A stretch of DNA of 64,000 nt from Pseudomonas sp. A-1 (GTDB lineage: Bacteria > Pseudomonadota > Gammaproteobacteria > Pseudomonadales > Pseudomonadaceae): the NCBI RefSeq assembly GCF_004801855.1, contig NZ_SSTC01000012.1, positions 1 through 64,000 of the forward strand, read 5' to 3'. Each line of letters starts with the position of its first letter. The stretch's first letter is position 1. The notes below the pieces were generated by a model. That model saw nothing but the letters and a program-made list of their open reading frames with translations, searched no databases and was not told the origin of the DNA. Made by a program: the position numbers and the translations under genes. Positions 1 to 64,000 of the stretch are shown here, one piece after another.

Positions 1-257
1 CAACCGCCGCCGAGGCCGGCCCGGCCGCCAGCGCCGTGCCCAGTGCCGGCGCCTTCGGCAGCGGCAGCGCTGGCGAGGAGCTGCTCGAGCCCGTCGGCGC
101 CACGCCCGCCGCCGTCGGCGAACCCGTCCTCCCCATTCAGGGCGAGCAGCGCCAGGCCCTCGAGCAGTGGCTGCGGCAGATCCCCGACGACCCGGCCGAA
201 CTGCTGCGGCGCAAGTTCTGGTACGAACAGCAGCGCCACCAGGAAAAACCGCGATGA
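1..257 (+). CDS. VWA/TPR Bat-operon protein, C-terminal end only
   Basis: The open frame enters from the left edge and ends at TGA 255-257, so only about 84 codons are present. The tail is Ala/Pro/Gly-rich and then reads WLRQIPDDPAELLRRKFWYE, a C-terminus I know from the VWA plus TPR proteins of Pseudomonas Bat (aerotolerance-type) operons. Those proteins sit in the inner membrane with periplasmic domains. Its stop overlaps the start of batD (ATGA), so the two are cotranscribed and probably translationally coupled. The VWA and TPR domains lie outside the window, so the assignment rests on the tail and the neighbour. Confidence 0.7.
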   Translation, partial: TAAEAGPAASAVPSAGAFGSGSAGEELLEPVGATPAAVGEPVLPIQGEQRQALEQWLRQIPDDPAELLRRKFWYEQQRHQEKPR

Positions 258-1918
258 CCTTTCCGACGCCCCGCGCCCTGCGCGCCCTGATCCTGCTCGC
301 CACGCTGGCCCTGCTGTCGCTCGCCCGCGGCGCCCTGGCCGCCGAGCTGCGCGCGCAGGTCGATCGCCACGAGCTGACGGTCGGCGAGATCGTCGAGCTG
401 ACCCTGCAGAGCGACGACCCGACCCTGTTCGGCCGCCCCGACCTGAGCGTCCTGCAGGCGCAGTTCGAGGTGCTCGACACCCGCCTGCTGACCCGGCCGG
501 CCGAGAACGGCACGCCGGGCGACCTCGACAGCCTGCTGGTGATCGGCCTGCAGCCGAAGCTGGCCGGCCGCCTGCGCATCCCGCCGCTGCAGATCGGCGA
601 GGCGTTCTCCCCCGCCATCGAGCTGGAGGTGCACGAGGCCGCCCCGCGCGCCGGCAGCGAAGCCCTGGCGCCGGTGTTCGTCGATGCCCACCTGGACGAG
701 GACAGCGTCTATGTGCAGGCCCAGGCCATCCTCACCCTGCGCGTCTACCACTCGCTGGCGCTGTACGACGACAGCCGCCTGAGCCCGCTGGAGCTGGCCG
801 ATGCGCGGGTCGAACCGCTGGGCGCCACGCGCACCTACGAGACCCTGCTCGACGGCGTGCGCCACGGGGTGATCGAGACCCGCTACGCGCTGTTCCCCCA
901 GCACAGCGGCGAACTGCGCATCCCCGCCCTGCTGTTCAGCGCCACCGCCCTCGCCCCGGGCGAGGCCGGCGCGCAGCCGTTCGGCCCGCGCAGCGGGCGG
1001 CCGATCCAGGTGCGCTCGCCGGAGCTGACCCTGCAGGTCAAGCCCAAGCCGGCCGACTATCCGGCCGGCACGCCCTGGCTGCCGGCGCGGGTGCTGACCG
1101 TCAGCGAGCACTGGAGTCCCGAGGAGCAGCGGGTGCAGGTCGGCGACTCGCTGACCCGCAACCTGCTGGTGCGCGCCGAAGGCCTGGCCAGCGCCCAGCT
1201 GCCGGTGCTGGACATGCCGGTGCAGGAGCACTGGCTGCGCCGCTACCCGGAGCAGCCGCGCCTGCACAACCGCGTCGGCGAGCACGGCCTGACCGGCAGC
1301 CGCGAGGAAAGCAGCGCGCTGGTACCGACCACCCCCGGGCGCATCGAGCTGCCGGCGCTGGAGGTGGTGTGGTGGAACACCGTCGAGGATCGTCTGATGC
1401 GCAGCCGCCTGCCCGGCCGCACCCTGGTGGTGGAGGACAACCCGAACCTGGTCGATACCCCGCCGGTGGTGCCCGGCGAGCTGGCGAGCCGCGAGGCGCG
1501 CCTATGGCCCTGGCAGCTGGCCACCGCCATCTTCGCCCTCACCACCGCGCTCGGCTTCGGCCTGTGGTGGCGGGCGCGGCGCCTGCCAGCGGTGATCCGC
1601 GCCGCCGCCAGCGGCCCCAGTCCGCGCACCCTGCAGGACGACCTGCGGCGCGCCTGCCAGAGCAACGACCCCCACGCCACCCGCCAGGCGCTGGACGCCT
1701 GGGCGCGCCAGCAGCCGGAGACCCTCGCCGACATGGCCGCGCGCTACGTGCCGCTCTCCGACGCCCTCGACGGCCTCAACGGCGCGCTGTACAGCGCCAG
1801 CGGCCACTCCTGGCAGGGCGAGGCGCTGTGGCAGGCCGTCGGCAGCCTGCCGCCGGCCAGCAACGGCAACGCCGGCCCGCCGCCAGCCGGCTCGCTGCCG
1901 CCGCTGTATCCGCGCTGA
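254..1918 (+). CDS. batD: BatD family protein
   Basis: This 554-residue protein begins at ATG 254, overlapping the previous stop, rather than at an upstream in-frame ATG at 167. The chosen start gives a clean signal peptide (residues 1-29, ending ALA before AEL). A long beta-rich periplasmic region follows, then one membrane segment at about 417-440 (WPWQLATAIFALTTALGFGL) and a basic cytoplasmic tail of about 110 residues. This is the layout of BatD (BatD/oxygen-tolerance family), which works with MoxR-type ATPases and the VWA proteins BatA and BatB. The biochemical role of the family is poorly defined. Product call is firm; function is by family only. Confidence 0.85.
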   Translation: MTFPTPRALRALILLATLALLSLARGALAAELRAQVDRHELTVGEIVELTLQSDDPTLFGRPDLSVLQAQFEVLDTRLLTRPAENGTPGDLDSLLVIGLQPKLAGRLRIPPLQIGEAFSPAIELEVHEAAPRAGSEALAPVFVDAHLDEDSVYVQAQAILTLRVYHSLALYDDSRLSPLELADARVEPLGATRTYETLLDGVRHGVIETRYALFPQHSGELRIPALLFSATALAPGEAGAQPFGPRSGRPIQVRSPELTLQVKPKPADYPAGTPWLPARVLTVSEHWSPEEQRVQVGDSLTRNLLVRAEGLASAQLPVLDMPVQEHWLRRYPEQPRLHNRVGEHGLTGSREESSALVPTTPGRIELPALEVVWWNTVEDRLMRSRLPGRTLVVEDNPNLVDTPPVVPGELASREARLWPWQLATAIFALTTALGFGLWWRARRLPAVIRAAASGPSPRTLQDDLRRACQSNDPHATRQALDAWARQQPETLADMAARYVPLSDALDGLNGALYSASGHSWQGEALWQAVGSLPPASNGNAGPPPAGSLPPLYPR

Positions 1919-1985
1919 GCACTCGAGGGCTCGCATGCCATAATCGGCTGCGCCCGAGCGTACCGTCCCCTATCAAGGAGCCTTC

Positions 1986-2402
1986 ATGCAGGCCGACTTT
2001 CTCGATGCCCATGAACGTCACTGGCAGGATGCCGAACTGCTGCTGACCAATCAGCGACTGGCGAATGCCGATCATCTGTATGGTATGAGCGCCGAGTGCG
2101 GCCTGAAGAGACTGATGCTCGCGTTTGGCATGACATATGACTTTCAGAAGAATCTCCCTTCTGACAGAAAGGATCAGCAGCATGTCGACAAGCTCTGGAT
2201 GCGCTATGACGATTATCGGACAGGCCATCACCAAGGTATGGGTTATGGCCTGCCGCCTGCCAACCCCTTTTCCAACTGGCACGCATCTCAACGCTATTCC
2301 AGCCAGGCAGATTTCAGTACGCCACGTGTGACCGATCACCGGACCGGCGCCGAGCTTGTCTGCAACCTGATTCGCAAGGCCAGACGTGAGGGGCTGCTAT
2401 GA
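1986..2402 (+). CDS. Small helical HEPN-like protein, first gene of a three-gene cassette
   Basis: This 138-residue protein starts at ATG 1986 behind a good ribosome site (AAGGAG at 1976-1981). The N-terminal half is predicted helical with an amphipathic core (ADHLYGMSAECGLKRLM), resembling the helix that carries conserved residues in HEPN-type RNases and HEPN-like adaptors. A His/Arg-rich stretch (RYDDYRTGHH) lies in the middle, and the C-terminus is basic. I do not see a textbook RxxxxH motif, so nuclease activity is unproven. Its stop overlaps the start of the next gene (ATGA). G+C is clearly below the flanking bat and permease genes. I do not recognise a named family; a helical adaptor or toxin-like role for the adjacent ATPases is inference. 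Confidence 0.6.
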   Translation: MQADFLDAHERHWQDAELLLTNQRLANADHLYGMSAECGLKRLMLAFGMTYDFQKNLPSDRKDQQHVDKLWMRYDDYRTGHHQGMGYGLPPANPFSNWHASQRYSSQADFSTPRVTDHRTGAELVCNLIRKARREGLL

Positions 2403-3706
2403 CCACTTTCGACCAGATTCTGACCACCACCCATGCGGTTCTACAGCAGAACGCCCCCGACTTGCAGACTGTGGGAGTGCTGCTGATCAACCGTGACTTG
2501 AATGGCCGAGTACGGCTGATCGCACAGGAGACGGTCCGTAGCGATCCTCGGGCCATACAGGTACTGGAGAACATCTGCGCGCAACTGGCTGAACGGCTCG
2601 GGCCACATGCCTGGCCGGTGGAGCGTGCAATTCTGTTCGAAGATGATCTGCAGCAAGCCCGCAGCGACGCCCCGAGCTTCTCCCTGCGCGATTTCCCGCA
2701 GGTGCATGTCGTTGACCGCCTGGCTACCGAAGGCGACTGGGCACGCATATCCGCCGAATCCACTGGTGCCCCTCGCATCGTTTTCTTCTCCATCAAGGGA
2801 GGAGTAGGCCGCTCGACCGCACTGGCCGCGACAGCCTGGTCACTGGCACAAGCCGGCAAGCGGGTACTGGTGCTTGACCTGGACCTGGAGTCGCCAGGCC
2901 TGTCCTCGGCCCTGCTGCCGGAGGACTACCGACCGGCCTTCGGCATCACCGACTGGCTGGTCGAGGATCTGGTCGGCAATGGCGCATCCGTCCTCGGAGA
3001 AATGCTCAGCATCAGCCCATTGAGCCATGATGGCGAAATTCTGGTCGTGCCCGCACACGGCAGCGATCCCGGGGAATACATCAACAAGCTCGGACGGGTA
3101 TGGATGCCCAAGGTGCACGCCGATGGCACCCGTGAAGGCTGGTCGGCGCGTCTGTCGCGTCTGATCGGCGCGTTGGAGCACAGCCAGCGCCCCGACGTGA
3201 TCCTGCTCGACTCGCGCGCCGGGATCGACGAAGTGGCCTCCAGTTGCGTGACCGACCTGGGAGCTGGCCTGGTATTGCTGTTTGCAATCGACGGCGAGCA
3301 GACCTGGACAGGTTATCGCATCCTGTTCGAACACTGGCGGCAATACGCTGTTGCCCCGCTCATTCGTGAGCGCCTGAAGGTGGTCGGTGCCATGCTGCCT
3401 GACGACGAACGTCGTATCGAATACTTCGATGGTCTGCTTGAGCGCAGCCATGAGCTGTTTATCGAAGCACTCTACGATGAAATCCCCGCGGGGGAGATCG
3501 GCGATGAGAGCTGGACATTCGATGTCGACGACATCACCGGCCAGCACTATCCCCTGCCGATCGGCTGGAATCGGGGCTTTTTTGCCCTGCAATCACTCCA
3601 TCAGCGGATGGGCAGTCTGGATCAGCGGCAAGTCGATCATGTCTTTGCCGAGCTCATCCAGTACATTTCCGCATTCGTTCAGCAAAAGACCCGGACAGAC
3701 GCATGA
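2399..3706 (+). CDS. ParA/MinD-like ATPase with KGGVGRS P-loop
   Basis: This 435-residue protein has about 125 N-terminal residues of unknown fold, then a deviant Walker A loop KGGVGRST at 133-140. DLDLESPG follows at 160-167 and a Walker B-like strand ILLDSRAG at 268-275. These are hallmarks of the SIMIBI ParA/MinD/Mrp class, with Arg in place of the usual Lys after GGVG. Such ATPases dimerise on ATP and act as switches or positioning factors. The gene overlaps both neighbours by four bases (ATGA at 2399 and 3703), so all three are one translational unit. No plasmid ParB, parS or replication gene is nearby, so plasmid partition is unlikely. ATPase class is firm; role is unknown. Confidence 0.8.
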   Translation: MTTFDQILTTTHAVLQQNAPDLQTVGVLLINRDLNGRVRLIAQETVRSDPRAIQVLENICAQLAERLGPHAWPVERAILFEDDLQQARSDAPSFSLRDFPQVHVVDRLATEGDWARISAESTGAPRIVFFSIKGGVGRSTALAATAWSLAQAGKRVLVLDLDLESPGLSSALLPEDYRPAFGITDWLVEDLVGNGASVLGEMLSISPLSHDGEILVVPAHGSDPGEYINKLGRVWMPKVHADGTREGWSARLSRLIGALEHSQRPDVILLDSRAGIDEVASSCVTDLGAGLVLLFAIDGEQTWTGYRILFEHWRQYAVAPLIRERLKVVGAMLPDDERRIEYFDGLLERSHELFIEALYDEIPAGEIGDESWTFDVDDITGQHYPLPIGWNRGFFALQSLHQRMGSLDQRQVDHVFAELIQYISAFVQQKTRTDA

Positions 3707-5142
3707 CCCTGGCCCAAGCCCTCCGAGAGGCAATGCTGGAAGCTCAGCTGGAAACCAGTAACTACGGGGAAACCCCGGCAGCCAGCAACCTGTACATCCC
3801 TCCGGCACACATCAAGGCACTCAATCTGGAGTCGACGCTGGTGGTCGGGGGTCGGGGAGTCGGCAAGTCCTTCTGGACTGCCGTGCTGGGTAATGCCGGA
3901 CTGCGCAGTCTGATCGGCAGCAGCGTTCGCCGGCTGGATCAGGCGGAGGTCTGCATCGGTTTTTCGCTCAACGAAAATATCGACCGACATCCGAACCGCG
4001 ACAGTTTTTCCCAGCTACTGACGGCTGGCCATGCTCCCTATGACATCTGGCGGGCCGTCATTCTGCACTGGCTTGCCGAGCAGCTCGGCCACTCGCTACC
4101 GGTCTCTCGGTGGCCTGCACGGGTCGAATGGCTGAAGCAGCACCCGGAAGACGTTTCCCGACTGATGGTGCAGGCCAACCAGAAATTCGCTGGTGAAAAC
4201 CGCTATGCCCTGTTTGTGTTCGATGCACTGGACCGCACCAGTAACGACTGGCGCATCATGGACGAAATCGTGCGCGGCCTGCTGGAGGCCGCTCTCTGGC
4301 TGAAGTCCTTTTCGCATCTGCATGCCAAGGTATTCCTGCGGGAAGATCAGATGGAGCGCAACGTCACCAACTTCGCGGACGCCTCCAAACTGCTGGCCAG
4401 CCGGGCTACCCTGAACTGGGAGCGTCACGACCTGCATGGCCTGCTCTGGCAGCGCCTGATCAATGCACCGGAGAGCGCGGGTGAACGGCTGCGTACCCTT
4501 TTCCAGACTGTCGCGGGCTGCCAGCCGAGCCAACGTGAAGGCGTCTGGCAACTGCCCGATGAAGCACGCCGGGAAACACCGCTGCAACGCACCCTCTTCG
4601 AGAAACTGGCCGGCCCATGGATGGGACGCGATCCTCGTCGAGGCGTGCCCTATATCTGGTCCGTCAGTCATCTGGCCGATGGCCGTGGTCAGACCTCGCC
4701 ACGCTCGTTCCTGGCCGCCATCCGGCAGGCGGTAGAGGATTCGGTTCAGCGCTATTCGGCCGAGGAATTGCCAATCCACCACGAAAGCATCAAGCGTGGA
4801 ATTCGTAAGGCATCGGACAATCGGGTCGAAGAGCTTGCCGAAGAGTTCCCGTGGATCAGGACCTTCCTCGGATGCCTGAAAGGTCTCACGGTGCCCTGCA
4901 ACTACGAGCTGATTCTGGAGCGCTGGCAAGATGCCTTCCCGACCGGACCGGCCTCTGCCTCTCTTGATGACCGCCTCCCTCCGCAGCATGCCGAGCGCGG
5001 CTGGGACGGCATCTGCGAAGACCTGCAGCGTCTCGGTCTGCTCGAGCGCAAGAAGGACGGCCGGATCGACATGCCCGACCTGTACCGCGTTGGCTTCGGA
5101 CTTGGTCGCCGGGGCGGGGTCAAGCCGAGCAGCAAGCAATAA
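3703..5142 (+). CDS. P-loop ATPase, third gene of the cassette
   Basis: This 479-residue protein has Walker A GGRGVGKS at 49-56 after a strand STLVV, and Walker B-like FVFDALD at 171-177 followed by Arg-Thr. The pattern is that of an AAA+/STAND-type ATPase. The C-terminal half is Arg-rich and helical, and its last 50 residues (LLERKKDGRIDMPDLYR) resemble a winged-helix tail. The start overlaps the ParA-like gene, so partnership with it is very likely. G+C is lower than in the flanking genes. I do not recognise a named family. The tandem of a ParA-like and an AAA-type ATPase behind a HEPN-like gene suggests a defence or conflict system, by context only. Confidence 0.75.
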   Translation: MTLAQALREAMLEAQLETSNYGETPAASNLYIPPAHIKALNLESTLVVGGRGVGKSFWTAVLGNAGLRSLIGSSVRRLDQAEVCIGFSLNENIDRHPNRDSFSQLLTAGHAPYDIWRAVILHWLAEQLGHSLPVSRWPARVEWLKQHPEDVSRLMVQANQKFAGENRYALFVFDALDRTSNDWRIMDEIVRGLLEAALWLKSFSHLHAKVFLREDQMERNVTNFADASKLLASRATLNWERHDLHGLLWQRLINAPESAGERLRTLFQTVAGCQPSQREGVWQLPDEARRETPLQRTLFEKLAGPWMGRDPRRGVPYIWSVSHLADGRGQTSPRSFLAAIRQAVEDSVQRYSAEELPIHHESIKRGIRKASDNRVEELAEEFPWIRTFLGCLKGLTVPCNYELILERWQDAFPTGPASASLDDRLPPQHAERGWDGICEDLQRLGLLERKKDGRIDMPDLYRVGFGLGRRGGVKPSSKQ

Positions 5143-5249
5143 AGACGCTTGCTGCAGCCTAGCACCAATCATTCGCGCAGAAGCTCACACGCGCCATGCT
5201 CCTAGCGCGGCAGGCGCCGCGCAGCCCCTGTGCACCCGTCGGCAAAAAC

Positions 5250-5287
5250 CCGGGCCCGCTGCGGCAAGCCCGGCGGCGGCGTTTTTT
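5250..5287 (+). terminator. Possible terminator after the three-gene cassette
   Basis: CCGGGC (5250-5255) can pair with GCCCGG (5268-5273), and a run of six T lies at 5282-5287. A GC-rich gap of eight bases separates stem and T run, so this is a weak candidate. Alternative GC pairings in the same stretch could bring the stem closer to the T run. Confidence 0.35.
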
Positions 5288-5314
5288 CTACTGTCATGAC
5301 CTCTCGTTTCTTCC

Positions 5315-5325
5315 AACAACAACAA
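5315..5325 (+). promoter_or_regulatory. Crc/Hfq-type CA motif before the NCS1 permease
   Basis: The leader contains AACAACAACAA ending ten bases before the ATG at 5336, next to the purine-rich ribosome site AAGAGA. In Pseudomonas, A-rich AAnAAnAA motifs at the ribosome site of catabolic mRNAs are bound by Hfq with Crc for carbon catabolite repression. A second copy lies before hyuB. Motif is seen; regulation is inferred. Confidence 0.55.
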
Positions 5326-5335
5326 GAGATCTGTC

Positions 5336-6670
5336 ATGGCCGGAAAACCTGCAAACCAGCATTCGGGTACCGATAGCGCGGTACCGCTCGATCAACGTCT
5401 CAGCCGCGGCTCGCTGACCATGGCCTGGTGGGGCATCTGCAGCGCGATGTTCTACCTGGTGGTCGGCGCCGCCCTGGCGATGGGCTTCGGCACGCGCAAC
5501 GCGATCATCGGCCTGCTGCTGTCGGTGGTCTGCTACGGGGCGATCAACGCGGTGATCAGCCGCTACGCCATCGCCAGCGGACTGTCGGTGGCGCAGTTCT
5601 CGCGCCATCTGTTCGGCCGCGCCGGCGCGGCGCTGGCGACCCTGCTGTTCAGCGCCACCGCCATCTACTACGCCGCCTTCGAGGGTTCGGTGATGGCCGT
5701 GGCGCTCCACCACTACGCCGGCGCGGTGAGCCTCGAGCAGGCCTACCTGATCGTGGTGGTGTACAGCGTGCTGCTGATCTTCGGCCACGCCATGCGCTGG
5801 CTGGACAAGCTCAACGGCGTGCTGCTGCCGCTGTACCTGCTCGGCCTGGTCGCGGCGCTGCTGGTGGCGGTCGACCAGTACGGCTACTCCGCCGCCTGGC
5901 TGGATCTCGCGCCGGAAGGCGGCGCGCCCGCGTACGGTTGGTGGAACTGCTTCATCTACTTCATGGGCGTCTGGGTGCTGATGATGTACACCTGGGACTA
6001 CGCCCGCTTCGGCCGCGCCGAGGACAGCGACTACCACGCCCGCTTCAACTTCGGCATGCCGTTCTACGCCGTGGCCTTCCTGCTCAACGGCCTGGCCGGG
6101 ATCTTCCTCGCCGCCACCATCCCCACCGAGGGCGGCGTCAGCGAGGTGTCGGTGGTGCTGTCGATCGTCCAGCTGATGGGCCTCTGGGGCCTGCTGTTCG
6201 TGTGGGTCACCCAGACGCGCATCAACACCGGCAACTTCTTCCTCGGCGCCACCAACCTGCAGGCGCTGGGGGCCAGCCTGGGCCTCGGCCGCGTGCCCTA
6301 CGTGGTGTGGGCGGCGCTCACCGGCCTCACGGTGTACCTGCTGATGCGCTTCGACGTGTTCAGCTACATCCTCCAGGCGCTGGCCTGGCAGAGCATCTTC
6401 ATCGTCGCCTGGGTGGCCATCGCCCTGGCGCACATCTTCGCCGCCCGCGGCGCCGCGCCGGCCGACGACACCAGCCTGCCGGCCTTCGACGCCCGCGGCC
6501 TGCTGGCCTGGTTCGCCGCCGCCGCGGCCGGCATCGTCCTGCTCAAGGCCGGCGATGCGACCCTGGCGACCTTCTCGGCGCCGGTCACCTTCGTCGTCGC
6601 CTTCGCCGGCTACCGCCTGCTGGCCAGCGGCCGCCGCCGCGCCTGGTCGGCCGGCACCGACAGCCTCTGA
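5336..6670 (+). CDS. NCS1 family purine/cytosine/hydantoin-type permease
   Basis: This 444-residue inner-membrane protein has about 12 hydrophobic segments and a short polar N-terminus ending SRGSLTMAWWGICSAMF, typical of the CodB branch of NCS1 (nucleobase-cation symport) carriers. Members import cytosine, purines, allantoin or hydantoins with Na+ or H+. The WNCFIYFMGVW and TWDYARFGR stretches around residues 200-235 fit the family. It heads a plus-strand group with a barrel protein, HyuB, HyuA and an AraC-type regulator, which suggests import of a hydantoin-like or related cyclic amide. The substrate cannot be read from the sequence. Confidence 0.85.
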   Translation: MAGKPANQHSGTDSAVPLDQRLSRGSLTMAWWGICSAMFYLVVGAALAMGFGTRNAIIGLLLSVVCYGAINAVISRYAIASGLSVAQFSRHLFGRAGAALATLLFSATAIYYAAFEGSVMAVALHHYAGAVSLEQAYLIVVVYSVLLIFGHAMRWLDKLNGVLLPLYLLGLVAALLVAVDQYGYSAAWLDLAPEGGAPAYGWWNCFIYFMGVWVLMMYTWDYARFGRAEDSDYHARFNFGMPFYAVAFLLNGLAGIFLAATIPTEGGVSEVSVVLSIVQLMGLWGLLFVWVTQTRINTGNFFLGATNLQALGASLGLGRVPYVVWAALTGLTVYLLMRFDVFSYILQALAWQSIFIVAWVAIALAHIFAARGAAPADDTSLPAFDARGLLAWFAAAAAGIVLLKAGDATLATFSAPVTFVVAFAGYRLLASGRRRAWSAGTDSL

Positions 6671-6780
6671 GCCTGGAGCAGGCGCCCGCCTGCCCATCTT
6701 CCTCATCACGGAACGCGCCGCCTCCCGGCGGTGCGCTTCCGGTGTGCCCGCAAAACAACGACAACACTCGGAGACACCCG

Positions 6781-7971
6781 ATGCGTCACCCGCTCACCCG
6801 CCGCACTTCCCTGCTGCTGTGGCCGCTGCTGGCCGCGCCGCTGCTGACCGCCTTCGCCCTGCCGGCCGCCGCCGTGCAGGTCACCGACAACCTCGACCTC
6901 GGCGGCGCGATCCGCGGCCGCCTGGACTACGACCCGGACCGCGACATCTCCGAGTTCGGCTTCGACACCGCCTTTCTCACCGCCACCTACACCTCGGACA
7001 GCTGGATCGGCGCGGCCAAGTACCGCTTCTACGGCAAGCACCGCCCGTTCGACTACACCGACAAGATCGGCGACATCTCCTTCGCCGAGTACGCCTGGCT
7101 GGGCTACCGGTTCGACGCCGAACGCCAGGTGCAGGCCGGCCTGATGCCGATCCCGTTCGGCCTGCAGCCCTACTTCGGCAGCACCTTCTTCGAGTCGCTG
7201 GGCAACGTGATCGGCCTGGAGGACACCCAGGACATCGGCATCAAGTACACCCAGAAGAACGCCGACTGGGACCTGCAGGCCGCCTGGTTCGCCATGCCCG
7301 CCGAACAGGGCAAGGGCACCAGCCGCGGCGGTCGCACCTACGGCACCAGCGTGGCGACGGCCGACGCCTACGTGGTCGACGGCAGCGACAACCACGAGGA
7401 GAACATCGTCGTCGCCCGCCTGGCGCGCAACCTGCAGCTCGGCGACTGGGCCTCGGAAGTGGGCGTGTCGGCGCTGGCCTCGACCCTGGAGAACCAGGAC
7501 ACCGGCAAGGACGGCGACCGCCGCGCCTTCGCCGTGCACTACCTCGGCCAGAACGGCCCGTGGGGCGTGCAGCTGCTCGCCGCGCGCCAGTCGATGAGCC
7601 CGGAGAACCCCGGCAGCGACCGCCTGGTGTCCTTCGGCAGCTTCGACGGCACCTTCAACGTCGCCGCCAAGGGCAACCTGTACGTCGCCGACCTCAGCTA
7701 CGCCCTGCCCGGCCAGTACGGCTGGTTCTCCGGGGTGAAGTTCTATGCCAACTACAGCCACTTCACCAAGGACGCCAGCGGCTTCGAGGACTCGCAGCGC
7801 TTCATCGCCGGCAGCTCGTTCACCTTCGGCCCGCTGTGGATCGCCCTGGAATGGCTGCACGGCAAGCACGACCCGTACATCGGCGGCGGCAGCTACACCC
7901 AGAGCCTCGGCGCCGGCGGCAGCGACCGCTGGGAGAACCAGGTGTACAGCAACGTCGGCTACTACTTCTGA
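6781..7971 (+). CDS. Outer-membrane beta-barrel (porin-like) protein
   Basis: This 396-residue protein starts at ATG 6781 behind GGAG, eight bases upstream. A signal peptide of about 31 residues ends LPAAA. The mature protein alternates polar and aromatic residues in amphipathic strands (SWIGAAKYRFYGKHR, FAEYAWLGYRFDA) and ends NVGYYF. A C-terminal Phe with alternating aromatics is the usual outer-membrane insertion signal. It most resembles the phosphate-selective porin O/P-like group, but the family is not certain. Placed between the permease and the hydantoinase subunits, it probably lets the substrate cross the outer membrane. The next feature downstream is a palindromic repeat, then a strong terminator. 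Confidence 0.75.
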   Translation: MRHPLTRRTSLLLWPLLAAPLLTAFALPAAAVQVTDNLDLGGAIRGRLDYDPDRDISEFGFDTAFLTATYTSDSWIGAAKYRFYGKHRPFDYTDKIGDISFAEYAWLGYRFDAERQVQAGLMPIPFGLQPYFGSTFFESLGNVIGLEDTQDIGIKYTQKNADWDLQAAWFAMPAEQGKGTSRGGRTYGTSVATADAYVVDGSDNHEENIVVARLARNLQLGDWASEVGVSALASTLENQDTGKDGDRRAFAVHYLGQNGPWGVQLLAARQSMSPENPGSDRLVSFGSFDGTFNVAAKGNLYVADLSYALPGQYGWFSGVKFYANYSHFTKDASGFEDSQRFIAGSSFTFGPLWIALEWLHGKHDPYIGGGSYTQSLGAGGSDRWENQVYSNVGYYF

Positions 7972-8010
7972 CCTCTTCCGCATTCCCAACCAAGGCAATC
8001 GCATGAACGG

Positions 8011-8061
8011 TGTAGGAGCGAATTCATTCGCGACCAGGTCGCGAATGAATTCGCTCCTACA
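8011..8061. repeat. 51-bp near-perfect palindrome (GAATTCATTCGC family)
   Basis: Two 25-base arms (8011-8035 and 8037-8061) are exact reverse complements around a single A. The arms begin TGTAGGAGCGAATTC and contain the CGAATTCATTCGC core. A second copy with the same core lies at 19252-19308. Such intergenic palindromes recur in Pseudomonas genomes as REP-like elements. It lies between the porin-like gene and its terminator in a gene-free stretch (7972-8333). Confidence 0.85.
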
Positions 8062-8145
8062 GGGAGGGCTACAGGGCATTTAGCCCACGCATGTTGGCCT
8101 TTTCAGCTTCGTGCGATTGCTCTGGTATCCCCCTTCGCCCCCTTT

Positions 8146-8172
8146 CAGGCCAGCCTCGCGCTGGCCTTTTTT
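8146..8172 (+). terminator. Intrinsic terminator after the permease/porin pair
   Basis: AGGCCAGC (8146-8153), a five-base loop and GCTGGCCT (8159-8166) are followed by seven T (8166-8172). This is a textbook rho-independent terminator on the plus strand. It separates the permease/porin unit from hyuBA, which must then have its own promoter in 8173-8333. Confidence 0.9.
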
Positions 8173-8310
8173 TCGTCCGCGCCAGCGGCAAGCCACGCAC
8201 GGCCGAGTGCACGCAGACGCAACAAAGGGTGCGCCCCGCGACAAGCCCGCCCGCCGCGCGCCGCGTAGCTTGTAAGCCAGGGCGGAGCCTTGCGGGGCCG
8301 CCTCTCCGAC

Positions 8311-8318
8311 AACAACAA
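8311..8318 (+). promoter_or_regulatory. Crc/Hfq-type CA motif before hyuB
   Basis: AACAACAA (8311-8318) matches the AAnAAnAA Hfq/Crc pattern and lies 15 bases before the hyuB ATG at 8334. The same element precedes the NCS1 permease at 5315, which suggests that import and catabolism are repressed together when better carbon sources are present. Confidence 0.5.
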
Positions 8319-8333
8319 GATGTGTGGTGAACC

Positions 8334-10079
8334 ATGAGTACAGTAGATCCGATCACCCTCGCGGTCGTGCGCGGGGCGCTGGAAACGGCCCAGCGCGAGA
8401 TGACCCTGACCCTGGAGAAGACCGGCCGCTCCAGCGTGTTCAACCTGGCCCACGACTACTCCAACGCCCTGTTCGACCACTTCCCGGAAATGATCCTGCA
8501 AGGCCAGGACATCCCGATCCACCTGGGCTCGCTGATCCCGGCGATGAAGTGCGTGGCCGAGTTCTTCGACGGCGACATCGCCGAAGGCGACGTGATCTAT
8601 CACAACGACCCGGCCTACAAGGGCAGCCACATCCTCGACTGCTGCATGTACAAGCCGGTGTTCTACCAGGGCGAACTGGTGTTCTGGACGGTGTGCAAGG
8701 GCCACCTCACCGACATCGGCGGCCCGGTGCCGGCCGGCTACAACCCGGACGCCAAGGAGATCTACGCCGAGGGCCTGCGCATCCCGCCGGTCAAGCTGTG
8801 GGCCGGCGGCAAGCGCCGCGAGGACGTGTTCAACCTGCTGCTCACCAACATGCGCGCCCGCCCCTACCAGGAGGGCGACCTCAACGCCCAGTACGGCGCC
8901 TGCTGCGTCGGCGAGCGCCACCTGCTGGAGCTGGTCGAGAAGTACGGCGTCGCCCAGGTGCGCGCCTGCATCGCCGAGCTGAAGAACATGGCCGACCGCC
9001 ACATGCGCGCCCTGCTGCGCGACGTGCCGGACGGCCACTACAGCGGCACCGCGATCCTCGAGGACTCCGGCCACGGCCTCGGCGAGCTGGCGATCACCGC
9101 CCACGTCGAGATCCGCGGCGACGAGGCCCACGTGCGCATCGAAAGCCCGCCGCAGGTGCCCTACTTCATCAACTCCTACGAGGGCAACTCGGTGTCCGGC
9201 GTCTACCTGGGCCTGATGATGTTCGCCCAGGTGCCGCCGCCCTACAACGAGGGCCTGTACCGCTGCGTCAGCGTCGATCTCGGCCCCAAGGGCACCCTGT
9301 GCAACGCCGAGGAACCGGCGCCGCACGTCAACTGCACTACCACGCCGATGGAAACCCTGGCCGACGCCGTGCGCCAGGCGCTGGAGCAGGCCGCCCCCGA
9401 GCGCGTCACCGCCTCCTGGGGCCACGCCAGCGGCATCAACATCGCCGGCCACGACCCGCGCCGCGAGGGCGACGAATACGTGACCATGGTGCTCGCCTCG
9501 ATCATCTCCGGCGCCGGCGCCAACAAGGTGATGGACGGCTGGCACGCCTGCGGCCCGCTGTGCTGCTTCGGCGCGCTGATGAGCGGCGACATCGAGCTGC
9601 TCGAGTACTCCTACCCGATCGTCATCCACCGCTACAGCCTGATGAGCGACAGCGGCGGCGCCGGCGAATTCCGCGGCGGCTCCGGCACCCGCCTGGAGAT
9701 CGAACCGCTGGAGCACGAGATGACCGTGGTCGGCTTCGGCGAGGGCCGCCAGCTGGCCACCGCCGGCGCGGCCGGTGCGCGCAACGCACTGATCGAGCCC
9801 AAGCTCGGCCGCCTTATCCACCGCCGTGCCGACGGCGAGGAAACCCACTACATCCAGAACCCAGTGCTGACCGTGCGCCCCGGCGAGCGGGTGATCAACG
9901 TCAACCCCGGTGGCGGTGGCTACGGCGACCCGCTGCGCCGCCCGGTCGCCGCGGTCCTCGACGACCTGCGCAACGGCCTGGTCTCCGCCGAGGGCGCCCG
10001 CCTCGAGTACGGGGTGATCGTCGACGCCGACGGCCATCTCGACGAAGCCGCCACCCGCGCCGCCCGCGCCCCCCACTGA
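8334..10079 (+). CDS. hyuB: Hydantoinase B/oxoprolinase family protein (HyuB-like)
   Basis: This 581-residue protein starts MSTVDPITLAVVRGALE, the typical opening of the hydantoinase B/N-methylhydantoinase beta/acetone carboxylase family. NLAHDYSNALFDH, NDPAYKGSHILD, the NPGGGGYGDP stretch near the C-terminus and the total length all fit. With HyuA it should form an ATP-dependent cyclic amide hydrolase (N-methylhydantoin, 5-oxoproline or a related ring) in the cytoplasm. Its ATG follows GGTGA. hyuA begins 21 bases after its stop. The exact substrate is not readable; the NCS1 permease upstream favours a hydantoin or related ring. Confidence 0.85.
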   Translation: MSTVDPITLAVVRGALETAQREMTLTLEKTGRSSVFNLAHDYSNALFDHFPEMILQGQDIPIHLGSLIPAMKCVAEFFDGDIAEGDVIYHNDPAYKGSHILDCCMYKPVFYQGELVFWTVCKGHLTDIGGPVPAGYNPDAKEIYAEGLRIPPVKLWAGGKRREDVFNLLLTNMRARPYQEGDLNAQYGACCVGERHLLELVEKYGVAQVRACIAELKNMADRHMRALLRDVPDGHYSGTAILEDSGHGLGELAITAHVEIRGDEAHVRIESPPQVPYFINSYEGNSVSGVYLGLMMFAQVPPPYNEGLYRCVSVDLGPKGTLCNAEEPAPHVNCTTTPMETLADAVRQALEQAAPERVTASWGHASGINIAGHDPRREGDEYVTMVLASIISGAGANKVMDGWHACGPLCCFGALMSGDIELLEYSYPIVIHRYSLMSDSGGAGEFRGGSGTRLEIEPLEHEMTVVGFGEGRQLATAGAAGARNALIEPKLGRLIHRRADGEETHYIQNPVLTVRPGERVINVNPGGGGYGDPLRRPVAAVLDDLRNGLVSAEGARLEYGVIVDADGHLDEAATRAARAPH

Positions 10080-10100
10080 GCACTGCTGAGGAACATCGAC

Positions 10101-12185
10101 ATGCGTAACCAATATCGTCTGGGCATCGACGCCGGCGGCACCTTCACCGACTTCATCCTCGCCGACCGCGACGGCGGCGTGCAGCTGTTCAAGGCGCCGT
10201 CCACCCCGCAGGACGGCACCCTGGCCATCCGCGCCGGTCTCGCGCAGATCGCCGACGCCGTCGGCCGCTCGCCGGCCGAGATCATTGCCGACTGCGACCT
10301 GTGCATCAACGGCACCACCGTGGCGCTCAACGCGCTGATCGAGCGCACCGGGGTCAAGGTCGGCCTGCTGTGCACCGAGGGCCACGAGGACAGCCTGGAG
10401 ATCCGCCTCGGCCACAAGGAGGAAGGCCACCGCTACGACGCCCACTACCCGCCGGCGCACATGCTGGTGCCGCGCCACCTGCGCCGCCCGGTGGGCGGGC
10501 GCATCCTCAGCGACGGCCGCGAGTACAGCCCGCTGGACGAGGCCGCGGTGCGCGAGGCCATCGACTACTTCCGCGCCGAGGGCGTCGAGGCGGTGGCGAT
10601 CTCCTTCGTCTGGTCGGTGCGCAACCCGGCCCACGAGCTGCGCGCCGCCGAAATGGTGCGCGCCGCCCTGCCCGGGGTGTTCGTCTGCACCGGCGTCGAG
10701 GTGTTCCCGCAGATCCGCGAGTACACCCGCACCTCCACCACCGTGGTCAACGCCTACCTGAGCCCGGTGATGGCGCGCTACGTCGAACGCATCGACGCGC
10801 TGTTCGAGGAACTCGGCGCCCAGCAGCCGGTGCGCTACTTCCAGTCCAACGGCGGTCTGGCGCCGGGCGGCATGATGCGCGAGCGCGCGGTCAACGCGAT
10901 CAACTCGGGCCCGGCCTCGGCGCCGCAGGCCGGCCTGTCGGTGGCCAAACCGTTCGACATCGACAACGTGATCACCGTCGACATGGGCGGCACCTCGTTC
11001 GACATCACCCTGACCAACGCCGGGCGCACCAACTTCAGCAAGGACGTCGACTTCCTGCGCCAGCGCATCGGCGTGCCGATGATTCAGGTGGAGACCCTCG
11101 GCGCCGGCGGCGGCTCGATCGCCCACCTCGACGAGTTCGGCATGCTCCAGGTCGGCCCGCGCAGCGCCGGCGCCAAGCCCGGCCCGGTGTGCTACGGCAA
11201 GGGCGGCACCGAGCCGACCGTGACCGACGCCAACCTGGTGCTCGGCTACCTGCCCGACGGCGCCCTGCTCGGCGGCAGCATCCGCCTCAACCGCCAGGCG
11301 GCGCTGGACGCCATCCGCAGCAAGATCGCCGACCCACTGGGCATCAGCATCGAGCGCGCGGCCTACGGCATCACCACCCTGGTCAACCTGAACATGGTCA
11401 ACGGCATCCGCCGGGTGTCCATCGAGCGCGGCCACGACCCGCGCGACTTCGCCCTGATCGGCGCCGGCGGCGCGGCCGGCATGCACGTGGTGCGCCTGGC
11501 CGAGGAGATCGGCATCCACACCGTGCTGATCCCCAAGGTCGCCTCCGGGCTGTGCGCCTTCGGCCAGATCCTCTCCGACATGCGCTACGACCAGCTGACC
11601 ACCCTGCCGATGCGCCTGGACGCCGGCCACGTCGACCTCGCGCAGCTCAACCAGGCGCTGGCCGAGCTGCGCGACAAGGGCCTGGACAACCTGCGCGAGG
11701 ACGGCTTCGGCGCCGACACCATCGAGTGCCACTACACCCTGGAGATGCGCTACCTCGGGCAGATCCACGAGTGCAGCGTGGAACTGGCCAGCAGTCGGCT
11801 CGACGAGCAGGGCCTGGCCGCGCTGTGCGAGTCCTTCCACCAGCGTCACCAGGCGCTGTACTCCTACAGCGAGCCGGGCAGCCCGGTGGAGCTGGTCAAC
11901 CTCGAGTGCTCGGTGATCGGCCGCCTGCCGCGCCCGCCGCTGCCGGAGCTGCCGGTGCCGGCCGAGGTCGGCGAGGCCGCCCCGTCCAGCCTGCGCAAGA
12001 TGCTGTTCAGCGCCGACGGCGACTGGCAGGCCACCCCGGTGTACGACGGCAACCAGCTGCAGGCCGGGCAGACCGTGCAGGGCCCGTGCGTGATCGAGGA
12101 AAGCACCACCAACATCGTCATCCCGCCGGGCTGGCAGGCGACCCTGACGCCGACCGCCACCTACCGGGTGACGCCACGGACTTGA
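10101..12185 (+). CDS. hyuA: Hydantoinase A/oxoprolinase family protein (HyuA-like)
   Basis: This 694-residue protein has the N-terminal actin-fold phosphate-binding signature GIDAGGTFTDF (8-18) and a second ATPase loop VDMGGTSFDITL in the middle. GAGGGSIAHLD and an Ala/Gly-rich GAGGAAGMH stretch further on are also characteristic. These mark the ATP-binding subunit of the HyuA/OplA family, which activates the ring substrate by phosphorylation. The ribosome site CTGAGGA precedes the ATG at 10101. It is cotranscribed with hyuB. An AraC-type gene follows after an inverted repeat at 12223-12254. Confidence 0.85.
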   Translation: MRNQYRLGIDAGGTFTDFILADRDGGVQLFKAPSTPQDGTLAIRAGLAQIADAVGRSPAEIIADCDLCINGTTVALNALIERTGVKVGLLCTEGHEDSLEIRLGHKEEGHRYDAHYPPAHMLVPRHLRRPVGGRILSDGREYSPLDEAAVREAIDYFRAEGVEAVAISFVWSVRNPAHELRAAEMVRAALPGVFVCTGVEVFPQIREYTRTSTTVVNAYLSPVMARYVERIDALFEELGAQQPVRYFQSNGGLAPGGMMRERAVNAINSGPASAPQAGLSVAKPFDIDNVITVDMGGTSFDITLTNAGRTNFSKDVDFLRQRIGVPMIQVETLGAGGGSIAHLDEFGMLQVGPRSAGAKPGPVCYGKGGTEPTVTDANLVLGYLPDGALLGGSIRLNRQAALDAIRSKIADPLGISIERAAYGITTLVNLNMVNGIRRVSIERGHDPRDFALIGAGGAAGMHVVRLAEEIGIHTVLIPKVASGLCAFGQILSDMRYDQLTTLPMRLDAGHVDLAQLNQALAELRDKGLDNLREDGFGADTIECHYTLEMRYLGQIHECSVELASSRLDEQGLAALCESFHQRHQALYSYSEPGSPVELVNLECSVIGRLPRPPLPELPVPAEVGEAAPSSLRKMLFSADGDWQATPVYDGNQLQAGQTVQGPCVIEESTTNIVIPPGWQATLTPTATYRVTPRT

Positions 12186-12222
12186 CCACCCGGTCACCCA
12201 GGCCAATGATGGCGAAATAACG

Positions 12223-12254
12223 GCGCGGCAGGGATTTCCACTTCCCTGCCGCGC
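12223..12254. terminator. Strong hairpin between hyuA and the AraC-type gene
   Basis: GCGCGGCAGGGA (12223-12234) and TCCCTGCCGCGC (12243-12254) are exact complements around the loop TTTCCACT. There is no T run after it, so it may be a weak or rho-assisted terminator, an mRNA-stabilising hairpin, or a target for the regulator encoded just downstream. The structure is seen; its role is open. Confidence 0.5.
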
Positions 12255-12289
12255 TGTCCTCAGAACAACGATAATCGTGAGGACCGGCC

Positions 12290-13255
12290 ATGGCTCAACA
12301 GCTCTCCACCCGGTACTGGCCGCAACAGGAACGCCAGCTCCGCTGGGCAGAAGCTATCGGCACCACCTACTTCCCCCTCAGCCTGGAGTTCGCCCCCGGA
12401 GCGACCTTCCAGGGCAGCCTGCACGTCTGGGACACGCCCAGCACGCCGCTCACCCTCTCCCGCCTGCGCTCCAGCCAGCTCGCCTACTCGCGCAGCAAGG
12501 CCCAGGTCAGCCAGGACCCGGAGGCCTGCTACCTGGTCACCGTGCCGCGGCAGACCGAAGTCCTCTTCGAGCAGGACGGCCGCGCCCTGCGCTGCCAGCC
12601 GGGCGGCTTCATCGTCGAGCGCGGCGATGCGCCCTACCGCTTCCACTACGCCGCCGACAACGACCTCTGGGTGTTCAAGCTGCCCGAGCGCGCCCTGCAC
12701 GGCCAGCTGCGCGGCGCCGAGCGCTACACCCGCTTCTGCTTCGACGCCCGCCGCGGCCTGGGGCGGATCTTCGTCGAACAGCTCGGCCTGTGCGCGGCGC
12801 GCTTCGACGAGTGCGACGCAGCCGCCCGCCACCTGCTGCTGGAGCAGGCGCTGGCCACCCTGCTGATGGCCCTGCGCCAGGACGAGCGGGTGCTCAACAG
12901 CGAGACCTCGACCCTCGCCGCCGTGCACCTGCAGCGCGTCGAGCAGTACATCGAGCGCCACCTGGCCAACCCCGAACTGAACCCGGCGCAGATCGCCGAG
13001 GCCTGCGGCCTGTCGCTGCGCTATCTGCACAAGCTGTTCGCCGCCACCCCCTACACCCTCGGCGAATGGGTCCGCCTGCAGCGCCTGGAGGCCGTGCACC
13101 GCCAGCTGCGCGACCCGCACTGCCACCTGTCGATCGGCGAACTGGCCTTCCGCTGGGGCTTCAACGACCAGGCCCAGTTCACCCGCGCCTTCCGCCAGCA
13201 GTACGGCTGTACTGCGCGGGAGGTGCGCGGGGGGTTGCAGAGGCGGCCGGAGTGA
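12290..13255 (+). CDS. AraC family transcriptional regulator
   Basis: This 321-residue protein has an N-terminal cupin-like sensing region of the AraC-binding type (about 20-190) and two C-terminal helix-turn-helix units (about 215-315). The first is PAQIAEACGLSLRYLHKLF and the second is ELAFRWGFNDQAQFTRAFRQ, with the classic FNDQAQFTRAF motif. It starts at ATG 12290 after GTGAGGA. It lies directly downstream of hyuBA and probably activates the hydantoin-type catabolic genes when substrate is present. The inducer is unknown. A clear terminator follows. Confidence 0.88.
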   Translation: MAQQLSTRYWPQQERQLRWAEAIGTTYFPLSLEFAPGATFQGSLHVWDTPSTPLTLSRLRSSQLAYSRSKAQVSQDPEACYLVTVPRQTEVLFEQDGRALRCQPGGFIVERGDAPYRFHYAADNDLWVFKLPERALHGQLRGAERYTRFCFDARRGLGRIFVEQLGLCAARFDECDAAARHLLLEQALATLLMALRQDERVLNSETSTLAAVHLQRVEQYIERHLANPELNPAQIAEACGLSLRYLHKLFAATPYTLGEWVRLQRLEAVHRQLRDPHCHLSIGELAFRWGFNDQAQFTRAFRQQYGCTAREVRGGLQRRPE

Positions 13256-13272
13256 GGGCGAAAGTCAATGGG

Positions 13273-13301
13273 AAACCGCGGCCAGGGAGGGCGCGGTTTT
13301 T
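13273..13301 (+). terminator. Intrinsic terminator after the AraC-type gene
   Basis: AAACCGCG (13273-13280) pairs with CGCGGTTT (13292-13299) over an 11-base loop, and T continues to 13301. It closes the catabolic locus, and the sequence becomes visibly richer in A+T beyond it. Confidence 0.75.
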
Positions 13302-13394
13302 CATGTGAAAAGACGGAGTTCTTGACCAGCCTGCTGCATGTGTCTGAAGACAGATTTCGCCTGGGATGACCAGTGATTTTCCAGTGACTACAGG

Positions 13395-13507
13395 CAGCTA
13401 AGAAAACTCTGAAAAAGTCCCGATTTCGTGAAATTGCCGGTCTGCAGCCCCCGGGGTTGCTGGGGCTAATTTTCCGAAAACAGACTTTTTCAGACCATCC
13501 TTAGCTG
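13395..13507. repeat. MITE-like inverted-repeat element, left side of the STAND gene
   Basis: The 25-base arms are 13395-13419 and 13483-13507. They match at 21 of 25 positions; both contain CAGCTAAG at the outer end and CTGAAAAAGTC at the inner end, read inward. A TA dinucleotide lies near each outer edge. The 113-bp span has no gene and sits between the AraC terminator and the end of the 1525-codon gene. The structure suggests a non-autonomous transposable element or a remnant IS end. No transposase is present. Confidence 0.5.
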
Positions 13508-13542
13508 TCAAGCTACGGGGTAGCTACTGGTTCCGGGGCAAA

Positions 13543-16500
13543 TCATGGGCGCTCGGCAGCCTTCAGCCAATCTGTTACACCATTGACCCCCAGCGAAAGT
13601 AGCGTGTCTTGTATCTCTACCACAATATTTAACATCACCCCTCCGTCGGACTCTTCCCGTTCTTCTGCTTCAGCAAAGAGTCGCGTCATCAATTGGGTGA
13701 GGCTGTCTTTGTGATCATAGAGATATGGCTTGCAACTATTGACGTAGGCTAGATAGATTTTGGCTGCTGCCAGTGCTTGCTCTGGATCACTTTGAGCAAT
13801 CGCATTCAGCCATTCATGAAAACCGAAAAGCCGATGGTGTTTGCTTTCACTATCGCCGTCGTTTTCGAAAATATAAAAACAGCTTCGAACAACCTCTACT
13901 GGCACAGAAATCGGGGGCATCTGATCTCCAAAAATACGCTCAATTTTTCGAGCAACAGCCAATGCATGTGTGCCGCCTGCATTCAATCCAGCCTCCAGCC
14001 CCGCAAAGCATTCCTCTCGATACTGTTGAATATTTTCAGTGTGCGTCCAGACAGTTGCTGCCCCCAACCAAGCCTCTGTGCTATCAAGAACGTTCAAATC
14101 CTCTATAAATTCAGCAAGTTCAATGTGTCGTGTCAGACTGCATAAGGCCGAAATACGCCCCCAAACCTCCAAGTCTTTGCCTCTACCTTCAAGGCGAAGA
14201 CGCGCAAGCAAAGGTCTCACTACCACGAAGTGATTATGATAAGCGTAATACAAACAGGGTTCGGCGATTTGCCAAAGCCCCTCTGCGTCATGCATGGCAA
14301 CATGAAACAGGTTCCAACCCAGCTCAAAATTCTTGCTTTGCAAATAAGGTAGCCGTCGAAGGACTACAGCGCGAATCGCAGGATTTTTATCTCCTGCATA
14401 ACGACGCAATGTGGGCTCTAGTAGCTCAGGAAGTGTGCCTCCGATTTTTTGGACATCACTAGCCAGAATCATCAAGGCTTCAGCCACGTCTCCTTTGGCC
14501 ATATTGATCCCCAACGAGATCAAACTAACGTTATCACCCGTGATCGGGTTAGCTTCTTCGAGTCGCTCAAAGCCTATGGTCAAAAATACCAGTCGTTCGG
14601 CATCCCTCAGGGTTTTGACAACATTGGCGCAGGCTTCCAATGCCTTAGCTGCTGGACGTCGGAGCTGCCAGTGCTGCGAATGCCTTTCCAGCTCATCGAT
14701 AATATTGCTAGCCAAGGCAGAGGCCTCTGGCTCTTCGATCGGCACCCAATTTTCGTTCGCTTGCAGGCTGCCATAGCGACAAGCCAAGTATGTAGCGACA
14801 CCATCCATAATGTCATCGCGAAAACTTGCTGGAATATCCGCCCAGAAATTTGACAAGAATCCCAAGAATCGAGCGGGATGCCGTGAGGAAGCCTCTCGAA
14901 GTTGCCAACCAACCTCGCGTTCGCCGCCGACCAGAAAATCAACCCCCCCCCTATCTACATGACCACTGTAGTGTGCCAGCAGGCGCAACAGCACGTTATT
15001 ACTGGCATCTAGGAATACCTCGAATGAGAATGGAGCTCTGACTACGCCGCCCCACGAGAGAATTTTCGGTTGGCGATCAATCACTCCGGCCTTTTTCTCA
15101 TAATCATCAATTACCGCCTGCGCTTCTGGTGAACGCAGGTAGCAAGGGATTGCACTGATCAACTCGGCACGCTCTTTCAGCACCCAACAATGCTCGATAT
15201 CTTTAGATAAATACTTATCCCATATGCCTAATATGGTCGCAATCACAGCATCTTGTGTCGCCTCGCCGAGAAGCTTGAATGCCGACTTAATTAACTCACC
15301 AAGCTCGTAATTCAACTCAAACTCAAGCATATTCTGATCACACAACATGTGACCTATCAGGTCAATATTGGCTTCAGGCGTCACAATACAAGCCTGTACC
15401 GCGAAGTAGAGCAAGGCGCCCTCGTGGTTGAAGCACAGGCGCTCTCGGTTGTCTTGCCACCAGCTTGAATGCGTTTTTGCATGATGGACAATTGATGATT
15501 CCACCGCGTCAAGTAGAGCAACCATGTTATCTACGTGATGCATGTCTTGCCGACTATGCGTCTTCTGGTACGATGTCTCGCTCAAAAAACCATGTCGATA
15601 GCCTATACGCGTTTCTCCGTAACGCGACTTGCGTACATCGCTCCATTGCTCAATCGACGTCACGACCAGATCAAGAAATTTAGTGGATTGCTCCATACGT
15701 TGTCGGACGCAGCCGCCCTGGCGGTCGCCAAACTCATGGGCTTGGCAATGCAATTTATTATCGAACCGGTATTCCAGAAGATCTTTTTCGTCAACCCCGC
15801 CTACCATATAACGCCAAAGCAGGTCATCTCCTACAACCCCGGCTTCTACGCAGCGAGCAATTGAACGCCCCAAGAAGCCATGATCGGCATATGGCATATC
15901 CAGAAGCCGCTGTAGCAGCGGAACAACCAGTGCCAAATTTTCCATTGTGATTTCAGACAAATAAAACGGAAGCTGCCCAGCGATTCGATTGCTATCTACC
16001 CAGTCCAGAGAAAGTACCTCATACCAGAATGAAAAGACCAACTGCGCATCTTCATTCTTCCATCGCGCGATGTGATAGGCATGCGCGGCGTAACCTTCGG
16101 CATCCCGCTCTGCCTTCAAAACTGGTACTAGATATTTAAGCCAAAAACGATGCCACTCAATCGCCCTGGCCGTGGTATAGATCACCTGAAAAACATCGCG
16201 GTGCTTTTCTCGCAATTCCCGCATTAAGGGCCAGTCATCGTCGACAGGTACCTGTTCTGAAAACGACTCGGCAACCAAGCGTCGGATATGGAAGGCTGCG
16301 TTACCTGTCAACACCGCCCGCGTTTGCTTTCTGAACTCACGTCGCTCCCCCAAAGCCAACTGTGCAACGAAGCTACGAATGCTGGGGCGGACAAACGGAA
16401 CTGGGGGCAAACTCTGTATGAATTGATTCAGCGTAATTCCGCTACGCAAGGCTCCACTGATGACTAAAACGTCAAGCAGGGTCTGATGACCGAAGGTCAG

Positions 16501-18120
16501 CTTGCCATCCTGAGTTTCTTGCAAAACGTTAAGGCTACACAGAGAGCGCAGAATCTCCTGCGAGGAAGAAAAGCGCTGATAAGGTACGACTAAACTACGT
16601 GACTCGAGCATTTCTGCAGCGATGGCTTCAATTGCTTGTATTGCAGGATCACCAAGCGAGGCATTGCCCCGTACAATCACATCGAGATAACGCTGCGCCA
16701 AAGCTTGGCTGGTTACGACGTTGAAACCGCCCTCTCGTTGTGCCAACTCGACAAACAATGCTAGTTCCCGATGGTTTCGAATTAGCTCTCGTGTAACAGC
16801 ATCAATCTCGACGGACGCAATCCCCAACCCCTCAATTAAAGGCGCAATTTTTCCATCCCAATCCAAAGGCGGGCATTTGAATTCGCAATCCCATTGCCTT
16901 TCCGCGATTCGGCGGTCGTACTGCCTGTCAAAGTCGCGACAAGCGGTAATTACGCTCACATTTTCAATCAATAGGAGACGGTCTATTTGAGCCAGAAAAT
17001 AGGTGAGCACGCGATGGTCTCGGGCGATAGAAAGCACATCCAGAGAGTCGATTATCACAACCACCTGCGCGCTTTCCGCCATACGAGCTGCTTGGTTTAC
17101 CCACTGTTCAGACAGCCCAAAAGCTTGTCGATCCTGCGAAGTTGCCAGATCAGCAAACTCGCGTGATTGGATGAAGAGAGGCACGATATCTGAGCGGTGT
17201 TGTGCGTGTCGCTCCAAGGTCTCCTGTACCTCAAGCATCACACAGGTTTTTCCCGAACCAGGTAAACCAGTAAGCAATATGGCGCGTTTTCCAGCGTCGA
17301 TGGCGGCCAGCAGTTCGCTCACCACCGGGTTGTGCATCCGCTGACCTGCCACATCACGCCGCCATGATCTCCCGATGGCTGAGATACTGGAAAATGATGC
17401 GCGAACCTCCGCAATATTCACGGGAGGAGCCAGCAGCGCTCCAGCCTTGTGAAGAATGGCTTCGAGAGATTTTTTGGTGAATCGATGCTGGGCGTTTGCG
17501 GATGAACCATCACCGCTCATGCGCGCCCCCAATTGATCTAGATGAACCCAGAGTGCGTTGAATGCAGAATCTGGATTACTGACCATGCTACGCAGACGTT
17601 CTAGTAGCTGGCTTTGCATGCGATCCAGAGCGCTGCTGGTTTCAAACTCTGTACGGCGAAGGAATTCGTAGGTTGAAAGACCTGGGGCGGCAGAGGAGAG
17701 TAATCTTGATAGGGCAGCATTTGTTTTCTGATTTGCGATGCTCAAACTAGCTTCATAGGCGTTCGCATCATGCTGAGTTGCGCTGTGTTCTTTTAACTTC
17801 CCCACCCCTCCAAAGTTATTGCGCGAATAGAAATAAACTTCCGAGTATTTATTCTGTTTAAGCAGCCTAGCGGCTTTGTCTAGTTCACTCGCAAGATCAG
17901 TTATCGACCACGCTTCGAAATCGATTTGATTTTTTTTGCACTGGCAAGCGATCAGCGTGCCATCGGATTTACCAATGACCACATCGTCGACTAGATAAGT
18001 TATCGAATCAACTTCAAGCCATTGATAGTTTTCGTCGGATAGAACTGTCAATGCCCAATCAAATGCCACCAATGTTTGGTAGCCGTCGCCGCGGTTCGAG
18101 CGTATGCCAGCAATACTCAT
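13543..18120 (-). CDS. Large STAND NTPase with nuclease-like N-terminus (Avs-like defence candidate)
   Basis: This 1525-residue protein has an N-terminal domain with GDGYQ (11-15), E36, DD (45-46) and QCKK (60-63). That is the E-D-QxK arrangement of PD-(D/E)XK nucleases and is closest to the Cap4/DUF4297 type. A STAND/NACHT-like NTPase follows with Walker A GLPGSGKT (285-292), Walker B VVVIIDSLD (353-361) and a sensor-like ACRDFD (393-398). About 1000 further residues are helical and could form a ligand-sensing solenoid. Effector nuclease, STAND core and long C-terminal sensor are the plan of Avs anti-phage proteins, which trigger DNA cleavage on phage protein recognition. G+C is far below the neighbours, indicating transfer. 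The start at ATG 18120 has only a weak GGGG upstream. The gene stands alone. Confidence 0.75.
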   Translation of the reverse strand: MSIAGIRSNRGDGYQTLVAFDWALTVLSDENYQWLEVDSITYLVDDVVIGKSDGTLIACQCKKNQIDFEAWSITDLASELDKAARLLKQNKYSEVYFYSRNNFGGVGKLKEHSATQHDANAYEASLSIANQKTNAALSRLLSSAAPGLSTYEFLRRTEFETSSALDRMQSQLLERLRSMVSNPDSAFNALWVHLDQLGARMSGDGSSANAQHRFTKKSLEAILHKAGALLAPPVNIAEVRASFSSISAIGRSWRRDVAGQRMHNPVVSELLAAIDAGKRAILLTGLPGSGKTCVMLEVQETLERHAQHRSDIVPLFIQSREFADLATSQDRQAFGLSEQWVNQAARMAESAQVVVIIDSLDVLSIARDHRVLTYFLAQIDRLLLIENVSVITACRDFDRQYDRRIAERQWDCEFKCPPLDWDGKIAPLIEGLGIASVEIDAVTRELIRNHRELALFVELAQREGGFNVVTSQALAQRYLDVIVRGNASLGDPAIQAIEAIAAEMLESRSLVVPYQRFSSSQEILRSLCSLNVLQETQDGKLTFGHQTLLDVLVISGALRSGITLNQFIQSLPPVPFVRPSIRSFVAQLALGERREFRKQTRAVLTGNAAFHIRRLVAESFSEQVPVDDDWPLMRELREKHRDVFQVIYTTARAIEWHRFWLKYLVPVLKAERDAEGYAAHAYHIARWKNEDAQLVFSFWYEVLSLDWVDSNRIAGQLPFYLSEITMENLALVVPLLQRLLDMPYADHGFLGRSIARCVEAGVVGDDLLWRYMVGGVDEKDLLEYRFDNKLHCQAHEFGDRQGGCVRQRMEQSTKFLDLVVTSIEQWSDVRKSRYGETRIGYRHGFLSETSYQKTHSRQDMHHVDNMVALLDAVESSIVHHAKTHSSWWQDNRERLCFNHEGALLYFAVQACIVTPEANIDLIGHMLCDQNMLEFELNYELGELIKSAFKLLGEATQDAVIATILGIWDKYLSKDIEHCWVLKERAELISAIPCYLRSPEAQAVIDDYEKKAGVIDRQPKILSWGGVVRAPFSFEVFLDASNNVLLRLLAHYSGHVDRGGVDFLVGGEREVGWQLREASSRHPARFLGFLSNFWADIPASFRDDIMDGVATYLACRYGSLQANENWVPIEEPEASALASNIIDELERHSQHWQLRRPAAKALEACANVVKTLRDAERLVFLTIGFERLEEANPITGDNVSLISLGINMAKGDVAEALMILASDVQKIGGTLPELLEPTLRRYAGDKNPAIRAVVLRRLPYLQSKNFELGWNLFHVAMHDAEGLWQIAEPCLYYAYHNHFVVVRPLLARLRLEGRGKDLEVWGRISALCSLTRHIELAEFIEDLNVLDSTEAWLGAATVWTHTENIQQYREECFAGLEAGLNAGGTHALAVARKIERIFGDQMPPISVPVEVVRSCFYIFENDGDSESKHHRLFGFHEWLNAIAQSDPEQALAAAKIYLAYVNSCKPYLYDHKDSLTQLMTRLFAEAEEREESDGGVMLNIVVEIQDTLLSLGVNGVTDWLKAAERP
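14943..14951. repeat. Homopolymer tract inside the STAND gene (G9 on coding strand)
   Basis: Nine consecutive C on the plus strand give nine G on the coding strand, around codons 1057-1060 (residues D-R-G-G-V). Codon choice does not require this run, since Gly and Arg have many other codons. Such tracts slip during replication and can switch a frame on and off. In this copy the frame is open. Confidence 0.8.
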
Positions 18121-18312
18121 ATCGATCCCCGTTGATAGGTATCCATTACCCTAACTCACAGAACACTCAGTTTATTACGGACTACCATGAACCGCCTCAG
18201 AATTTTTAGTCACACTGTCATCTGAGTGGCGGGTAAGTGGCGAATTGGCAGCCTGATTCAATACCCCAGACAAAAGGCAGCTCAGACTGTGGTGCTTCCG
18301 TTCGCACACCTA

Positions 18313-18450
18313 GGTCTTGTACGAAAAGTCGGTTTGCCTTGAGCGGAAAGGTAAAAACAGCCCAGAAAAGGCATCCAGCCCCAAAATCGATCATTTATTG
18401 ATCACTTTTGAGGTCCTTCAAATCCGGCTCAGGACTTTTCGTACAGAGCC
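18313..18450. repeat. MITE-like inverted-repeat element, right side of the STAND gene
   Basis: The left end (18313-18330) contains TTGTACGAAAAGTC and the right end (18433-18450) contains GACTTTTCGTACAGAGCC. The termini match as inverted repeats at about 15 of 18 positions. TA lies immediately outside both ends (18311-18312 and 18451-18452), as expected for a TA target duplication. The 138-bp span has no coding potential. This looks like a MITE or a deletion derivative of an IS; the parent family is not identified. Confidence 0.6.
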
Positions 18451-18636
18451 TAACAGCAGGTTTTAGGGAGCAGCAGCCTTTCAGATGGCCGCTATCCGGA
18501 AATGACGAATTTCCGCTTCTGGCCGATTTCTGTCTGTCTCGACTGGCCGCTCTGGGGCGTCGTCACCATGACCGGCATTGCTCGGACTGCAGGCAACCGG
18601 CCGACCAAGCCACTACTACCATTCTTGCGTCCTACA

Positions 18637-18662
18637 GAAAAGGGCCGGCTCACGCCGGCCCT
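18637..18662 (-). terminator. Intrinsic terminator of the GNAT gene
   Basis: On the minus strand AGGGCCGGC, a four-base loop and GCCGGCCCT are followed by TTTTCT. The stem spans 18641-18662 and the T-rich tail runs down to about 18637. It lies 40 bases past the GNAT stop. Confidence 0.8.
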
Positions 18663-18701
18663 CCTCTCACCCACTGCGCCATATCATCCTGCGAGCACGA
18701 A

Positions 18702-19145
18702 CTACCCACCCAGCCTCTTGACGAAGTGATGGCAGCCAATCTGGTAGTGATGGCGCATGTACAGCCGATGGGCCGCCGCCCGCTCGCGGCCGACGCCGGA
18801 GTCCAGGTGCACGGCGCTGCAGCCCAGGTGCGCCGCCTCGGCCTCGGCCCACGCCATCAGGCGGTCGCCGAAACCGCGCCCGCGCCATTCGGGCAGGGTG
18901 GCGATGTCGACGATGTACAGCGACTGGCCCAGCCACAGCGAGTGCTGGATGCGGTAGCCGAGCACGGCGGCGGCCGCGGGCGAGTCGTCGCCAAAGATGC
19001 CGGCCAGCTGGTAGCCGTTGGGGCGCAGCTGCTGGTCGATCACCCGCGCCATCTCCTCCGGCGCGTAGTGCGGCCAGAGTTCGCGCAAGGCGTCGACCGC
19101 GCTGGCGGTGTTTTCTGCCGTGATCGGCACGACCGGGATGTTCAA
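18702..19145 (-). CDS. GNAT family N-acetyltransferase
   Basis: This 147-residue protein has the acetyl-CoA binding signature of GNAT enzymes: strand IVDIATLPEWRGRGFGDRL at 78-96, with the R-G-R-G-F-G loop at 88-93 that binds the pyrophosphate. The C-terminal AHRLYMRHHYQIGCHHFVK is the usual final strand and helix pair. A GAGG-type ribosome site precedes the ATG at 19145. It has its own terminator and is separated from the upstream aminotransferase by a terminator and a palindromic repeat. The acceptor substrate cannot be told. Confidence 0.8.
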   Translation of the reverse strand: MNIPVVPITAENTASAVDALRELWPHYAPEEMARVIDQQLRPNGYQLAGIFGDDSPAAAAVLGYRIQHSLWLGQSLYIVDIATLPEWRGRGFGDRLMAWAEAEAAHLGCSAVHLDSGVGRERAAAHRLYMRHHYQIGCHHFVKRLGG

Positions 19146-19215
19146 GGGGACCTCCTTTTCGGGTTGCGTTCCGTGGTTCAGGCAGGCCTGCCGCTCTGCT
19201 GCGTCGGCTGACGCG

Positions 19216-19237
19216 AAAAGGCCGGCTTACGCCGGCC
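19216..19237 (-). terminator. Intrinsic terminator after the glutarate operon
   Basis: On the minus strand GGCCGGC (19237-19231), a loop of GTAA and GCCGGCC (19226-19220) are followed by TTTT (19219-19216). It would end transcripts coming from the aminotransferase gene. Confidence 0.75.
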
Positions 19238-19251
19238 CGGGCGCCAGATCC

Positions 19252-19308
19252 GTAGGGGCGAATTCATTCGCCTTGGCGGGGTATCCGGGCGAATGAATTC
19301 GCCCCTAC
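19252..19308. repeat. 57-bp inverted repeat (GAATTCATTCGC family, copy 2)
   Basis: The arms GTAGGGGCGAATTC plus ATTCGCC (19252-19272) and their exact reverse complement (19288-19308) flank a 15-base centre. The core CGAATTCATTCGC is shared with the palindrome at 8011-8061, and the outer bases differ by one substitution. It lies between the aminotransferase stop and its terminator. Confidence 0.85.
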
Positions 19309-19350
19309 AGGAGTGGGCCGGGCGCAGAGGCCGCGCCGGCCCTTCTCAGC

Positions 19351-20709
19351 TCACTTCGCCCACTGCGCCGTATCCTCCAGCGCGCGCTCGAAGCGTTCGA
19401 GCAGCAGGCCCATCTCCTGCTCGTCGATGATCAGCGGCGGGCAGAAGGCGATGGCGTCGCCCATGGCGCGGGTGATCAGGCCGTGCTGCTGGGCGCGGCC
19501 GGCCAGGTAGCGGCCGAGGGTGCCGGTGGCCTGGTACGGCGCCTTGCTGTCCTTGTCGCCGACCAGTTCGACCGCGGCGATCAGGCCGCAGCCGCGCACC
19601 TCGCCGACCAGCGGGTGGTCGGTGAAGCGGCGCAGCGCGGCGTGCATGCGCTCGCCCATGGCCGCGGCGTGGGCGACCAGGTTGTCCTCCTCGATGATCT
19701 TCAGGTTCTCCAGCGCCACCGCGGTGGCCACCGGGTGGCCGCTGGCGGTGAAGCCGTGGCCGAGGGTGCCGAGCTCGCCGCTCTGCGCCTCGATCGGCTG
19801 GTACACCGCGTCGTTGATCAGCACCGCGGCGATCGGCTGGTAGGACGAGGACAGCTGCTTGGACACCACCATGATGTCCGGGCGGATGCCGAAGGTCTGG
19901 CTGCCGAACAGGTTGCCGGTACGGCCGAAGCCGCAGATCACCTCGTCGGCGATCACCAGGATGTCGTACTTGCGGCACACCTGCTGGACCTTGGTCCAGT
20001 AGGTGTGCGGCGGCACGATGACGCCGCCGGCGCCCATCAGCGGCTCGCCGATGAAGGCGGCGACGGTTTCCGGGCCCTCGGCGAGGATGCGCTGCTCCAG
20101 CTCGGCGGCCAGGCGGTCGGCGAACTGCTCCTCGCTCTCGCCCGGCAGCGCGTAGCGGTAGTGATGCGGGCAGCCGACGTGCAGGAAGCCCGGCAGCGGC
20201 AGGCCGAAGCCGCGGTGGTTGGCCGGCAGGCCGGTGAGGCTGGCGCTGGCCACGGTGATGCCGTGGTAGGCGTTGGTGCGGGCGATGAACTTCTTCTTCT
20301 CCGGCTTGCCGAGGGCGTGGTTGCGGTACCACACCAGCTTGACCACGGTGTCGTTGGCCTCGGAGCCGGAGTTGGTGAAGAACACCTTGCTCATCGGCAC
20401 CGGCGCCATCTGGATCAGCTTCTCGGCCAGCTCGATGCTCGGCCGGTGCGCCTTGTGGCTGAACAGGTGGTAGAACGGCAGGGTCTCGAGCTGCTGCTGC
20501 GCGGCGCGGATCAGGCGCTGGTTGCTGAAGCCCAGCGCGGCGCTCCACAGCCCCGACATGCCTTCGATGTAGTCCTTGCCCTGTTCGTCGTAGACGTACA
20601 CGCCTTCGCCGCGCTCGATGATCAGCGGGCCCTGCTCCTGGTGCAGGCGGGCGTTGGTGTAGGGGTGCAGCTGGTAGTGGATGTCCTTCTCTTGCAGCGA
20701 TTGGCTCAT
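19351..20709 (-). CDS. Class III (omega-amino acid type) aminotransferase
   Basis: This 452-residue PLP enzyme starts at ATG 20709, which has GGAG eight bases upstream; an in-frame ATG nine codons earlier lacks a site. Class III signatures are present: SGSEAND (114-120, phosphate cup), Tyr-His near 148-149, DEV (255-257, PLP ring nitrogen) and Lys284 in VVSKQ as the Schiff base residue. It lies 39 bases after lhgO in the same direction. The operon partners degrade glutarate and 2-hydroxyglutarate, so 5-aminovalerate, GABA or a related diamine product is a plausible amino donor. That is inference; substrates of this class are hard to predict. Confidence 0.85.
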   Translation of the reverse strand: MSQSLQEKDIHYQLHPYTNARLHQEQGPLIIERGEGVYVYDEQGKDYIEGMSGLWSAALGFSNQRLIRAAQQQLETLPFYHLFSHKAHRPSIELAEKLIQMAPVPMSKVFFTNSGSEANDTVVKLVWYRNHALGKPEKKKFIARTNAYHGITVASASLTGLPANHRGFGLPLPGFLHVGCPHHYRYALPGESEEQFADRLAAELEQRILAEGPETVAAFIGEPLMGAGGVIVPPHTYWTKVQQVCRKYDILVIADEVICGFGRTGNLFGSQTFGIRPDIMVVSKQLSSSYQPIAAVLINDAVYQPIEAQSGELGTLGHGFTASGHPVATAVALENLKIIEEDNLVAHAAAMGERMHAALRRFTDHPLVGEVRGCGLIAAVELVGDKDSKAPYQATGTLGRYLAGRAQQHGLITRAMGDAIAFCPPLIIDEQEMGLLLERFERALEDTAQWAK

Positions 20710-20748
20710 GACGCACGCTCCATGGGGGTTGGGCAAGGCATTTGGGGC

Positions 20749-21978
20749 TCAGGCGGTCTGGCGCTGCCTGTTGAACCCGGGCAGGTCGGCGAGCTGGGCG
20801 TCGATCTGCTCGATGATGTAGGCACCGATCGGGATGGCCGAGGTGGCCGCCGGCGACGGCGCGTTGCACACGTTGACGCTGCGCCGGGTGTTGCGGAACA
20901 GGAAGTCCTCGATCAGCTTGCCCTCGCGGGACACCGCCTGGGCGCGCACGCCCGCCGGGTAGGGCTTGAGGTCCTTGAGCTCGATGCTCGGGCAGTACTT
21001 GCGCACTTCCTGCAGGTAGCCGCGCTTGAACAGCGAGTTGCGCATCTCCACCAAGCCGGGGCGCAGGTTGTTCTTCAGCACCCTGAGGATGCCCGGGTCG
21101 GTGAGCATGGCGAAGGTGTCGGACAGCGAGATGTCGCGCTTGCGGTAGCCCTCGCGCTTGAGCGCCAGCACCGCGTTGGGGCCGACGGTGACGGTGCCGT
21201 CGATCATCCGCGTCAGGTGCACGCCGAGGAACGGCATGGACGGGTCGGGGATCGGGTAGATCAGGTGGTTGACGATGCGGTTGTGCTCGGCCGGCAGCAG
21301 GTAGTACTCGCCGCGAAACGGGCAGATGCTGAAGCCCGGGTCGAGGCCGAGCATGCGCACCACGCGGTCGGCCATCAGCCCCGAGCAGGAGACCATGAAG
21401 CGGCTGCAGAATTCGCCGGCGCTGGTCTTCACCACCATCTCGGTGGGGCGCTCGTCGAGGCCGATCACCTCGGTGCCGTAGCGGATCTCGCCGCCGCGCA
21501 TCTGGAACTCGCGGGCCATGGCCGCGGTGACTTCGGCGTAGCTGACGATGCCGCTGGAGGGCACGAAGATGCCGCCGATGCCGGTGATGTTCGGCTCGCG
21601 CTCGCGCAGCTGTTCGGCGCTCAGCCACTCGCGCTCCAGGCCGTTGGCGGCGGTGCGCTCCCACAGCGCCTTCATGCGCTGCATCTCCAGCTCGTTGGTG
21701 GCGACCAGCAGCTTGCCGCACTCGTCGAAGCGGATGCCGTTCTCGGTGCAGAACTCCTTGGTCGCGCGGTTGCCGGCCAGGCAGAACTTGGCCTTGAGGC
21801 TGCCGGGGGTGTAGTAGACGCCGGCGTGGATCACGCCGCTGTTGTGGCCGGTCTGGTGGCGGGCCGGAGCGGATTCCTTCTCCAGCAGCAGCATCCGGCA
21901 GTCCGGGTAGGCGCGGAGCAGTTGCATGGCGGTGGACATGCCGATGATGCCGCCGCCGATGATGATGAAGTCGTACAC
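20749..21978 (-). CDS. lhgO: L-2-hydroxyglutarate oxidase
   Basis: This 409-residue FAD enzyme opens with YDFIIIGGGIIGMSTAMQL, the Rossmann dinucleotide loop GGGIIG at residues 8-13. It continues with HNSGVIHAGVYY, a strong LhgO/L2HGDH signature. The start is GTG 21978, giving a natural N-terminus directly before the FAD strand, with AAGGG upstream; no ATG is suitably placed. LhgO oxidises L-2-hydroxyglutarate to 2-oxoglutarate and passes electrons to the membrane quinone pool. It follows glaH by about 85 bases, the canonical pair for converting glutarate to 2-oxoglutarate. Confidence 0.92.
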   Translation of the reverse strand: MYDFIIIGGGIIGMSTAMQLLRAYPDCRMLLLEKESAPARHQTGHNSGVIHAGVYYTPGSLKAKFCLAGNRATKEFCTENGIRFDECGKLLVATNELEMQRMKALWERTAANGLEREWLSAEQLREREPNITGIGGIFVPSSGIVSYAEVTAAMAREFQMRGGEIRYGTEVIGLDERPTEMVVKTSAGEFCSRFMVSCSGLMADRVVRMLGLDPGFSICPFRGEYYLLPAEHNRIVNHLIYPIPDPSMPFLGVHLTRMIDGTVTVGPNAVLALKREGYRKRDISLSDTFAMLTDPGILRVLKNNLRPGLVEMRNSLFKRGYLQEVRKYCPSIELKDLKPYPAGVRAQAVSREGKLIEDFLFRNTRRSVNVCNAPSPAATSAIPIGAYIIEQIDAQLADLPGFNRQRQTA

Positions 21979-22064
21979 CTTGTCTGCCCTTCTTCTGGAA
22001 TGGTGGTTATGGGGCACGCGGGGACGACGCACGCAAGCCGTCCCCGCGAATGGCGAGCAGAACC

Positions 22065-23039
22065 TTACTGGCGCGGCTGGCGCAAGACCTTCTTGTGGGT
22101 GAAGTAGCCGCGCTGGCGCATCAGCTCGCGGCGCAGGCCGGGATGGGCGATGAAGCGGTCGCGGCCGTGCAGCCAGCAGTGGTTGTTGATCAGCAGGAAG
22201 CTGCCCACCGGCACGCGCACCGACAGCTTGGCCGGGCTGTTCTCGATCGAGTCGCCGAGATCGGCCAGCCAGTTGCCTTCCTCGAAGTTCTTCGGCTGCA
22301 CGAACTGGTCGATGTAGCTGATGATCGGCCGGCCGGCGACGTCGGTGTCGAACACCGCGTGCCAGATGTCCTTGGTGACGTTCTTGCTCGGCGGCGCGCT
22401 CCAGCGCATCTCGCGGCGGGCCAGCGGGTGGGTGTAGAAGTGCTCCAGCCCTTCCCAGTCGTCCAGGTGCAGCAGCAGCGAGTTGCCGCCTTCCATGTTC
22501 TGCTCGTCGATCTTCAGCATCAGCACGTAGTCGGTGTCCTGCTCGACGAAGGTGCCGTCGGTGTGCAGCTCCATCACCCGGTGGGCCTGGCGCAGGTAGC
22601 TGTCGGAGTTGTCCTCGTTCTTCACCACGAAGCGCGCGTAGTACTGGCCGCTCATGGCGTCGTAGTTGGAGCGGCCGAACAGGTGGGCCACCGCGGTGGT
22701 GAACTTGACCATGTCCTCGGCCTGCGCCACCGAGTCCAGCCCCTCGGGGGTGATCAGCAGGGCGCCGCTGTCGCGGTCGGCCAGGCTGTCGATCAGCAGC
22801 GGCTGCAGGGTGTGGGCGCACAGCTCGTCGAGCAGGCGCGCGCAGCGGAAGCGCAGGAACGACTTGTACTCCAGCGCCTGCACCGGGTAGTCGGCGGTGG
22901 CGGCGAGGAAGGCCTCGACGGTGCTGCGCGGGAAGGTCAGCTGCAGCAGGCGCGGCGAGATCGCGGACGGCGCCAGGGTGAAGCCCTGCGGCTCGACGGG
23001 CTGGGCGACGGAAGGCTTGAGTTGGACAACGCTGGACAT
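22065..23039 (-). CDS. glaH: Glutarate 2-hydroxylase (CsiD/GlaH)
   Basis: This 324-residue Fe(II)/2-oxoglutarate dioxygenase has the facial triad His159 and Asp161 in ELHTDGTF and distal His291 in CWLHGRDRF, matching the CsiD/GlaH family in spacing. It hydroxylates glutarate to L-2-hydroxyglutarate. The start is ATG 23039 with GGAG upstream; an earlier in-frame ATG (23117) would add 26 unrelated residues reaching into the shared promoter region. It is the first gene of the operon with lhgO and the aminotransferase, and is divergent from a GntR/FCD gene. Confidence 0.93.
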
Positions 23040-23146
23040 GGCGGGCGCTCCTGGACAGGACGACAATGGATTGAGACGTTCTTGTTTACTGTCGGCGTAT
23101 TTGAAAAATATCGACATTTTTATCGCATGTCAAAAATTTCCAACAC

Positions 23147-23156
23147 TTGTAGACAA
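23147..23156. promoter_or_regulatory. Putative GntR/FCD operator in the glaH-regulator gap
   Basis: TTGTAGACAA has the TNGT-N2-ACNA form of FadR-subfamily GntR operators. It lies in the 178-bp region between the divergent glaH and GntR-type genes, about 62 bases before the regulator ATG. A TTGT half-site also occurs near 23087. This is pattern matching only. Confidence 0.4.
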
Positions 23157-23217
23157 AAGGTGCAGTCCGCCCGCCTTTGGGTATGATGGCCGGGCACCAC
23201 GAGGAAGGACGGCGAAC

Positions 23218-23925
23218 ATGGAAACCCTTGTTTCCCAAGAGAATCTGGCGATCCGCGGGCATCAGCTGCTCAAGCGCGACATCATTCGCGGCCTGTTCCG
23301 CCCGGGCGAGAAGCTGCTGATGAGCGGCCTGAAGGCGCGCTACGGGCTGGGCGTCGGCCCGCTGCGCGAGGCGCTGTCGCAGCTGGTTGCCGAGCGCCTG
23401 GTGGTGGTCATCAGCCAGCGCGGCTATCGGGTGGCGCCGATGTCGCTCAGCGAACTGTTCGATATTTACGACGCCCGCGCCAACCTGGAGGCCATGCTGC
23501 TCGGCCTGGCCATCGAGCGCGGCGACGACGCCTGGGAGGCGGAGATCCTCGCCCGCGCCCACACCCTGACCAAGGTGGTGGAGGTGCGCAACGCCGAGGA
23601 GCAGCTGAGCGTCTGGGACGCCCGCCACAAGGCGTTCCACACCGCCATCGTCGCCGGCTGCGGCTCGGCGCAGCTGCTGCAGGTGCGCGCCTACCTGTTC
23701 GACCAGGCCGAGCGCTACCGCCACCTGTGGCTGCAGCACACGGTGTTCTCCGAACAGGCGCTGGAGGCCAAGCGCCGCGAGCACGCCACCCTGGTCGAGG
23801 CGATCCTCGCCCGCGACAAGGAGCGCGCCTGCCAGCTGATGCGCGAGCACCTGCTCGGCCCGGTGCCGATCATCACCGAGCTGATGCAGACGCACGGCAT
23901 CGCCGCCGGCCAGCCGAGCGGCTAG
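23218..23925 (+). CDS. GntR family (FCD type) regulator, CsiR/GlaR-like
   Basis: This 235-residue protein has a winged helix at about 10-75 (LKARYGLGVGPLREALSQL, then a QRGYRVAPMS wing). An FCD ligand domain follows at about 85-220, with metal-type residues in DARHKAFHTAIVAGC and REHATLVEAI. It is divergently transcribed from glaH. In Pseudomonas and E. coli the equivalent regulator (GlaR/CsiR) represses glaH-lhgO and is relieved by glutarate or 2-hydroxyglutarate. The ATG at 23218 is preceded by GAAGGACGG. The family is firm; the name is by synteny. Confidence 0.85.
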   Translation: METLVSQENLAIRGHQLLKRDIIRGLFRPGEKLLMSGLKARYGLGVGPLREALSQLVAERLVVVISQRGYRVAPMSLSELFDIYDARANLEAMLLGLAIERGDDAWEAEILARAHTLTKVVEVRNAEEQLSVWDARHKAFHTAIVAGCGSAQLLQVRAYLFDQAERYRHLWLQHTVFSEQALEAKRREHATLVEAILARDKERACQLMREHLLGPVPIITELMQTHGIAAGQPSG

Positions 23926-24062
23926 GCGGGCGCCGGCGGTGAGACAGGTCCAGTTCCCGAACGCGCAGTGGAAAACCGAGGGCTCGGAGAGACCGAGCTG
24001 TTCGGCAATGGGCTGACCGGGACCGAGGCTGCCAGCGCCCCTCCCCTGTCCCGCCCGGCGAG

Positions 24063-25781
24063 TCAGCCGCCGAGCAGCTGCCAGGCCAGCAGGACAGCGA
24101 ACAGCAGGCTGGCGCTGCGCCAGAACAGCAGCGGGTTGCGCTCCAGCAGCGGCGGCCGGCGCCGGTTGAGGTATTCGGCGCTGGGCTGGCGCAGGTCGTG
24201 GACGAATTCGGAGAGCTCGGCCTGGCGGCGGTTGGGATCGGGCTGCAGGGCCTTGCGCAGTACCTCGTCGATCCACGGCGGGATGTTGCGCTCGCCGTGC
24301 GCCAGCGGCCGGTAGACCAGGCGGTTCTGCTCGGCGCGGTTGCGACACTTGGCGACCTCGGCGCCGTAGGGCAGGTCGCCGCCGAGCAGCTGGTAGGCGA
24401 TCACCGCCAGGGAGAACAGGTCCGAGCGCGGCGAGCCGGGCTCGCCGATGAAGTACTCCGGGGCCATGTACTGCAGGGTGCCCGGCAGCGCCTGCGCCGC
24501 CCGCTGCGGCGTGCGCTCGGCGAGGCCGGCGACCTGTGCCGAGCCGAAGTCGATCAGCCGGACGGTGCCGCTGGCGTCGATCAGCAGGTTCTCCGGGCGC
24601 AGGTCCTGGTGGAGCATCTCCAGACGGTGGAAGGCCTGCAGGCCGCGGGCGATCTGCTCGACCAGGTCGCGCACCTTCTCCAGCCCCGGCCGCGGGTTGT
24701 CGATCATCCACTGACGCAGGGTCTGGCCCTCGACGTATTCGCTGACGGTGTAGAGGTAGCGGCGCCGGCGCGTCTGCGGCGGGGCCTTGAGCACGTGGGC
24801 GCTGTCGATGCGGCGGGCGATCCATTCCTCGCCGAGCAGGCGCTCCAGGTGGGCGAGGTCGCCCTGCAGCTCGGTGGCCGGCACCTTGAGCACCACCGGC
24901 CGCTCGCCGTCCAGCGCCAGGTAGACGTGGCTGCGGCTGCTGGCGTGCAGGCTGCGCACGATGCGGTAGCCGTCGAACTCCATGCGCGGCTGCAGCAGCG
25001 GCGGCAGCGGCAGCTCGCCGAGCAGCTGGTGCAGCTCGCCGGCGTCGGCCTGCGGCAGCTGTTCGATGCGCACCAGCTGCACGGTGAGGTTGTCGTCGCT
25101 GCCGCGCCGGTAGGCTTCCTCGACCATCGCGCGGGCGGCGGCGTCGAGGTCGTCGGCGTGGGCGCGCAGCAGCTCGACCATGGCCGCGGGTGGCAGGTGT
25201 TCGTGGACGCCGTCGCTGGTGAGCAGGAACAGGTCGCCGGGCTCCAGCGCCAGGCTGCGGTGGTCCAGCTCCAGGTGCGGGCCGATGCCCAGGGCGCGGC
25301 TGAGGTAGCTGGTGTCGCGCGAGACCCACAGGCGGTGGTCCTCGGTCAGGCGCTCCAGCTCGTCGCCGCGCAGGCGGCAGATGCGCGTGTCGCCGGCGTG
25401 GAACAGGTGCGCGCGGGTGGCCTTGAACACCAGCGCGCTGAGGGTGCAGACGTAGCCGCGGTCCATGTCGTAGCGGTACTGGCTCTGCCGGGTCTGTGCG
25501 TAGAGCCAGGCGTTGGCGGCCATCAGCACGCGCTGCGCGGACTTCCTCACCGACCAGGCCTCGGCGGTGCAGTAGTAGTCGGCGAGGAAGCTGGCCACCG
25601 CCGCCTCGCTGGCGACCTGGCTGACCGCGCTGCTGCCGATGCCGTCGGCCAGGGCGATGGCGATGCCCTTGCTGGAGAGCTGCGGCTCGGCCGGGATGCA
25701 GGCGCCGTGGAAGTCCTGGTTGAGCGCCTTGCGGCCCTTGTCCGAGTACTGGCCGAGGCTGACGACGAGTTGCTGGGACAT
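24063..25781 (-). CDS. PP2C phosphatase/serine-threonine kinase fusion protein
   Basis: This 572-residue protein fuses a PP2C phosphatase (about 1-240) to a protein kinase (about 270-530) and a C-terminal membrane anchor (about 553-570). The phosphatase has NQD (21-23), ADG (45-47), AGD (129-131), SDG (189-191) and SDDN (228-231). The kinase has Lys299 in VVLKVP, catalytic HQDLRPEN (391-398) and DFG (411-413). The loop reads HQD rather than HRD, and the Gly-rich loop lacks the usual glycines, so kinase activity may be atypical. A similar fusion accompanies nitrate/nitrite assimilation genes in P. aeruginosa. It is last in the nirB-nirD-nirC direction, and probably tunes nitrogen assimilation by phosphorylation; the targets are unknown. 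Confidence 0.88.
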   Translation of the reverse strand: MSQQLVVSLGQYSDKGRKALNQDFHGACIPAEPQLSSKGIAIALADGIGSSAVSQVASEAAVASFLADYYCTAEAWSVRKSAQRVLMAANAWLYAQTRQSQYRYDMDRGYVCTLSALVFKATRAHLFHAGDTRICRLRGDELERLTEDHRLWVSRDTSYLSRALGIGPHLELDHRSLALEPGDLFLLTSDGVHEHLPPAAMVELLRAHADDLDAAARAMVEEAYRRGSDDNLTVQLVRIEQLPQADAGELHQLLGELPLPPLLQPRMEFDGYRIVRSLHASSRSHVYLALDGERPVVLKVPATELQGDLAHLERLLGEEWIARRIDSAHVLKAPPQTRRRRYLYTVSEYVEGQTLRQWMIDNPRPGLEKVRDLVEQIARGLQAFHRLEMLHQDLRPENLLIDASGTVRLIDFGSAQVAGLAERTPQRAAQALPGTLQYMAPEYFIGEPGSPRSDLFSLAVIAYQLLGGDLPYGAEVAKCRNRAEQNRLVYRPLAHGERNIPPWIDEVLRKALQPDPNRRQAELSEFVHDLRQPSAEYLNRRRPPLLERNPLLFWRSASLLFAVLLAWQLLGG

Positions 25782-25823
25782 GGGCGCGGCATCCGGAAAG
25801 GGCCCCGGACGGGGCCCGCGGGG

Positions 25824-26636
25824 TCAGACGAAGGAGCGCTTGGGCGCGGTCTTGACGTGGGTGGCGTAGAGGGTCAGGCCGGTGAAGGCCAGGCCGCCGA
25901 CCAGGTTGCCCAGGGCGGTGGGGATCTCGTTCCAGATCATGTAGTCCATCACCGAGAAATCGCCGCCCATGATCATGCCGAAGGGGAACAGAAACATGTT
26001 CACCACCGAGTGCTCGAAGCCCATGTAGAAGAACAGCATGATCGGCATCCACATGGCGATGGCCTTGCCGCTGACGGTGGTGGAAATCATCGCGCCGACC
26101 ACGCCCATGGACACCATCCAGTTGCACAGCATGCCGCGCAGGAAGATGGTCAGCCAGCCGGCGGTGCCGAACTCGGCGTAGCCCAGGGTGCGCGCCTCGC
26201 CGATGTGCGAGATCTTCTCGCCGATGGCGCCGGGGCTGGTGGAGAAGCCGTAGGTGAAGACGAAGGCCATCATCACGGCGACCGTCAACGCGCCGGCGAA
26301 GTTGCCGGTGAACACCAGGCCCCAGTTCTTCAGCACACCGCCGACGGTAACGCCGGGGCGCTTGTCCAGCAGCGCCAGCGGGGTGAGCATGAATACTCCG
26401 GTGAGCAGGTCGAAGCCCATCAGGTAGAGCATGATGAAACCGACCGGGAAGAATGCTGCGCCAAGCAGCGGCGAACCGGTCTGGACCGTGATGGAGATGG
26501 CGAACACCGCGGCCAGGGCGAGGATGGCGCCGGCCATGTAGGCGCGGATCAGGGTGTCGCGGGTGGACATGTAGATCTTCGATTCGCCGGCATCGACCAT
26601 CTTGGAGGCGAACTCGGCAGGGACCAGGTAGGACAT
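25824..26636 (-). CDS. nirC: Formate/nitrite transporter family protein (NirC-like)
   Basis: This 270-residue inner-membrane protein has six predicted membrane segments and the FNT-family features: an N-terminal amphipathic stretch, GFIMLYLMGFDLLTGVF, NFAGALTV, and LRGMLCNWMVSMGV with the conserved Asn near a pore helix. Located directly after nirBD, nitrite is the expected substrate, so NirC is preferred over FocA. It lies 58 bases after nirD. Many Pseudomonas use NasA-type transporters here, so the FNT channel is a variation worth noting. Confidence 0.85.
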   Translation of the reverse strand: MSYLVPAEFASKMVDAGESKIYMSTRDTLIRAYMAGAILALAAVFAISITVQTGSPLLGAAFFPVGFIMLYLMGFDLLTGVFMLTPLALLDKRPGVTVGGVLKNWGLVFTGNFAGALTVAVMMAFVFTYGFSTSPGAIGEKISHIGEARTLGYAEFGTAGWLTIFLRGMLCNWMVSMGVVGAMISTTVSGKAIAMWMPIMLFFYMGFEHSVVNMFLFPFGMIMGGDFSVMDYMIWNEIPTALGNLVGGLAFTGLTLYATHVKTAPKRSFV

Positions 26637-26694
26637 GGCAGTGTTCTCTGTCGCGGGCAGGGAGGGCGCCGCCGCGGCGGCGTCGGGGTTCGGT

Positions 26695-27045
26695 TCAGCA
26701 GAAGATTTCCACGCGCTCGCCGCGCAGACGCACCGGCCACACCGGCAGGCGCTGCTCGGGGTATTCCAGGCAGCCGCCGTCGCTCAGGCGGAAGTGCTGC
26801 TTGTACAGCGGCGAGGCGATCACCAGCTCGCCCTGCAGGTGGCCGAGGAGGCCGCGGCCGATCACGTTGGCGCCGGACCTGGGGTCGCGGTTGCCGATGG
26901 CGAAGACCTGCGGCTCGCTGCCTGGCAGGTAGAACAGCGCTACCTGCGCGCCGCCGGCGCGGGCGACGATGCCGGAGTTGGCGACCAGGTCGGCGGCGGC
27001 GCACAGCGGCTGCCAGCAGGCTTCGAGTTTCAGGGCGGTGTTCAT
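26695..27045 (-). CDS. nirD: Nitrite reductase (NADH) small subunit
   Basis: This 116-residue protein has the Rieske-fold NirD layout (VALFYLPGSEPQVFAIGNRDP, then LVIASPLYKQHFRL) but no CxH pairs for a Rieske cluster, as expected for NirD. It pairs with NirB in cytoplasmic assimilatory nitrite reduction to ammonium. Its ATG at 27045 overlaps the nirB stop by one base, indicating translational coupling. Confidence 0.93.
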   Translation of the reverse strand: MNTALKLEACWQPLCAAADLVANSGIVARAGGAQVALFYLPGSEPQVFAIGNRDPRSGANVIGRGLLGHLQGELVIASPLYKQHFRLSDGGCLEYPEQRLPVWPVRLRGERVEIFC

Positions 27046-29603
27046 CAGACGGCCTCCTCGGTCAGGGGAATCAGGTGCAGTTCATCGGTGCGCGCCGGGC
27101 GGCGCTGGCCGCGTTCGCGGACGAAGTGGATGTCCGGGTCGCCGCCGTGTTCGTTGACGAAGGTACGGAAGCGCTTGAGCTTCTCCTCGTCCTTGAGGGC
27201 GTTGGCCCATTCGCATTCGTAGCGGTCGACCACCAGCTGCATCTGCGCCTCCAGCTCGGCGGCCAGACCCAGGCTGTCGTGGATGACCACGTCCTTGAGG
27301 TAGTCCAGGCCGCCCTCCAGCGACTCGCGCCACACCGAGGTGCGCTGCAGCTTGTCGGCGGTGCGGATGTAGAACATCAGCAGGCGATCGATGTAGCGGA
27401 TCAGGGTCCGGTCATCCAGGTCGGTGGCGAACAGCTCGGCGTGGCGCGGACGCATGCCGCCGTTGCCGCAGACGTAGAGATTCCAGCCGTTCTCGGTGGC
27501 GATCACGCCGATGTCCTTGCTCTGCGCCTCGGCGCACTCGCGGGTGCAGCCGGAGACCGCGAACTTGAGCTTGTGCGGCGCGCGCAGGCCCTTGTAGCGG
27601 TGCTCGATGTCGAGGGCCATCTTCACGCTGTCCTGCACCCCGTAGCGGCACCAGGTGCTGCCGACGCAGCTCTTCACCGTGCGGGTGGACTTGCCGTAGG
27701 CGTGGCCGGTCTCGAAGCCGGCGGCGATCAGCTCGGCCCAGATCTCCGGCAGCTCGTGCAGCTGGGCGCCGAACAGGTCGATGCGCTGGCCGCCGGTGAT
27801 CTTGGTGTAGAGGTCGTACTTCTTCGCCACCTGGCCGATGGCGATCAGCCCCTCGGGGGTGATCTCGCCGCCGGGGATGCGCGGCACCACCGAGTAGGTG
27901 CCGTTCTTCTGCATGTTGGCCATGAAGGTGTCGTTGGTGTCCTGCAGCGGCACCAGCGCCGGGTCCATGATCGGGCGGTTCCAGCAGGAGGCGAGGATCG
28001 AGCCCACCGCCGGCTTGCAGATGTCGCAGCCGACATGGCCCTTGCCGTGCCTGGCCAGCAGTTCCTCGAAGCTCTCGATGCCCTCGACGCGGACGAGGTG
28101 GTAGAGCTCCTGGCGGGTGTAGGCGAAGTGCTCGCAGAGGCTCTTGTCGACTTCCACGCCGCGGGCGCTCAGCTCGTGCTCGACCACCTGCTTGAGCAGC
28201 GCAGCGCAGCCACCGCAGCCGGTGGCCGCCTTGGTGCAGGCCTTGACGCTGGCGATGTCGCTGCAGCCGCCGTCGATGGCGGCGCAGATCGCGCCCTTGC
28301 TGACGTTGTGGCAGGAGCAGATGGTGGCCGTCTCCGGCAGGGCGTCGGCGCCCAGCGCCGGGGCATCGCTGCCGGCGGGCATGATCAGGCTGGCCGGGTC
28401 TTCCGGCAGCTTGATGCCGTTCTGCGCGTACTGCAGCAGGGTGTCGTAGTAGCTGTTGTCGCCGACCAGCACGGCGCCGAGCACCTGCTTGCCGTCGGCC
28501 GAAACCACCAGGCGGCGGTAGCTGGCGCTGGCCTCGTCGATGTAGCGGTAGCTGCGCGAACCGGGCATGGCGCCGTGGGCGTCGCCGATGGAGCCGACGT
28601 CGACGCCGAGCAGCTTGAGCTTGGTCGACATGTCGGCGCCGAGGAACGGCTGGGCTTCCTGGCCGCACAGCTGGGCGGCCACGGCGCGGGCCATCTGGTA
28701 GCCGGGGGCGACCAGGCCGAAGACGCTGCCGTTCCAGGCCGCGCACTCGCCGATGGCGTGGATGCGCTCGTCACTGGTCAGGCACTGGTCGTTGATCCCG
28801 ATGCCGCCACGCGGGCCCAGCTCCAGGCCGCAGGCGCGGGCCAGAGCGTCCTGCGGGCGGATGCCGGCGGAGAACACGATCAGGTCGGTCTCGAGAAAGT
28901 CGTCGCCGGCGAAGTTCATCCGGTAGCGGTACTCGCTGCCGGCGCTGATGCTCTGGGTGGCCTTGGACAGGTGCACGCCGACGCCCAGATCCTCGATGCG
29001 CTGCTTCAGCGCCGCGCCGCCGAAGTCGTCCAGCTGCACCGGCATCAGCCGCGGGGCGAACTCCACCACGTGGGCTTCGAGGCCCAGCGACTTCAGCGCG
29101 TTGGCCGCTTCCAGGCCGAGCAGGCCGCCGCCGACCACCACGCCGCGGCGCTGGCCCCGGGCGGCGGCGCGGATTGCGTCGAGGTCGTCGAGGGTGCGGT
29201 AGACCAGGCGCGCCTCGCCCGCGGCGCCCTCGATCGACGGCACGAAGGGGTAGGAGCCGGTGGCCAGCACCAGCCTGTCGTAGCCGAAGCGGCCCTGGCT
29301 GGTGACCACCTCGCCGCTGGCGCGGTCGATCTCCAGCACCGCGGTGCCCAGGTGCAGGGTCAGGCCTTCGGCTTCATAGAGCGAGGCGGCGCTCATGGCC
29401 AGGGACTCGGCGTCGCGGTCGCCGAAGTACTCGGAGAGGTGCACGCGGTCGTAGGCGCGCTGCGCCTCCTCGCCGAACACCTCGATGCGGTAGTGCGCCA
29501 GGGCGCCGCCCGCGAGCAGTTGCTCGACGCAGTGATGCCCGACCATGCCGTTGCCGACGATGATCAGCCGTTGCTTGTCAGTGGAGAGGTCTGTGCTGTG
29601 CAT
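27045..29603 (-). CDS. nirB: Nitrite reductase (NADH) large subunit
   Basis: This 852-residue flavoprotein begins at ATG 29603 with GGGAA upstream; the open frame extends further but into the leader hairpins. It carries an FAD loop GNGMVG (17-22), a second NAD domain, a BFD-type [2Fe-2S] cluster region CSCHNVSKGAI near residue 428, and ferredoxin-like half domains. The siroheme/[4Fe-4S] cysteines lie in CVGSTWC (about 645) and CTREC (about 685). It reduces nitrite to ammonium with NADH in the cytoplasm. A sigma54 promoter and an antitermination-type leader precede it. Confidence 0.95.
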   Translation of the reverse strand: MHSTDLSTDKQRLIIVGNGMVGHHCVEQLLAGGALAHYRIEVFGEEAQRAYDRVHLSEYFGDRDAESLAMSAASLYEAEGLTLHLGTAVLEIDRASGEVVTSQGRFGYDRLVLATGSYPFVPSIEGAAGEARLVYRTLDDLDAIRAAARGQRRGVVVGGGLLGLEAANALKSLGLEAHVVEFAPRLMPVQLDDFGGAALKQRIEDLGVGVHLSKATQSISAGSEYRYRMNFAGDDFLETDLIVFSAGIRPQDALARACGLELGPRGGIGINDQCLTSDERIHAIGECAAWNGSVFGLVAPGYQMARAVAAQLCGQEAQPFLGADMSTKLKLLGVDVGSIGDAHGAMPGSRSYRYIDEASASYRRLVVSADGKQVLGAVLVGDNSYYDTLLQYAQNGIKLPEDPASLIMPAGSDAPALGADALPETATICSCHNVSKGAICAAIDGGCSDIASVKACTKAATGCGGCAALLKQVVEHELSARGVEVDKSLCEHFAYTRQELYHLVRVEGIESFEELLARHGKGHVGCDICKPAVGSILASCWNRPIMDPALVPLQDTNDTFMANMQKNGTYSVVPRIPGGEITPEGLIAIGQVAKKYDLYTKITGGQRIDLFGAQLHELPEIWAELIAAGFETGHAYGKSTRTVKSCVGSTWCRYGVQDSVKMALDIEHRYKGLRAPHKLKFAVSGCTRECAEAQSKDIGVIATENGWNLYVCGNGGMRPRHAELFATDLDDRTLIRYIDRLLMFYIRTADKLQRTSVWRESLEGGLDYLKDVVIHDSLGLAAELEAQMQLVVDRYECEWANALKDEEKLKRFRTFVNEHGGDPDIHFVRERGQRRPARTDELHLIPLTEEAV

Positions 29604-29645
29604 GGCGTTTCCCGGTCGAAGCCCATCAGGTGTATCCGCGGCAAT

Positions 29646-29685
29646 GAAAAAAGGCGCCTGAGACCTCGCGGTCCCAGGCGCCTTT
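29646..29685 (-). terminator. Intrinsic terminator (attenuator) in the nirB leader
   Basis: On the minus strand AGGCGCCTG and GGACC, a GCGA tetraloop and the complements GGTCT and CAGGCGCCT form a 14-bp stem followed by six T. The T run ends about 43 bases upstream of the nirB ATG. A terminator inside a 5' leader implies conditional read-through. Together with the hexaloop hairpins upstream it fits NasT/NasR-type antitermination. Confidence 0.85.
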
Positions 29686-29698
29686 GCCTGTTCTGTGC

Positions 29699-29761
29699 GG
29701 CGCCCTCGGAGGCGCCCTGTCGCCCATCGCCTGCGTTGGCGGCTCGATCGCCGTTGATCGA
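29699..29761 (-). promoter_or_regulatory. Paired hairpins resembling an ANTAR (NasT/NasR) RNA target
   Basis: On the minus strand, hairpin P1 (29761-29744) is TCGATC, loop AACGGC, GATCGA. Its six-base loop has A at position 1 and G at position 4, the bases that ANTAR antiterminators recognise. Hairpin P2 (29716-29699) is GGCGCC, loop TCCGAG, GGCGCC, with G at position 4 but T at position 1. P2 contains GGCGCC, so it could compete with the terminator stem. Two tandem hexaloops followed by a terminator match the known nasF and nasA leaders. Structure is seen; binding by NasT is inferred. Confidence 0.65.
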
Positions 29762-29796
29762 GTGGGCGGCCCCTCAGCGGGGCTCGAGTATGACGA

Positions 29797-29813
29797 AGCA
29801 TTTGCCGTGCCAA
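29797..29813 (-). promoter_or_regulatory. Sigma54 (-24/-12) promoter for nirB
   Basis: Minus strand TTGGCACGGCAAATGCT has GG and GC separated by ten bases and fits TGGCACG-N4-TTGC with one mismatch in the -12 block. Transcription would begin near 29786 and give a leader of about 180 nt containing the paired hairpins and the terminator. NtrC is the expected activator; no enhancer site was sought beyond this. Confidence 0.6.
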
Positions 29814-29945
29814 CTCTGCCGCATGGCGCGACTGGCGGGCTGCAGCGGCCCTCCGGGGGGCCGTGCGCCGTCACCCGGCAGCGAAATGGAACCAGAATGG
29901 TGCAGCGATGGCGCATCTGCCCCGCGATGAGGCCCGCCGCCGGGC

Positions 29946-30662
29946 TCAGTGCCCGCCCAGATAGGCGCTGCGCACCTCGGGATTGCCGAGCAGCTCCGCC
30001 CCGGAGCCGCTGAGGCGGATCTCGCCGTTGACCAGCACGTAGCCGCGGTCGGACAGCCTGAGGGCATGGTTGGCGTTCTGCTCGACCAGAAAGATGGTCA
30101 TGCCACCGGCGGCCAGCTCGCGCAGGGTCTGGAAGATCTGCCGCACCACCAGCGGCGCCAGCCCCAGGGAAGGCTCGTCGAGCAGCAGCAGGCGCGGCCG
30201 GCTCATCAGCGCGCGGGCGATGGCGAGCATCTGCTGCTCGCCGCCGGAGAGGGTCATGGCGCGCTGCTGGCGGCGCTCCTCGAGGCGCGGGAACAGCGCG
30301 TACATGCGCCGCAGATCCTCGGCGGCGTGCCGCTGGCCGACGGTGATGGTGCCCATCAGCAGGTTCTCCTCGACGCTCATGTCGGGGAACACCCGCCGCC
30401 CCTCGGGCACCTGGGCCACGCCGCTGGCGGCGACGTGATGGGCGGAGCGGAAGGTGATGTCCTCGCCGGCGAGGAGGATCTGCCCGGCGCTGGCGCGCGG
30501 CTGGCCGAAGATCGACATCAGCAGGCTCGACTTGCCGGCGCCGTTGGCGCCGATCAGGCACACCGTCTCGCCCTCCTCCACCCGCAGGCTGACCCCGCGC
30601 AGGGCCTGCACCGGGCCGTAGAACAGGTCGAGGTCGCGCAGTTCGAGCAGCGGCGCGCTCAT
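29946..30662 (-). CDS. livF: Branched-chain amino acid ABC transporter, ATP-binding protein LivF
   Basis: This 238-residue ABC ATPase has Walker A GANGAGKSS (about 38-46), signature LSGGEQQ and Walker B LLLLDEPSLGL. It matches LivF/BraG in size and in the ending GSGAELLGNPEVRSAYLGGH. It is the last gene of livKHMGF, and its ATG overlaps the livG stop (ATGA at 30659-30662). Confidence 0.92.
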   Translation of the reverse strand: MSAPLLELRDLDLFYGPVQALRGVSLRVEEGETVCLIGANGAGKSSLLMSIFGQPRASAGQILLAGEDITFRSAHHVAASGVAQVPEGRRVFPDMSVEENLLMGTITVGQRHAAEDLRRMYALFPRLEERRQQRAMTLSGGEQQMLAIARALMSRPRLLLLDEPSLGLAPLVVRQIFQTLRELAAGGMTIFLVEQNANHALRLSDRGYVLVNGEIRLSGSGAELLGNPEVRSAYLGGH

Positions 30663-31527
30663 GCCGGCTCCTCCTCGTCGGCGCCGAGGTAGGCGGCGAT
30701 CACCTTCGGGTCGCTGCGGATCGCCGCCGGCGCGCCCGCGGCGATCACCTCGCCGTGGTCGAGCACCACGATGTGGTCGCAGATGCCCATCACCATGCCC
30801 ATGTCGTGCTCGATCAGCAGCACGCTGAGGGCGTGCTCCTCGCGCAGGCGGCGGATGATGGCGCCGAGCGCCACGGTCTCGGCCGGGTTGAGGCCGGCGG
30901 CCGGCTCGTCCAGGCACAGCAGCTGCGGGCGGGTGCACATGGCGCGGGCGATCTCCAGGCGGCGCTGCTGGCCATAGGCCAGCTCGCCGGCCAGGCGGTT
31001 GGCGCAGTCGACCAGGTCGACCAGCTCCAGCCAGTAGAAGGCATGGGCCAGCGCCTGCTCCTCGGCGCGGCGGAACGCCGGGGTGTTCAGCACGCCGGCC
31101 AGCAGGCTGCGGTTCAGCCACAGGTGCTGGGCCACCAGCAGGTTCTCCAGCACCGACATCTCGCGGAACAGGCGGATGTTCTGGAAGGTGCGCGCCAGGC
31201 CGGCGCGGTTGACCCGGTGGGTGCCGCCGAACAGCTTGAACCACAGCCGGCTGGCGAACTGCCGCGGGCGCACGAAGTCGCCCGGGCGGAACGGCTCGCC
31301 GAGCACCTGCAGCACGTCGGTGCGGCGCCCGCGGGCGTTGAGCTGGATGCTGCCGGCAGTGGCGCGGTAGAAGCCGGTCAGGCAGTTGAACACCGTGGTC
31401 TTGCCGGCGCCGTTGGGGCCGATCAGCGCGGTGATCGAGCCGCGGCGCACGCCCAGGCTGACCTCGTGCAGCGCGCGGATGCCGCCGAACTGCATGCACA
31501 GGCGCTCGACGCGCAGGATCTCGTCGC

Positions 31528-31531
<4 letters not shown>
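30659..31531 (-). CDS. livG: Branched-chain amino acid ABC transporter, ATP-binding protein LivG
   Basis: This 290-residue ATPase has Walker A GPNGAGKTT (about 37-45), a LivG-specific insertion after the first strands, an ABC signature AYGQQRRLEIARA and Walker B LLCLDEPAAGL. The length and GELAYGQQRRLEIARAM are typical of LivG/BraF. It overlaps both neighbours by four bases, consistent with one polycistronic unit. Confidence 0.92.
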
Positions 31532-33707
<2,176 letters not shown>

Positions 33708-33752
33708 GCGTGTCGCCTCAGGGGAGAACTGTGGGAGGGCGGGCCTGCAGCA

Positions 33753-33837
33753 CCGTAGGGTGGAAAACGACCGCAGGTCTTTTCCACCACCTCACGCTTT
33801 CGGTGGAAAACCGCTGCGCGGGTTTTCCACCCTACGG
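33753..33837. repeat. Inverted-repeat element between livK and livH (CCGTAGGGTGGAAAAC family)
   Basis: The 16-base ends CCGTAGGGTGGAAAAC (33753-33768) and GTTTTCCACCCTACGG (33822-33837) are exact reverse complements. An inner hairpin GGTGGAAAACC/GGTTTTCCACC lies at 33802-33831. A related copy occurs at 39102-39188. Hairpins after a binding-protein gene often stabilise its mRNA relative to the permease genes. Confidence 0.8.
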
Positions 33838-33868
33838 ATCGGAGATGCCCGCCTTTACCGGACTCGCC

Positions 33869-34993
33869 TCATGGCAACTGGTGGTACTTGCCCTGGTCGT
33901 CCCACTGGTAGAGCACGTAGTCGCTGACCTTGAGGTCGCCCTTGGCGTCCCACGCCTTGGGCCCCATCACCGTCGGCACGCTGTTGCTCTTCAGCCACTC
34001 GCTGGCCTTGGCCAGATCGTTGGAGCCGACCGCGTTGAAGGCCGCCGCCATGGCCTGCAGCGAGGCGTAGGCGTACAGGGTGTAGCCCTCCGGCTCGTAG
34101 CCGCCGGCACGCAGCTTCTCGATCACCGCCTGGCCGTCGGCGATCTTGCGCGGGTCGGCGCCGAAGGTCATGTAGGCGCCCTTGACGTACTGCGGGCCGC
34201 CGGCGGTGGTGACCATCTCGTCGGTGACCACGCCGTCGCCGGAGACGAAGTGGGCGGTCAGGCCCTGCTCGCGCATCTGCCGCAGCAGCGGACCGGCCTC
34301 CGGGTGCAGGCCGCCGAAGTAGACCACGTCGACCTCGGCAGCGCGCAGCTTGGTGACCAGCGCATTGAAGTCCTTCTCGCCGCGGGTCAGCCCCTCGTAG
34401 AGCACCTCGCTGACGCCGCGCTCCTTGAGCCGCGCGCGGGTGGCGTCGGCGATGCCCTGGCCGTAGGTGTCCTTGTCGTGGATCAGCGCCACCCGCTTGC
34501 CCTTGAGGGTGTCGATGATGAAGTCGGCGGCGACCTGGCCCTGCTGGTCGTCGCGCCCGCACATGCGGAACATGCCGGTCAGGCCGCGCTCGGTGACCTG
34601 CGGGTTGGTCGAGCCGGGGGTGATGGTGAGGATGCCGGCCTCGTCGTACACCACCGAGGCGGGGATGGTCGACGACGAGCAGAAGTGGCCGATCACCCCG
34701 GCGACCTGCTCCTGGTCGACCAGGCGGTTGGCCACCGCCACCGCCTGCTTCGGCTCGCAGGCGTCGTCGCCCTTGACCAGCTTGATCGGCTCGCCGTTGA
34801 TGCCGCCGGCGGCATTGATGTCGGCCGCCGCCTGGGTCGCCCCGCGCCAGTACTGCTCGCCGATGGCCGCGCTGGGGCCGGTGTGCGGCCCGGCCACGCC
34901 GATCAGCACGTCGGCGTGGACCTGCGAAGACAGGCCCAGCGCGGCGCCTACCGCGAGGGCGAGAAAGCCTTTTCCTGCAATCTTCTGCATCAT
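33869..34993 (-). CDS. livK: Branched-chain amino acid ABC transporter substrate-binding protein
   Basis: This 374-residue periplasmic protein has a signal peptide (about 1-27, ending VHA before DVL). The type I periplasmic binding fold shows GVAGPHTGPSAAIGEQ, DDACEPKQAVAVANRLV, VIGHFCSSSTIPAS and VYFGGLHPE, all LivJ/BraC signatures. The start is the first of two adjacent ATGs (34993) with GGAG eight bases upstream. Sequence differences from the classical BraC suggest a paralogue, so the ligand may be another amino acid. Confidence 0.88.
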   Translation of the reverse strand: MMQKIAGKGFLALAVGAALGLSSQVHADVLIGVAGPHTGPSAAIGEQYWRGATQAAADINAAGGINGEPIKLVKGDDACEPKQAVAVANRLVDQEQVAGVIGHFCSSSTIPASVVYDEAGILTITPGSTNPQVTERGLTGMFRMCGRDDQQGQVAADFIIDTLKGKRVALIHDKDTYGQGIADATRARLKERGVSEVLYEGLTRGEKDFNALVTKLRAAEVDVVYFGGLHPEAGPLLRQMREQGLTAHFVSGDGVVTDEMVTTAGGPQYVKGAYMTFGADPRKIADGQAVIEKLRAGGYEPEGYTLYAYASLQAMAAAFNAVGSNDLAKASEWLKSNSVPTVMGPKAWDAKGDLKVSDYVLYQWDDQGKYHQLP

Positions 34994-35249
34994 GGACGGG
35001 AACTCCTGGAAGGGGGATGTTCGCGGCTGCGCACGCCATTGCCCGAATGCCCGGAGCCAGTCCTGCCCCGGGATAATCGGCATAACACACACCACTTCAT
35101 TTCTTTTTAGACTATGGCGCGCGCTTCACAAGTCATCCCGCGCCGTCCGCCTGCGCGCCAAGCACCAGCCACCCCGCCCTGCCACCTGCCCCGCACCGAA
35201 AACACTGCACCCGCTGGCAGCTGCCGCAGGATCGGGAGTCCGCAAACGA

Positions 35250-35277
35250 GAAGCCCCCGCCATCTGGCGGGGGCTTC
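35250..35277 (-). terminator. Terminator downstream of pepN
   Basis: GAAGCCCCCGCC (35250-35261) and GGCGGGGGCTTC (35266-35277) form a 12-bp stem with loop ATCT. On the minus strand it is followed by TCTCGTTT. It lies 16 bases past the pepN stop. Confidence 0.75.
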
Positions 35278-35292
35278 TGGGTCATGCCCGGC

Positions 35293-37950
35293 TTACGCCA
35301 GGCTCTTGCTCACCACCTCGTAGACGTCGCTGGACAGCTCGCCGCTGGCGAGGATGCGCTCCAGCTCGCCGCGCATCAGCGCCTGGCGGGCGCTGTCGAA
35401 CTTGCGCCAGCGGGTCAGCGGGGTCAGCTGGCGGGAGGCGATCTGCGGGTTGAGCGCGTTGAGGGCGATCACCTGGTCGGCCAGGAAGCGGTAGCCGGCG
35501 CCGTCGGCGCGGTGGAAGTTGACGTGGTTCTGGTTGGCGAAGGCGCCGATCAGCGCGCGCACCTTGTTGGGGTTCTTCAGGGTGAAGGCGTGGTGGTGCA
35601 TCAGCGCCTGCACGCGCTCGAGGCCGCCGGGCAACGGGCTTGCCGCCTGCACGGCGAACCACTGGTCCATGACCAGCGCGTCGTCCTTGAAGTAGTCGGC
35701 GAACTTGGCCAGCGCCTGGGCCTTCTCGGCGTCGAACGGCGAGTTGACCAGCACGGCCAGCGCGGCGAGGCGCTCGGTCATGTTGTCGGCGTGTTCGAAC
35801 TGCTCCTCGCAGGCGTCGACCACCTCGTCGTCCTCGGCCAGCATCAGATAGGACAGGGCGATGTTCTGCAGGCTGCGCCGGGCGATCTGCGCCGCGTCGG
35901 CGGCGTAGGCGGTGCTGCGCGAGGCCTCGCGGCAGGCCTGGTAGCGGCTCCACAGCAGGTCGAACAGCTCGCGGGAGATTTGCTTGCGGGCGAACTCGCG
36001 GGCGATGTGGATGGCGTCGACGTCGGCCACCTCGCTGAGCTCGGCCAGATAGGCCTCGGCCGGCAGGGAGAGCATCTCGGCGACCATCGCGGCATCCAGG
36101 CCCTCGTCGGCCAGCACCGTGCGCAGCGCCTCGACCAGGCGGGCATCGAGGTGCAGGGGCTCGCTGCGCTGCTGCTGGCCGACCAGCTCCTGCAGCACCT
36201 GCACGGCGAGCTGCTGGCCGGCCTCCCAGCGGTTGAAGCCGTCGGAGTCGTGCTGCATGAGGAACATCAGCTGGTCGCGGCCGTAGGGATAGTGCAGCTT
36301 CACCGGCGCGCTGAAGCCGCGCAGCAGCGAGGGCAGCGGCTGGGTCGGCACGTCGACGAAGGTGAAGCTCTGCTCGGCCGCGGTCACCGCCAGCACGCGC
36401 GAGGTACCGGTCGCCTCGGCCTCGCCGGAGAGGCGCAGCGCCAGCTCCTGGCCGTGGGCGTCGAGCAGGCCCATGGCCACCGGGATGACGAAGGGCTGCT
36501 TGTGCTCCTGGCCGGGGGTGGCCGGGCAGCTCTGGCGGAAGGTCAGGGTGTAGGTCTTGGCATGGGCGTCGTAGCAGTCCTCCACGCTCAGGCGCGGGGT
36601 GCCGGACTGGGTGTACCAGCGCTTGAACTGGCCGAGATCCTGGCCGCTGGCGTCCTCCATGGCCTTGACGAAGTCGTCGCAGGTCACCGCCTGGCCGTCG
36701 TGGCGGGCGAAGTACAGGTCGCTGCCCTTGCGGAAGGCCTCGGCGCCGAGCAGGGTGTGGATCATGCGCAGCACTTCCGCGCCCTTCTCGTAGATGGTCA
36801 GGGTGTAGAAGTTGGAGATTTCCATGTAGGCGTCCGGGCGCACCGGGTGGGCCATGGGGCCGGCGTCCTCGGCGAACTGCTGGGTGCGCAGGAAGGCGAC
36901 GTCCTCGATGCGCTTGACCGTGCGCGAGTTCATGTCGGCCGAGAACTCGGCGTCGCGGAACACGGTGAAGCCTTCCTTGAGCGACAGCTGGAACCAGTCG
37001 CGGCAGGTGACGCGGTTGCCCGACCAGTTGTGGAAGTACTCGTGGGCGACCACCGCCTCGACGCGCTGGTGGGCGGCGTCGGTGGCGGTTTCCGGGTGGG
37101 CCAGCACGCAGCTGGAGTTGAAGATGTTGAGGCCCTTGTTCTCCATGGCGCCCATGTTGAAGTCGTTGACCGCGACGATCATGAAGATGTCCAGGTCGTA
37201 CTCGCGGCCGTACACCTCCTCGTCCCACTTCATCGACTTCTTCAGGCTGTCCATGGCGTGCTGCAGCTTGCCGATGTTCTCCGGTTCGACGTAGATGCGC
37301 AGGGCGACGTCGCGACCGCTCAGGGTCCTGAAGCTGTCCTCGATGCACCACAGGTCGCCCGCCACCAGGGCGAACAGGTAGGCGGGCTTCTTGAACGGGT
37401 CCTGCCAGGTGGCCCAGTGGCGGCCGTCCTCTTCCTGGCCGCTGGCGATCGGGTTGCCGTTGGACAGCAGGATCGGATAGGCCTGCTTGTCGGCGCTGAG
37501 CGTGGTGGTGAATTTGCTCATCACGTCCGGGCGGTCGAGGTAGAAGGTGATCTTGCGGAACCCCTCGGCCTCGCACTGGGTGCAGAACATGCCGCTCGAC
37601 TTGTACAGCCCTTCCAGCGCAGTGTTGCTCTCGGGGTGGATGCGCACGCTGCTGTCGATGACGAACTGCGCCTGGGTCGGCTGCAGGGTCAGGTGGCTGT
37701 CGCTCAGGTGGTAGTCGCCCTTGGCCAGCGGCACGTCGTCCATGGCCAGGGCCAGCAGCTCGAGCTGCTGGCCGTCCAGCACCAGCTTCGGCAGGCCCTC
37801 GCCGGCCTCGGGGTTGCGACGCATGACCAGTTGCGCATGGACCAGGGTGTGGTCCTCGAACAGCTCGAAGGTCAGGTGGGTCTCGTCGATCAGGTAGTCG
37901 GGAGCCTTGTAGTCCTTGAGGTAGACGGTCTTCGGTTGTTCGCTGCGCAT
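35293..37950 (-). CDS. pepN: Aminopeptidase N
   Basis: This 885-residue cytoplasmic M1 metallopeptidase has the GAMEN exopeptidase motif near residue 265 and the zinc site HEYFHNWSGNR near 302, with the third ligand Glu about 19 residues later. Length and domain content (N-terminal saddle, catalytic domain, C-terminal helical arches) match E. coli PepN. The start at ATG 37950 has AAGGA upstream. It removes N-terminal residues from peptides during protein turnover. It is followed by a strong terminator. Confidence 0.96.
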   Translation of the reverse strand: MRSEQPKTVYLKDYKAPDYLIDETHLTFELFEDHTLVHAQLVMRRNPEAGEGLPKLVLDGQQLELLALAMDDVPLAKGDYHLSDSHLTLQPTQAQFVIDSSVRIHPESNTALEGLYKSSGMFCTQCEAEGFRKITFYLDRPDVMSKFTTTLSADKQAYPILLSNGNPIASGQEEDGRHWATWQDPFKKPAYLFALVAGDLWCIEDSFRTLSGRDVALRIYVEPENIGKLQHAMDSLKKSMKWDEEVYGREYDLDIFMIVAVNDFNMGAMENKGLNIFNSSCVLAHPETATDAAHQRVEAVVAHEYFHNWSGNRVTCRDWFQLSLKEGFTVFRDAEFSADMNSRTVKRIEDVAFLRTQQFAEDAGPMAHPVRPDAYMEISNFYTLTIYEKGAEVLRMIHTLLGAEAFRKGSDLYFARHDGQAVTCDDFVKAMEDASGQDLGQFKRWYTQSGTPRLSVEDCYDAHAKTYTLTFRQSCPATPGQEHKQPFVIPVAMGLLDAHGQELALRLSGEAEATGTSRVLAVTAAEQSFTFVDVPTQPLPSLLRGFSAPVKLHYPYGRDQLMFLMQHDSDGFNRWEAGQQLAVQVLQELVGQQQRSEPLHLDARLVEALRTVLADEGLDAAMVAEMLSLPAEAYLAELSEVADVDAIHIAREFARKQISRELFDLLWSRYQACREASRSTAYAADAAQIARRSLQNIALSYLMLAEDDEVVDACEEQFEHADNMTERLAALAVLVNSPFDAEKAQALAKFADYFKDDALVMDQWFAVQAASPLPGGLERVQALMHHHAFTLKNPNKVRALIGAFANQNHVNFHRADGAGYRFLADQVIALNALNPQIASRQLTPLTRWRKFDSARQALMRGELERILASGELSSDVYEVVSKSLA

Positions 37951-37961
37951 GGCTGGCTTCC

Positions 37962-38792
37962 TTAGGGTTGCTGCACGGCCATCTGGTAGGCCGTGTACTT
38001 GCGAATGTTGATCACGCCGGTATCGAAGATCAGGTACTGGCCCTTGATGCCCTGCAGTGTGCCCTCGACCACCGGGTTCTTGTCCAGATCGAAGCTGGCG
38101 ATCTTCGCCGGGTAGGCCGCGACCGGATAGCGCATCTCGACCACCGAGGCCTCCGCCAGCGGCTGGATCGCCTGCAGGCCGAAGCGCTGCTGCAGGGCTT
38201 CGAGGCCCTCGCGGCAGGTATCGAACAGCTGCTCGCGCACCGCCGGCAGGTCGACCGGCTCGGCGTCGCCCTTGAGCAGCGCGCGCCAGTTGGTGCGGTC
38301 GGCGACCTGGCTGCGCAGCAGGTCCTCGACCAGCCCGGACTGCTGGCGGGTGGCCACGCGCAGGATCGGCAGCGCCTGGCTGGCGCCCTGGTCGAGCCAG
38401 CGGGTCGGCAGCTGGGTGGCGCGGGTGATGCCGACCTTCACCCCGGAGGAGTTGGCCAGGTAGACCACGTGGTCGGTCATGCAGAACTGCTCGCCCCAGC
38501 TCGGCTCGCGGCAGGTGCCGGCCTCGTAGTGGCACTTCTCCGGGCTCATGATGCAGCTGTCGCACTGGGCGAGCCTGGTCATGCACGGATAGCAGTAGCC
38601 CTGGGCGTAGCTCTTCTTGGTGCGCCGCCCGCAGTGGCTGCAGTGGATGGCGCCGAGGTACTCCAGGCGCAGGCGCTGGCCGATCAGCGGGTTGAGCGGC
38701 AGCTCACGGTCGTCCAGGCGCAGGGCGTACTGCACCGGGGCGTCCAGGCGCACCGCCATCTTGGTCAGCGCGCCGCGTGCGATCTCGGCCAT
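37962..38792 (-). CDS. DUF2797 family protein
   Basis: This 276-residue protein has a Cys-rich N-terminal region from about residue 51 to 95: C-x2-C, then CYPC and CDSC, likely one or two zinc sites. DHVVYLANSSGVKVGITRATQLPTRWLDQGA follows, in part a GIY-YIG-like strand set (YLA.....KVGITR), which is the feature of DUF2797. No function is established for the family; a nucleic-acid role is guessed from zinc sites and the GIY-YIG-like fold. It lies 11 bases before pepN and overlaps the preceding DUF1315 gene by one base. I chose the start MAEIARG. Confidence 0.8.
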   Translation of the reverse strand: MAEIARGALTKMAVRLDAPVQYALRLDDRELPLNPLIGQRLRLEYLGAIHCSHCGRRTKKSYAQGYCYPCMTRLAQCDSCIMSPEKCHYEAGTCREPSWGEQFCMTDHVVYLANSSGVKVGITRATQLPTRWLDQGASQALPILRVATRQQSGLVEDLLRSQVADRTNWRALLKGDAEPVDLPAVREQLFDTCREGLEALQQRFGLQAIQPLAEASVVEMRYPVAAYPAKIASFDLDKNPVVEGTLQGIKGQYLIFDTGVINIRKYTAYQMAVQQP

Positions 38793-39055
38793 CAGTGCAG
38801 GGTGTCCGAGCTCTTGAACAGGATGTTCGGCACCTCGAAGGACTTCGACTTGCACTCCTGCGGGCCCATGTAGCCGGTGCGCTCCTCCTCGGGCAGGTTC
38901 TTGATCTCCCAGGCGATCATCGCCTGCAGGCTGAGCTCCTTCTGCTCCTGGGTGAGCTTGCGGCCGTCCGGCCACTTGCCGATCTCCACGGCGAGCTTGA
39001 GGCTCTGGTAGATCTCGGGGGTGATGTTCTCGATCATTTCGGCGAAGGACGTCAT
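38792..39055 (-). CDS. DUF1315 (YeaC-like) small protein
   Basis: This 87-residue protein starts at ATG 39055 behind GGAGGC and reads MTSFAEMIENITPEIYQSL, then WPDGRKLTQEQKELSLQAM, the conserved DUF1315 pattern. Its stop overlaps the DUF2797 start, so these two and pepN look like one unit. No function is known for the family. The frame continues upstream but into a repeat element, so the downstream ATG is preferred. Confidence 0.85.
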   Translation of the reverse strand: MTSFAEMIENITPEIYQSLKLAVEIGKWPDGRKLTQEQKELSLQAMIAWEIKNLPEEERTGYMGPQECKSKSFEVPNILFKSSDTLH

Positions 39056-39101
39056 GGGTAGCCTCCAGGGAAAAAGAAGTGATTCTAGCGGGGCCGGATG
39101 G

Positions 39102-39188
39102 CCGTAGGGTGGAAAACGACCGCAGGTCCTTTCCACCGTCCTGCGCGGCACACCGATGGACAGGGCGGCGCCGTTGTCCACCCTGCGG
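39102..39188. repeat. Degenerate copy of the CCGTAGGGTGGAAAAC repeat
   Basis: 39102-39128 repeats the first 27 bases of the element at 33753, and the next bases differ by a single T-to-C change before TTTCCACC. The right end GTTGTCCACCCTGCGG (39173-39188) is a mutated form of GTTTTCCACCCTACGG. It lies between the rhomboid and DUF1315 genes. Confidence 0.75.
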
Positions 39189-39197
39189 GTATCTCGT

Positions 39198-40061
39198 TCA
39201 GCGCCGGCGGCGCGCCAGCAGACCGCCGAGCACACCGGTGGCGCAGCCGATCAGCAGGCCACCGACGTGGGCAGCGTTGGCGATCTCGCCGAGGCCGAGG
39301 GCGCCGATCAGACCGGACAGGCAGACCAGCAGCCACACCAGCATCATGCCGACCACGCCGGGCGGCAGGCGGTAGTGCGGATTGGGCGCCAGGCGCTGGA
39401 ACAGCCAGCAGTGGCCGAGCAGGCCGTAGAGCACGCCGGACAGGCCGCCGAAGATGGCCGGGCCGCCGAACACGAACTGCGCGACGTTGGACACCAGGCT
39501 GTAGAGCAGGACCAGCGCCAGCAGCAGCAGGCTGCCCTGGCGCCACTCGACGCGCCGGCCCAGCTCCCACAGCCACAGGCTGTTCATCGCCAGGTGCAGC
39601 ACGCCGAAGTGCACCAGCATCGGACTGACCAGCCGCCACCACTGGCCGGCGGCGAGGCTGTCGCCCAGCGGCAGGAACCAGGCGTAGTCGCCGTCGATGC
39701 GGAAATCGCTGAAGGTCAGCCAGCTGACCAGTCGCAGGTTGTCGCCGAACCAGGTGGCCAGGGCGACGGCGAAGGTCAGCAGCAGGATCAGGCTGGTGAC
39801 CGGCAGGCCGCGCAGGCGCGCCAGCCACTGGCCGCTGGCGGCCGGGCGCGGCGCGGCCGGCGCTTCGCCGTAGGGGGCGCCGCCGGGATAGCGGGCATAG
39901 AGTTCGCGCACCTGCTCGGCCAATGCCTCGTCCGGCACCCAGAGCACCTGCTCGCCAGACTCCTCGCTGACCCGGTGCGGCACGCCGAGGCGCTGCAGCA
40001 GGGTGACGAAGGCCGCCAGGTCGTCGCCCAGCGGCCGGCGCAGGGCCGCCACCGGACTCAT
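39198..40061 (-). CDS. Rhomboid family intramembrane serine protease (GlpG-like)
   Basis: This 287-residue inner-membrane protein has a cytoplasmic N-terminal domain of about 85 residues, then six membrane segments. The catalytic Ser208 lies in GGLSGVLYG (GxSG), His265 in NAAHVGG, and the HxxxN pair in HLAMN (156-160). All rhomboid catalytic elements are present. It cleaves transmembrane segments; the physiological substrates are not known. The start overlaps the phosphatase stop (ATGA at 40058-40061). Confidence 0.92.
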   Translation of the reverse strand: MSPVAALRRPLGDDLAAFVTLLQRLGVPHRVSEESGEQVLWVPDEALAEQVRELYARYPGGAPYGEAPAAPRPAASGQWLARLRGLPVTSLILLLTFAVALATWFGDNLRLVSWLTFSDFRIDGDYAWFLPLGDSLAAGQWWRLVSPMLVHFGVLHLAMNSLWLWELGRRVEWRQGSLLLLALVLLYSLVSNVAQFVFGGPAIFGGLSGVLYGLLGHCWLFQRLAPNPHYRLPPGVVGMMLVWLLVCLSGLIGALGLGEIANAAHVGGLLIGCATGVLGGLLARRRR

Positions 40062-41032
40062 GCGTCGGCCTCCAGGCGCTTGACCTCGACCCAGAAGAAC
40101 TTGTTGGGGTCCAGGCGGGTTTCCTGGTCGAGGCGGTAGGCCACCAGCTTGCCGCGGCGCACCGCGCTGTAGTCGAGGCAGGCCAGGTTGGGGCGCAGCG
40201 GCGCCGGGGTGCCGTTGCACCAGTAGTGGCCGACGAACAGCATCGGCTCGTCCTCGCCGTAGCGCAGCAGCGCGGCCTTCTGCGCGTTGGTCAGCGGCAG
40301 GTTGGCCACCTCGTCGGGCAGCGCGTCGGGCTGGAAGACGATGTCGCCGTAGGTCTGCGGATCGTCCTCCCAGAACTTGGTGCGGAACACCGAGCGGGTG
40401 AAGCCGTCGCTGCTGGTCAGGGTCAGGCCCTGGGGCAGCGGCATGTCGATGCCGCGCAGCAGGCGCTGGAAGCAGTGGGCGGCGAAGCTGTGCGGATCGC
40501 CGCCCTCCTGGATGAAGGCGCGGTCGATGCGCCCGTCCGGGAAGCGTTCGCGCAGGCGCGCGATCAGCCCGGCATCCCAGCAGGCGTGCACCAGGCGGAA
40601 GCGCCCGGCGTCGAGGAACATCGGCAGCTCGTACATCCAGGCGAGGAAGTCGTGCCAGTCGCCCGGATGGTCCTCGAACTGCGCCAGGGTCTCGCGGATG
40701 AGCCGCTCGTGGCGCGGGACGTGCTCGCGGGCGAAGGTCCGCCCGCTGCCGGGCAGCGCCGGGGTGGTCCAGCCCAGCGCGTACCACTCGTGGTTGCCCA
40801 GCAGGCACAGCGCCTGGCCGGCGGCCACCATGTCGTGGACCAGGTGCATGGCCTCGCGGATGTGCGGGCCGCGGTCGAGGATGTCGCCGAGGAACAGCAC
40901 CATGCGCTGCGGGTGGCGCCAGACGCCGCCCTGGCGGCGGTAGCCGAGGCCGGCCAGCAGGCGTTCGAGGGCTCGCGCGCAGCCATGCACGTCACCGATC
41001 AGGTCGTAGCTGCGCGCCGGGTCGAGCAGCAC
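40058..41032 (-). CDS. PPP-type metallophosphatase
   Basis: This 324-residue protein carries the PPP/ApaH-like metal motifs GDVHG (13-17), GDILDRG (49-55) and GNHE (79-82), with a later GHYW histidine. The start is GTG 41032, overlapping the nadK stop as TAGTG and served by GGAGG inside the end of nadK. It could act on phosphoproteins or on diadenosine polyphosphates; the sequence does not settle which. It is coupled to nadK upstream and to the rhomboid gene downstream. Confidence 0.85.
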   Translation of the reverse strand: MLLDPARSYDLIGDVHGCARALERLLAGLGYRRQGGVWRHPQRMVLFLGDILDRGPHIREAMHLVHDMVAAGQALCLLGNHEWYALGWTTPALPGSGRTFAREHVPRHERLIRETLAQFEDHPGDWHDFLAWMYELPMFLDAGRFRLVHACWDAGLIARLRERFPDGRIDRAFIQEGGDPHSFAAHCFQRLLRGIDMPLPQGLTLTSSDGFTRSVFRTKFWEDDPQTYGDIVFQPDALPDEVANLPLTNAQKAALLRYGEDEPMLFVGHYWCNGTPAPLRPNLACLDYSAVRRGKLVAYRLDQETRLDPNKFFWVEVKRLEADA

Positions 41033-41919
41033 TAGTCATGCCCTCCGAGCCGGCTGCCCCAGCCCAGCTTGGTCCGGCAGACCTCGTAGTAGTTGTGCTC
41101 CAGCGGATGGATCAGCTGCAGTTTCTGCGCCTTCTTGCGGATGGTCAGGGTGTCGCCGGGGGCGCAGGTGAAGTGGTTCTGGCCGTCGCAGGACACCAGC
41201 GGGTAGATCTGCATGTCCGAGGCGATCACCACCTTCAGCTCGCTGTTGCCGTCGACCACGATCGGCCGGCTGGACAGCGTATGCGGGTACATCGGCACGA
41301 TGACGATGGCGTCCAGCTTGGGGTGCATGATCGGCCCGCCGGCCGACAGCGCGTAGGCGGTGGAGCCGGTGGGGGTGGAGACGATCAGGCCGTCGGCCTT
41401 CTGGCTGCAGACGAACTGGCCGTCGATGTACATCTCGAACTCGATCATCCGCGTCGACTTGCCGGGGTGCAGCACCACGTCGTTGAGCGCATCGCTCTGG
41501 CCGATCGACTCCAGGCCGCGGCGCACGTGGGCCTCGAGCAGGAAGCGGCTCTCCAGCAGGTAGCGCCCGGCGAGCACCTCGCTGACCCGGACCTCCAGCT
41601 CGTCGGGACGGATGTCGGTGAGAAAGCCCAGGCTGCCGCGGTTGATGCCCAGCACCGGGGTGCCGTGACGGGCCATGGCGCGGGCGGCGCCGAGCAGGCT
41701 GCCGTCGCCGCCGACCACGATGACCAGGTCGCAGATCTCGCCCATCAGCTTGCGCGTGCAGGTCTGCATGCCATGGCCGGGCAACATCTCGGCGATGCTC
41801 TCCTCGAGAATCACGTGCAGGTTGCGCTCGCCGAGGAAACGTTTCAGGCGACGAATGGTGTCGAGCACCTGCGAGCTGCCCAGGCGCCCGATGATGCCGA
41901 TGTTGCGGAACTGCTCCAT
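41032..41919 (-). CDS. nadK: NAD kinase
   Basis: This 295-residue enzyme has GGDGS (70-74), the ND pair (146-147) and TPTGSTAY (182-189), the diagnostic motifs of NAD kinases. It phosphorylates NAD+ to NADP+ using ATP or polyphosphate. Length and the MEQFRNIGIIGR start match Pseudomonas NadK. The stop is shared with the GTG of the phosphatase gene. It is divergent from the DUF1853 gene with about 105 bp between them. Confidence 0.95.
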   Translation of the reverse strand: MEQFRNIGIIGRLGSSQVLDTIRRLKRFLGERNLHVILEESIAEMLPGHGMQTCTRKLMGEICDLVIVVGGDGSLLGAARAMARHGTPVLGINRGSLGFLTDIRPDELEVRVSEVLAGRYLLESRFLLEAHVRRGLESIGQSDALNDVVLHPGKSTRMIEFEMYIDGQFVCSQKADGLIVSTPTGSTAYALSAGGPIMHPKLDAIVIVPMYPHTLSSRPIVVDGNSELKVVIASDMQIYPLVSCDGQNHFTCAPGDTLTIRKKAQKLQLIHPLEHNYYEVCRTKLGWGSRLGGHD

Positions 41920-42023
41920 GAGATCCTGCCGGCTGCTGTCTGCGGAAGGCCCGATTATGGAGGATGCGCCGGGCGCCGGGCAAACCGCGACAGGCCCGAG
42001 CGCCAGCGGCTATGCTCGCCGGC

Positions 42024-42983
42024 ATGAGCCCGTTCGCCGATCTTCTGCCCCTGCTCCCCGAGCTGCGCCAGCCAGCCGTGCGCGACCTGGCCTGGACCCT
42101 GCTCAGCCCGCCGCTGCTCGAGGCGGTGGACGGCTTTCGCCCGCGCCATCCGCTGCGCGCCAGCGGCTGGGCGGCGCATCCCCACGTGCTCGAGCTGTGG
42201 CTGCGCGCGCTCGACCGCCAGCCGCAGGCCCTGCTCGCGCAACTGGCGGCGGCGCGCGGCAACCGCCTGGGGCGCTACTACGAGCAGCTCTGGCAGTACG
42301 CGCTCGACCAGGCGCCGGGCATCCGCCTGCTGGCGGCCAACCTGGTGATCCGCGAGCGCGGCCACACCCTCGGCGAACTGGACCTGCTGCTGGACGACGA
42401 CGAGGGCCTGCAGCACATCGAGCTGGCGGTGAAGTTCTACCTCGGCCCGGCCCGGGCGGATGGCGGCGACGCCGCGGCCTGGCTCGGCCCGGGGCGTCTC
42501 GATCGCCTCGACCTCAAGCTGGAGCACCTGCGCCAGCACCAGCTGTGCCTCAGCGAGCTGCCGGCGGCCCGGGCGCAGCTGCAGGCGCTGAGCCGCAAGC
42601 CGGTACAGGCCAGCCCCTGGCTGGGCGGCTACCTGTTCTATCCCTGGCGCATCCCCTGCAGCCCGCCGCGCGGCGCTGCGGCGCAGCACCTGCGGGGAAG
42701 CTGGGTGCGCCGGCATGACTGGCCGGCCTGGCAGGCGGCGCACCCGGGCGGCTGGCAGCCGCTGCCGCGCATGGCCTGGCTGGCGCCGGCGGAGTGCACG
42801 GCGGACGAATGCTGGGACGAGCCGCGCCTGAGCGCCTGGCTGGCCGAGCTGCCGGCCGACGCCGCGCCGCGTATGCTGGTCCGGCTGCAGCCCGCCGATG
42901 GTGGGCGCTGGCAGGAGCAGGCGCGGATCTTCCTGGTTGACGACTACTGGCCGCAGGCGGCCGGCAGCGGCGCTCAGGACTGA
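42024..42983 (+). CDS. DUF1853 family protein
   Basis: This 319-residue protein reads MSPFADLLPLLPELRQPAV at the start and has GRYYEQLWQYAL, then GELDLLL and HIELAVKFYLG. The G-E-x-D and E-x-AVKF pattern resembles the core of PD-(D/E)XK nucleases and is characteristic of DUF1853. No function is established. An in-frame ATG at 42012 is also possible; neither has a strong ribosome site. Its last 10 bases overlap the convergent PLP enzyme gene. Confidence 0.78.
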   Translation: MSPFADLLPLLPELRQPAVRDLAWTLLSPPLLEAVDGFRPRHPLRASGWAAHPHVLELWLRALDRQPQALLAQLAAARGNRLGRYYEQLWQYALDQAPGIRLLAANLVIRERGHTLGELDLLLDDDEGLQHIELAVKFYLGPARADGGDAAAWLGPGRLDRLDLKLEHLRQHQLCLSELPAARAQLQALSRKPVQASPWLGGYLFYPWRIPCSPPRGAAAQHLRGSWVRRHDWPAWQAAHPGGWQPLPRMAWLAPAECTADECWDEPRLSAWLAELPADAAPRMLVRLQPADGGRWQEQARIFLVDDYWPQAAGSGAQD

Positions 42984-43918
42984 GCGGCCAGCTCGTGCAG
43001 GCGGGCGTCGAGGGCCCGGCGTCCCTGCAGGCCGCCGCTGTGCACGGCGACGACGCGGCTGCCGCGGGCGATCGCGCCCTGCGCGACCGCCTCCTGCAGC
43101 GCCAGCAGCAGCTTGCCGGTGTACAGCGGCTCGAGCGGCACGCCGGTCTCGGCCTCGAACGCCAGGATGAAGCGCGCCAGCTCGGCATCGAGGCGGGCGA
43201 AACCACCGCGGCTGGCGTCCACCAGCCGGTAGCCCTGCCCCGCCGCTCGGCCGGCCTCGCCCAGCAGGCGCGCCACCGCTTCGGGAACGCCATGGTCGGC
43301 CGGCAGCGCCAGGCAGCCGATCAGCGGGTGCCGGCCAGCCTCGCCGAGCACCAGCCCGGCCAGGGTGGTGCCGCTGCCGGCGGCGGCCCACAGCTCGTGG
43401 TAGTCGTCCCAGCCCAGCGCGGCCAGGCCATCGGCGATCATCTCCACCAGGCCGGCGCAGGACTGCGCCGCGGCCAGGCTCAGGCCGCCCTCGGCCACCG
43501 CCAGGAAAGCGGGATAGCGCTCCCGCCAGGGCTCCCAGAACCCCGGGCTATGGCGTTCGCGGTAACCGCCATAGCCCAGCCAGTGCAGCTGCATGCCGAA
43601 GCCCTGCAGGTCACGGACGGTCGGGGTGTCCTGGGCATGCCCGCGCAGCAGGCCGACGGTGGCGAAGCCGAAACGCGCCCCGGCGGCCGCCAGGGCATGC
43701 AGGTGGTTGGAGTGGGCGCCACCGAGGCTGATCAGCCCCGGCGCGCCCAGGCGGCGGGCCTCGGCGAGGTGCGGGGCGAGCTTGTACCACTTGTTGCCGC
43801 TGATCAGCGGATCGATCCGGTCCAGGCGCAGCAGCGCCAGCTCCACGCCGGCGCGCGCCAGCCAGCTGCAGCGCACCGCCTGCAGGGAGGGCCGTGGCGG
43901 CCAGTCACGATGCGCCAT
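42974..43918 (-). CDS. PLP-dependent deaminase (ACC deaminase/D-cysteine desulfhydrase family)
   Basis: This 314-residue fold-type II PLP enzyme has Lys43 in ISGNKWYKL as the Schiff base residue, GGAHSNHLHA (66-75) holding the cofactor ring, and AGSGTTLAG as the phosphate-binding loop. The family includes ACC deaminase, D-cysteine desulfhydrase and uncharacterised members. The length is slightly shorter than ACC deaminases, which more strictly conserve KREDCN near the lysine. The ATG at 43918 overlaps the stop of the coiled-coil gene by one base. Substrate is not predictable. Confidence 0.85.
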   Translation of the reverse strand: MAHRDWPPRPSLQAVRCSWLARAGVELALLRLDRIDPLISGNKWYKLAPHLAEARRLGAPGLISLGGAHSNHLHALAAAGARFGFATVGLLRGHAQDTPTVRDLQGFGMQLHWLGYGGYRERHSPGFWEPWRERYPAFLAVAEGGLSLAAAQSCAGLVEMIADGLAALGWDDYHELWAAAGSGTTLAGLVLGEAGRHPLIGCLALPADHGVPEAVARLLGEAGRAAGQGYRLVDASRGGFARLDAELARFILAFEAETGVPLEPLYTGKLLLALQEAVAQGAIARGSRVVAVHSGGLQGRRALDARLHELAAQS

Positions 43919-45300
43919 CAGTCGCCATGGGTGCGCGAGCGAACCCTCACGCCATGACGGGCACAGCAGTCCGACTCGCCGGCGACGAACCGACTGGGCG
44001 TCTCGACGCGGTCGATCGGCATGCCGCAACGACTGCCCCCAGGCAGCTCGGCAGTGCAGGCCGGCTGCTGGTAGTGCTCGAGCCACTGGCGGTACTGCGC
44101 CTCGCTGACGAAGCACTTGGCGGCGACATAGGCCAGGGGATTGCCCTGATAGGCGGCCAGGTCCTGCAGCGGCAGGGTCAGGTGGCCGGCGCCCGGGTGG
44201 TAGGCGACGAACACCACGCCCAGCGCAGCCAGGCGCTCCAGCGTCTGCTCGCCGCCCTCGCCGGCCAGGCGGTCGCGCTCCTCGGTGAGGCGCGCCAGCT
44301 CGCTGCGCAGACGCGCCGACTCCGCGGCCTGGGCGGCCAGTCGGGCATCCTGGCGCGCCAGGCGCTCCTGATACTCGAGCACCGCCGCACCGATGCGCGC
44401 CGCGGCCTCCTGCTCGAACTGGGCTCGCAGCGTCTCGAGATCGCTGCGCCCGCTCCGTGCCAGCGTGGTGAGCTGGCGCTCCATGTCCTGCCGCACCTGC
44501 TGGAAGCTGGCGGCCTGGGCAGTCAGGCGCTCCTTGAGCGCCTCGTTGCGCTGAGCCTGCTCGCCCAGCGCCTGCCTGAGCTCGAGCAGGCGCTGCTGCA
44601 GGGCCTGCTCGCGCTGCTCCGCCTGCAGGCGCAGCCGGGCGCGCTCCTCCTCGTGCTGCTGGGACAGGCTGACGATGCGCAGGCGCTGCTGACGCAGCAG
44701 CTGGGCCGCCTTGAGACGCTGCTCGCGCTCGAGCTGCTCGGCCTTGCGGGCAGCCTCGAGGGCGCGCGCCTGTTCCTCCGCGTCAGGGACGAACCACTTG
44801 TGCTCCGGCGCCATGTGCAGCTTTTCCGGCTCCACTGCGGCCGCCGAATCGTCCTCGACCAGCACGCCGAGATTGTTGCGCTTGGCGGCGTCGCGGATCA
44901 GCAGCAGATCGTTCTGCGTCGGTGACAGACCGGGATCCCACAGGTGCATCTGGTGCCAGGACACCGGGCACTGGCTGCGACAGGCCAGGCGAATCGGCCC
45001 GGCCCCCAGGTCGGGCCCGCTGCCGGTACGGTCGGCCAGATGGCGCAGGGGAATGTTCCAGCCACGGTCGGCCTCGCCGTGGTCGCCAAAGTCGATGTAG
45101 AAGCACACCACCGCCTTGACCAACAGTCGCGGGTTGATCAGCACGAAGGCTGCCCGCATCTGCTGATCGGCAAACGCCGGCAGGTTGACCACGCCATCGA
45201 GCAGGGCTTCGAATTCCGGGTAGAGCATTTCCTTGCAGACGCCGCGTTCATTGAAGAACATCACGGCCTCTACGATCTGCGGCTTTTTCTGCAAGCTCAT
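43918..45300 (-). CDS. Coiled-coil protein, conserved hypothetical
   Basis: This 460-residue protein starts at ATG 45300 with GGGAG upstream. Residues about 1-165 form a globular region. A long Arg/Gln/Glu/Ala-rich coiled coil follows at about 170-370 (EEQARALEAARKAEQLERE and similar). A C-terminal domain of about 90 residues includes AYQGNPLAYVAAKCF and paired Cys residues (CTAELPGGSRCG, DCCARHG) that could bind zinc. No enzymatic motif is visible. I know similar proteins in Pseudomonas only as hypothetical. It is translationally linked to the PLP enzyme. Confidence 0.75.
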   Translation of the reverse strand: MSLQKKPQIVEAVMFFNERGVCKEMLYPEFEALLDGVVNLPAFADQQMRAAFVLINPRLLVKAVVCFYIDFGDHGEADRGWNIPLRHLADRTGSGPDLGAGPIRLACRSQCPVSWHQMHLWDPGLSPTQNDLLLIRDAAKRNNLGVLVEDDSAAAVEPEKLHMAPEHKWFVPDAEEQARALEAARKAEQLEREQRLKAAQLLRQQRLRIVSLSQQHEEERARLRLQAEQREQALQQRLLELRQALGEQAQRNEALKERLTAQAASFQQVRQDMERQLTTLARSGRSDLETLRAQFEQEAAARIGAAVLEYQERLARQDARLAAQAAESARLRSELARLTEERDRLAGEGGEQTLERLAALGVVFVAYHPGAGHLTLPLQDLAAYQGNPLAYVAAKCFVSEAQYRQWLEHYQQPACTAELPGGSRCGMPIDRVETPSRFVAGESDCCARHGVRVRSRTHGD

Positions 45301-45706
45301 CGAGCTCCCTCGCACACGCATCCACGTCCAGCGTCCTGCCGGACCGAGATCATTTATCAGCATCTGGCGCATGTACACTGCATGACGCCTGCATCAGCGG
45401 CCAAAGTCTAGGAGAAAGCCCCCCCCCGCAATGTGAAGGGGTTGGCAGGCCATCGGACCGCCGACAGCCGGTAGGCGAAGCAGCGGCCAAACTGTGACCT
45501 GGTAGCCGGGCCGTCTGGCCGGCGGTTAAGCGCGGACCCGCCAGCTCTCGTCGACCGGGGTCGCGAGCCTGGAGGCTGGTGCGTGGGATTGGGTGAGGCG
45601 ATCACCGATCGCCGGCCCGGCACCCTGCGGCACCAGGCAACGCCGGCTCGAAACCGGCAACCCCGGGCGATCCCGGGAGTGTCGCCGCGACGGACGACGG
45701 CAGCCC
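45301..45706. other. Intergenic stretch with GC-rich palindromes
   Basis: This stretch holds the likely promoter region of the coiled-coil gene (45301-45400), a C9 run at 45419-45427, and several short GC palindromes between 45590 and 45690. Frames of 70-100 codons occur on both strands but have no start sites or recognisable motifs, so no gene is called. Confidence 0.4.
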
Positions 45707-45793
45707 TTACAGTTCGGTGGCGTCGTCCGCCGGTTCCGGCACATCCCGCTCGGCTGCCTGCAGCTCCAGCAGTTCTTCCTGATAATCGTCCAT
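45707..45793 (-). CDS. Small 28-residue ORF (MDDYQEELLELQ...)
   Basis: Minus-strand ATG 45793 to TAA 45709-45707 encodes 28 residues beginning MDDYQEELLELQAAE and ending DDATEL. It is strongly acidic with an amphipathic helix, and GAGAGA precedes the ATG. The bias toward Asp/Glu and the helix make a random frame less likely, and I recall similar tiny acidic proteins in Pseudomonas genomes. It lies upstream of the coiled-coil gene and downstream of the tRNA operon. No function can be given. Confidence 0.55.
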   Translation of the reverse strand: MDDYQEELLELQAAERDVPEPADDATEL

Positions 45794-45895
45794 AACGGTC
45801 TCTCTTCTTGTCTGACTTCATGTGGTCCAACCTCTGACCACAAGTATCAGCCTAAAGATCCCGAATGACGAAAGCATGAATGTTGCAGAAAGTGA

Positions 45896-45927
45896 AAAGC
45901 CCCTCGAGATTGCTCTCGAGGGGCTTT
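45896..45927 (-). terminator. Intrinsic terminator of the tRNA operon
   Basis: AAAGCCCCTCGAGA (45896-45909) and TCTCGAGGGGCTTT (45914-45927) form a 14-bp stem with a four-base loop. On the minus strand the stem is followed by TTCAC. It lies six bases past the last tRNA-Asp. Confidence 0.85.
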
Positions 45928-45932
45928 CGATA

Positions 45933-46009
45933 TGGCGCAGTGGACGGGACTCGAACCCGCGACCCCCGGCGTGACAGGCCGGTATTCTAACCGACTGAAC
46001 TACCACTGC
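45933..46009 (-). tRNA. tRNA-Asp (anticodon GTC)
   Basis: On the minus strand a full cloverleaf of 77 nt with encoded CCA is visible: acceptor GCAGTGG pairs with CCACTGC, then discriminator G. The anticodon stem CCGGC/GCCGG holds loop CTGTCAC with anticodon GTC, and the T arm GCGGGTTCGAGTCCCGT is canonical. It is identical in sequence to the copy at 46115. Confidence 0.97.
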
Positions 46010-46114
46010 GCGTCGGCTGGACTTGCGTCCGGTACAACTTGGTGAAGCGTCTGAGCGAAGAGCCATCTGGCTTCTGCGATCTCGAACCCGCTGCAAAGGC
46101 GAATCCGGAAATAA

Positions 46115-46191
46115 TGGCGCAGTGGACGGGACTCGAACCCGCGACCCCCGGCGTGACAGGCCGGTATTCTAACCGACTGAACTACCACTGC
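46115..46191 (-). tRNA. tRNA-Asp (anticodon GTC), second copy
   Basis: The 77-nt sequence is the same as the downstream tRNA-Asp, including CCA and anticodon GTC. The 20 bases on its 5' side (46193-46212) match those of the other copy at all but one position. This indicates a recent tandem duplication of tRNA plus flank. Confidence 0.97.
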
Positions 46192-46237
46192 GCGTCGGCC
46201 GGACTTGCGTCCGAATACTTCATTGCGTGACAAGGTT

Positions 46238-46313
46238 TGGTGGCTGATGACGGGATCGAACCGCCGACCCCCTGCGTGTGATGCAGGTGCTCTCCCAGCT
46301 GAGCTAATCAGCC
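46238..46313 (-). tRNA. tRNA-Val (anticodon CAC)
   Basis: The minus strand gives a 76-nt cloverleaf: acceptor GGCTGAT/ATCAGCC with discriminator A and encoded CCA, D arm GCTC/GAGC, and anticodon stem CCTGC/GCAGG with loop ATCACAC. The anticodon is CAC, which reads GUG, the dominant Val codon in this genome. It is first in the Val-Asp-Asp operon. Confidence 0.95.
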
Positions 46314-46335
46314 ATTTGCCTTGCGACGGGGGCGA

Positions 46336-46364
46336 ACTTTACGCAGGTAGCGGAGCTAAGTCAA
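46336..46364 (-). promoter_or_regulatory. Sigma70 promoter of the tRNA Val-Asp-Asp operon
   Basis: Minus strand TTGACT (-35, 46364-46359), a 17-base spacer and TAAAGT (-10, 46341-46336) match the sigma70 consensus at 5 and 4 of 6 positions. Transcription would start near 46329, 16 bases before the mature tRNA-Val. Confidence 0.65.
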
Positions 46365-46408
46365 CAGCCCACAAGGATTTTTTTCGTTTTTCGGTTTCCC
46401 AGCGCCCT

Positions 46409-47173
46409 TCACGCCGGGTAGATCATGCGCCGGGTCATGCCGCCGTCGACGACGAACTCCTGGCCGGTGACGAAGCCCGCCTCGGGCGACAGCAGCCAGG
46501 CCACCAGCGCCGCCACATCCTCCACCGTGCCGACGCGGCCGGCCGGATGCTGGGCATGGTCGGCCGCGCTCAGCGGAGCGGCGCGCTGCGCCGAGGGATC
46601 ACGGGCGTCGATCCAGCCCGGGCTGACCACGTTGACGCGGATCTCCGGGCCGAGGCTGACCGCCAGCGCGTGGGTCAGCGCCAGCAGGCCGCCCTTGCTC
46701 GCCGCGTAGGCCTCGCTGTCCGGCTCGGACTGGTGGGCGCGGGTCGAGGCGATGTTGACGATCGCCCCGCCGCTGGCGCGCAGGTAGGGCACGCAGGCCC
46801 TGGCCAGCAGCAAGGCGCCGCTCAGGTTGACCGCCAGCACGCGATTCCAGTGTGCCAGCGACAGGCTCTCCAGCGGCGGATTGTGCGCCTCGGCCAGCGC
46901 CGCGTTGCAGACCAGCGCATCGAGGCGGCCGAACTGACCGATCAGCTCGGCGACGCCGAGCGCCACCTGCTGCTCGTCGGCGACGTCCATGCGCACGAAC
47001 CAGGCCTGCTCGCCCAGTGCACGGGCCACCTGGGCACCGCGCGCGCGGTCGACGTCGGCGAGCACCACCTGCCAGCCCTCGGCGATCAGCCAGGCGGCGC
47101 AGCCCAGGCCGATGCCGCGGGCGGCTCCGGTGACCAGCGCCACCGGACGCATTCCTTCCGCCCGCCGCTCCAT
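46409..47173 (-). CDS. Short-chain dehydrogenase/reductase
   Basis: This SDR of about 254 residues has the NAD(P) loop TGAARGIG, the NAA motif (CNAAL) and the active site Ser-Tyr-Lys in IVNIASTR and YAASKGG. The ATG at 47173 shares a base with the metZ stop. A second ATG eight codons later is also possible; it would remove MERRAEG. Located after metZ in the purF-metZ unit. The substrate is unknown. Confidence 0.88.
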
Positions 47174-48384
47174 CACAGCGCCGCCAGACCGCGGGCCAGG
47201 TCGGCCTTGATGTCCTCGAGGTCTTCCAGGCCCACCGCGACGCGGATCAGGCTGTCGCCGATCCCCGCCGCCGCGCGCGCCTCGGGGCTCAGGCGGCCGT
47301 GGGAAGTGCTGGCCGGATGGGCGATGGTGGTCTTGGTGTCGCCGAGGTTGGTGGTGATCGAGATCATCCGCGTGGCGTCGATGACCTTCCAGGCCGCCGC
47401 CTTGTCACCCCTGACCTCGAAGCTGACCACCGCACCGAAGCCGCTCTGCTGGCGCCTGGCCAGCTCGTGCTGCGGATGACTGGGCAGACCGGCGTAATAG
47501 ACCCGCGCCACCTGGGGCTGCTGCTCCAGCCACTCGGCCAGCGCCTGCGCGCTGGCGCAATGGGCCAGCATGCGCACCTTGAGAGTTTCCAGGCCCTTGA
47601 GGAACAGCCAGGCGTTGAACGGGCTGAGGGTCGGCCCCGCGGTGCGCAGGAAGCCGACCACCTCCTGCATGTGCCTGGCGCTGCCGGCCACCACGCCGCC
47701 CAGGCAGCGGCCCTGGCCGTCGATGTACTTGGTGGCCGAGTGGATGACGATGTCGGCGCCGAGGGCCAGCGGCTTCTGCAGCACCGGGGTGCAGAAACAG
47801 TTGTCCACCGCCAGCAGGGCACCCTTGCGATGGGCGATCTCGGCCAGGGCGGCGATGTCGACCAGCTCGGCCAGCGGGTTGGACGGCGACTCGACGATGA
47901 ACAGCCTGGTGTTGGGTTTGCAGGCGGCGGCCCAGGCGTCCAGGTCGGCCAGCGGCGGGTAGTCCACCTCGACGCCGAAGCGCTTGAAGTACTTGTCGAA
48001 CAGGCTGATGGTCGAGCCGAACACGCTGCGCGATACCAGCACATGGTCGCCGGCGCTGCACAGGCTCATCACCAGGGCGAGGATCGCGCCCATCCCGGAA
48101 GCGGCGGCGACCGCCTGCTCGGCACCTTCCAGGGCGGCGATGCGCTCCTCGAAGGTACGCACGGTGGGGTTGGTGTAGCGGGAGTAGACGTTGCCGGGCT
48201 GCTCGCCGGCGAAGCGCGCGGCGGCGTCGGCGGCGCTGCGGAACACGTAGCTGGAGGTCATGAACAGGGCTTCGCCGTGCTCACCCTCGGGACTGCGATG
48301 CTGGCCGGCGCGCACCGCCAGGGTATCGAAGCCGGCGCCCTCCAGATCGCTGTCCAGCCTTCCGGCCTGCCATTCTTGCATCAT
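47173..48384 (-). CDS. metZ: O-succinylhomoserine sulfhydrylase
   Basis: This 403-residue Cys/Met-metabolism PLP enzyme has Lys219 in [11 protein letters not shown] as the Schiff base residue and YSRYTNPT near 67-74. Pseudomonas uses MetZ for direct sulfhydrylation of O-succinylhomoserine to homocysteine, and the position next to purF is conserved. The ATG at 48384 is preceded by GAGGAGAAGG. Confidence 0.93.
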
Positions 48385-48483
48385 TGAACCTTCTCCTCGG
48401 CGCGGCAGGAAGGCTCTCGGAATGGCCGGCACTGCCGCCGGTTGTGCGGGTGGCGGCGCCCGGTGGGGCGCCGCCCGGGGGCT

Positions 48484-49989
48484 TCAGTTGTTGTGCAGGT
48501 CGATGATCGCGCCCGGCGCGCCGCCCTTGGCCTTGGCCAGGTCGTTGCGCGCCTGCTCGATACGATCCAGGTAGGCCTCGTTGACGTCGCCGGTGACGTA
48601 CTGGCCGTCGAACACTGCGCTGTCGAACTGCTCGATCTTGATCTTGCCGCCGCCGACCGCTTCCTTGAGATCGTCGAGATCCTGGTAGACCAGCCAGTCG
48701 GTACCGATCAGCTCGGCCACTTCCTCGGTCGTGCGGCCGTGGGCGATCAGTTCGTGGGCGCTCGGCATGTCGATGCCGTAGACGTTGGGGTAGCGCACCG
48801 CCGGCGCCGCCGAACAGAAGTACACGTTCTTCGCGCCGGCATCGCGGGCCATCTGGATGATCTGCTTGCAGGTGGTGCCGCGAACGATGGAGTCGTCGAC
48901 CAGCATCACGTTCTTGCCACGGAACTCCAGGTCGATGGCGTTGAGCTTCTGACGCACCGACTTCTTGCGCGCCGCCTGGCCGGGCATGATGAAGGTACGG
49001 CCGATGTAGCGGTTCTTGACGAAGCCCTCGCGGAACTTCACGCCCAGCCTGTTGGCCAGCTCCAGCGCGGAAGTGCGGCTGGTGTCGGGAATCGGGATGA
49101 TCACGTCGATGTCGTGGTCGGGGCGCTCGCGCAGGATCTTCTCGGCCAGCTTCTCGCCCATGCGCAGGCGCGCCTTGTACACCGACACGCCATCCATGAT
49201 CGAGTCGGGACGGGCCAGGTAGACGTACTCGAACAGGCACGGCGAGAGCTGCGGGTTCGCCGCGCACTGGCGGGTCTGCAGCTGGCCCTCGGGAGTGATG
49301 TACACCGCCTCGCCCGGCGCCAGGTCGCGGATCAGGGTGAAACCGAGCACGTCGAGGGCGACGCTCTCGGAGGCGATCATGTACTCGACGCCCTCGTCGG
49401 TGTGACGCTGGCCGAACACCACCGGGCGGATGCCGTGGGGATCGCGGAAGCCGACGATGCCGTAGCCGGTGATCATCGCCACCACGCCGTAGCCACCGCG
49501 GCAGCGCTGGTGCACCCCGGCCACCGCGGCGAAGATGTCGTCGGCGGTGGGCTGCAGCTTGTTGCGCACGGCCAGCTCGTGGGCGAACACGTTGAGCAGC
49601 ACTTCCGAGTCGGAATTGGTGTTGATGTGGCGCAGGTCGGACTCGTAGATCTCGCGCGACAGCTGGTCGACGTTGGTCAGGTTGCCGTTGTGCGCCAGGG
49701 TGATGCCGTAGGGCGAGTTGACGTAGAACGGCTGCGCCTCGGCCGAGCTGGAGCTGCCGGCGGTCGGGTAGCGCACGTGGCCGATGCCGATGTTGCCGAT
49801 CAGGCGCTGCATGTGCCGGGTGTGGAACACGTCGCGCACCAGACCGTTGTCCTTGCGCAGGAACAGGCGACCGTCATGGCTGGTCACGATGCCGGCAGCG
49901 TCCTGGCCGCGGTGCTGAAGAACCGTAAGGGCGTCGTAGAGCGCCTGATTGACGTTCGACTTACCCACAATACCAACGATGCCACACAT
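48484..49989 (-). CDS. purF: Amidophosphoribosyltransferase
   Basis: This 501-residue enzyme opens MCGIVGIVG; the start at ATG 49989 leaves Cys2 as the catalytic nucleophile after Met removal, while an in-frame ATG three codons upstream would not. The PRPP-binding loop [13 protein letters not shown] lies near residue 360-372. It commits PRPP to purine synthesis, transferring the glutamine amide. It follows cvpA, as in E. coli. Confidence 0.96.
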
Positions 49990-50014
49990 GTGACGCAACC
50001 CCTACAAAGTCAGG

Positions 50015-50554
50015 CTAGAGCGGAAAGGCCGCGCGACCGGGAAGGCCGACGGCGGAAGACGACTGCTGGAAGAGCCCGAGCACCAGATCCTTCGACCAGT
50101 CGGCAATCATCAGAAATTCGGGCAGCAGCGCCGACTGCTGCCACCAGGGATCCTGCTGCACCGGCGCCAGGCTGAGCAGGCCCACCACGATCACCACCAG
50201 CAGCACGCCACGGGCCACGCCGAAGACCATGCCGAGCAGGCGGTCGGTGCCGGTCAGGCCGGTGGCCTGCACCAGCAGGCCGAACAGGTGGGTGACCAGC
50301 GCGCCGATCATCAGGGTGACCACGAAGAGGATCGCGCCGGCGGCGATCACCCGTGCCGACGGCAGCTCGATGTAGGGGGCAAGGTGCCCGGCCAGGGCGC
50401 CACCGTACAGCCAGGCCACCACACTGGCACCCAGCCAGCCGAACAGCGAAAGGGCCTCGCGAACGAATCCGCGGGTCAGGCTGATCAGCCCGGAAATGGC
50501 GATCAGCGCGATGATGGACCAGTCGACCCAGGTGAATGACACAATGCTGCTCAC
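50015..50554 (-). CDS. cvpA: CvpA family membrane protein
   Basis: This protein of about 179 residues has four hydrophobic segments and FTWVDWSIIALIAISGLISLTRGFVREALSL, shown here as TRGFVREALSLFGW, which is typical of CvpA. CvpA is required for colicin V export in E. coli; the native role is unclear. No ATG is available; GTG 50554 is used, with GTG 50542 equally possible and giving MSFTWVDW. Confidence 0.88.
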   Translation of the reverse strand: MSSIVSFTWVDWSIIALIAISGLISLTRGFVREALSLFGWLGASVVAWLYGGALAGHLAPYIELPSARVIAAGAILFVVTLMIGALVTHLFGLLVQATGLTGTDRLLGMVFGVARGVLLVVIVVGLLSLAPVQQDPWWQQSALLPEFLMIADWSKDLVLGLFQQSSSAVGLPGRAAFPL

Positions 50555-50623
50555 TGGCGAAATGCGGAAAATAGAGCGGCAATTCTAACAGAGCGCAGGC
50601 CGGCGAGTCAGCCGCGATTGCGT

Positions 50624-51211
50624 TCAGCGCCGTTCGGGCTGGAAGCGCACCACGATCGGACTCAGGCGGTGCTGACGGGCGATCTGCTCGCGCATCCGCT
50701 CGGCATCCCCGCGCTCGAGCAGCGGACCGACGAATACCCGGTTCATCCCGTCCGCCGAGCGGATGTAGGCATCGAGCCCCTGACTGCGCAGCTTCTGCTG
50801 CAGCTCCTCCGCGCCGGCACGGCTGGACAGGCTGGCCAGCTGCACCGCCCAGCTGACCGGCACGCCGTCGGCATCGAGGCGGGCGGGCGGTGGGGATGAC
50901 TCAGCGACAGGTGCAGGTGCAGGAGTCTGCGCCACGGGTGGTGCCGGGACGGCGTCCCCGACAGGCGGAGCGGCAGGCGCCACGGCCGCCTCATCCGCCA
51001 GGGGCGCGACGACCTGTGGCTCCGGCACGACGACCGGCTCCGGCGTCGCCGTCATCGCCGACGGCATTTCCGGCATCGGCGGCGCCTCGACACGCACGCG
51101 GCGCTGCTCGTCCTCACGGTTGAACAGCATGGGCAGGAACACCACTACCAGCGCCAGCAGCACGGCGGCCCCGACAATCCGTTGTTTCAGTCTCCGGTCC
51201 AGCATGGCCAT
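50624..51211 (-). CDS. SPOR domain protein (DedD-like)
   Basis: This 195-residue protein has one membrane segment near the N-terminus (about 12-30), a Pro/Ala-rich linker and a C-terminal SPOR domain (about 118-192, VSWAVQLASLSSRAGAEEL, then YIRSADGMNRVFVGPLL). SPOR domains bind denuded peptidoglycan at division sites, so a septal role is expected. The GAGAGG site favours the first of two ATGs. Confidence 0.88.
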   Translation of the reverse strand: MAMLDRRLKQRIVGAAVLLALVVVFLPMLFNREDEQRRVRVEAPPMPEMPSAMTATPEPVVVPEPQVVAPLADEAAVAPAAPPVGDAVPAPPVAQTPAPAPVAESSPPPARLDADGVPVSWAVQLASLSSRAGAEELQQKLRSQGLDAYIRSADGMNRVFVGPLLERGDAERMREQIARQHRLSPIVVRFQPERR

Positions 51212-51226
51212 CGGCTGCCTCTCCGC

Positions 51227-52525
51227 TTATCCCTGATGGGGCTGCTGGTCGCTGCCGAGCTGTTCCAGCCAGTGCAGGGCCTCGGCCACGCTGTAGAAGG
51301 AACCGAACACCAGGACCTCGTCGTCCTCGCCGGCCAACTCAAGCTGCGACTCGAGGGCCGCAGCCAGCGAAGCACAGGCGCAGGCGCTGGCGCCGCGCGC
51401 CGCGAGAGCGGCCTGCAGTTCCGCGGCACTGCGGCTGCGCGGGGTCGGCAGCGGCGCCACGGCCCAGTGAGCGATCTGCCCCAGCAACGGCTCGAGCACG
51501 CCGGCCAGATCCTTGTCGGCCAGCAAACCGAACACGGCCAGGCGACGCCCGGCCAGGGGATGCAGGGCCAGGCGCGCGGCCAGGTACTCGGCGGCATGCG
51601 GATTGTGGCCGACATCCAGCAGCAGGTTCAGCGTCCTTCCCCGCCAGCATAGCCGACGGCGCTCCAGGCGGCCGCTGACGCGGGTCTCGCGCAGCGCCTC
51701 GACCAGCGTCCCAGGCTGCCAGGGCAAGCCCAGCAGGACGAAGGCCTGCAGGGCCAGGGCGGCATTCTCCATCGGCAGATCGAGCAGCGGCAGGTCGTTG
51801 AGTTCCAGCGGCTGACCGGACGGATCCTGGCCACGCCAGTGCCAGCCCGTTTCGCCGAGCGCCAGGTCGAAGTCGCGTCCGCGCAGACGCAGCGGGCAGC
51901 CCAGCTCGCGGGCGCGCGCCAGCAGCACCGGGGGCGGATCCAGGTCACCACAGGCGACCGGCTTGCCGGCACGGAAGATCCCGGCCTTCTCCACCGCCAC
52001 ACTGTCGCGGCTGTCGCCCAGCCACTCGACATGGTCGACACCGATGCTGGTGACCACCGCCAGGTCGGCATCGACCAGGTTCACCGCATCCAGGCGACCG
52101 CCCAGACCGACCTCGAGCACCACCGCATCCAGCGCCGCGCGCTCGAACAGCCAGAAGGCCGCCAGGGTGCCCATCTCGAAATAGGTCAGCGACGTTTCGC
52201 CCCGCGCCGCCTCGACAGCGGCGAAAGCGGCGCAGAGCGCCTCGTCGCTGGCTTCGCCGTCCGGCAACTGCACCCGCTCGTTGTAGCGCAGCAGGTGCGG
52301 CGAGCTGTACACGCCGACACGCAGCCCGCTGGCGCGCAGCAGGCTGGCGAGGAAGGCACAGGTCGAACCCTTGCCGTTGGTGCCGGTGACGGTGATCACC
52401 CGCGGCGCCGGGCGGCCGAGACCGAGGCGCTCGAGCACTGTGCGAGCGCGCTCCAGGCCCATGTCGATCGACACGGGATGCAACTGCTCCAGGTAGCTCA
52501 GCCAGTCGGCGAGGCTGCGACTCAT
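51227..52525 (-). CDS. folC: Dihydrofolate synthase/folylpolyglutamate synthase
   Basis: This 432-residue Mur-ligase family enzyme has P-loop TGTNGKGS (47-54), [12 protein letters not shown] and the HVEWLGDS region with metal-binding His. It adds glutamate to dihydropteroate and folates. The start overlaps accD (ATGA at 52522-52525). Confidence 0.95.
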
Positions 52526-53406
52526 GCGCTGAGCGGCTCCGCGACCGGGGTCGGCTGGTGGGTCAGCTGGGCCAGCAGGCGGGCCAGGCGCGGACGCAGC
52601 TCGGCGCGATGGACGATCATGTCGATGGCGCCGTGATCGAGGAGGAACTCGCTGCGCTGGAAGCCTTCCGGCAGCTTCTCGCGCACGGTCTGCTCGATCA
52701 CCCGCGGGCCGGCGAAACCGATCAGCGCCTTGGGCTCGGCGACGTTGACGTCACCGAGCATGGCCAGGCTGGCCGACACACCACCGTATACCGGATCGGT
52801 CAGCACGGAAACGAAGGGGATGCCCTCCTCGCGCAGACGGGCGATCACCGCCGAGGTCTTGGCCATCTGCATCAGCGAGATCAGCGCTTCCTGCATGCGC
52901 GCGCCGCCGGAGGCGGAGAAGCAGATCAGCGGGCAGCGCTTCTCCAGGGCGACGTTGGCGGCGCGCACGAAGCGCTCGCCGACGATCGAGCCCATGGAGC
53001 CGCCCATGAAGGAGAACTCGAAGGCGCAGGCGACCACCGCCAGGCCCTGCAGGGTGCCGCTCATGGCGACCAGCGCGTCCTTCTCGCCGGTATCCTTCTG
53101 CGCGGCGCTCAGGCGGTCCTTGTACTTCTTGCTGTCACGGAACTTCAGGCGGTCCACCGGCTCCAGCTCGGCGCCGATCTCCTCGCGGCCTTCGGCATCG
53201 AGGAAGAAGCCCAGACGGGTACGCGCGTTGATGCGCATGTGGTGATCGCACTTGGGGCAGACATCCAGGGTCTTTTCCAGCTCCGGACGGTAGAGCACCG
53301 TGTCGCAGGACGGGCACTTGTGCCACAGGCCCTCGGGCACCGTGCTTTTCTTCACCTCGGAACGCATGATCGAGGGAATCAGTTTGTCTACCAGCCAGTT
53401 GCTCAT
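52522..53406 (-). CDS. accD: Acetyl-CoA carboxylase carboxyltransferase, beta subunit
   Basis: This 294-residue protein carries the zinc ribbon Cys31, Cys34, Cys50, Cys53 (CPSC...CPKC) and the crotonase-type carboxyltransferase core with [14 protein letters not shown] and [11 protein letters not shown]. It pairs with AccA in the first step of fatty acid synthesis. It begins at ATG 53406 and overlaps folC. Confidence 0.96.
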
Positions 53407-53668
53407 GCTCTGTTCTCCGTAGGCCCGGACTGGCGCGCACCGGGTGCGCGCACAGCTCCTCGAGCAGATTCACGTTGGGACCACGATCCGACACGGCTCG
53501 CCCGGCAGCCCTGCTGCCCGCACGACGACGCCCGCATCGCTCGCGACCATGGTGCGCGCGGCCGCCGCAGCGGCCATCACGCGATAAATTCAGCACCGAC
53601 AGGTCCAGCCCTGCGGCGATCTCAGGCTAATGGACGGCGCGCCGGTGGCGACCGTCACATGGCCGACG

Positions 53669-54289
53669 TCAACTGCCGCGCACCGCCGCGACGAAGGCCC
53701 GCACCCTGGCGGCATCCTTGACACCCTTGCTCGCCTCCACCCCGCCGCTCACGTCCACCGCCCACGGACGCACCTGGCGGATCGCCGTCGCGACGTTCTC
53801 CGGCGTCAGGCCGCCGGCGAGGATGAGCGGACAGCCGGGCTCCTCCGGCACCAGCGACCAGTCGAAGGCTTCGCCGGTACCGCCCGGCACGCCGGGGACG
53901 AAGGTATCCAGCAGGATGCCGGCGGCCTCGGGATATTCGGCGCAGCGCGCGCGGATGTCCTCTCCCGGACGCACGCGCAGGGCCTTGATGTAGGGGCGGT
54001 GGTAGCCGACGCAGTCGGCCGCCGTCTCGTCGCCGTGGAACTGCAGGAGATCCAGCGGCACCGCGCCGAGGATCTCGTTCAGCTCGCAGCGCGAGGCGTT
54101 GACGAACAGGCCGACGGTGGTGACGAAGGGCGGCAGCGCCGCCACTATCTCCCGAGCGCGGTGCACGTCGACCGCCCGCGGACTCTTCGCGTAGAACACC
54201 AGACCGATGGCATCGGCGCCGGCCTCGGCCGCCACCAGGGCATCCTCGACGCGGGTAATCCCGCAGATCTTGCTGCGAACCACTGACAA
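53669..54289 (-). CDS. trpF: Phosphoribosylanthranilate isomerase
   Basis: This 206-residue TIM barrel has the catalytic Cys in [12 protein letters not shown] and the catalytic Asp in ILLDTFVPG, with FHGDE and GGLTPENV as expected. The best start is TTG 54289, eight bases after GGAGGG, which gives an N-terminus [10 protein letters not shown] similar to other Pseudomonas TrpF. No ATG lies near. It converts PRA to CdRP in tryptophan synthesis. Confidence 0.92.
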
Positions 54290-54366
54290 CGGGACACCCT
54301 CCGGCAGACAAAGTCGCGATAGTAGCAAATGCCCCGGACAGCGTCAGCCTGCCTGGCGACTCGGGT

Positions 54367-55221
54367 TCAGGACTCCAGCGCGGAAAGGAAATGCGGGCCC
54401 AGGTAGCGCTGCGGCAACTGGAACTCGTCCGGGTACTCCACCTGCACGAGATACAGCCCGTAGGGATGGGCGGTCACTCCGCCGCTGCGGCGATCGCGCG
54501 CGGCGAGGATTTCCGCCACCCACTGCGGCTCGCGCTCGCCGGCGCCGATGGCCATCAGCACCCCGGCGATGTTGCGCACCATGTGGTGGAGGAAGGCGTT
54601 GGCGCGCACGTCCAGCACGATGAAGCGGCCATGTTCGATCACCTCCAAATGATGGATGGTCTTGATCGGCGACTTGGCCTGGCACTGCACGGCACGGAAC
54701 GAGGTGAAGTCATGAGTGCCGACCAGCGCGCGGGCAGCGGCACGCATGCGCGCCACCTCCAGCGGACGGTGGTTCCAGGTGATCTCCTCGGCCAGGTGCG
54801 CCGGACGCACCGGGTCGTTGTAGATCACGTAGCGGTAGCGACGCGCCACGGCGGAGAAGCGCGCGTGGAAGTGCGCCGGCATCGGCTGCGCCCAGGTCAC
54901 GCTGATGTCGCCCGGCAGGTTGGCATTGGTACCCATGATCCAGGCCTTGAGCGGACGCTCGACGCCGGTATCGAAGTGCACCACCTGTCCGCTGGCGTGC
55001 ACCGCTGCGTCGGTACGCCCGGCACAGATGATCGACACCGGCTCGGCAGCCACCTTGGACAGCGCCTTCTCCAGCGCCTCCTGCACCGAGGGAACCCCGG
55101 CCTCCTGGCGTTGCCAGCCGCGATAGCGCGCCCCCTTGTACTCGACGCCGAGGGCAATCCTGGAAACGCCAGCGGCAGCCGTCTCGGCTGCCGCTGGTAC
55201 TGCAATGTCTGCGAACGTCAT
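54367..55221 (-). CDS. truA: tRNA pseudouridine(38-40) synthase
   Basis: This 284-residue enzyme has the catalytic Asp71 in AGRTDAAVHA and LGVEYKGARYRGWQRQ at the start, both TruA signatures. It isomerises uridines at positions 38-40 of the anticodon stem-loop. It follows fimV immediately, with three bases between the fimV stop end and the ATG. Confidence 0.95.
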   Translation of the reverse strand: MTFADIAVPAAAETAAAGVSRIALGVEYKGARYRGWQRQEAGVPSVQEALEKALSKVAAEPVSIICAGRTDAAVHASGQVVHFDTGVERPLKAWIMGTNANLPGDISVTWAQPMPAHFHARFSAVARRYRYVIYNDPVRPAHLAEEITWNHRPLEVARMRAAARALVGTHDFTSFRAVQCQAKSPIKTIHHLEVIEHGRFIVLDVRANAFLHHMVRNIAGVLMAIGAGEREPQWVAEILAARDRRSGGVTAHPYGLYLVQVEYPDEFQLPQRYLGPHFLSALES

Positions 55222-55223
55222 GC

Positions 55224-58200
55224 TCAGGCGATGCGCCCCATCATCTCGCGCGCTTCCTGCTGCTGGCCGGCATTGCCCTCCTTGAGCACCTCGTCGAGGA
55301 TGTCGCGGGCGCCATCGGCATCCCCCATGTCGATGTAGGCGCGGGCCAGCTCCAGCTTGGTCGCGGTCTCGTCGGTATCGGCGAGGAAGTTGAAGTCCTC
55401 GTTGCCGGTCAGCTCCGGCACCGCAGCCACTTCCGCCACGTCGAACGACGGCAGCTCGGCGCCGGCAGCCGGCTCGGCGACTCCGGACTGGGCGAGGAAC
55501 TCGTCGAACGCGGCATCCAGATCATGCTCCACCCCGCTGCTCGCTCCCAGCGCCTGCAGCTCGAGTTCCAGTTCGTCCAGTCCCTCCAGGCTGGCGGTTG
55601 CCGGCACCACGCCCGGCTCCCCCTCCTCGGGATCGGCCAACTCCAGGCCGGCCAGATCCAGCAGGAGTTCGTCCTCGCCGCTCACGGCGACGCTGTCGGT
55701 GGCCGGCTCAGCTACGCCAGCCTGCGGTGCGTCGGCCTCGGCCAACAGGAACGAGTCGTCCAGCCCCAGCTGATCCAGCTCGGCGAGCAGGCTCTCGTCG
55801 TCCCCACCGGCGACCGGCGACTGCGGCTCGGCGGCCAGCAGCGCATCGTCCAGGCCCAGTTGATCCAGTTCGGCGAACAGCGCCTCGTCGCTCGACTCGA
55901 CGACTGCCGGCGCCGGCTCATCCGCCAGCAGCGTATCGTCCAGACCCAGTTGATCCAGCTCGGCGAACAGCGCCTCGTCACCCAGCTCGGTGACTGCCGG
56001 TGCCGGCTCATCCGCCAGCAGCGTATCGTCCAGACCCAGCTGATCCAGTTCGGCGAACAGATCCTCGTCGCTCTGCGCGGCACCGGGGGCGCGGGCGCCC
56101 TCCTCGGCCTGCAGGGTTTCGCCCAGCCCGAAGTCAACGTCTGCAGCCGCAGGCGGCAGCTCGATGGCATCCAGCTGCAGGTCGAAGTCCAGAGCGTCCG
56201 GCTCGGTCAGCCCCTCGCTGGCGACCACATCCGACTTCGCCGGCTCGAGCCCCAGCAGATCGTCGCCCAAGCCCTCCAGGGTCAGCTCGTCCAGCCCCTG
56301 GCCAGCCTCGACGGCGGCCTGCGGGCTGGCCGCCAGCTCGCGCTCGAGTTCGGCCTCCAGATCGTCGAGACTGAGGTCGAAGTCGCCGGCCGGCTCGCTC
56401 GCTGCGCCCGCCTGCTGCGCTGCGCTCGGCGCCAGGTCGTCGAGGGTGAGGTCGTCGAGGGAGAACTCCTCGTCCTGCCGGGCAGCGACCTTGTCATCGC
56501 CAGCGCCGGCCGAGAAATCGAAAGCATCCGCCGCCGCGGCCGCGCCGATGCCGATGGCGGCAGCGCTGGCGAGGATCTGCGGATAGCGGGCACGCAGCTG
56601 ATCGATCTGCGGCTGGGCGCCGCCAATCTCGCCCAGCTCGGCCTCCTGACGGACGAAACCTTCACGGTCGCCCATCTCGGCGCAGACTTCCATCAGCTTG
56701 AGGCGCAGATCGGCGCGCTGCGGCTCCTCGTTGATGGCGTTGCGCAGCAACTCGGCGGCCTGGGTGAAGCGACCGTAGGTGCTGTACATCTCTGCCTCGC
56801 CCAGCGGGTCGGAGCCCTTCAGCGACGGCATGGGCGCCCCCGGCGCACGCTCGTCGGCCAGCGGCTCGCCCAAGTCCGGGACGTCGACCGGAGCGACCGC
56901 CGCTGCGGACGATGCCCCCGGATCGGTGAACAGCTCGCCCGGCGCATCGTCGCTCGGCTTCTGCGCCTTGCGCCGGGCATTGATCATCAGACCCAGGCCG
57001 GCCAGCAGAGCCAGGGCGCCGCCTCCAGCGGCCAGCAGCAGCGGGTCGGCCAGCACCTCGTCGAGCAGGCTCGGCTCGTACGCCGGCTCGGCCTCGACCG
57101 GCAGGGCGGCCGGCTTGACCGGAGCAGGCTCGGGCGCTTCGGCAACCGGGGCCGGTGCGGGCTGCTCGCTTGCAGCCGGAGCGGGCTCAGCCGCCGCGGG
57201 TTCGGCAGCGACCGGCGCCGCAGCGGCCTCGACCGGCTTGGCGCCGGCTTCAGCCTCGGCGCCGGCCTCGGACTCCGGTCTGGTATCGGCCGCCGGCTGC
57301 GCTTCGGCTGCGACCTGCGGCTTGCCGTCGGCAGCAGCTTCGACCTTGCCTTCGGCCGTCGGCTGGGGCGCTGCGGCAGCCACCGCAGCCTCGGCGCCAG
57401 CAACGCCGGCAGCCGCGACCGGCGCCGCGGCCTCGCTCGCCAAGCCGCCCTGCAGCTTGGCCAGTTGTTCGTTCTTCAGCTCGATCAGGCGCTGCAGCTT
57501 GTCCAGCTGGCTCTGCAGGTCGCCGAGGCGCTCCTTGAGCTCCTGGTTCTCGCGCTGGGTGGTCGCCAGGCTTTCCTGGTTGACCGCCAGCTTGTCGGCC
57601 AGCGCCTTGCTGTCGGCGGCGGCGCCGTTGTCGCTGCCGCTGGTCGACTTGCCGGCAGCGGCGGACACCAGACGCAGATTGTCCTCGACCGGCGCCTGGG
57701 CCGGTGCGTTGCCGGCCTGGCTGCGGCGGGTGGCGTCGAGCTGGCGGGCGGTCGCCACCGGCTGGACCACACGTCCCTCGCGCCAGGCACTGTTCTGCGC
57801 CTGCACCTGGGCCAGGGCATCGGCCTGGCTGCGGCTGCGCACCTGCGCTTCGGTCGGCAGGCGCAGCACCTGGCCGCTCTTCAGGCGATTGATGTTGCCA
57901 TCGAAGAAGGCATCCGGATTGAGCTCCTGGATCGCCAGCATGGTCTGGTGCACCGACACGGCATTGCTCGGCCGGGCACGCTCGGCGATCTGCCAGAGGG
58001 TATCGTCGCGGCCGACGCGGTACTGGCCATCGCGCAGCGAATCCCGGGCGAGGCCCGGCGCCGGGGCGACGGGAGCCTCGGCCTGCGGCGCGGGCAGCGG
58101 CGCCCGCTCGGACAGTTGCGGAACGGCAGGCGCGATCGGGGCGGCCTGGGGCAGGCGCGGGGTGGCAGCGGCAGCAGTCTGCGGCGAGTACAGCGGCGGA

Positions 58201-58589
58201 TCGAGCAGTACGGTGTATTCGCGCAGCAGGCGACCGTTGGGCCACAGCACCTCGACCAGGAAGTTCAGGTAGGGCTCGCGCACCGGCTTGCTGGAAGTCA
58301 CGCGGATCACGCTCTTGCCGTTGGGCTTGAGCACCGGGGTGAACTTGAGGTCGGTCAGGAAGTACGGGCGGTCGACGCCGACCTTGTTGAATTCCTCGAC
58401 GGCGGCGAGCGCCGGGATCACTTCGCCGGTGCCCAGGTCACGCACCTCGAGCAGTTCGATCTCGGCATCCAGCGGCTGGTTCAGGGCGGACTTCAGCGAG
58501 ATCTCGCCCAACCCCAACGCGTGCGCCATGCCGGAGGTCAGCGCCGAAGCGGCGGCAATTGCTAGCACCAGTTTGCGTACCCGAACCAT
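55224..58589 (-). CDS. fimV: FimV family peptidoglycan-binding/assembly protein
   Basis: This 1121-residue protein has a signal peptide (about 1-24), a periplasmic FimV N-terminal region with GEISLKSALNQPLDAEIEL, and a LysM-type domain near 188-245. A coiled coil lies near 370-420, a long Pro/Ala/Glu linker follows, and there is one membrane segment near 514-540. The large acidic cytoplasmic part holds TPR-like repeats and the conserved C-terminal TKLELARAYIDMGDADGARDIL. FimV organises polar type IV pili and twitching in P. aeruginosa. Tandem acidic repeats lie at about 840-955. The start at ATG 58589 is preceded by AAGGGA. Confidence 0.93.
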   Translation of the reverse strand: MVRVRKLVLAIAAASALTSGMAHALGLGEISLKSALNQPLDAEIELLEVRDLGTGEVIPALAAVEEFNKVGVDRPYFLTDLKFTPVLKPNGKSVIRVTSSKPVREPYLNFLVEVLWPNGRLLREYTVLLDPPLYSPQTAAAATPRLPQAAPIAPAVPQLSERAPLPAPQAEAPVAPAPGLARDSLRDGQYRVGRDDTLWQIAERARPSNAVSVHQTMLAIQELNPDAFFDGNINRLKSGQVLRLPTEAQVRSRSQADALAQVQAQNSAWREGRVVQPVATARQLDATRRSQAGNAPAQAPVEDNLRLVSAAAGKSTSGSDNGAAADSKALADKLAVNQESLATTQRENQELKERLGDLQSQLDKLQRLIELKNEQLAKLQGGLASEAAAPVAAAGVAGAEAAVAAAAPQPTAEGKVEAAADGKPQVAAEAQPAADTRPESEAGAEAEAGAKPVEAAAAPVAAEPAAAEPAPAASEQPAPAPVAEAPEPAPVKPAALPVEAEPAYEPSLLDEVLADPLLLAAGGGALALLAGLGLMINARRKAQKPSDDAPGELFTDPGASSAAAVAPVDVPDLGEPLADERAPGAPMPSLKGSDPLGEAEMYSTYGRFTQAAELLRNAINEEPQRADLRLKLMEVCAEMGDREGFVRQEAELGEIGGAQPQIDQLRARYPQILASAAAIGIGAAAAADAFDFSAGAGDDKVAARQDEEFSLDDLTLDDLAPSAAQQAGAASEPAGDFDLSLDDLEAELERELAASPQAAVEAGQGLDELTLEGLGDDLLGLEPAKSDVVASEGLTEPDALDFDLQLDAIELPPAAADVDFGLGETLQAEEGARAPGAAQSDEDLFAELDQLGLDDTLLADEPAPAVTELGDEALFAELDQLGLDDTLLADEPAPAVVESSDEALFAELDQLGLDDALLAAEPQSPVAGGDDESLLAELDQLGLDDSFLLAEADAPQAGVAEPATDSVAVSGEDELLLDLAGLELADPEEGEPGVVPATASLEGLDELELELQALGASSGVEHDLDAAFDEFLAQSGVAEPAAGAELPSFDVAEVAAVPELTGNEDFNFLADTDETATKLELARAYIDMGDADGARDILDEVLKEGNAGQQQEAREMMGRIA
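55727..56075 (-). repeat. Tandem acidic repeats inside fimV
   Basis: Four copies of a unit of about 30 residues with core LFAELDQLGLDD, followed by TLLADEPAP, ALLAAEP or a variant, occur in the cytoplasmic region of FimV. Copies are highly similar at DNA level, so unit number can vary by recombination. They are Asp/Glu-rich and lie between TPR-like segments. Confidence 0.8.
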
Positions 58590-58726
58590 AGCGTGTAATC
58601 CCTTGTTTCTTCTGTCTCGCCGAGCGAGTGGCGGCACGCCGGAGCCCCGCGGCCGGTGTATGCGGGGCCTCGGGACATGCGCGACCAGGATGGACAAAGC
58701 CGACCGAAATGTCGGGCCAGTATCTT

Positions 58727-59722
58727 TTACAGGGTGTGTTTAAGCAACAACTCGGCCAGCCGTACGGCATTGAGCGCCGAACCTTTTCGCACGTTATCTG
58801 ATGCAATCCACAAATTGAGTTCGCACGGATCCAGCTGCCCCGCACGCAGCCGGCCGACATAGACCAGGTCCTGGCCCAGGGCATCGCCCACGGCGGTGGG
58901 ATAGTCGCCCTGCTCGACCAGCTCGAGTTCCTCGGCATCGTCCAGGCAGTGGCGCACCACGGCCAGGTCGACCGGCTCGGCGCACAGCAGGCTGACCGCC
59001 AGGCTGTCGCCGAAGAACACCGGCGCCTGCACGCAGGTCGCCGCCACCGGCAGCGTCGGCTCGCCGAGCACCTCGCCCAGCTCGCCGGCCAGGCGGCGCT
59101 CGTCGCGGGCGTGGCCGTCGGGCAGCTCGGCGCTGGCGCGGGCCAGCAGGTTGAAGGCGATCTGCCGGTCGAACAGCTGCGGCTCCACCGGTCGGGCGTT
59201 GAGCAGCTGGGCGGTCTGCCGGGCCAGCTCCTCGATGCCGTCGCGGCCGCGGCTGGACACCGCCAGGCAGGCGGTGAGGGTGACCCGGCGCAGCTCGACC
59301 ACCTGGCGCAGGGTGCCGAGCACGCTGGCCAGCGCCACCACCGCCGGCAGCGGGCTGCGCAGCCAGCGCGCGGACTCGGCCTGCTGCGGATTGACTTCGG
59401 CCACCACGCAGGGCGCCCGCTGCGGGTCCAGCACGCCGGCGAGATCGACCAGCGCGCAGCCGGCGGCCTCGATGCGCGCCAGCTGCGCGGCGGGGAGCGG
59501 CTCGAGCAGGAACACCAGGGACACGCTGGCGAAATCGAAGCCGTCGGCAGGCTGGACGCGCAGGTTGCGCTCGCGGAACGCCGCGACCTGGCCGGCGGCA
59601 TCGGCTGCTGCCAGGGCATGCAGGGTGCCGACCGGGAAATCGCGCTCGTCGAGCGCCATCAGCAGCGCCTCGCCGACCAGACCGGTAGCGCCGACCACGG
59701 CGATGTCGAAGGATTGATTCAT
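58727..59722 (-). CDS. usg: Asd-like protein (USG-1 type) without the active-site Cys
   Basis: This 331-residue protein has a Rossmann N-terminus DIAVVGATGLVGEAL and the semialdehyde dehydrogenase dimerisation domain, so it belongs to the Asd/USG-1 family. It lacks the GGNCTVS-type catalytic motif of true Asd; the corresponding stretch reads PAVVALASVLGTL. It is therefore probably not a dehydrogenase. It lies directly upstream of fimV and downstream of asd, as in P. aeruginosa. The start at ATG 59722 was preferred for its match to the family N-terminus. Confidence 0.85.
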   Translation of the reverse strand: MNQSFDIAVVGATGLVGEALLMALDERDFPVGTLHALAAADAAGQVAAFRERNLRVQPADGFDFASVSLVFLLEPLPAAQLARIEAAGCALVDLAGVLDPQRAPCVVAEVNPQQAESARWLRSPLPAVVALASVLGTLRQVVELRRVTLTACLAVSSRGRDGIEELARQTAQLLNARPVEPQLFDRQIAFNLLARASAELPDGHARDERRLAGELGEVLGEPTLPVAATCVQAPVFFGDSLAVSLLCAEPVDLAVVRHCLDDAEELELVEQGDYPTAVGDALGQDLVYVGRLRAGQLDPCELNLWIASDNVRKGSALNAVRLAELLLKHTL

Positions 59723-59826
59723 GGGGGACCTCGGAAAAAGGTGTGGCACTTTAGCGAGCCGGGCAGGCGCTGGATAGGCACCAGCGGACTCTAGGGACGA
59801 CTGGTTGCCAGGCCTTTGACATGAAG

Positions 59827-59850
59827 CAAAAGACCCGCCGAGGCGGGTCT
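59827..59850 (-). terminator. Intrinsic terminator after asd
   Basis: AGACCCGCC (59831-59839) and GGCGGGTCT (59842-59850) form a tight stem with a two-base loop. On the minus strand the stem is followed by TTTGCTT. It lies about 35 bases past the asd stop. Confidence 0.75.
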
Positions 59851-59885
59851 TCTGTGATCGCGACAGGGGCGCTGGCGTCCTGCCC

Positions 59886-60998
59886 TCAACGCTCCAGCAG
59901 GATGCGCAGCATGCGGCGCAGCGGTTCGGCCGCACCCCACAGCAGCTGGTCGCCGACGGTGAAGGCGCCGAGGTACTGCGAGCCCATGTTGAGCTTGCGC
60001 AGGCGGCCGACCGGCACGCTCAGGGTGCCGGTCACGGCAGTCGGGCTCAGCTCGCGCATGCTGATCTCGCGCTGGTTCGGCACCAGCTTGACCCAGGGGT
60101 TGTGCTGACTGATCAGGCCCTCGATGTCGGCCAGCGGCACGTCCTTGTTCAGCTTGATGGTCAGCGCCTGGCTGTGGCAGCGCATGGCGCCGATGCGCAC
60201 GCACAGGCCGTCGACCGGGATCGGGCTCTTGTTGCGGCCGAGGATCTTGTTGGTCTCGGCCTGGCCCTTCCACTCCTCGCGGCTCTGGCCGTTGGGCAGC
60301 TCCTTGTCGATCCAAGGGATCAGGCTGCCGGCCAGCGGCACGCCGAAGTGGTCGACCGGGAAGTCGGCGCCGCGCTGGGTCTCGGCGACCTTGCGGTCGA
60401 TGTCGAGGATGGCGCTGGCCGGGTTGGCCAGATCGTCGGCCACCGCGTGGTGGATCGCGCCCATCTGCTTGATCAGCTCGCGCATGTTCTGCGCGCCGGC
60501 GCCGGAAGCCGCCTGGTAGGTCATGGCGCTCATCCACTCGACCAGACCGGCCTCGTACAGGCCGCCGAGAGCCATCAGCATCAGGCTGACGGTGCAGTTG
60601 CCGCCGATGTAGTTCTTCACCCCGTTGTCCAGCGACTGGTCGATGACCTTGCGGTTGACCGGATCGAGGACGATCACCGAGTCATCGTTCATGCGCAGGC
60701 TGGAGGCCGCGTCGATCCAGTAGCCCTGCCAGCCGGCTTCGCGCAGCTTGGGGAATACTTCGCTGGTGTAGTCGCCACCCTGGCAGGTGAGGATCACGTC
60801 GAGGGTCTTCAGTTCGTCGATGCTGTAGGCATCCTTCAGCGGGGCAATGTCCTTGCCGATCGACGGACCCTGGCCACCCACGTTGGAGGTGGTGAAGAAC
60901 ACCGGCTCGATCAGGTCGAAATCGCGCTCTTCCAGCATCCGCTGCATGAGCACGGAACCCACCATACCGCGCCAACCGACAAGACCTACACGCTTCAT
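59886..60998 (-). CDS. asd: Aspartate-semialdehyde dehydrogenase
   Basis: This 370-residue enzyme has NADP loop [10 protein letters not shown] (8-17), catalytic Cys135 in [10 protein letters not shown] and a later catalytic His region HFGVPLAGS. It makes aspartate semialdehyde for lysine, threonine, methionine and cell wall. It follows leuB. Confidence 0.96.
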
Positions 60999-61058
60999 CG
61001 CAACTACACCTTTCTCGAAAAAGTGGGGCCGCCCGCGACGGGGCGGCTCCCGGACAGC

Positions 61059-62141
<1,083 letters not shown>

Positions 62142-62158
62142 GCTGTCCTCAACATTTC

Positions 62159-62216
62159 GTAGGGTGCGCCGCGCGCACCTTGCGTTTCATCCAGTGGTGC
62201 GCACAGCGCACCCTAC
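62159..62216. repeat. Inverted repeat between leuB and leuD (GTAGGGTGCGC)
   Basis: GTAGGGTGCGC (62159-62169) and GCGCACCCTAC (62206-62216) are exact complements. The centre has CGCGCGCACC and GGTGCGCAC, which also pair. It resembles the GTAGGGTGG-type repeats elsewhere in the window and may represent a related family. Confidence 0.7.
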
Positions 62217-62864
62217 TCACTTGATCGCGCCGAACAGCCAGGGGCTGGCCTGCTGGTGCTTTTCCTCGAACGCGCGGATCGCGTCGGCGTCCTGCAGGGT
62301 CAGGCCGATGTCGTCCAGGCCGTTGAGCAGGCAGTGCTTGCGGAACGGATCGATCTCGAAGCTCAGCACCTTGCCGTCCGGGCGGGTCACGGTCTGCGCC
62401 GCCAGGTCGACGGTCAGCTGGTAGCCCTCGCTGGCCTCGCACTGCTTGAACAGCTCGTCCACTTCCGCTTCCGGCAGGATGATCGGCAGCAGGCCGTTCT
62501 TGAAGCTGTTGTTGAAGAAGATGTCGGCGTAGCTCGGCGCGATGATGGTGCGGAAGCCGTATTCCTCGAGCGCCCACGGGGCGTGCTCGCGGGAGGAGCC
62601 GCAGCCGAAGTTCTCGCGGGCCAGCAGCACGCTGGCGCCCTGGTAGCGCGGGAAGTTCAGCACGAAGTCCTGGTTGACCGGACGCTTGCTGCAGTCCTGG
62701 TTCGGCTGGCCGACGTCCAGGTAGCGCCACTCGTCGAACAGGTTGGGGCCGAAGCCGGTGCGCTTGATCGACTTGAGAAACTGCTTGGGAATGATCTGGT
62801 CGGTGTCGACGTTGGCGCGATCCAGCGGGCAGACCAGGCCGGTGTGTTGGGTAAAGGCTTTCAT
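62217..62864 (-). CDS. leuD: 3-isopropylmalate dehydratase small subunit
   Basis: This 215-residue subunit has the swivel-domain signatures [15 protein letters not shown] and [15 protein letters not shown]. It joins LeuC to isomerise isopropylmalate. The stop TGA lies at 62219-62217, directly at the repeat edge. Confidence 0.95.
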
Positions 62865-62875
62865 TCAGGCAATCC

Positions 62876-64000
62876 TCAGTTCAGCAGCTCGCGCACATCG
62901 ACGAAGTGACCGGTCACCGCGGCGGCGGCGGCCATGGCCGGACTGACCAGGTGGGTACGGCCACCGGCGCCCTGACGGCCCTCGAAGTTGCGGTTGGAGG
63001 TGGAAGCGCAGTGCTCGCCGCTCTCCAGGCGGTCCGGGTTCATCGCCAGGCACATGGAGCAGCCCGGCTCGCGCCACTCGAAGCCGGCCTCGATGAAGAT
63101 CTTGTCCAGCCCCTCGGCCTCGGCCTGCGCCTTGACCAGGCCGGAGCCCGGCACCACCAGCGCCTGCTTGACGGTGGCGGCGACCTTGCGACCCTTGGCC
63201 ACCTCGGCGGCGGCGCGCAGGTCCTCGATGCGCGAGTTGGTGCAGGAACCGATGAACACGCGGTCCAGCTTGATGGTGGTGATCGGCTGGTCGGCGGTCA
63301 GGCCCATGTACTTGAGCGCGCGGACGATGGAGTCGCGCTTGACCGGATCGGCCTCGTTGGCCGGGTTCGGCACGCTCGCATCGACCGGCAGGACCATTTC
63401 CGGCGAGGTGCCCCAGCTGACCTGCGGCTTGATCTCTTCGGCCTTCAGCTCGACCACGGTGTCGAAGTGGGCGTCGGCGTCGGACACCAGGCCCTTCCAC
63501 TGCGCCACGGCGGCATCCCAGTCGGCGCCCTTGGGCGCGAAGGTGCGGCCTTCGACGTAGGCGATAGTCTTCTCGTCGACGGCGACCAGGCCGACGCGGG
63601 CGCCGGCCTCGATGGCCATGTTGCAGATGGTCATGCGGCCTTCCATCGACAGCTCGCGGATCGCGCTGCCGGCGAACTCCAGGGCATGGCCGTTGCCGCC
63701 GGCGGTGCCGATCTTGCCGATGATCGCCAGCACGATGTCCTTGGCGGTGACGCCGGCGGGCAGTTGGCCCTCCACGTTCACCCGCATGTTCTTCATCTTC
63801 TTGGCCACCAGGCACTGGGTCGCCAGCACGTGCTCGACCTCGGAGGTGCCGATGCCGTGGGCCAGCGCGCCGAAGGCGCCGTGGGTGGAGGTGTGCGAGT
63901 CGCCGCAGACCACGGTCATGCCCGGCAGGGTGGCGCCCTGCTCCGGGCCGACCACGTGGACGATGCCCTGGCGCACGTCGTTCATCTTGAATTCGAGGAT
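62876..64000 (-). CDS. leuC: 3-isopropylmalate dehydratase large subunit, C-terminal part
   Basis: The frame runs off the right edge, so only the C-terminal 374 codons are present. The [4Fe-4S] cysteines are visible in GSCTNS and PGCSMC, and [15 protein letters not shown] near the window edge is typical of LeuC. The ATG at 63985 is internal, not a start. It lies 11 bases upstream of leuD. Confidence 0.95.

Follow-up and report, generated by a model that had tools for sequence, protein, structure and literature searches.

The nitrite reductase gene nirB in a 64,000-nucleotide stretch of Pseudomonas sp. A-1 DNA (hereafter, the window) is preceded by a leader that we read, with a probability of roughly 0.86, as a NalA-type antitermination leader under NasST control, in which NtrC and sigma54 would initiate transcription and NasT would carry it past a terminator. 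The NalA leader of nirBD was reportedly described by Romeo et al. in 2012 for P. aeruginosa and by Nie et al. in 2024 for P. putida. For the window leader, we infer from its sequence and its relatives that NtrC acts on it, that NasT binds it, that read-through follows and that nitrate or nitrite is the signal. A preliminary description of this DNA had placed a nirB leader at positions 29646 to 29813; the leader is real, lies on the minus strand and has those coordinates. It and the genes that it serves are made up as follows.

29888..29904, minus strand: NtrC-like site TGCACCATTCTGGTTCC, matching 11 of the 13 fixed positions of what we take to be the NtrC consensus
29798..29812, minus strand: sigma54 -24/-12 element TGGCACGGCAAATGC; this pattern and the P2 pattern occur together in 72/81 leaders (the best 80 of 595 relatives and the window)
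29767-29763 with 29726-29722, minus strand: outer helix GCCCA/TGGGC, enclosing P1 and the adjacent hairpin
29743..29762, minus strand: P1 hairpin CTCGATC[AACGGC]GATCGAG, an A1/G4 hexaloop with a C:G closing pair
29728..29741, minus strand: adjacent hairpin CGCC[AACGCA]GGCG, an A1/G4 hexaloop beside P1
29699..29716, minus strand: middle hairpin GGCGCC[TCCGAG]GGCGCC, degenerate, with T1 and with G4 kept
29675..29690, minus strand: P2 hairpin CAGGC[AAAGGC]GCCTG, an A1/G4 hexaloop that uses the 5' arm of the terminator
29647..29685, minus strand: intrinsic terminator AAAGGCGCCTGGGACC-GCGA-GGTCTCAGGCGCCTTT, stem 29685-29650, with 16 pairs, a GCGA loop and six T
27045..29603, minus strand: nirB, nitrite reductase large subunit, 852 aa, ATG at 29603, NirB subfamily model 1263 bits
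26695..27045, minus strand: nirD, small subunit
25824..26636, minus strand: formate/nitrite transporter family gene
24063..25781, minus strand: PP2C phosphatase-Ser/Thr kinase fusion, immediately downstream of the formate/nitrite transporter family gene and in the same orientation

The -24/-12 promoter that the preliminary description had recognized is indeed found, at 29812-29798, and transcription would start near 29787. The sigma54 pattern has two matches in the 64-kb window against 1.17 expected, which is the level of chance; since the pattern alone is thus not significant, the element draws its weight from its conservation before nirB. The other exact match, at 17947-17962 on the minus strand, is likewise at chance level. 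The distance from the NtrC-like site to the -24 element downstream of it is about 90 bp, and such sites score at least 10 in 61/77 leaders, compared with about 5.8 expected from letter shuffles only, the consensus again being the one that we assume. Elsewhere in the window, three consecutive tRNA genes lie at 45936-46313 on the minus strand.

Downstream of the promoter, the A1/G4 hexaloop AACGGC described earlier is the loop of the P1 hairpin (29762-29743). In relatives, 74% of the cells of the outer helix around it are paired, with some compensatory changes. The adjacent AACGCA hairpin was considered as a conserved second site and rejected, as other loops stand there in the nearest kin. The preliminary description had counted TCCGAG as the second hexaloop. 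This is a real hairpin with T at position 1 (29716-29699), but it does not overlie the terminator, and we reject it as the antiterminator: the A1/G4 hairpin in that position is the AAAGGC hairpin P2, which had been overlooked. The P2-type pattern CAGGCANNGNNGCCTG has one match in the window (0.03 expected). P1 and P2 are separated by 52 nt with hairpins between them; from the end of the middle hairpin to P2 the distance is 8 nt. The intrinsic terminator with six T just before nirB likewise stands as previously claimed; it has 16 pairs, of which the outermost are A:T, and its six T are at 29652-29647. It is the one terminator-like site in 601 bp, where 0.2 were expected. A 196-nt stretch of the leader folds at -96 kcal/mol (z = -4.1).

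The 3' arm of P2 is part of the 5' arm of the terminator, so that the two structures are mutually exclusive. In prefix folds, P2 has pair probabilities of 0.7-1.0 when the RNA ends anywhere from 29675 to 29659 and of zero from 29655 on, the point at which the terminator replaces it. The full leader folds at -83.9 kcal/mol and, with P2 forced, at -71.4 kcal/mol; thus, the terminator fold is better by 12.5 kcal/mol. The leader therefore holds two hexaloops with A1, G4 and a C:G closing pair (AACGGC in P1 and AAAGGC in P2), and both the coordinates and the prefix folds indicate that P2 overlaps the terminator and precludes its formation. The arrangement is that of the ANTAR model, in which a second hairpin lies over the terminator, as given in the available parts of PMC3369931, PMC8934654 and PMC7496416.

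The preliminary description had called for a search for nasS and nasT and had let its proposal hinge on a nasT-type gene. The genome, rated 99.98% complete, has a single ANTAR match, a 194-aa response-regulator/ANTAR protein that is NasT, and its gene directly follows one for a 450-aa NMT1_2-family protein, which we call NasS-like because of its family and because it adjoins nasT. These two genes lie about 3 kb from ABC transporter genes; the transporter's ATPase passes the nitrate transporter cut-off, its permease falls below its own cut-off, and its binding protein matches NMT1_2 only. A search for NasR, the NIT-ANTAR protein, gave no match in this genome (G000) at E 1e-30. The absence of a nasT-type gene, which would have refuted the proposal, is thus not the case here, and the proposed dual control by NtrC/sigma54 and NasT is supported: it fits the NtrC-like sites, the sigma54 element and the hexaloops, which track nasT across genomes as described below.

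We compared the window leader with those of the best 80 of 595 relatives, 81 leaders in all; these relatives are not independent, and kinship among the leaders inflates the counts that follow. The P2 hairpin, written as CAGGC[ANNGNN]GCCTG, occurs in 73/81 leaders, and those without the pair of promoter and P2 patterns are L029, L041, L046, L059, L065, L073, L078, L079 and L081. Among the genomes of the best 80 of 595 loci, 70 encode a NasT with at least 75% identity, three encode one with 41% identity and seven have none. Within this same set, now including the window, the P2 pattern is present in all 71 leaders accompanied by a NasT of at least 75% identity, compared with 2 of the 10 others (L036 and L041); six of those ten are from Achromobacter or Schauerella, so that descent partly confounds this comparison. 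As some leaders from genomes lacking nasT retain P2, its presence by itself is no proof of NasT.

The stretch between the promoter and P2 was scanned for upstream A1/G4 hexaloops on stems of at least 4 bp, leaving out L028, L073 and L078, in which the script found no P2, and L099, a repeat of L011. At least one such hexaloop is present in 70 of 80 leaders from nasT genomes, that is, the 71 above and 10 from family genomes, less L028 (dinucleotide shuffles, n = 100: mean 7.1, maximum 16), and at least two are present in 24 of the 80 (shuffle mean 0.26, maximum 3). None was found in the 11 leaders without nasT, of which nine are distinct, as L092 and L093 repeat L029 and L041 (0.57 expected by chance), or in the two with a distant NasT. 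When stems of at least 3 bp were allowed in 11 leaders, nine without nasT and these two, no A1/G4 hexaloop common to them emerged: nine had none, and L036 and L081 had one 3-bp candidate each. Nine of the ten exceptions among the nasT genomes come from P. syringae and species that we take to be its kin, together with P. ovata; these syringae-like leaders have G1 in P1 and AACGNN on a 3-bp stem in the middle hairpin. The tenth, L052, has a P1 stem too short for the scan.

Several leaders in these sets have features of their own. The P. resinovorans leader (L011:1642-1972) has a P1-P2 spacer of about 198 nt, compared with 23-88 nt in the other leaders measured. The Achromobacter leaders L046, L059, L073, L078 and L079 combine a sigma54-like element with a GGC[AAAGGC or AATGGC]GCC core and lack P1; the core precedes a short, T-poor, terminator-like hairpin, where the terminator scan gave no terminator. 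Two of their genomes have no NasT match and three have one at 41%. Leaders L092-L096 and L108-L111, from five NasT-less Pseudomonadaceae genomes, keep the promoter, the AAAGGC loop (on a 3-bp core in L092) and the terminator, and by the scan have no upstream A1/G4 hexaloop.

The helices of the leader covary to differing degrees. For P1 and the terminator, 33 cells are changed on both sides and the covariation score is 0.210, each value being reached by 0/500 shuffles; the counts of changed pairs (57/500 shuffles) and the pair types (399/500) are not clearly above shuffles. For P1 and P2 the signal is weak, its score being matched by 19/500 shuffles, since P2 is invariant in the 48-row alignment A1 and the rows were chosen by the P2 pattern. 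Between leader families, the P2 stem differs while its pairing is kept: CAGGC/GCCTG, GGAC/GTCC, TGAC/GTCA and CAGAC/GTCTG.

The Pseudomonas sp. A-1 genome contains at least two further leaders of this type, one for the nitrate ABC transporter and one for a second nirB. The former precedes the binding-protein gene nrtA (L082:4860-5260) and carries TGGCAAGTCCCTTGC, GATCGCC[AACGGC]GGTGATC, a 9-nt linker and TGAC[AAAGAC]GTCA over a terminator, which has a long apical part. The latter (L087:1878-2060) carries TGGCACGTTATCTGC, CCCTC[AACGGC]GAGGG and GGAC[AAAGGC]GTCC over a terminator, and this leader, at C55, is Rfam P11 (RF00625), with 84.7 bits. The first 680 residues of the second NirB fit the NirB model, and the window NirB shares 37% identity with it over 691 aligned positions. 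P11 and the window leader have the same order of a sigma54 element, an AACGNN hexaloop, a middle hairpin and an AAAGGC hexaloop over the terminator, but they differ in the P2 stem (GGAC/GTCC in P11, CAGGC/GCCTG in the window), and the window has a longer P1-P2 distance and T1 in its middle loop. The window leader is not itself P11, as its score of 20.4 bits falls well short of the 70 bits required for gathering. Weak matches to other Rfam families (Scr6925, ctRNA_p42d, Ysr224, narK and others) were set aside, as each is far below its gathering score. R1, a model built from alignment A1, found no further strong leader in this genome (next best E 0.05); as neither the P11 nor the transporter leader is picked up by R1, further ones may exist.

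In a survey of 99 family genomes, in which the RNA searches used stricter filters, 46 had an R1 match, 67 had NasT and 66 had P11. NasT is encoded in 41/46 genomes with R1 and in 26/53 without it; nasT is present in 64/66 genomes with P11 compared with 3/33 others. In the genus of Pseudomonas sp. A-1, R1 matched 5 of 8 genomes, its own included; the same-species genome G006 gave no match.

The five R1 genomes without NasT bear on whether a NasR-type (NIT-ANTAR) or other ANTAR protein, instead of NasT, controls the window leader. Four of them encode a NIT-ANTAR protein, the fifth being 70% complete, and their R1-type leaders keep the AAAGGC hairpin and the terminator, both of which speak for such a regulator. 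NasR is nevertheless not exclusive to NasT-less genomes, as 9 of the 41 R1 genomes with NasT also encode a NIT-ANTAR protein, and in the nearly complete Pseudomonas sp. A-1 genome NasT is the only ANTAR match and no NasR was found. For the window itself, we regard control by NasR or another ANTAR protein in place of NasT as the least probable of the explanations considered here, with hardly any chance of being correct. It is also very improbable that the hairpin serves only as the terminator of the upstream liv branched-chain amino acid transport genes, with no role for nirB. Genes that are liv-like do lie directly upstream on the minus strand, the last ORF ending at 29946 (the LivG and LivH models score just below their cut-offs), and the terminator is strong; against this, the hairpin stands downstream of a promoter-like element and overlaps a hexaloop hairpin, and the promoter and P2 patterns travel with nirB in the great majority of the leaders compared.

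The paralogous leader raises a further explanation, namely that the terminated leader is mainly a stable trans-acting sRNA, as discussed for P11 of P. aeruginosa, with control by read-through being secondary. The available part of PMC12080996 describes P11 in P. aeruginosa PA14 as an sRNA that regulates a nitrogen assimilation operon with NirB, NirD and NasC. Hexaloops over the terminator and the link with nasT fit control in cis instead, and we consider it highly unlikely that the window leader acts chiefly in trans. From their position and features, we infer that P11 and NalA are one RNA, and P11 is likely to be an ANTAR target and not only an sRNA.

Several points stand against the reading of the window leader as a NasT leader of the NalA kind: the long P1-P2 distance, the low P11 score, P2 in leaders without nasT and its weak covariation, the kinship of the relatives, the 26 genomes with nasT and no R1 match, and T1 in the middle hairpin, which is at the right distance before P2. 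Middle hairpins were compared between leaders, using 21 P11-type leaders (20 author-chosen of the 66 P11-positive genomes, and the one from Pseudomonas sp. A-1). A middle hairpin whose loop has six bases with A1/G4, on at least 4 bp of stem, is present in 17/21, the others being L127, L129, L132 and the Pseudomonas sp. A-1 leader, with a seven-base loop; by the same definition, P1 is present in 14/21, P2 in 21/21 and all three in 11/21. In the P11 alignment, the middle loop has A1 in 20/20 rows and G4 in 19/19 rows with letters, positions 2, 3 and 6 varying. The three P11 helices jointly covary (12 cells, 0/500 shuffles; further pair types, 95/500). In P11, the closing pair of the middle hairpin is G:C or G:U and not C:G, which disfavors this hairpin as a NasT site; in the available text of PMC7496416, selection with NasR favored a C:G closing pair. 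That the P11 loci were found by P11's own model also counts against the middle hairpin as such a site.

Among nirB-type leaders, 37 non-redundant spacers were drawn from 77 leaders with a recognized P1, and 23 of them have a C:G-closed A1/G4 hexaloop on a stem of at least 3 bp (letter shuffles, n = 300: mean 1.2, maximum 5). This is the middle hairpin in 19 and a hairpin beside P1 in four (the window, L006, L010 and L064). Departures in the middle loop include TCCGAG in the window, CACGAA in near kin and some 5- or 7-base loops. Judged by sequence, TCCGAG corresponds to a middle loop that in many cases has A1/G4 (19/37 non-redundant nirB leaders), with A1 lost in the window. The lineages contrast: syringae-like leaders have G1 in P1 and an AACGNN middle loop, and in the window it is P1 that is intact and the middle loop that is degenerate.

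These A1/G4 middle loops suggest triple arrays. Tentatively, and at somewhat less than even odds, we propose that NasT leaders of the Pseudomonadaceae are relay arrays of three A1/G4 hexaloops, with P1 for loading, the middle loop, and P2 over the terminator. Lineages would have shifted duty among the upstream loops, a hand-over of NasT between loops or a folded spacer would satisfy the distance limits known for EutV, and NasT and NasR would be swappable with P2 and the terminator kept. Two points lower these odds: 4 of the 23 spacers score through a hairpin adjacent to P1, and in P11 the middle hairpin has G:C, not C:G, as its closing pair. Literature searched by title and the beginning of the abstract, a scope that leaves Romeo 2012, Nie 2024 and Marogi 2024 outside, gave no report of a triple array.

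A NasT leader of the NalA kind would be expected to work in the window as follows. When nitrogen is short, NtrC and sigma54 would start transcription. Without nitrate or nitrite, NasS would hold NasT; P2 would form first, and the stronger terminator would displace it as the terminator's 3' arm emerges, stopping transcription before nirB. With nitrate or nitrite, free NasT would bind the P1 hexaloop, and perhaps the middle hairpin too, and would then engage and hold P2, so that the terminator is blocked and the genes for NirB, NirD and the transporter are expressed.

This scheme has close counterparts. According to the available part of a review (PMC12830290), the nirBD leader NalA is started by sigma54/NtrC and opened by NasT. 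Like that leader, the window has, from its sequence and conservation, a nirB operon leader with a sigma54-type promoter and an intrinsic terminator hairpin before the first gene, to which NasT antitermination would be added; the window leader differs in that it precedes another nirB and scores below the P11 gathering score. In Paracoccus denitrificans, nitrate or nitrite frees NasT from NasS and NasT binds a leader, as stated in the available text of PMC3795266. Likewise, the accessible parts of PMC7496416, PMC3369931 and PMC8934654 give C:G-closed A1/G4 hexaloops, the second over the terminator, for Klebsiella nasF/NasR and Enterococcus eut/EutV, although in the window the signal would come via NasS-NasT. 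The eut linkers are 5-12 nt, and induction by EutV is reduced when the linker is 3 or 14 nt long (PMC3369931, in the part available); the 52 nt between P1 and P2 in the window lie outside that range, whereas the linker of the organism's own transporter leader is 9 nt.

The finding is sound and for the most part unsurprising, as it adds one more NasT leader to those of the NalA/P11 kind. What is less ordinary is the arrangement in three loops and the way in which it shifts from one lineage to another. In Pseudomonas sp. A-1, the two nirB genes would join the nitrate ABC transporter and the known NalA/P11 leader in one predicted sigma54-NasT regulon. Rfam lists P11 as an sRNA, and the finding would also connect this family with an antitermination element of the ANTAR type. 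These leaders form a natural series, with or without nasT, with NasR present, with none to several upstream hexaloops and with P1-P2 spacers ranging from 9 nt to about 90 nt, and this series makes the use of several hexaloops by an ANTAR dimer directly testable.
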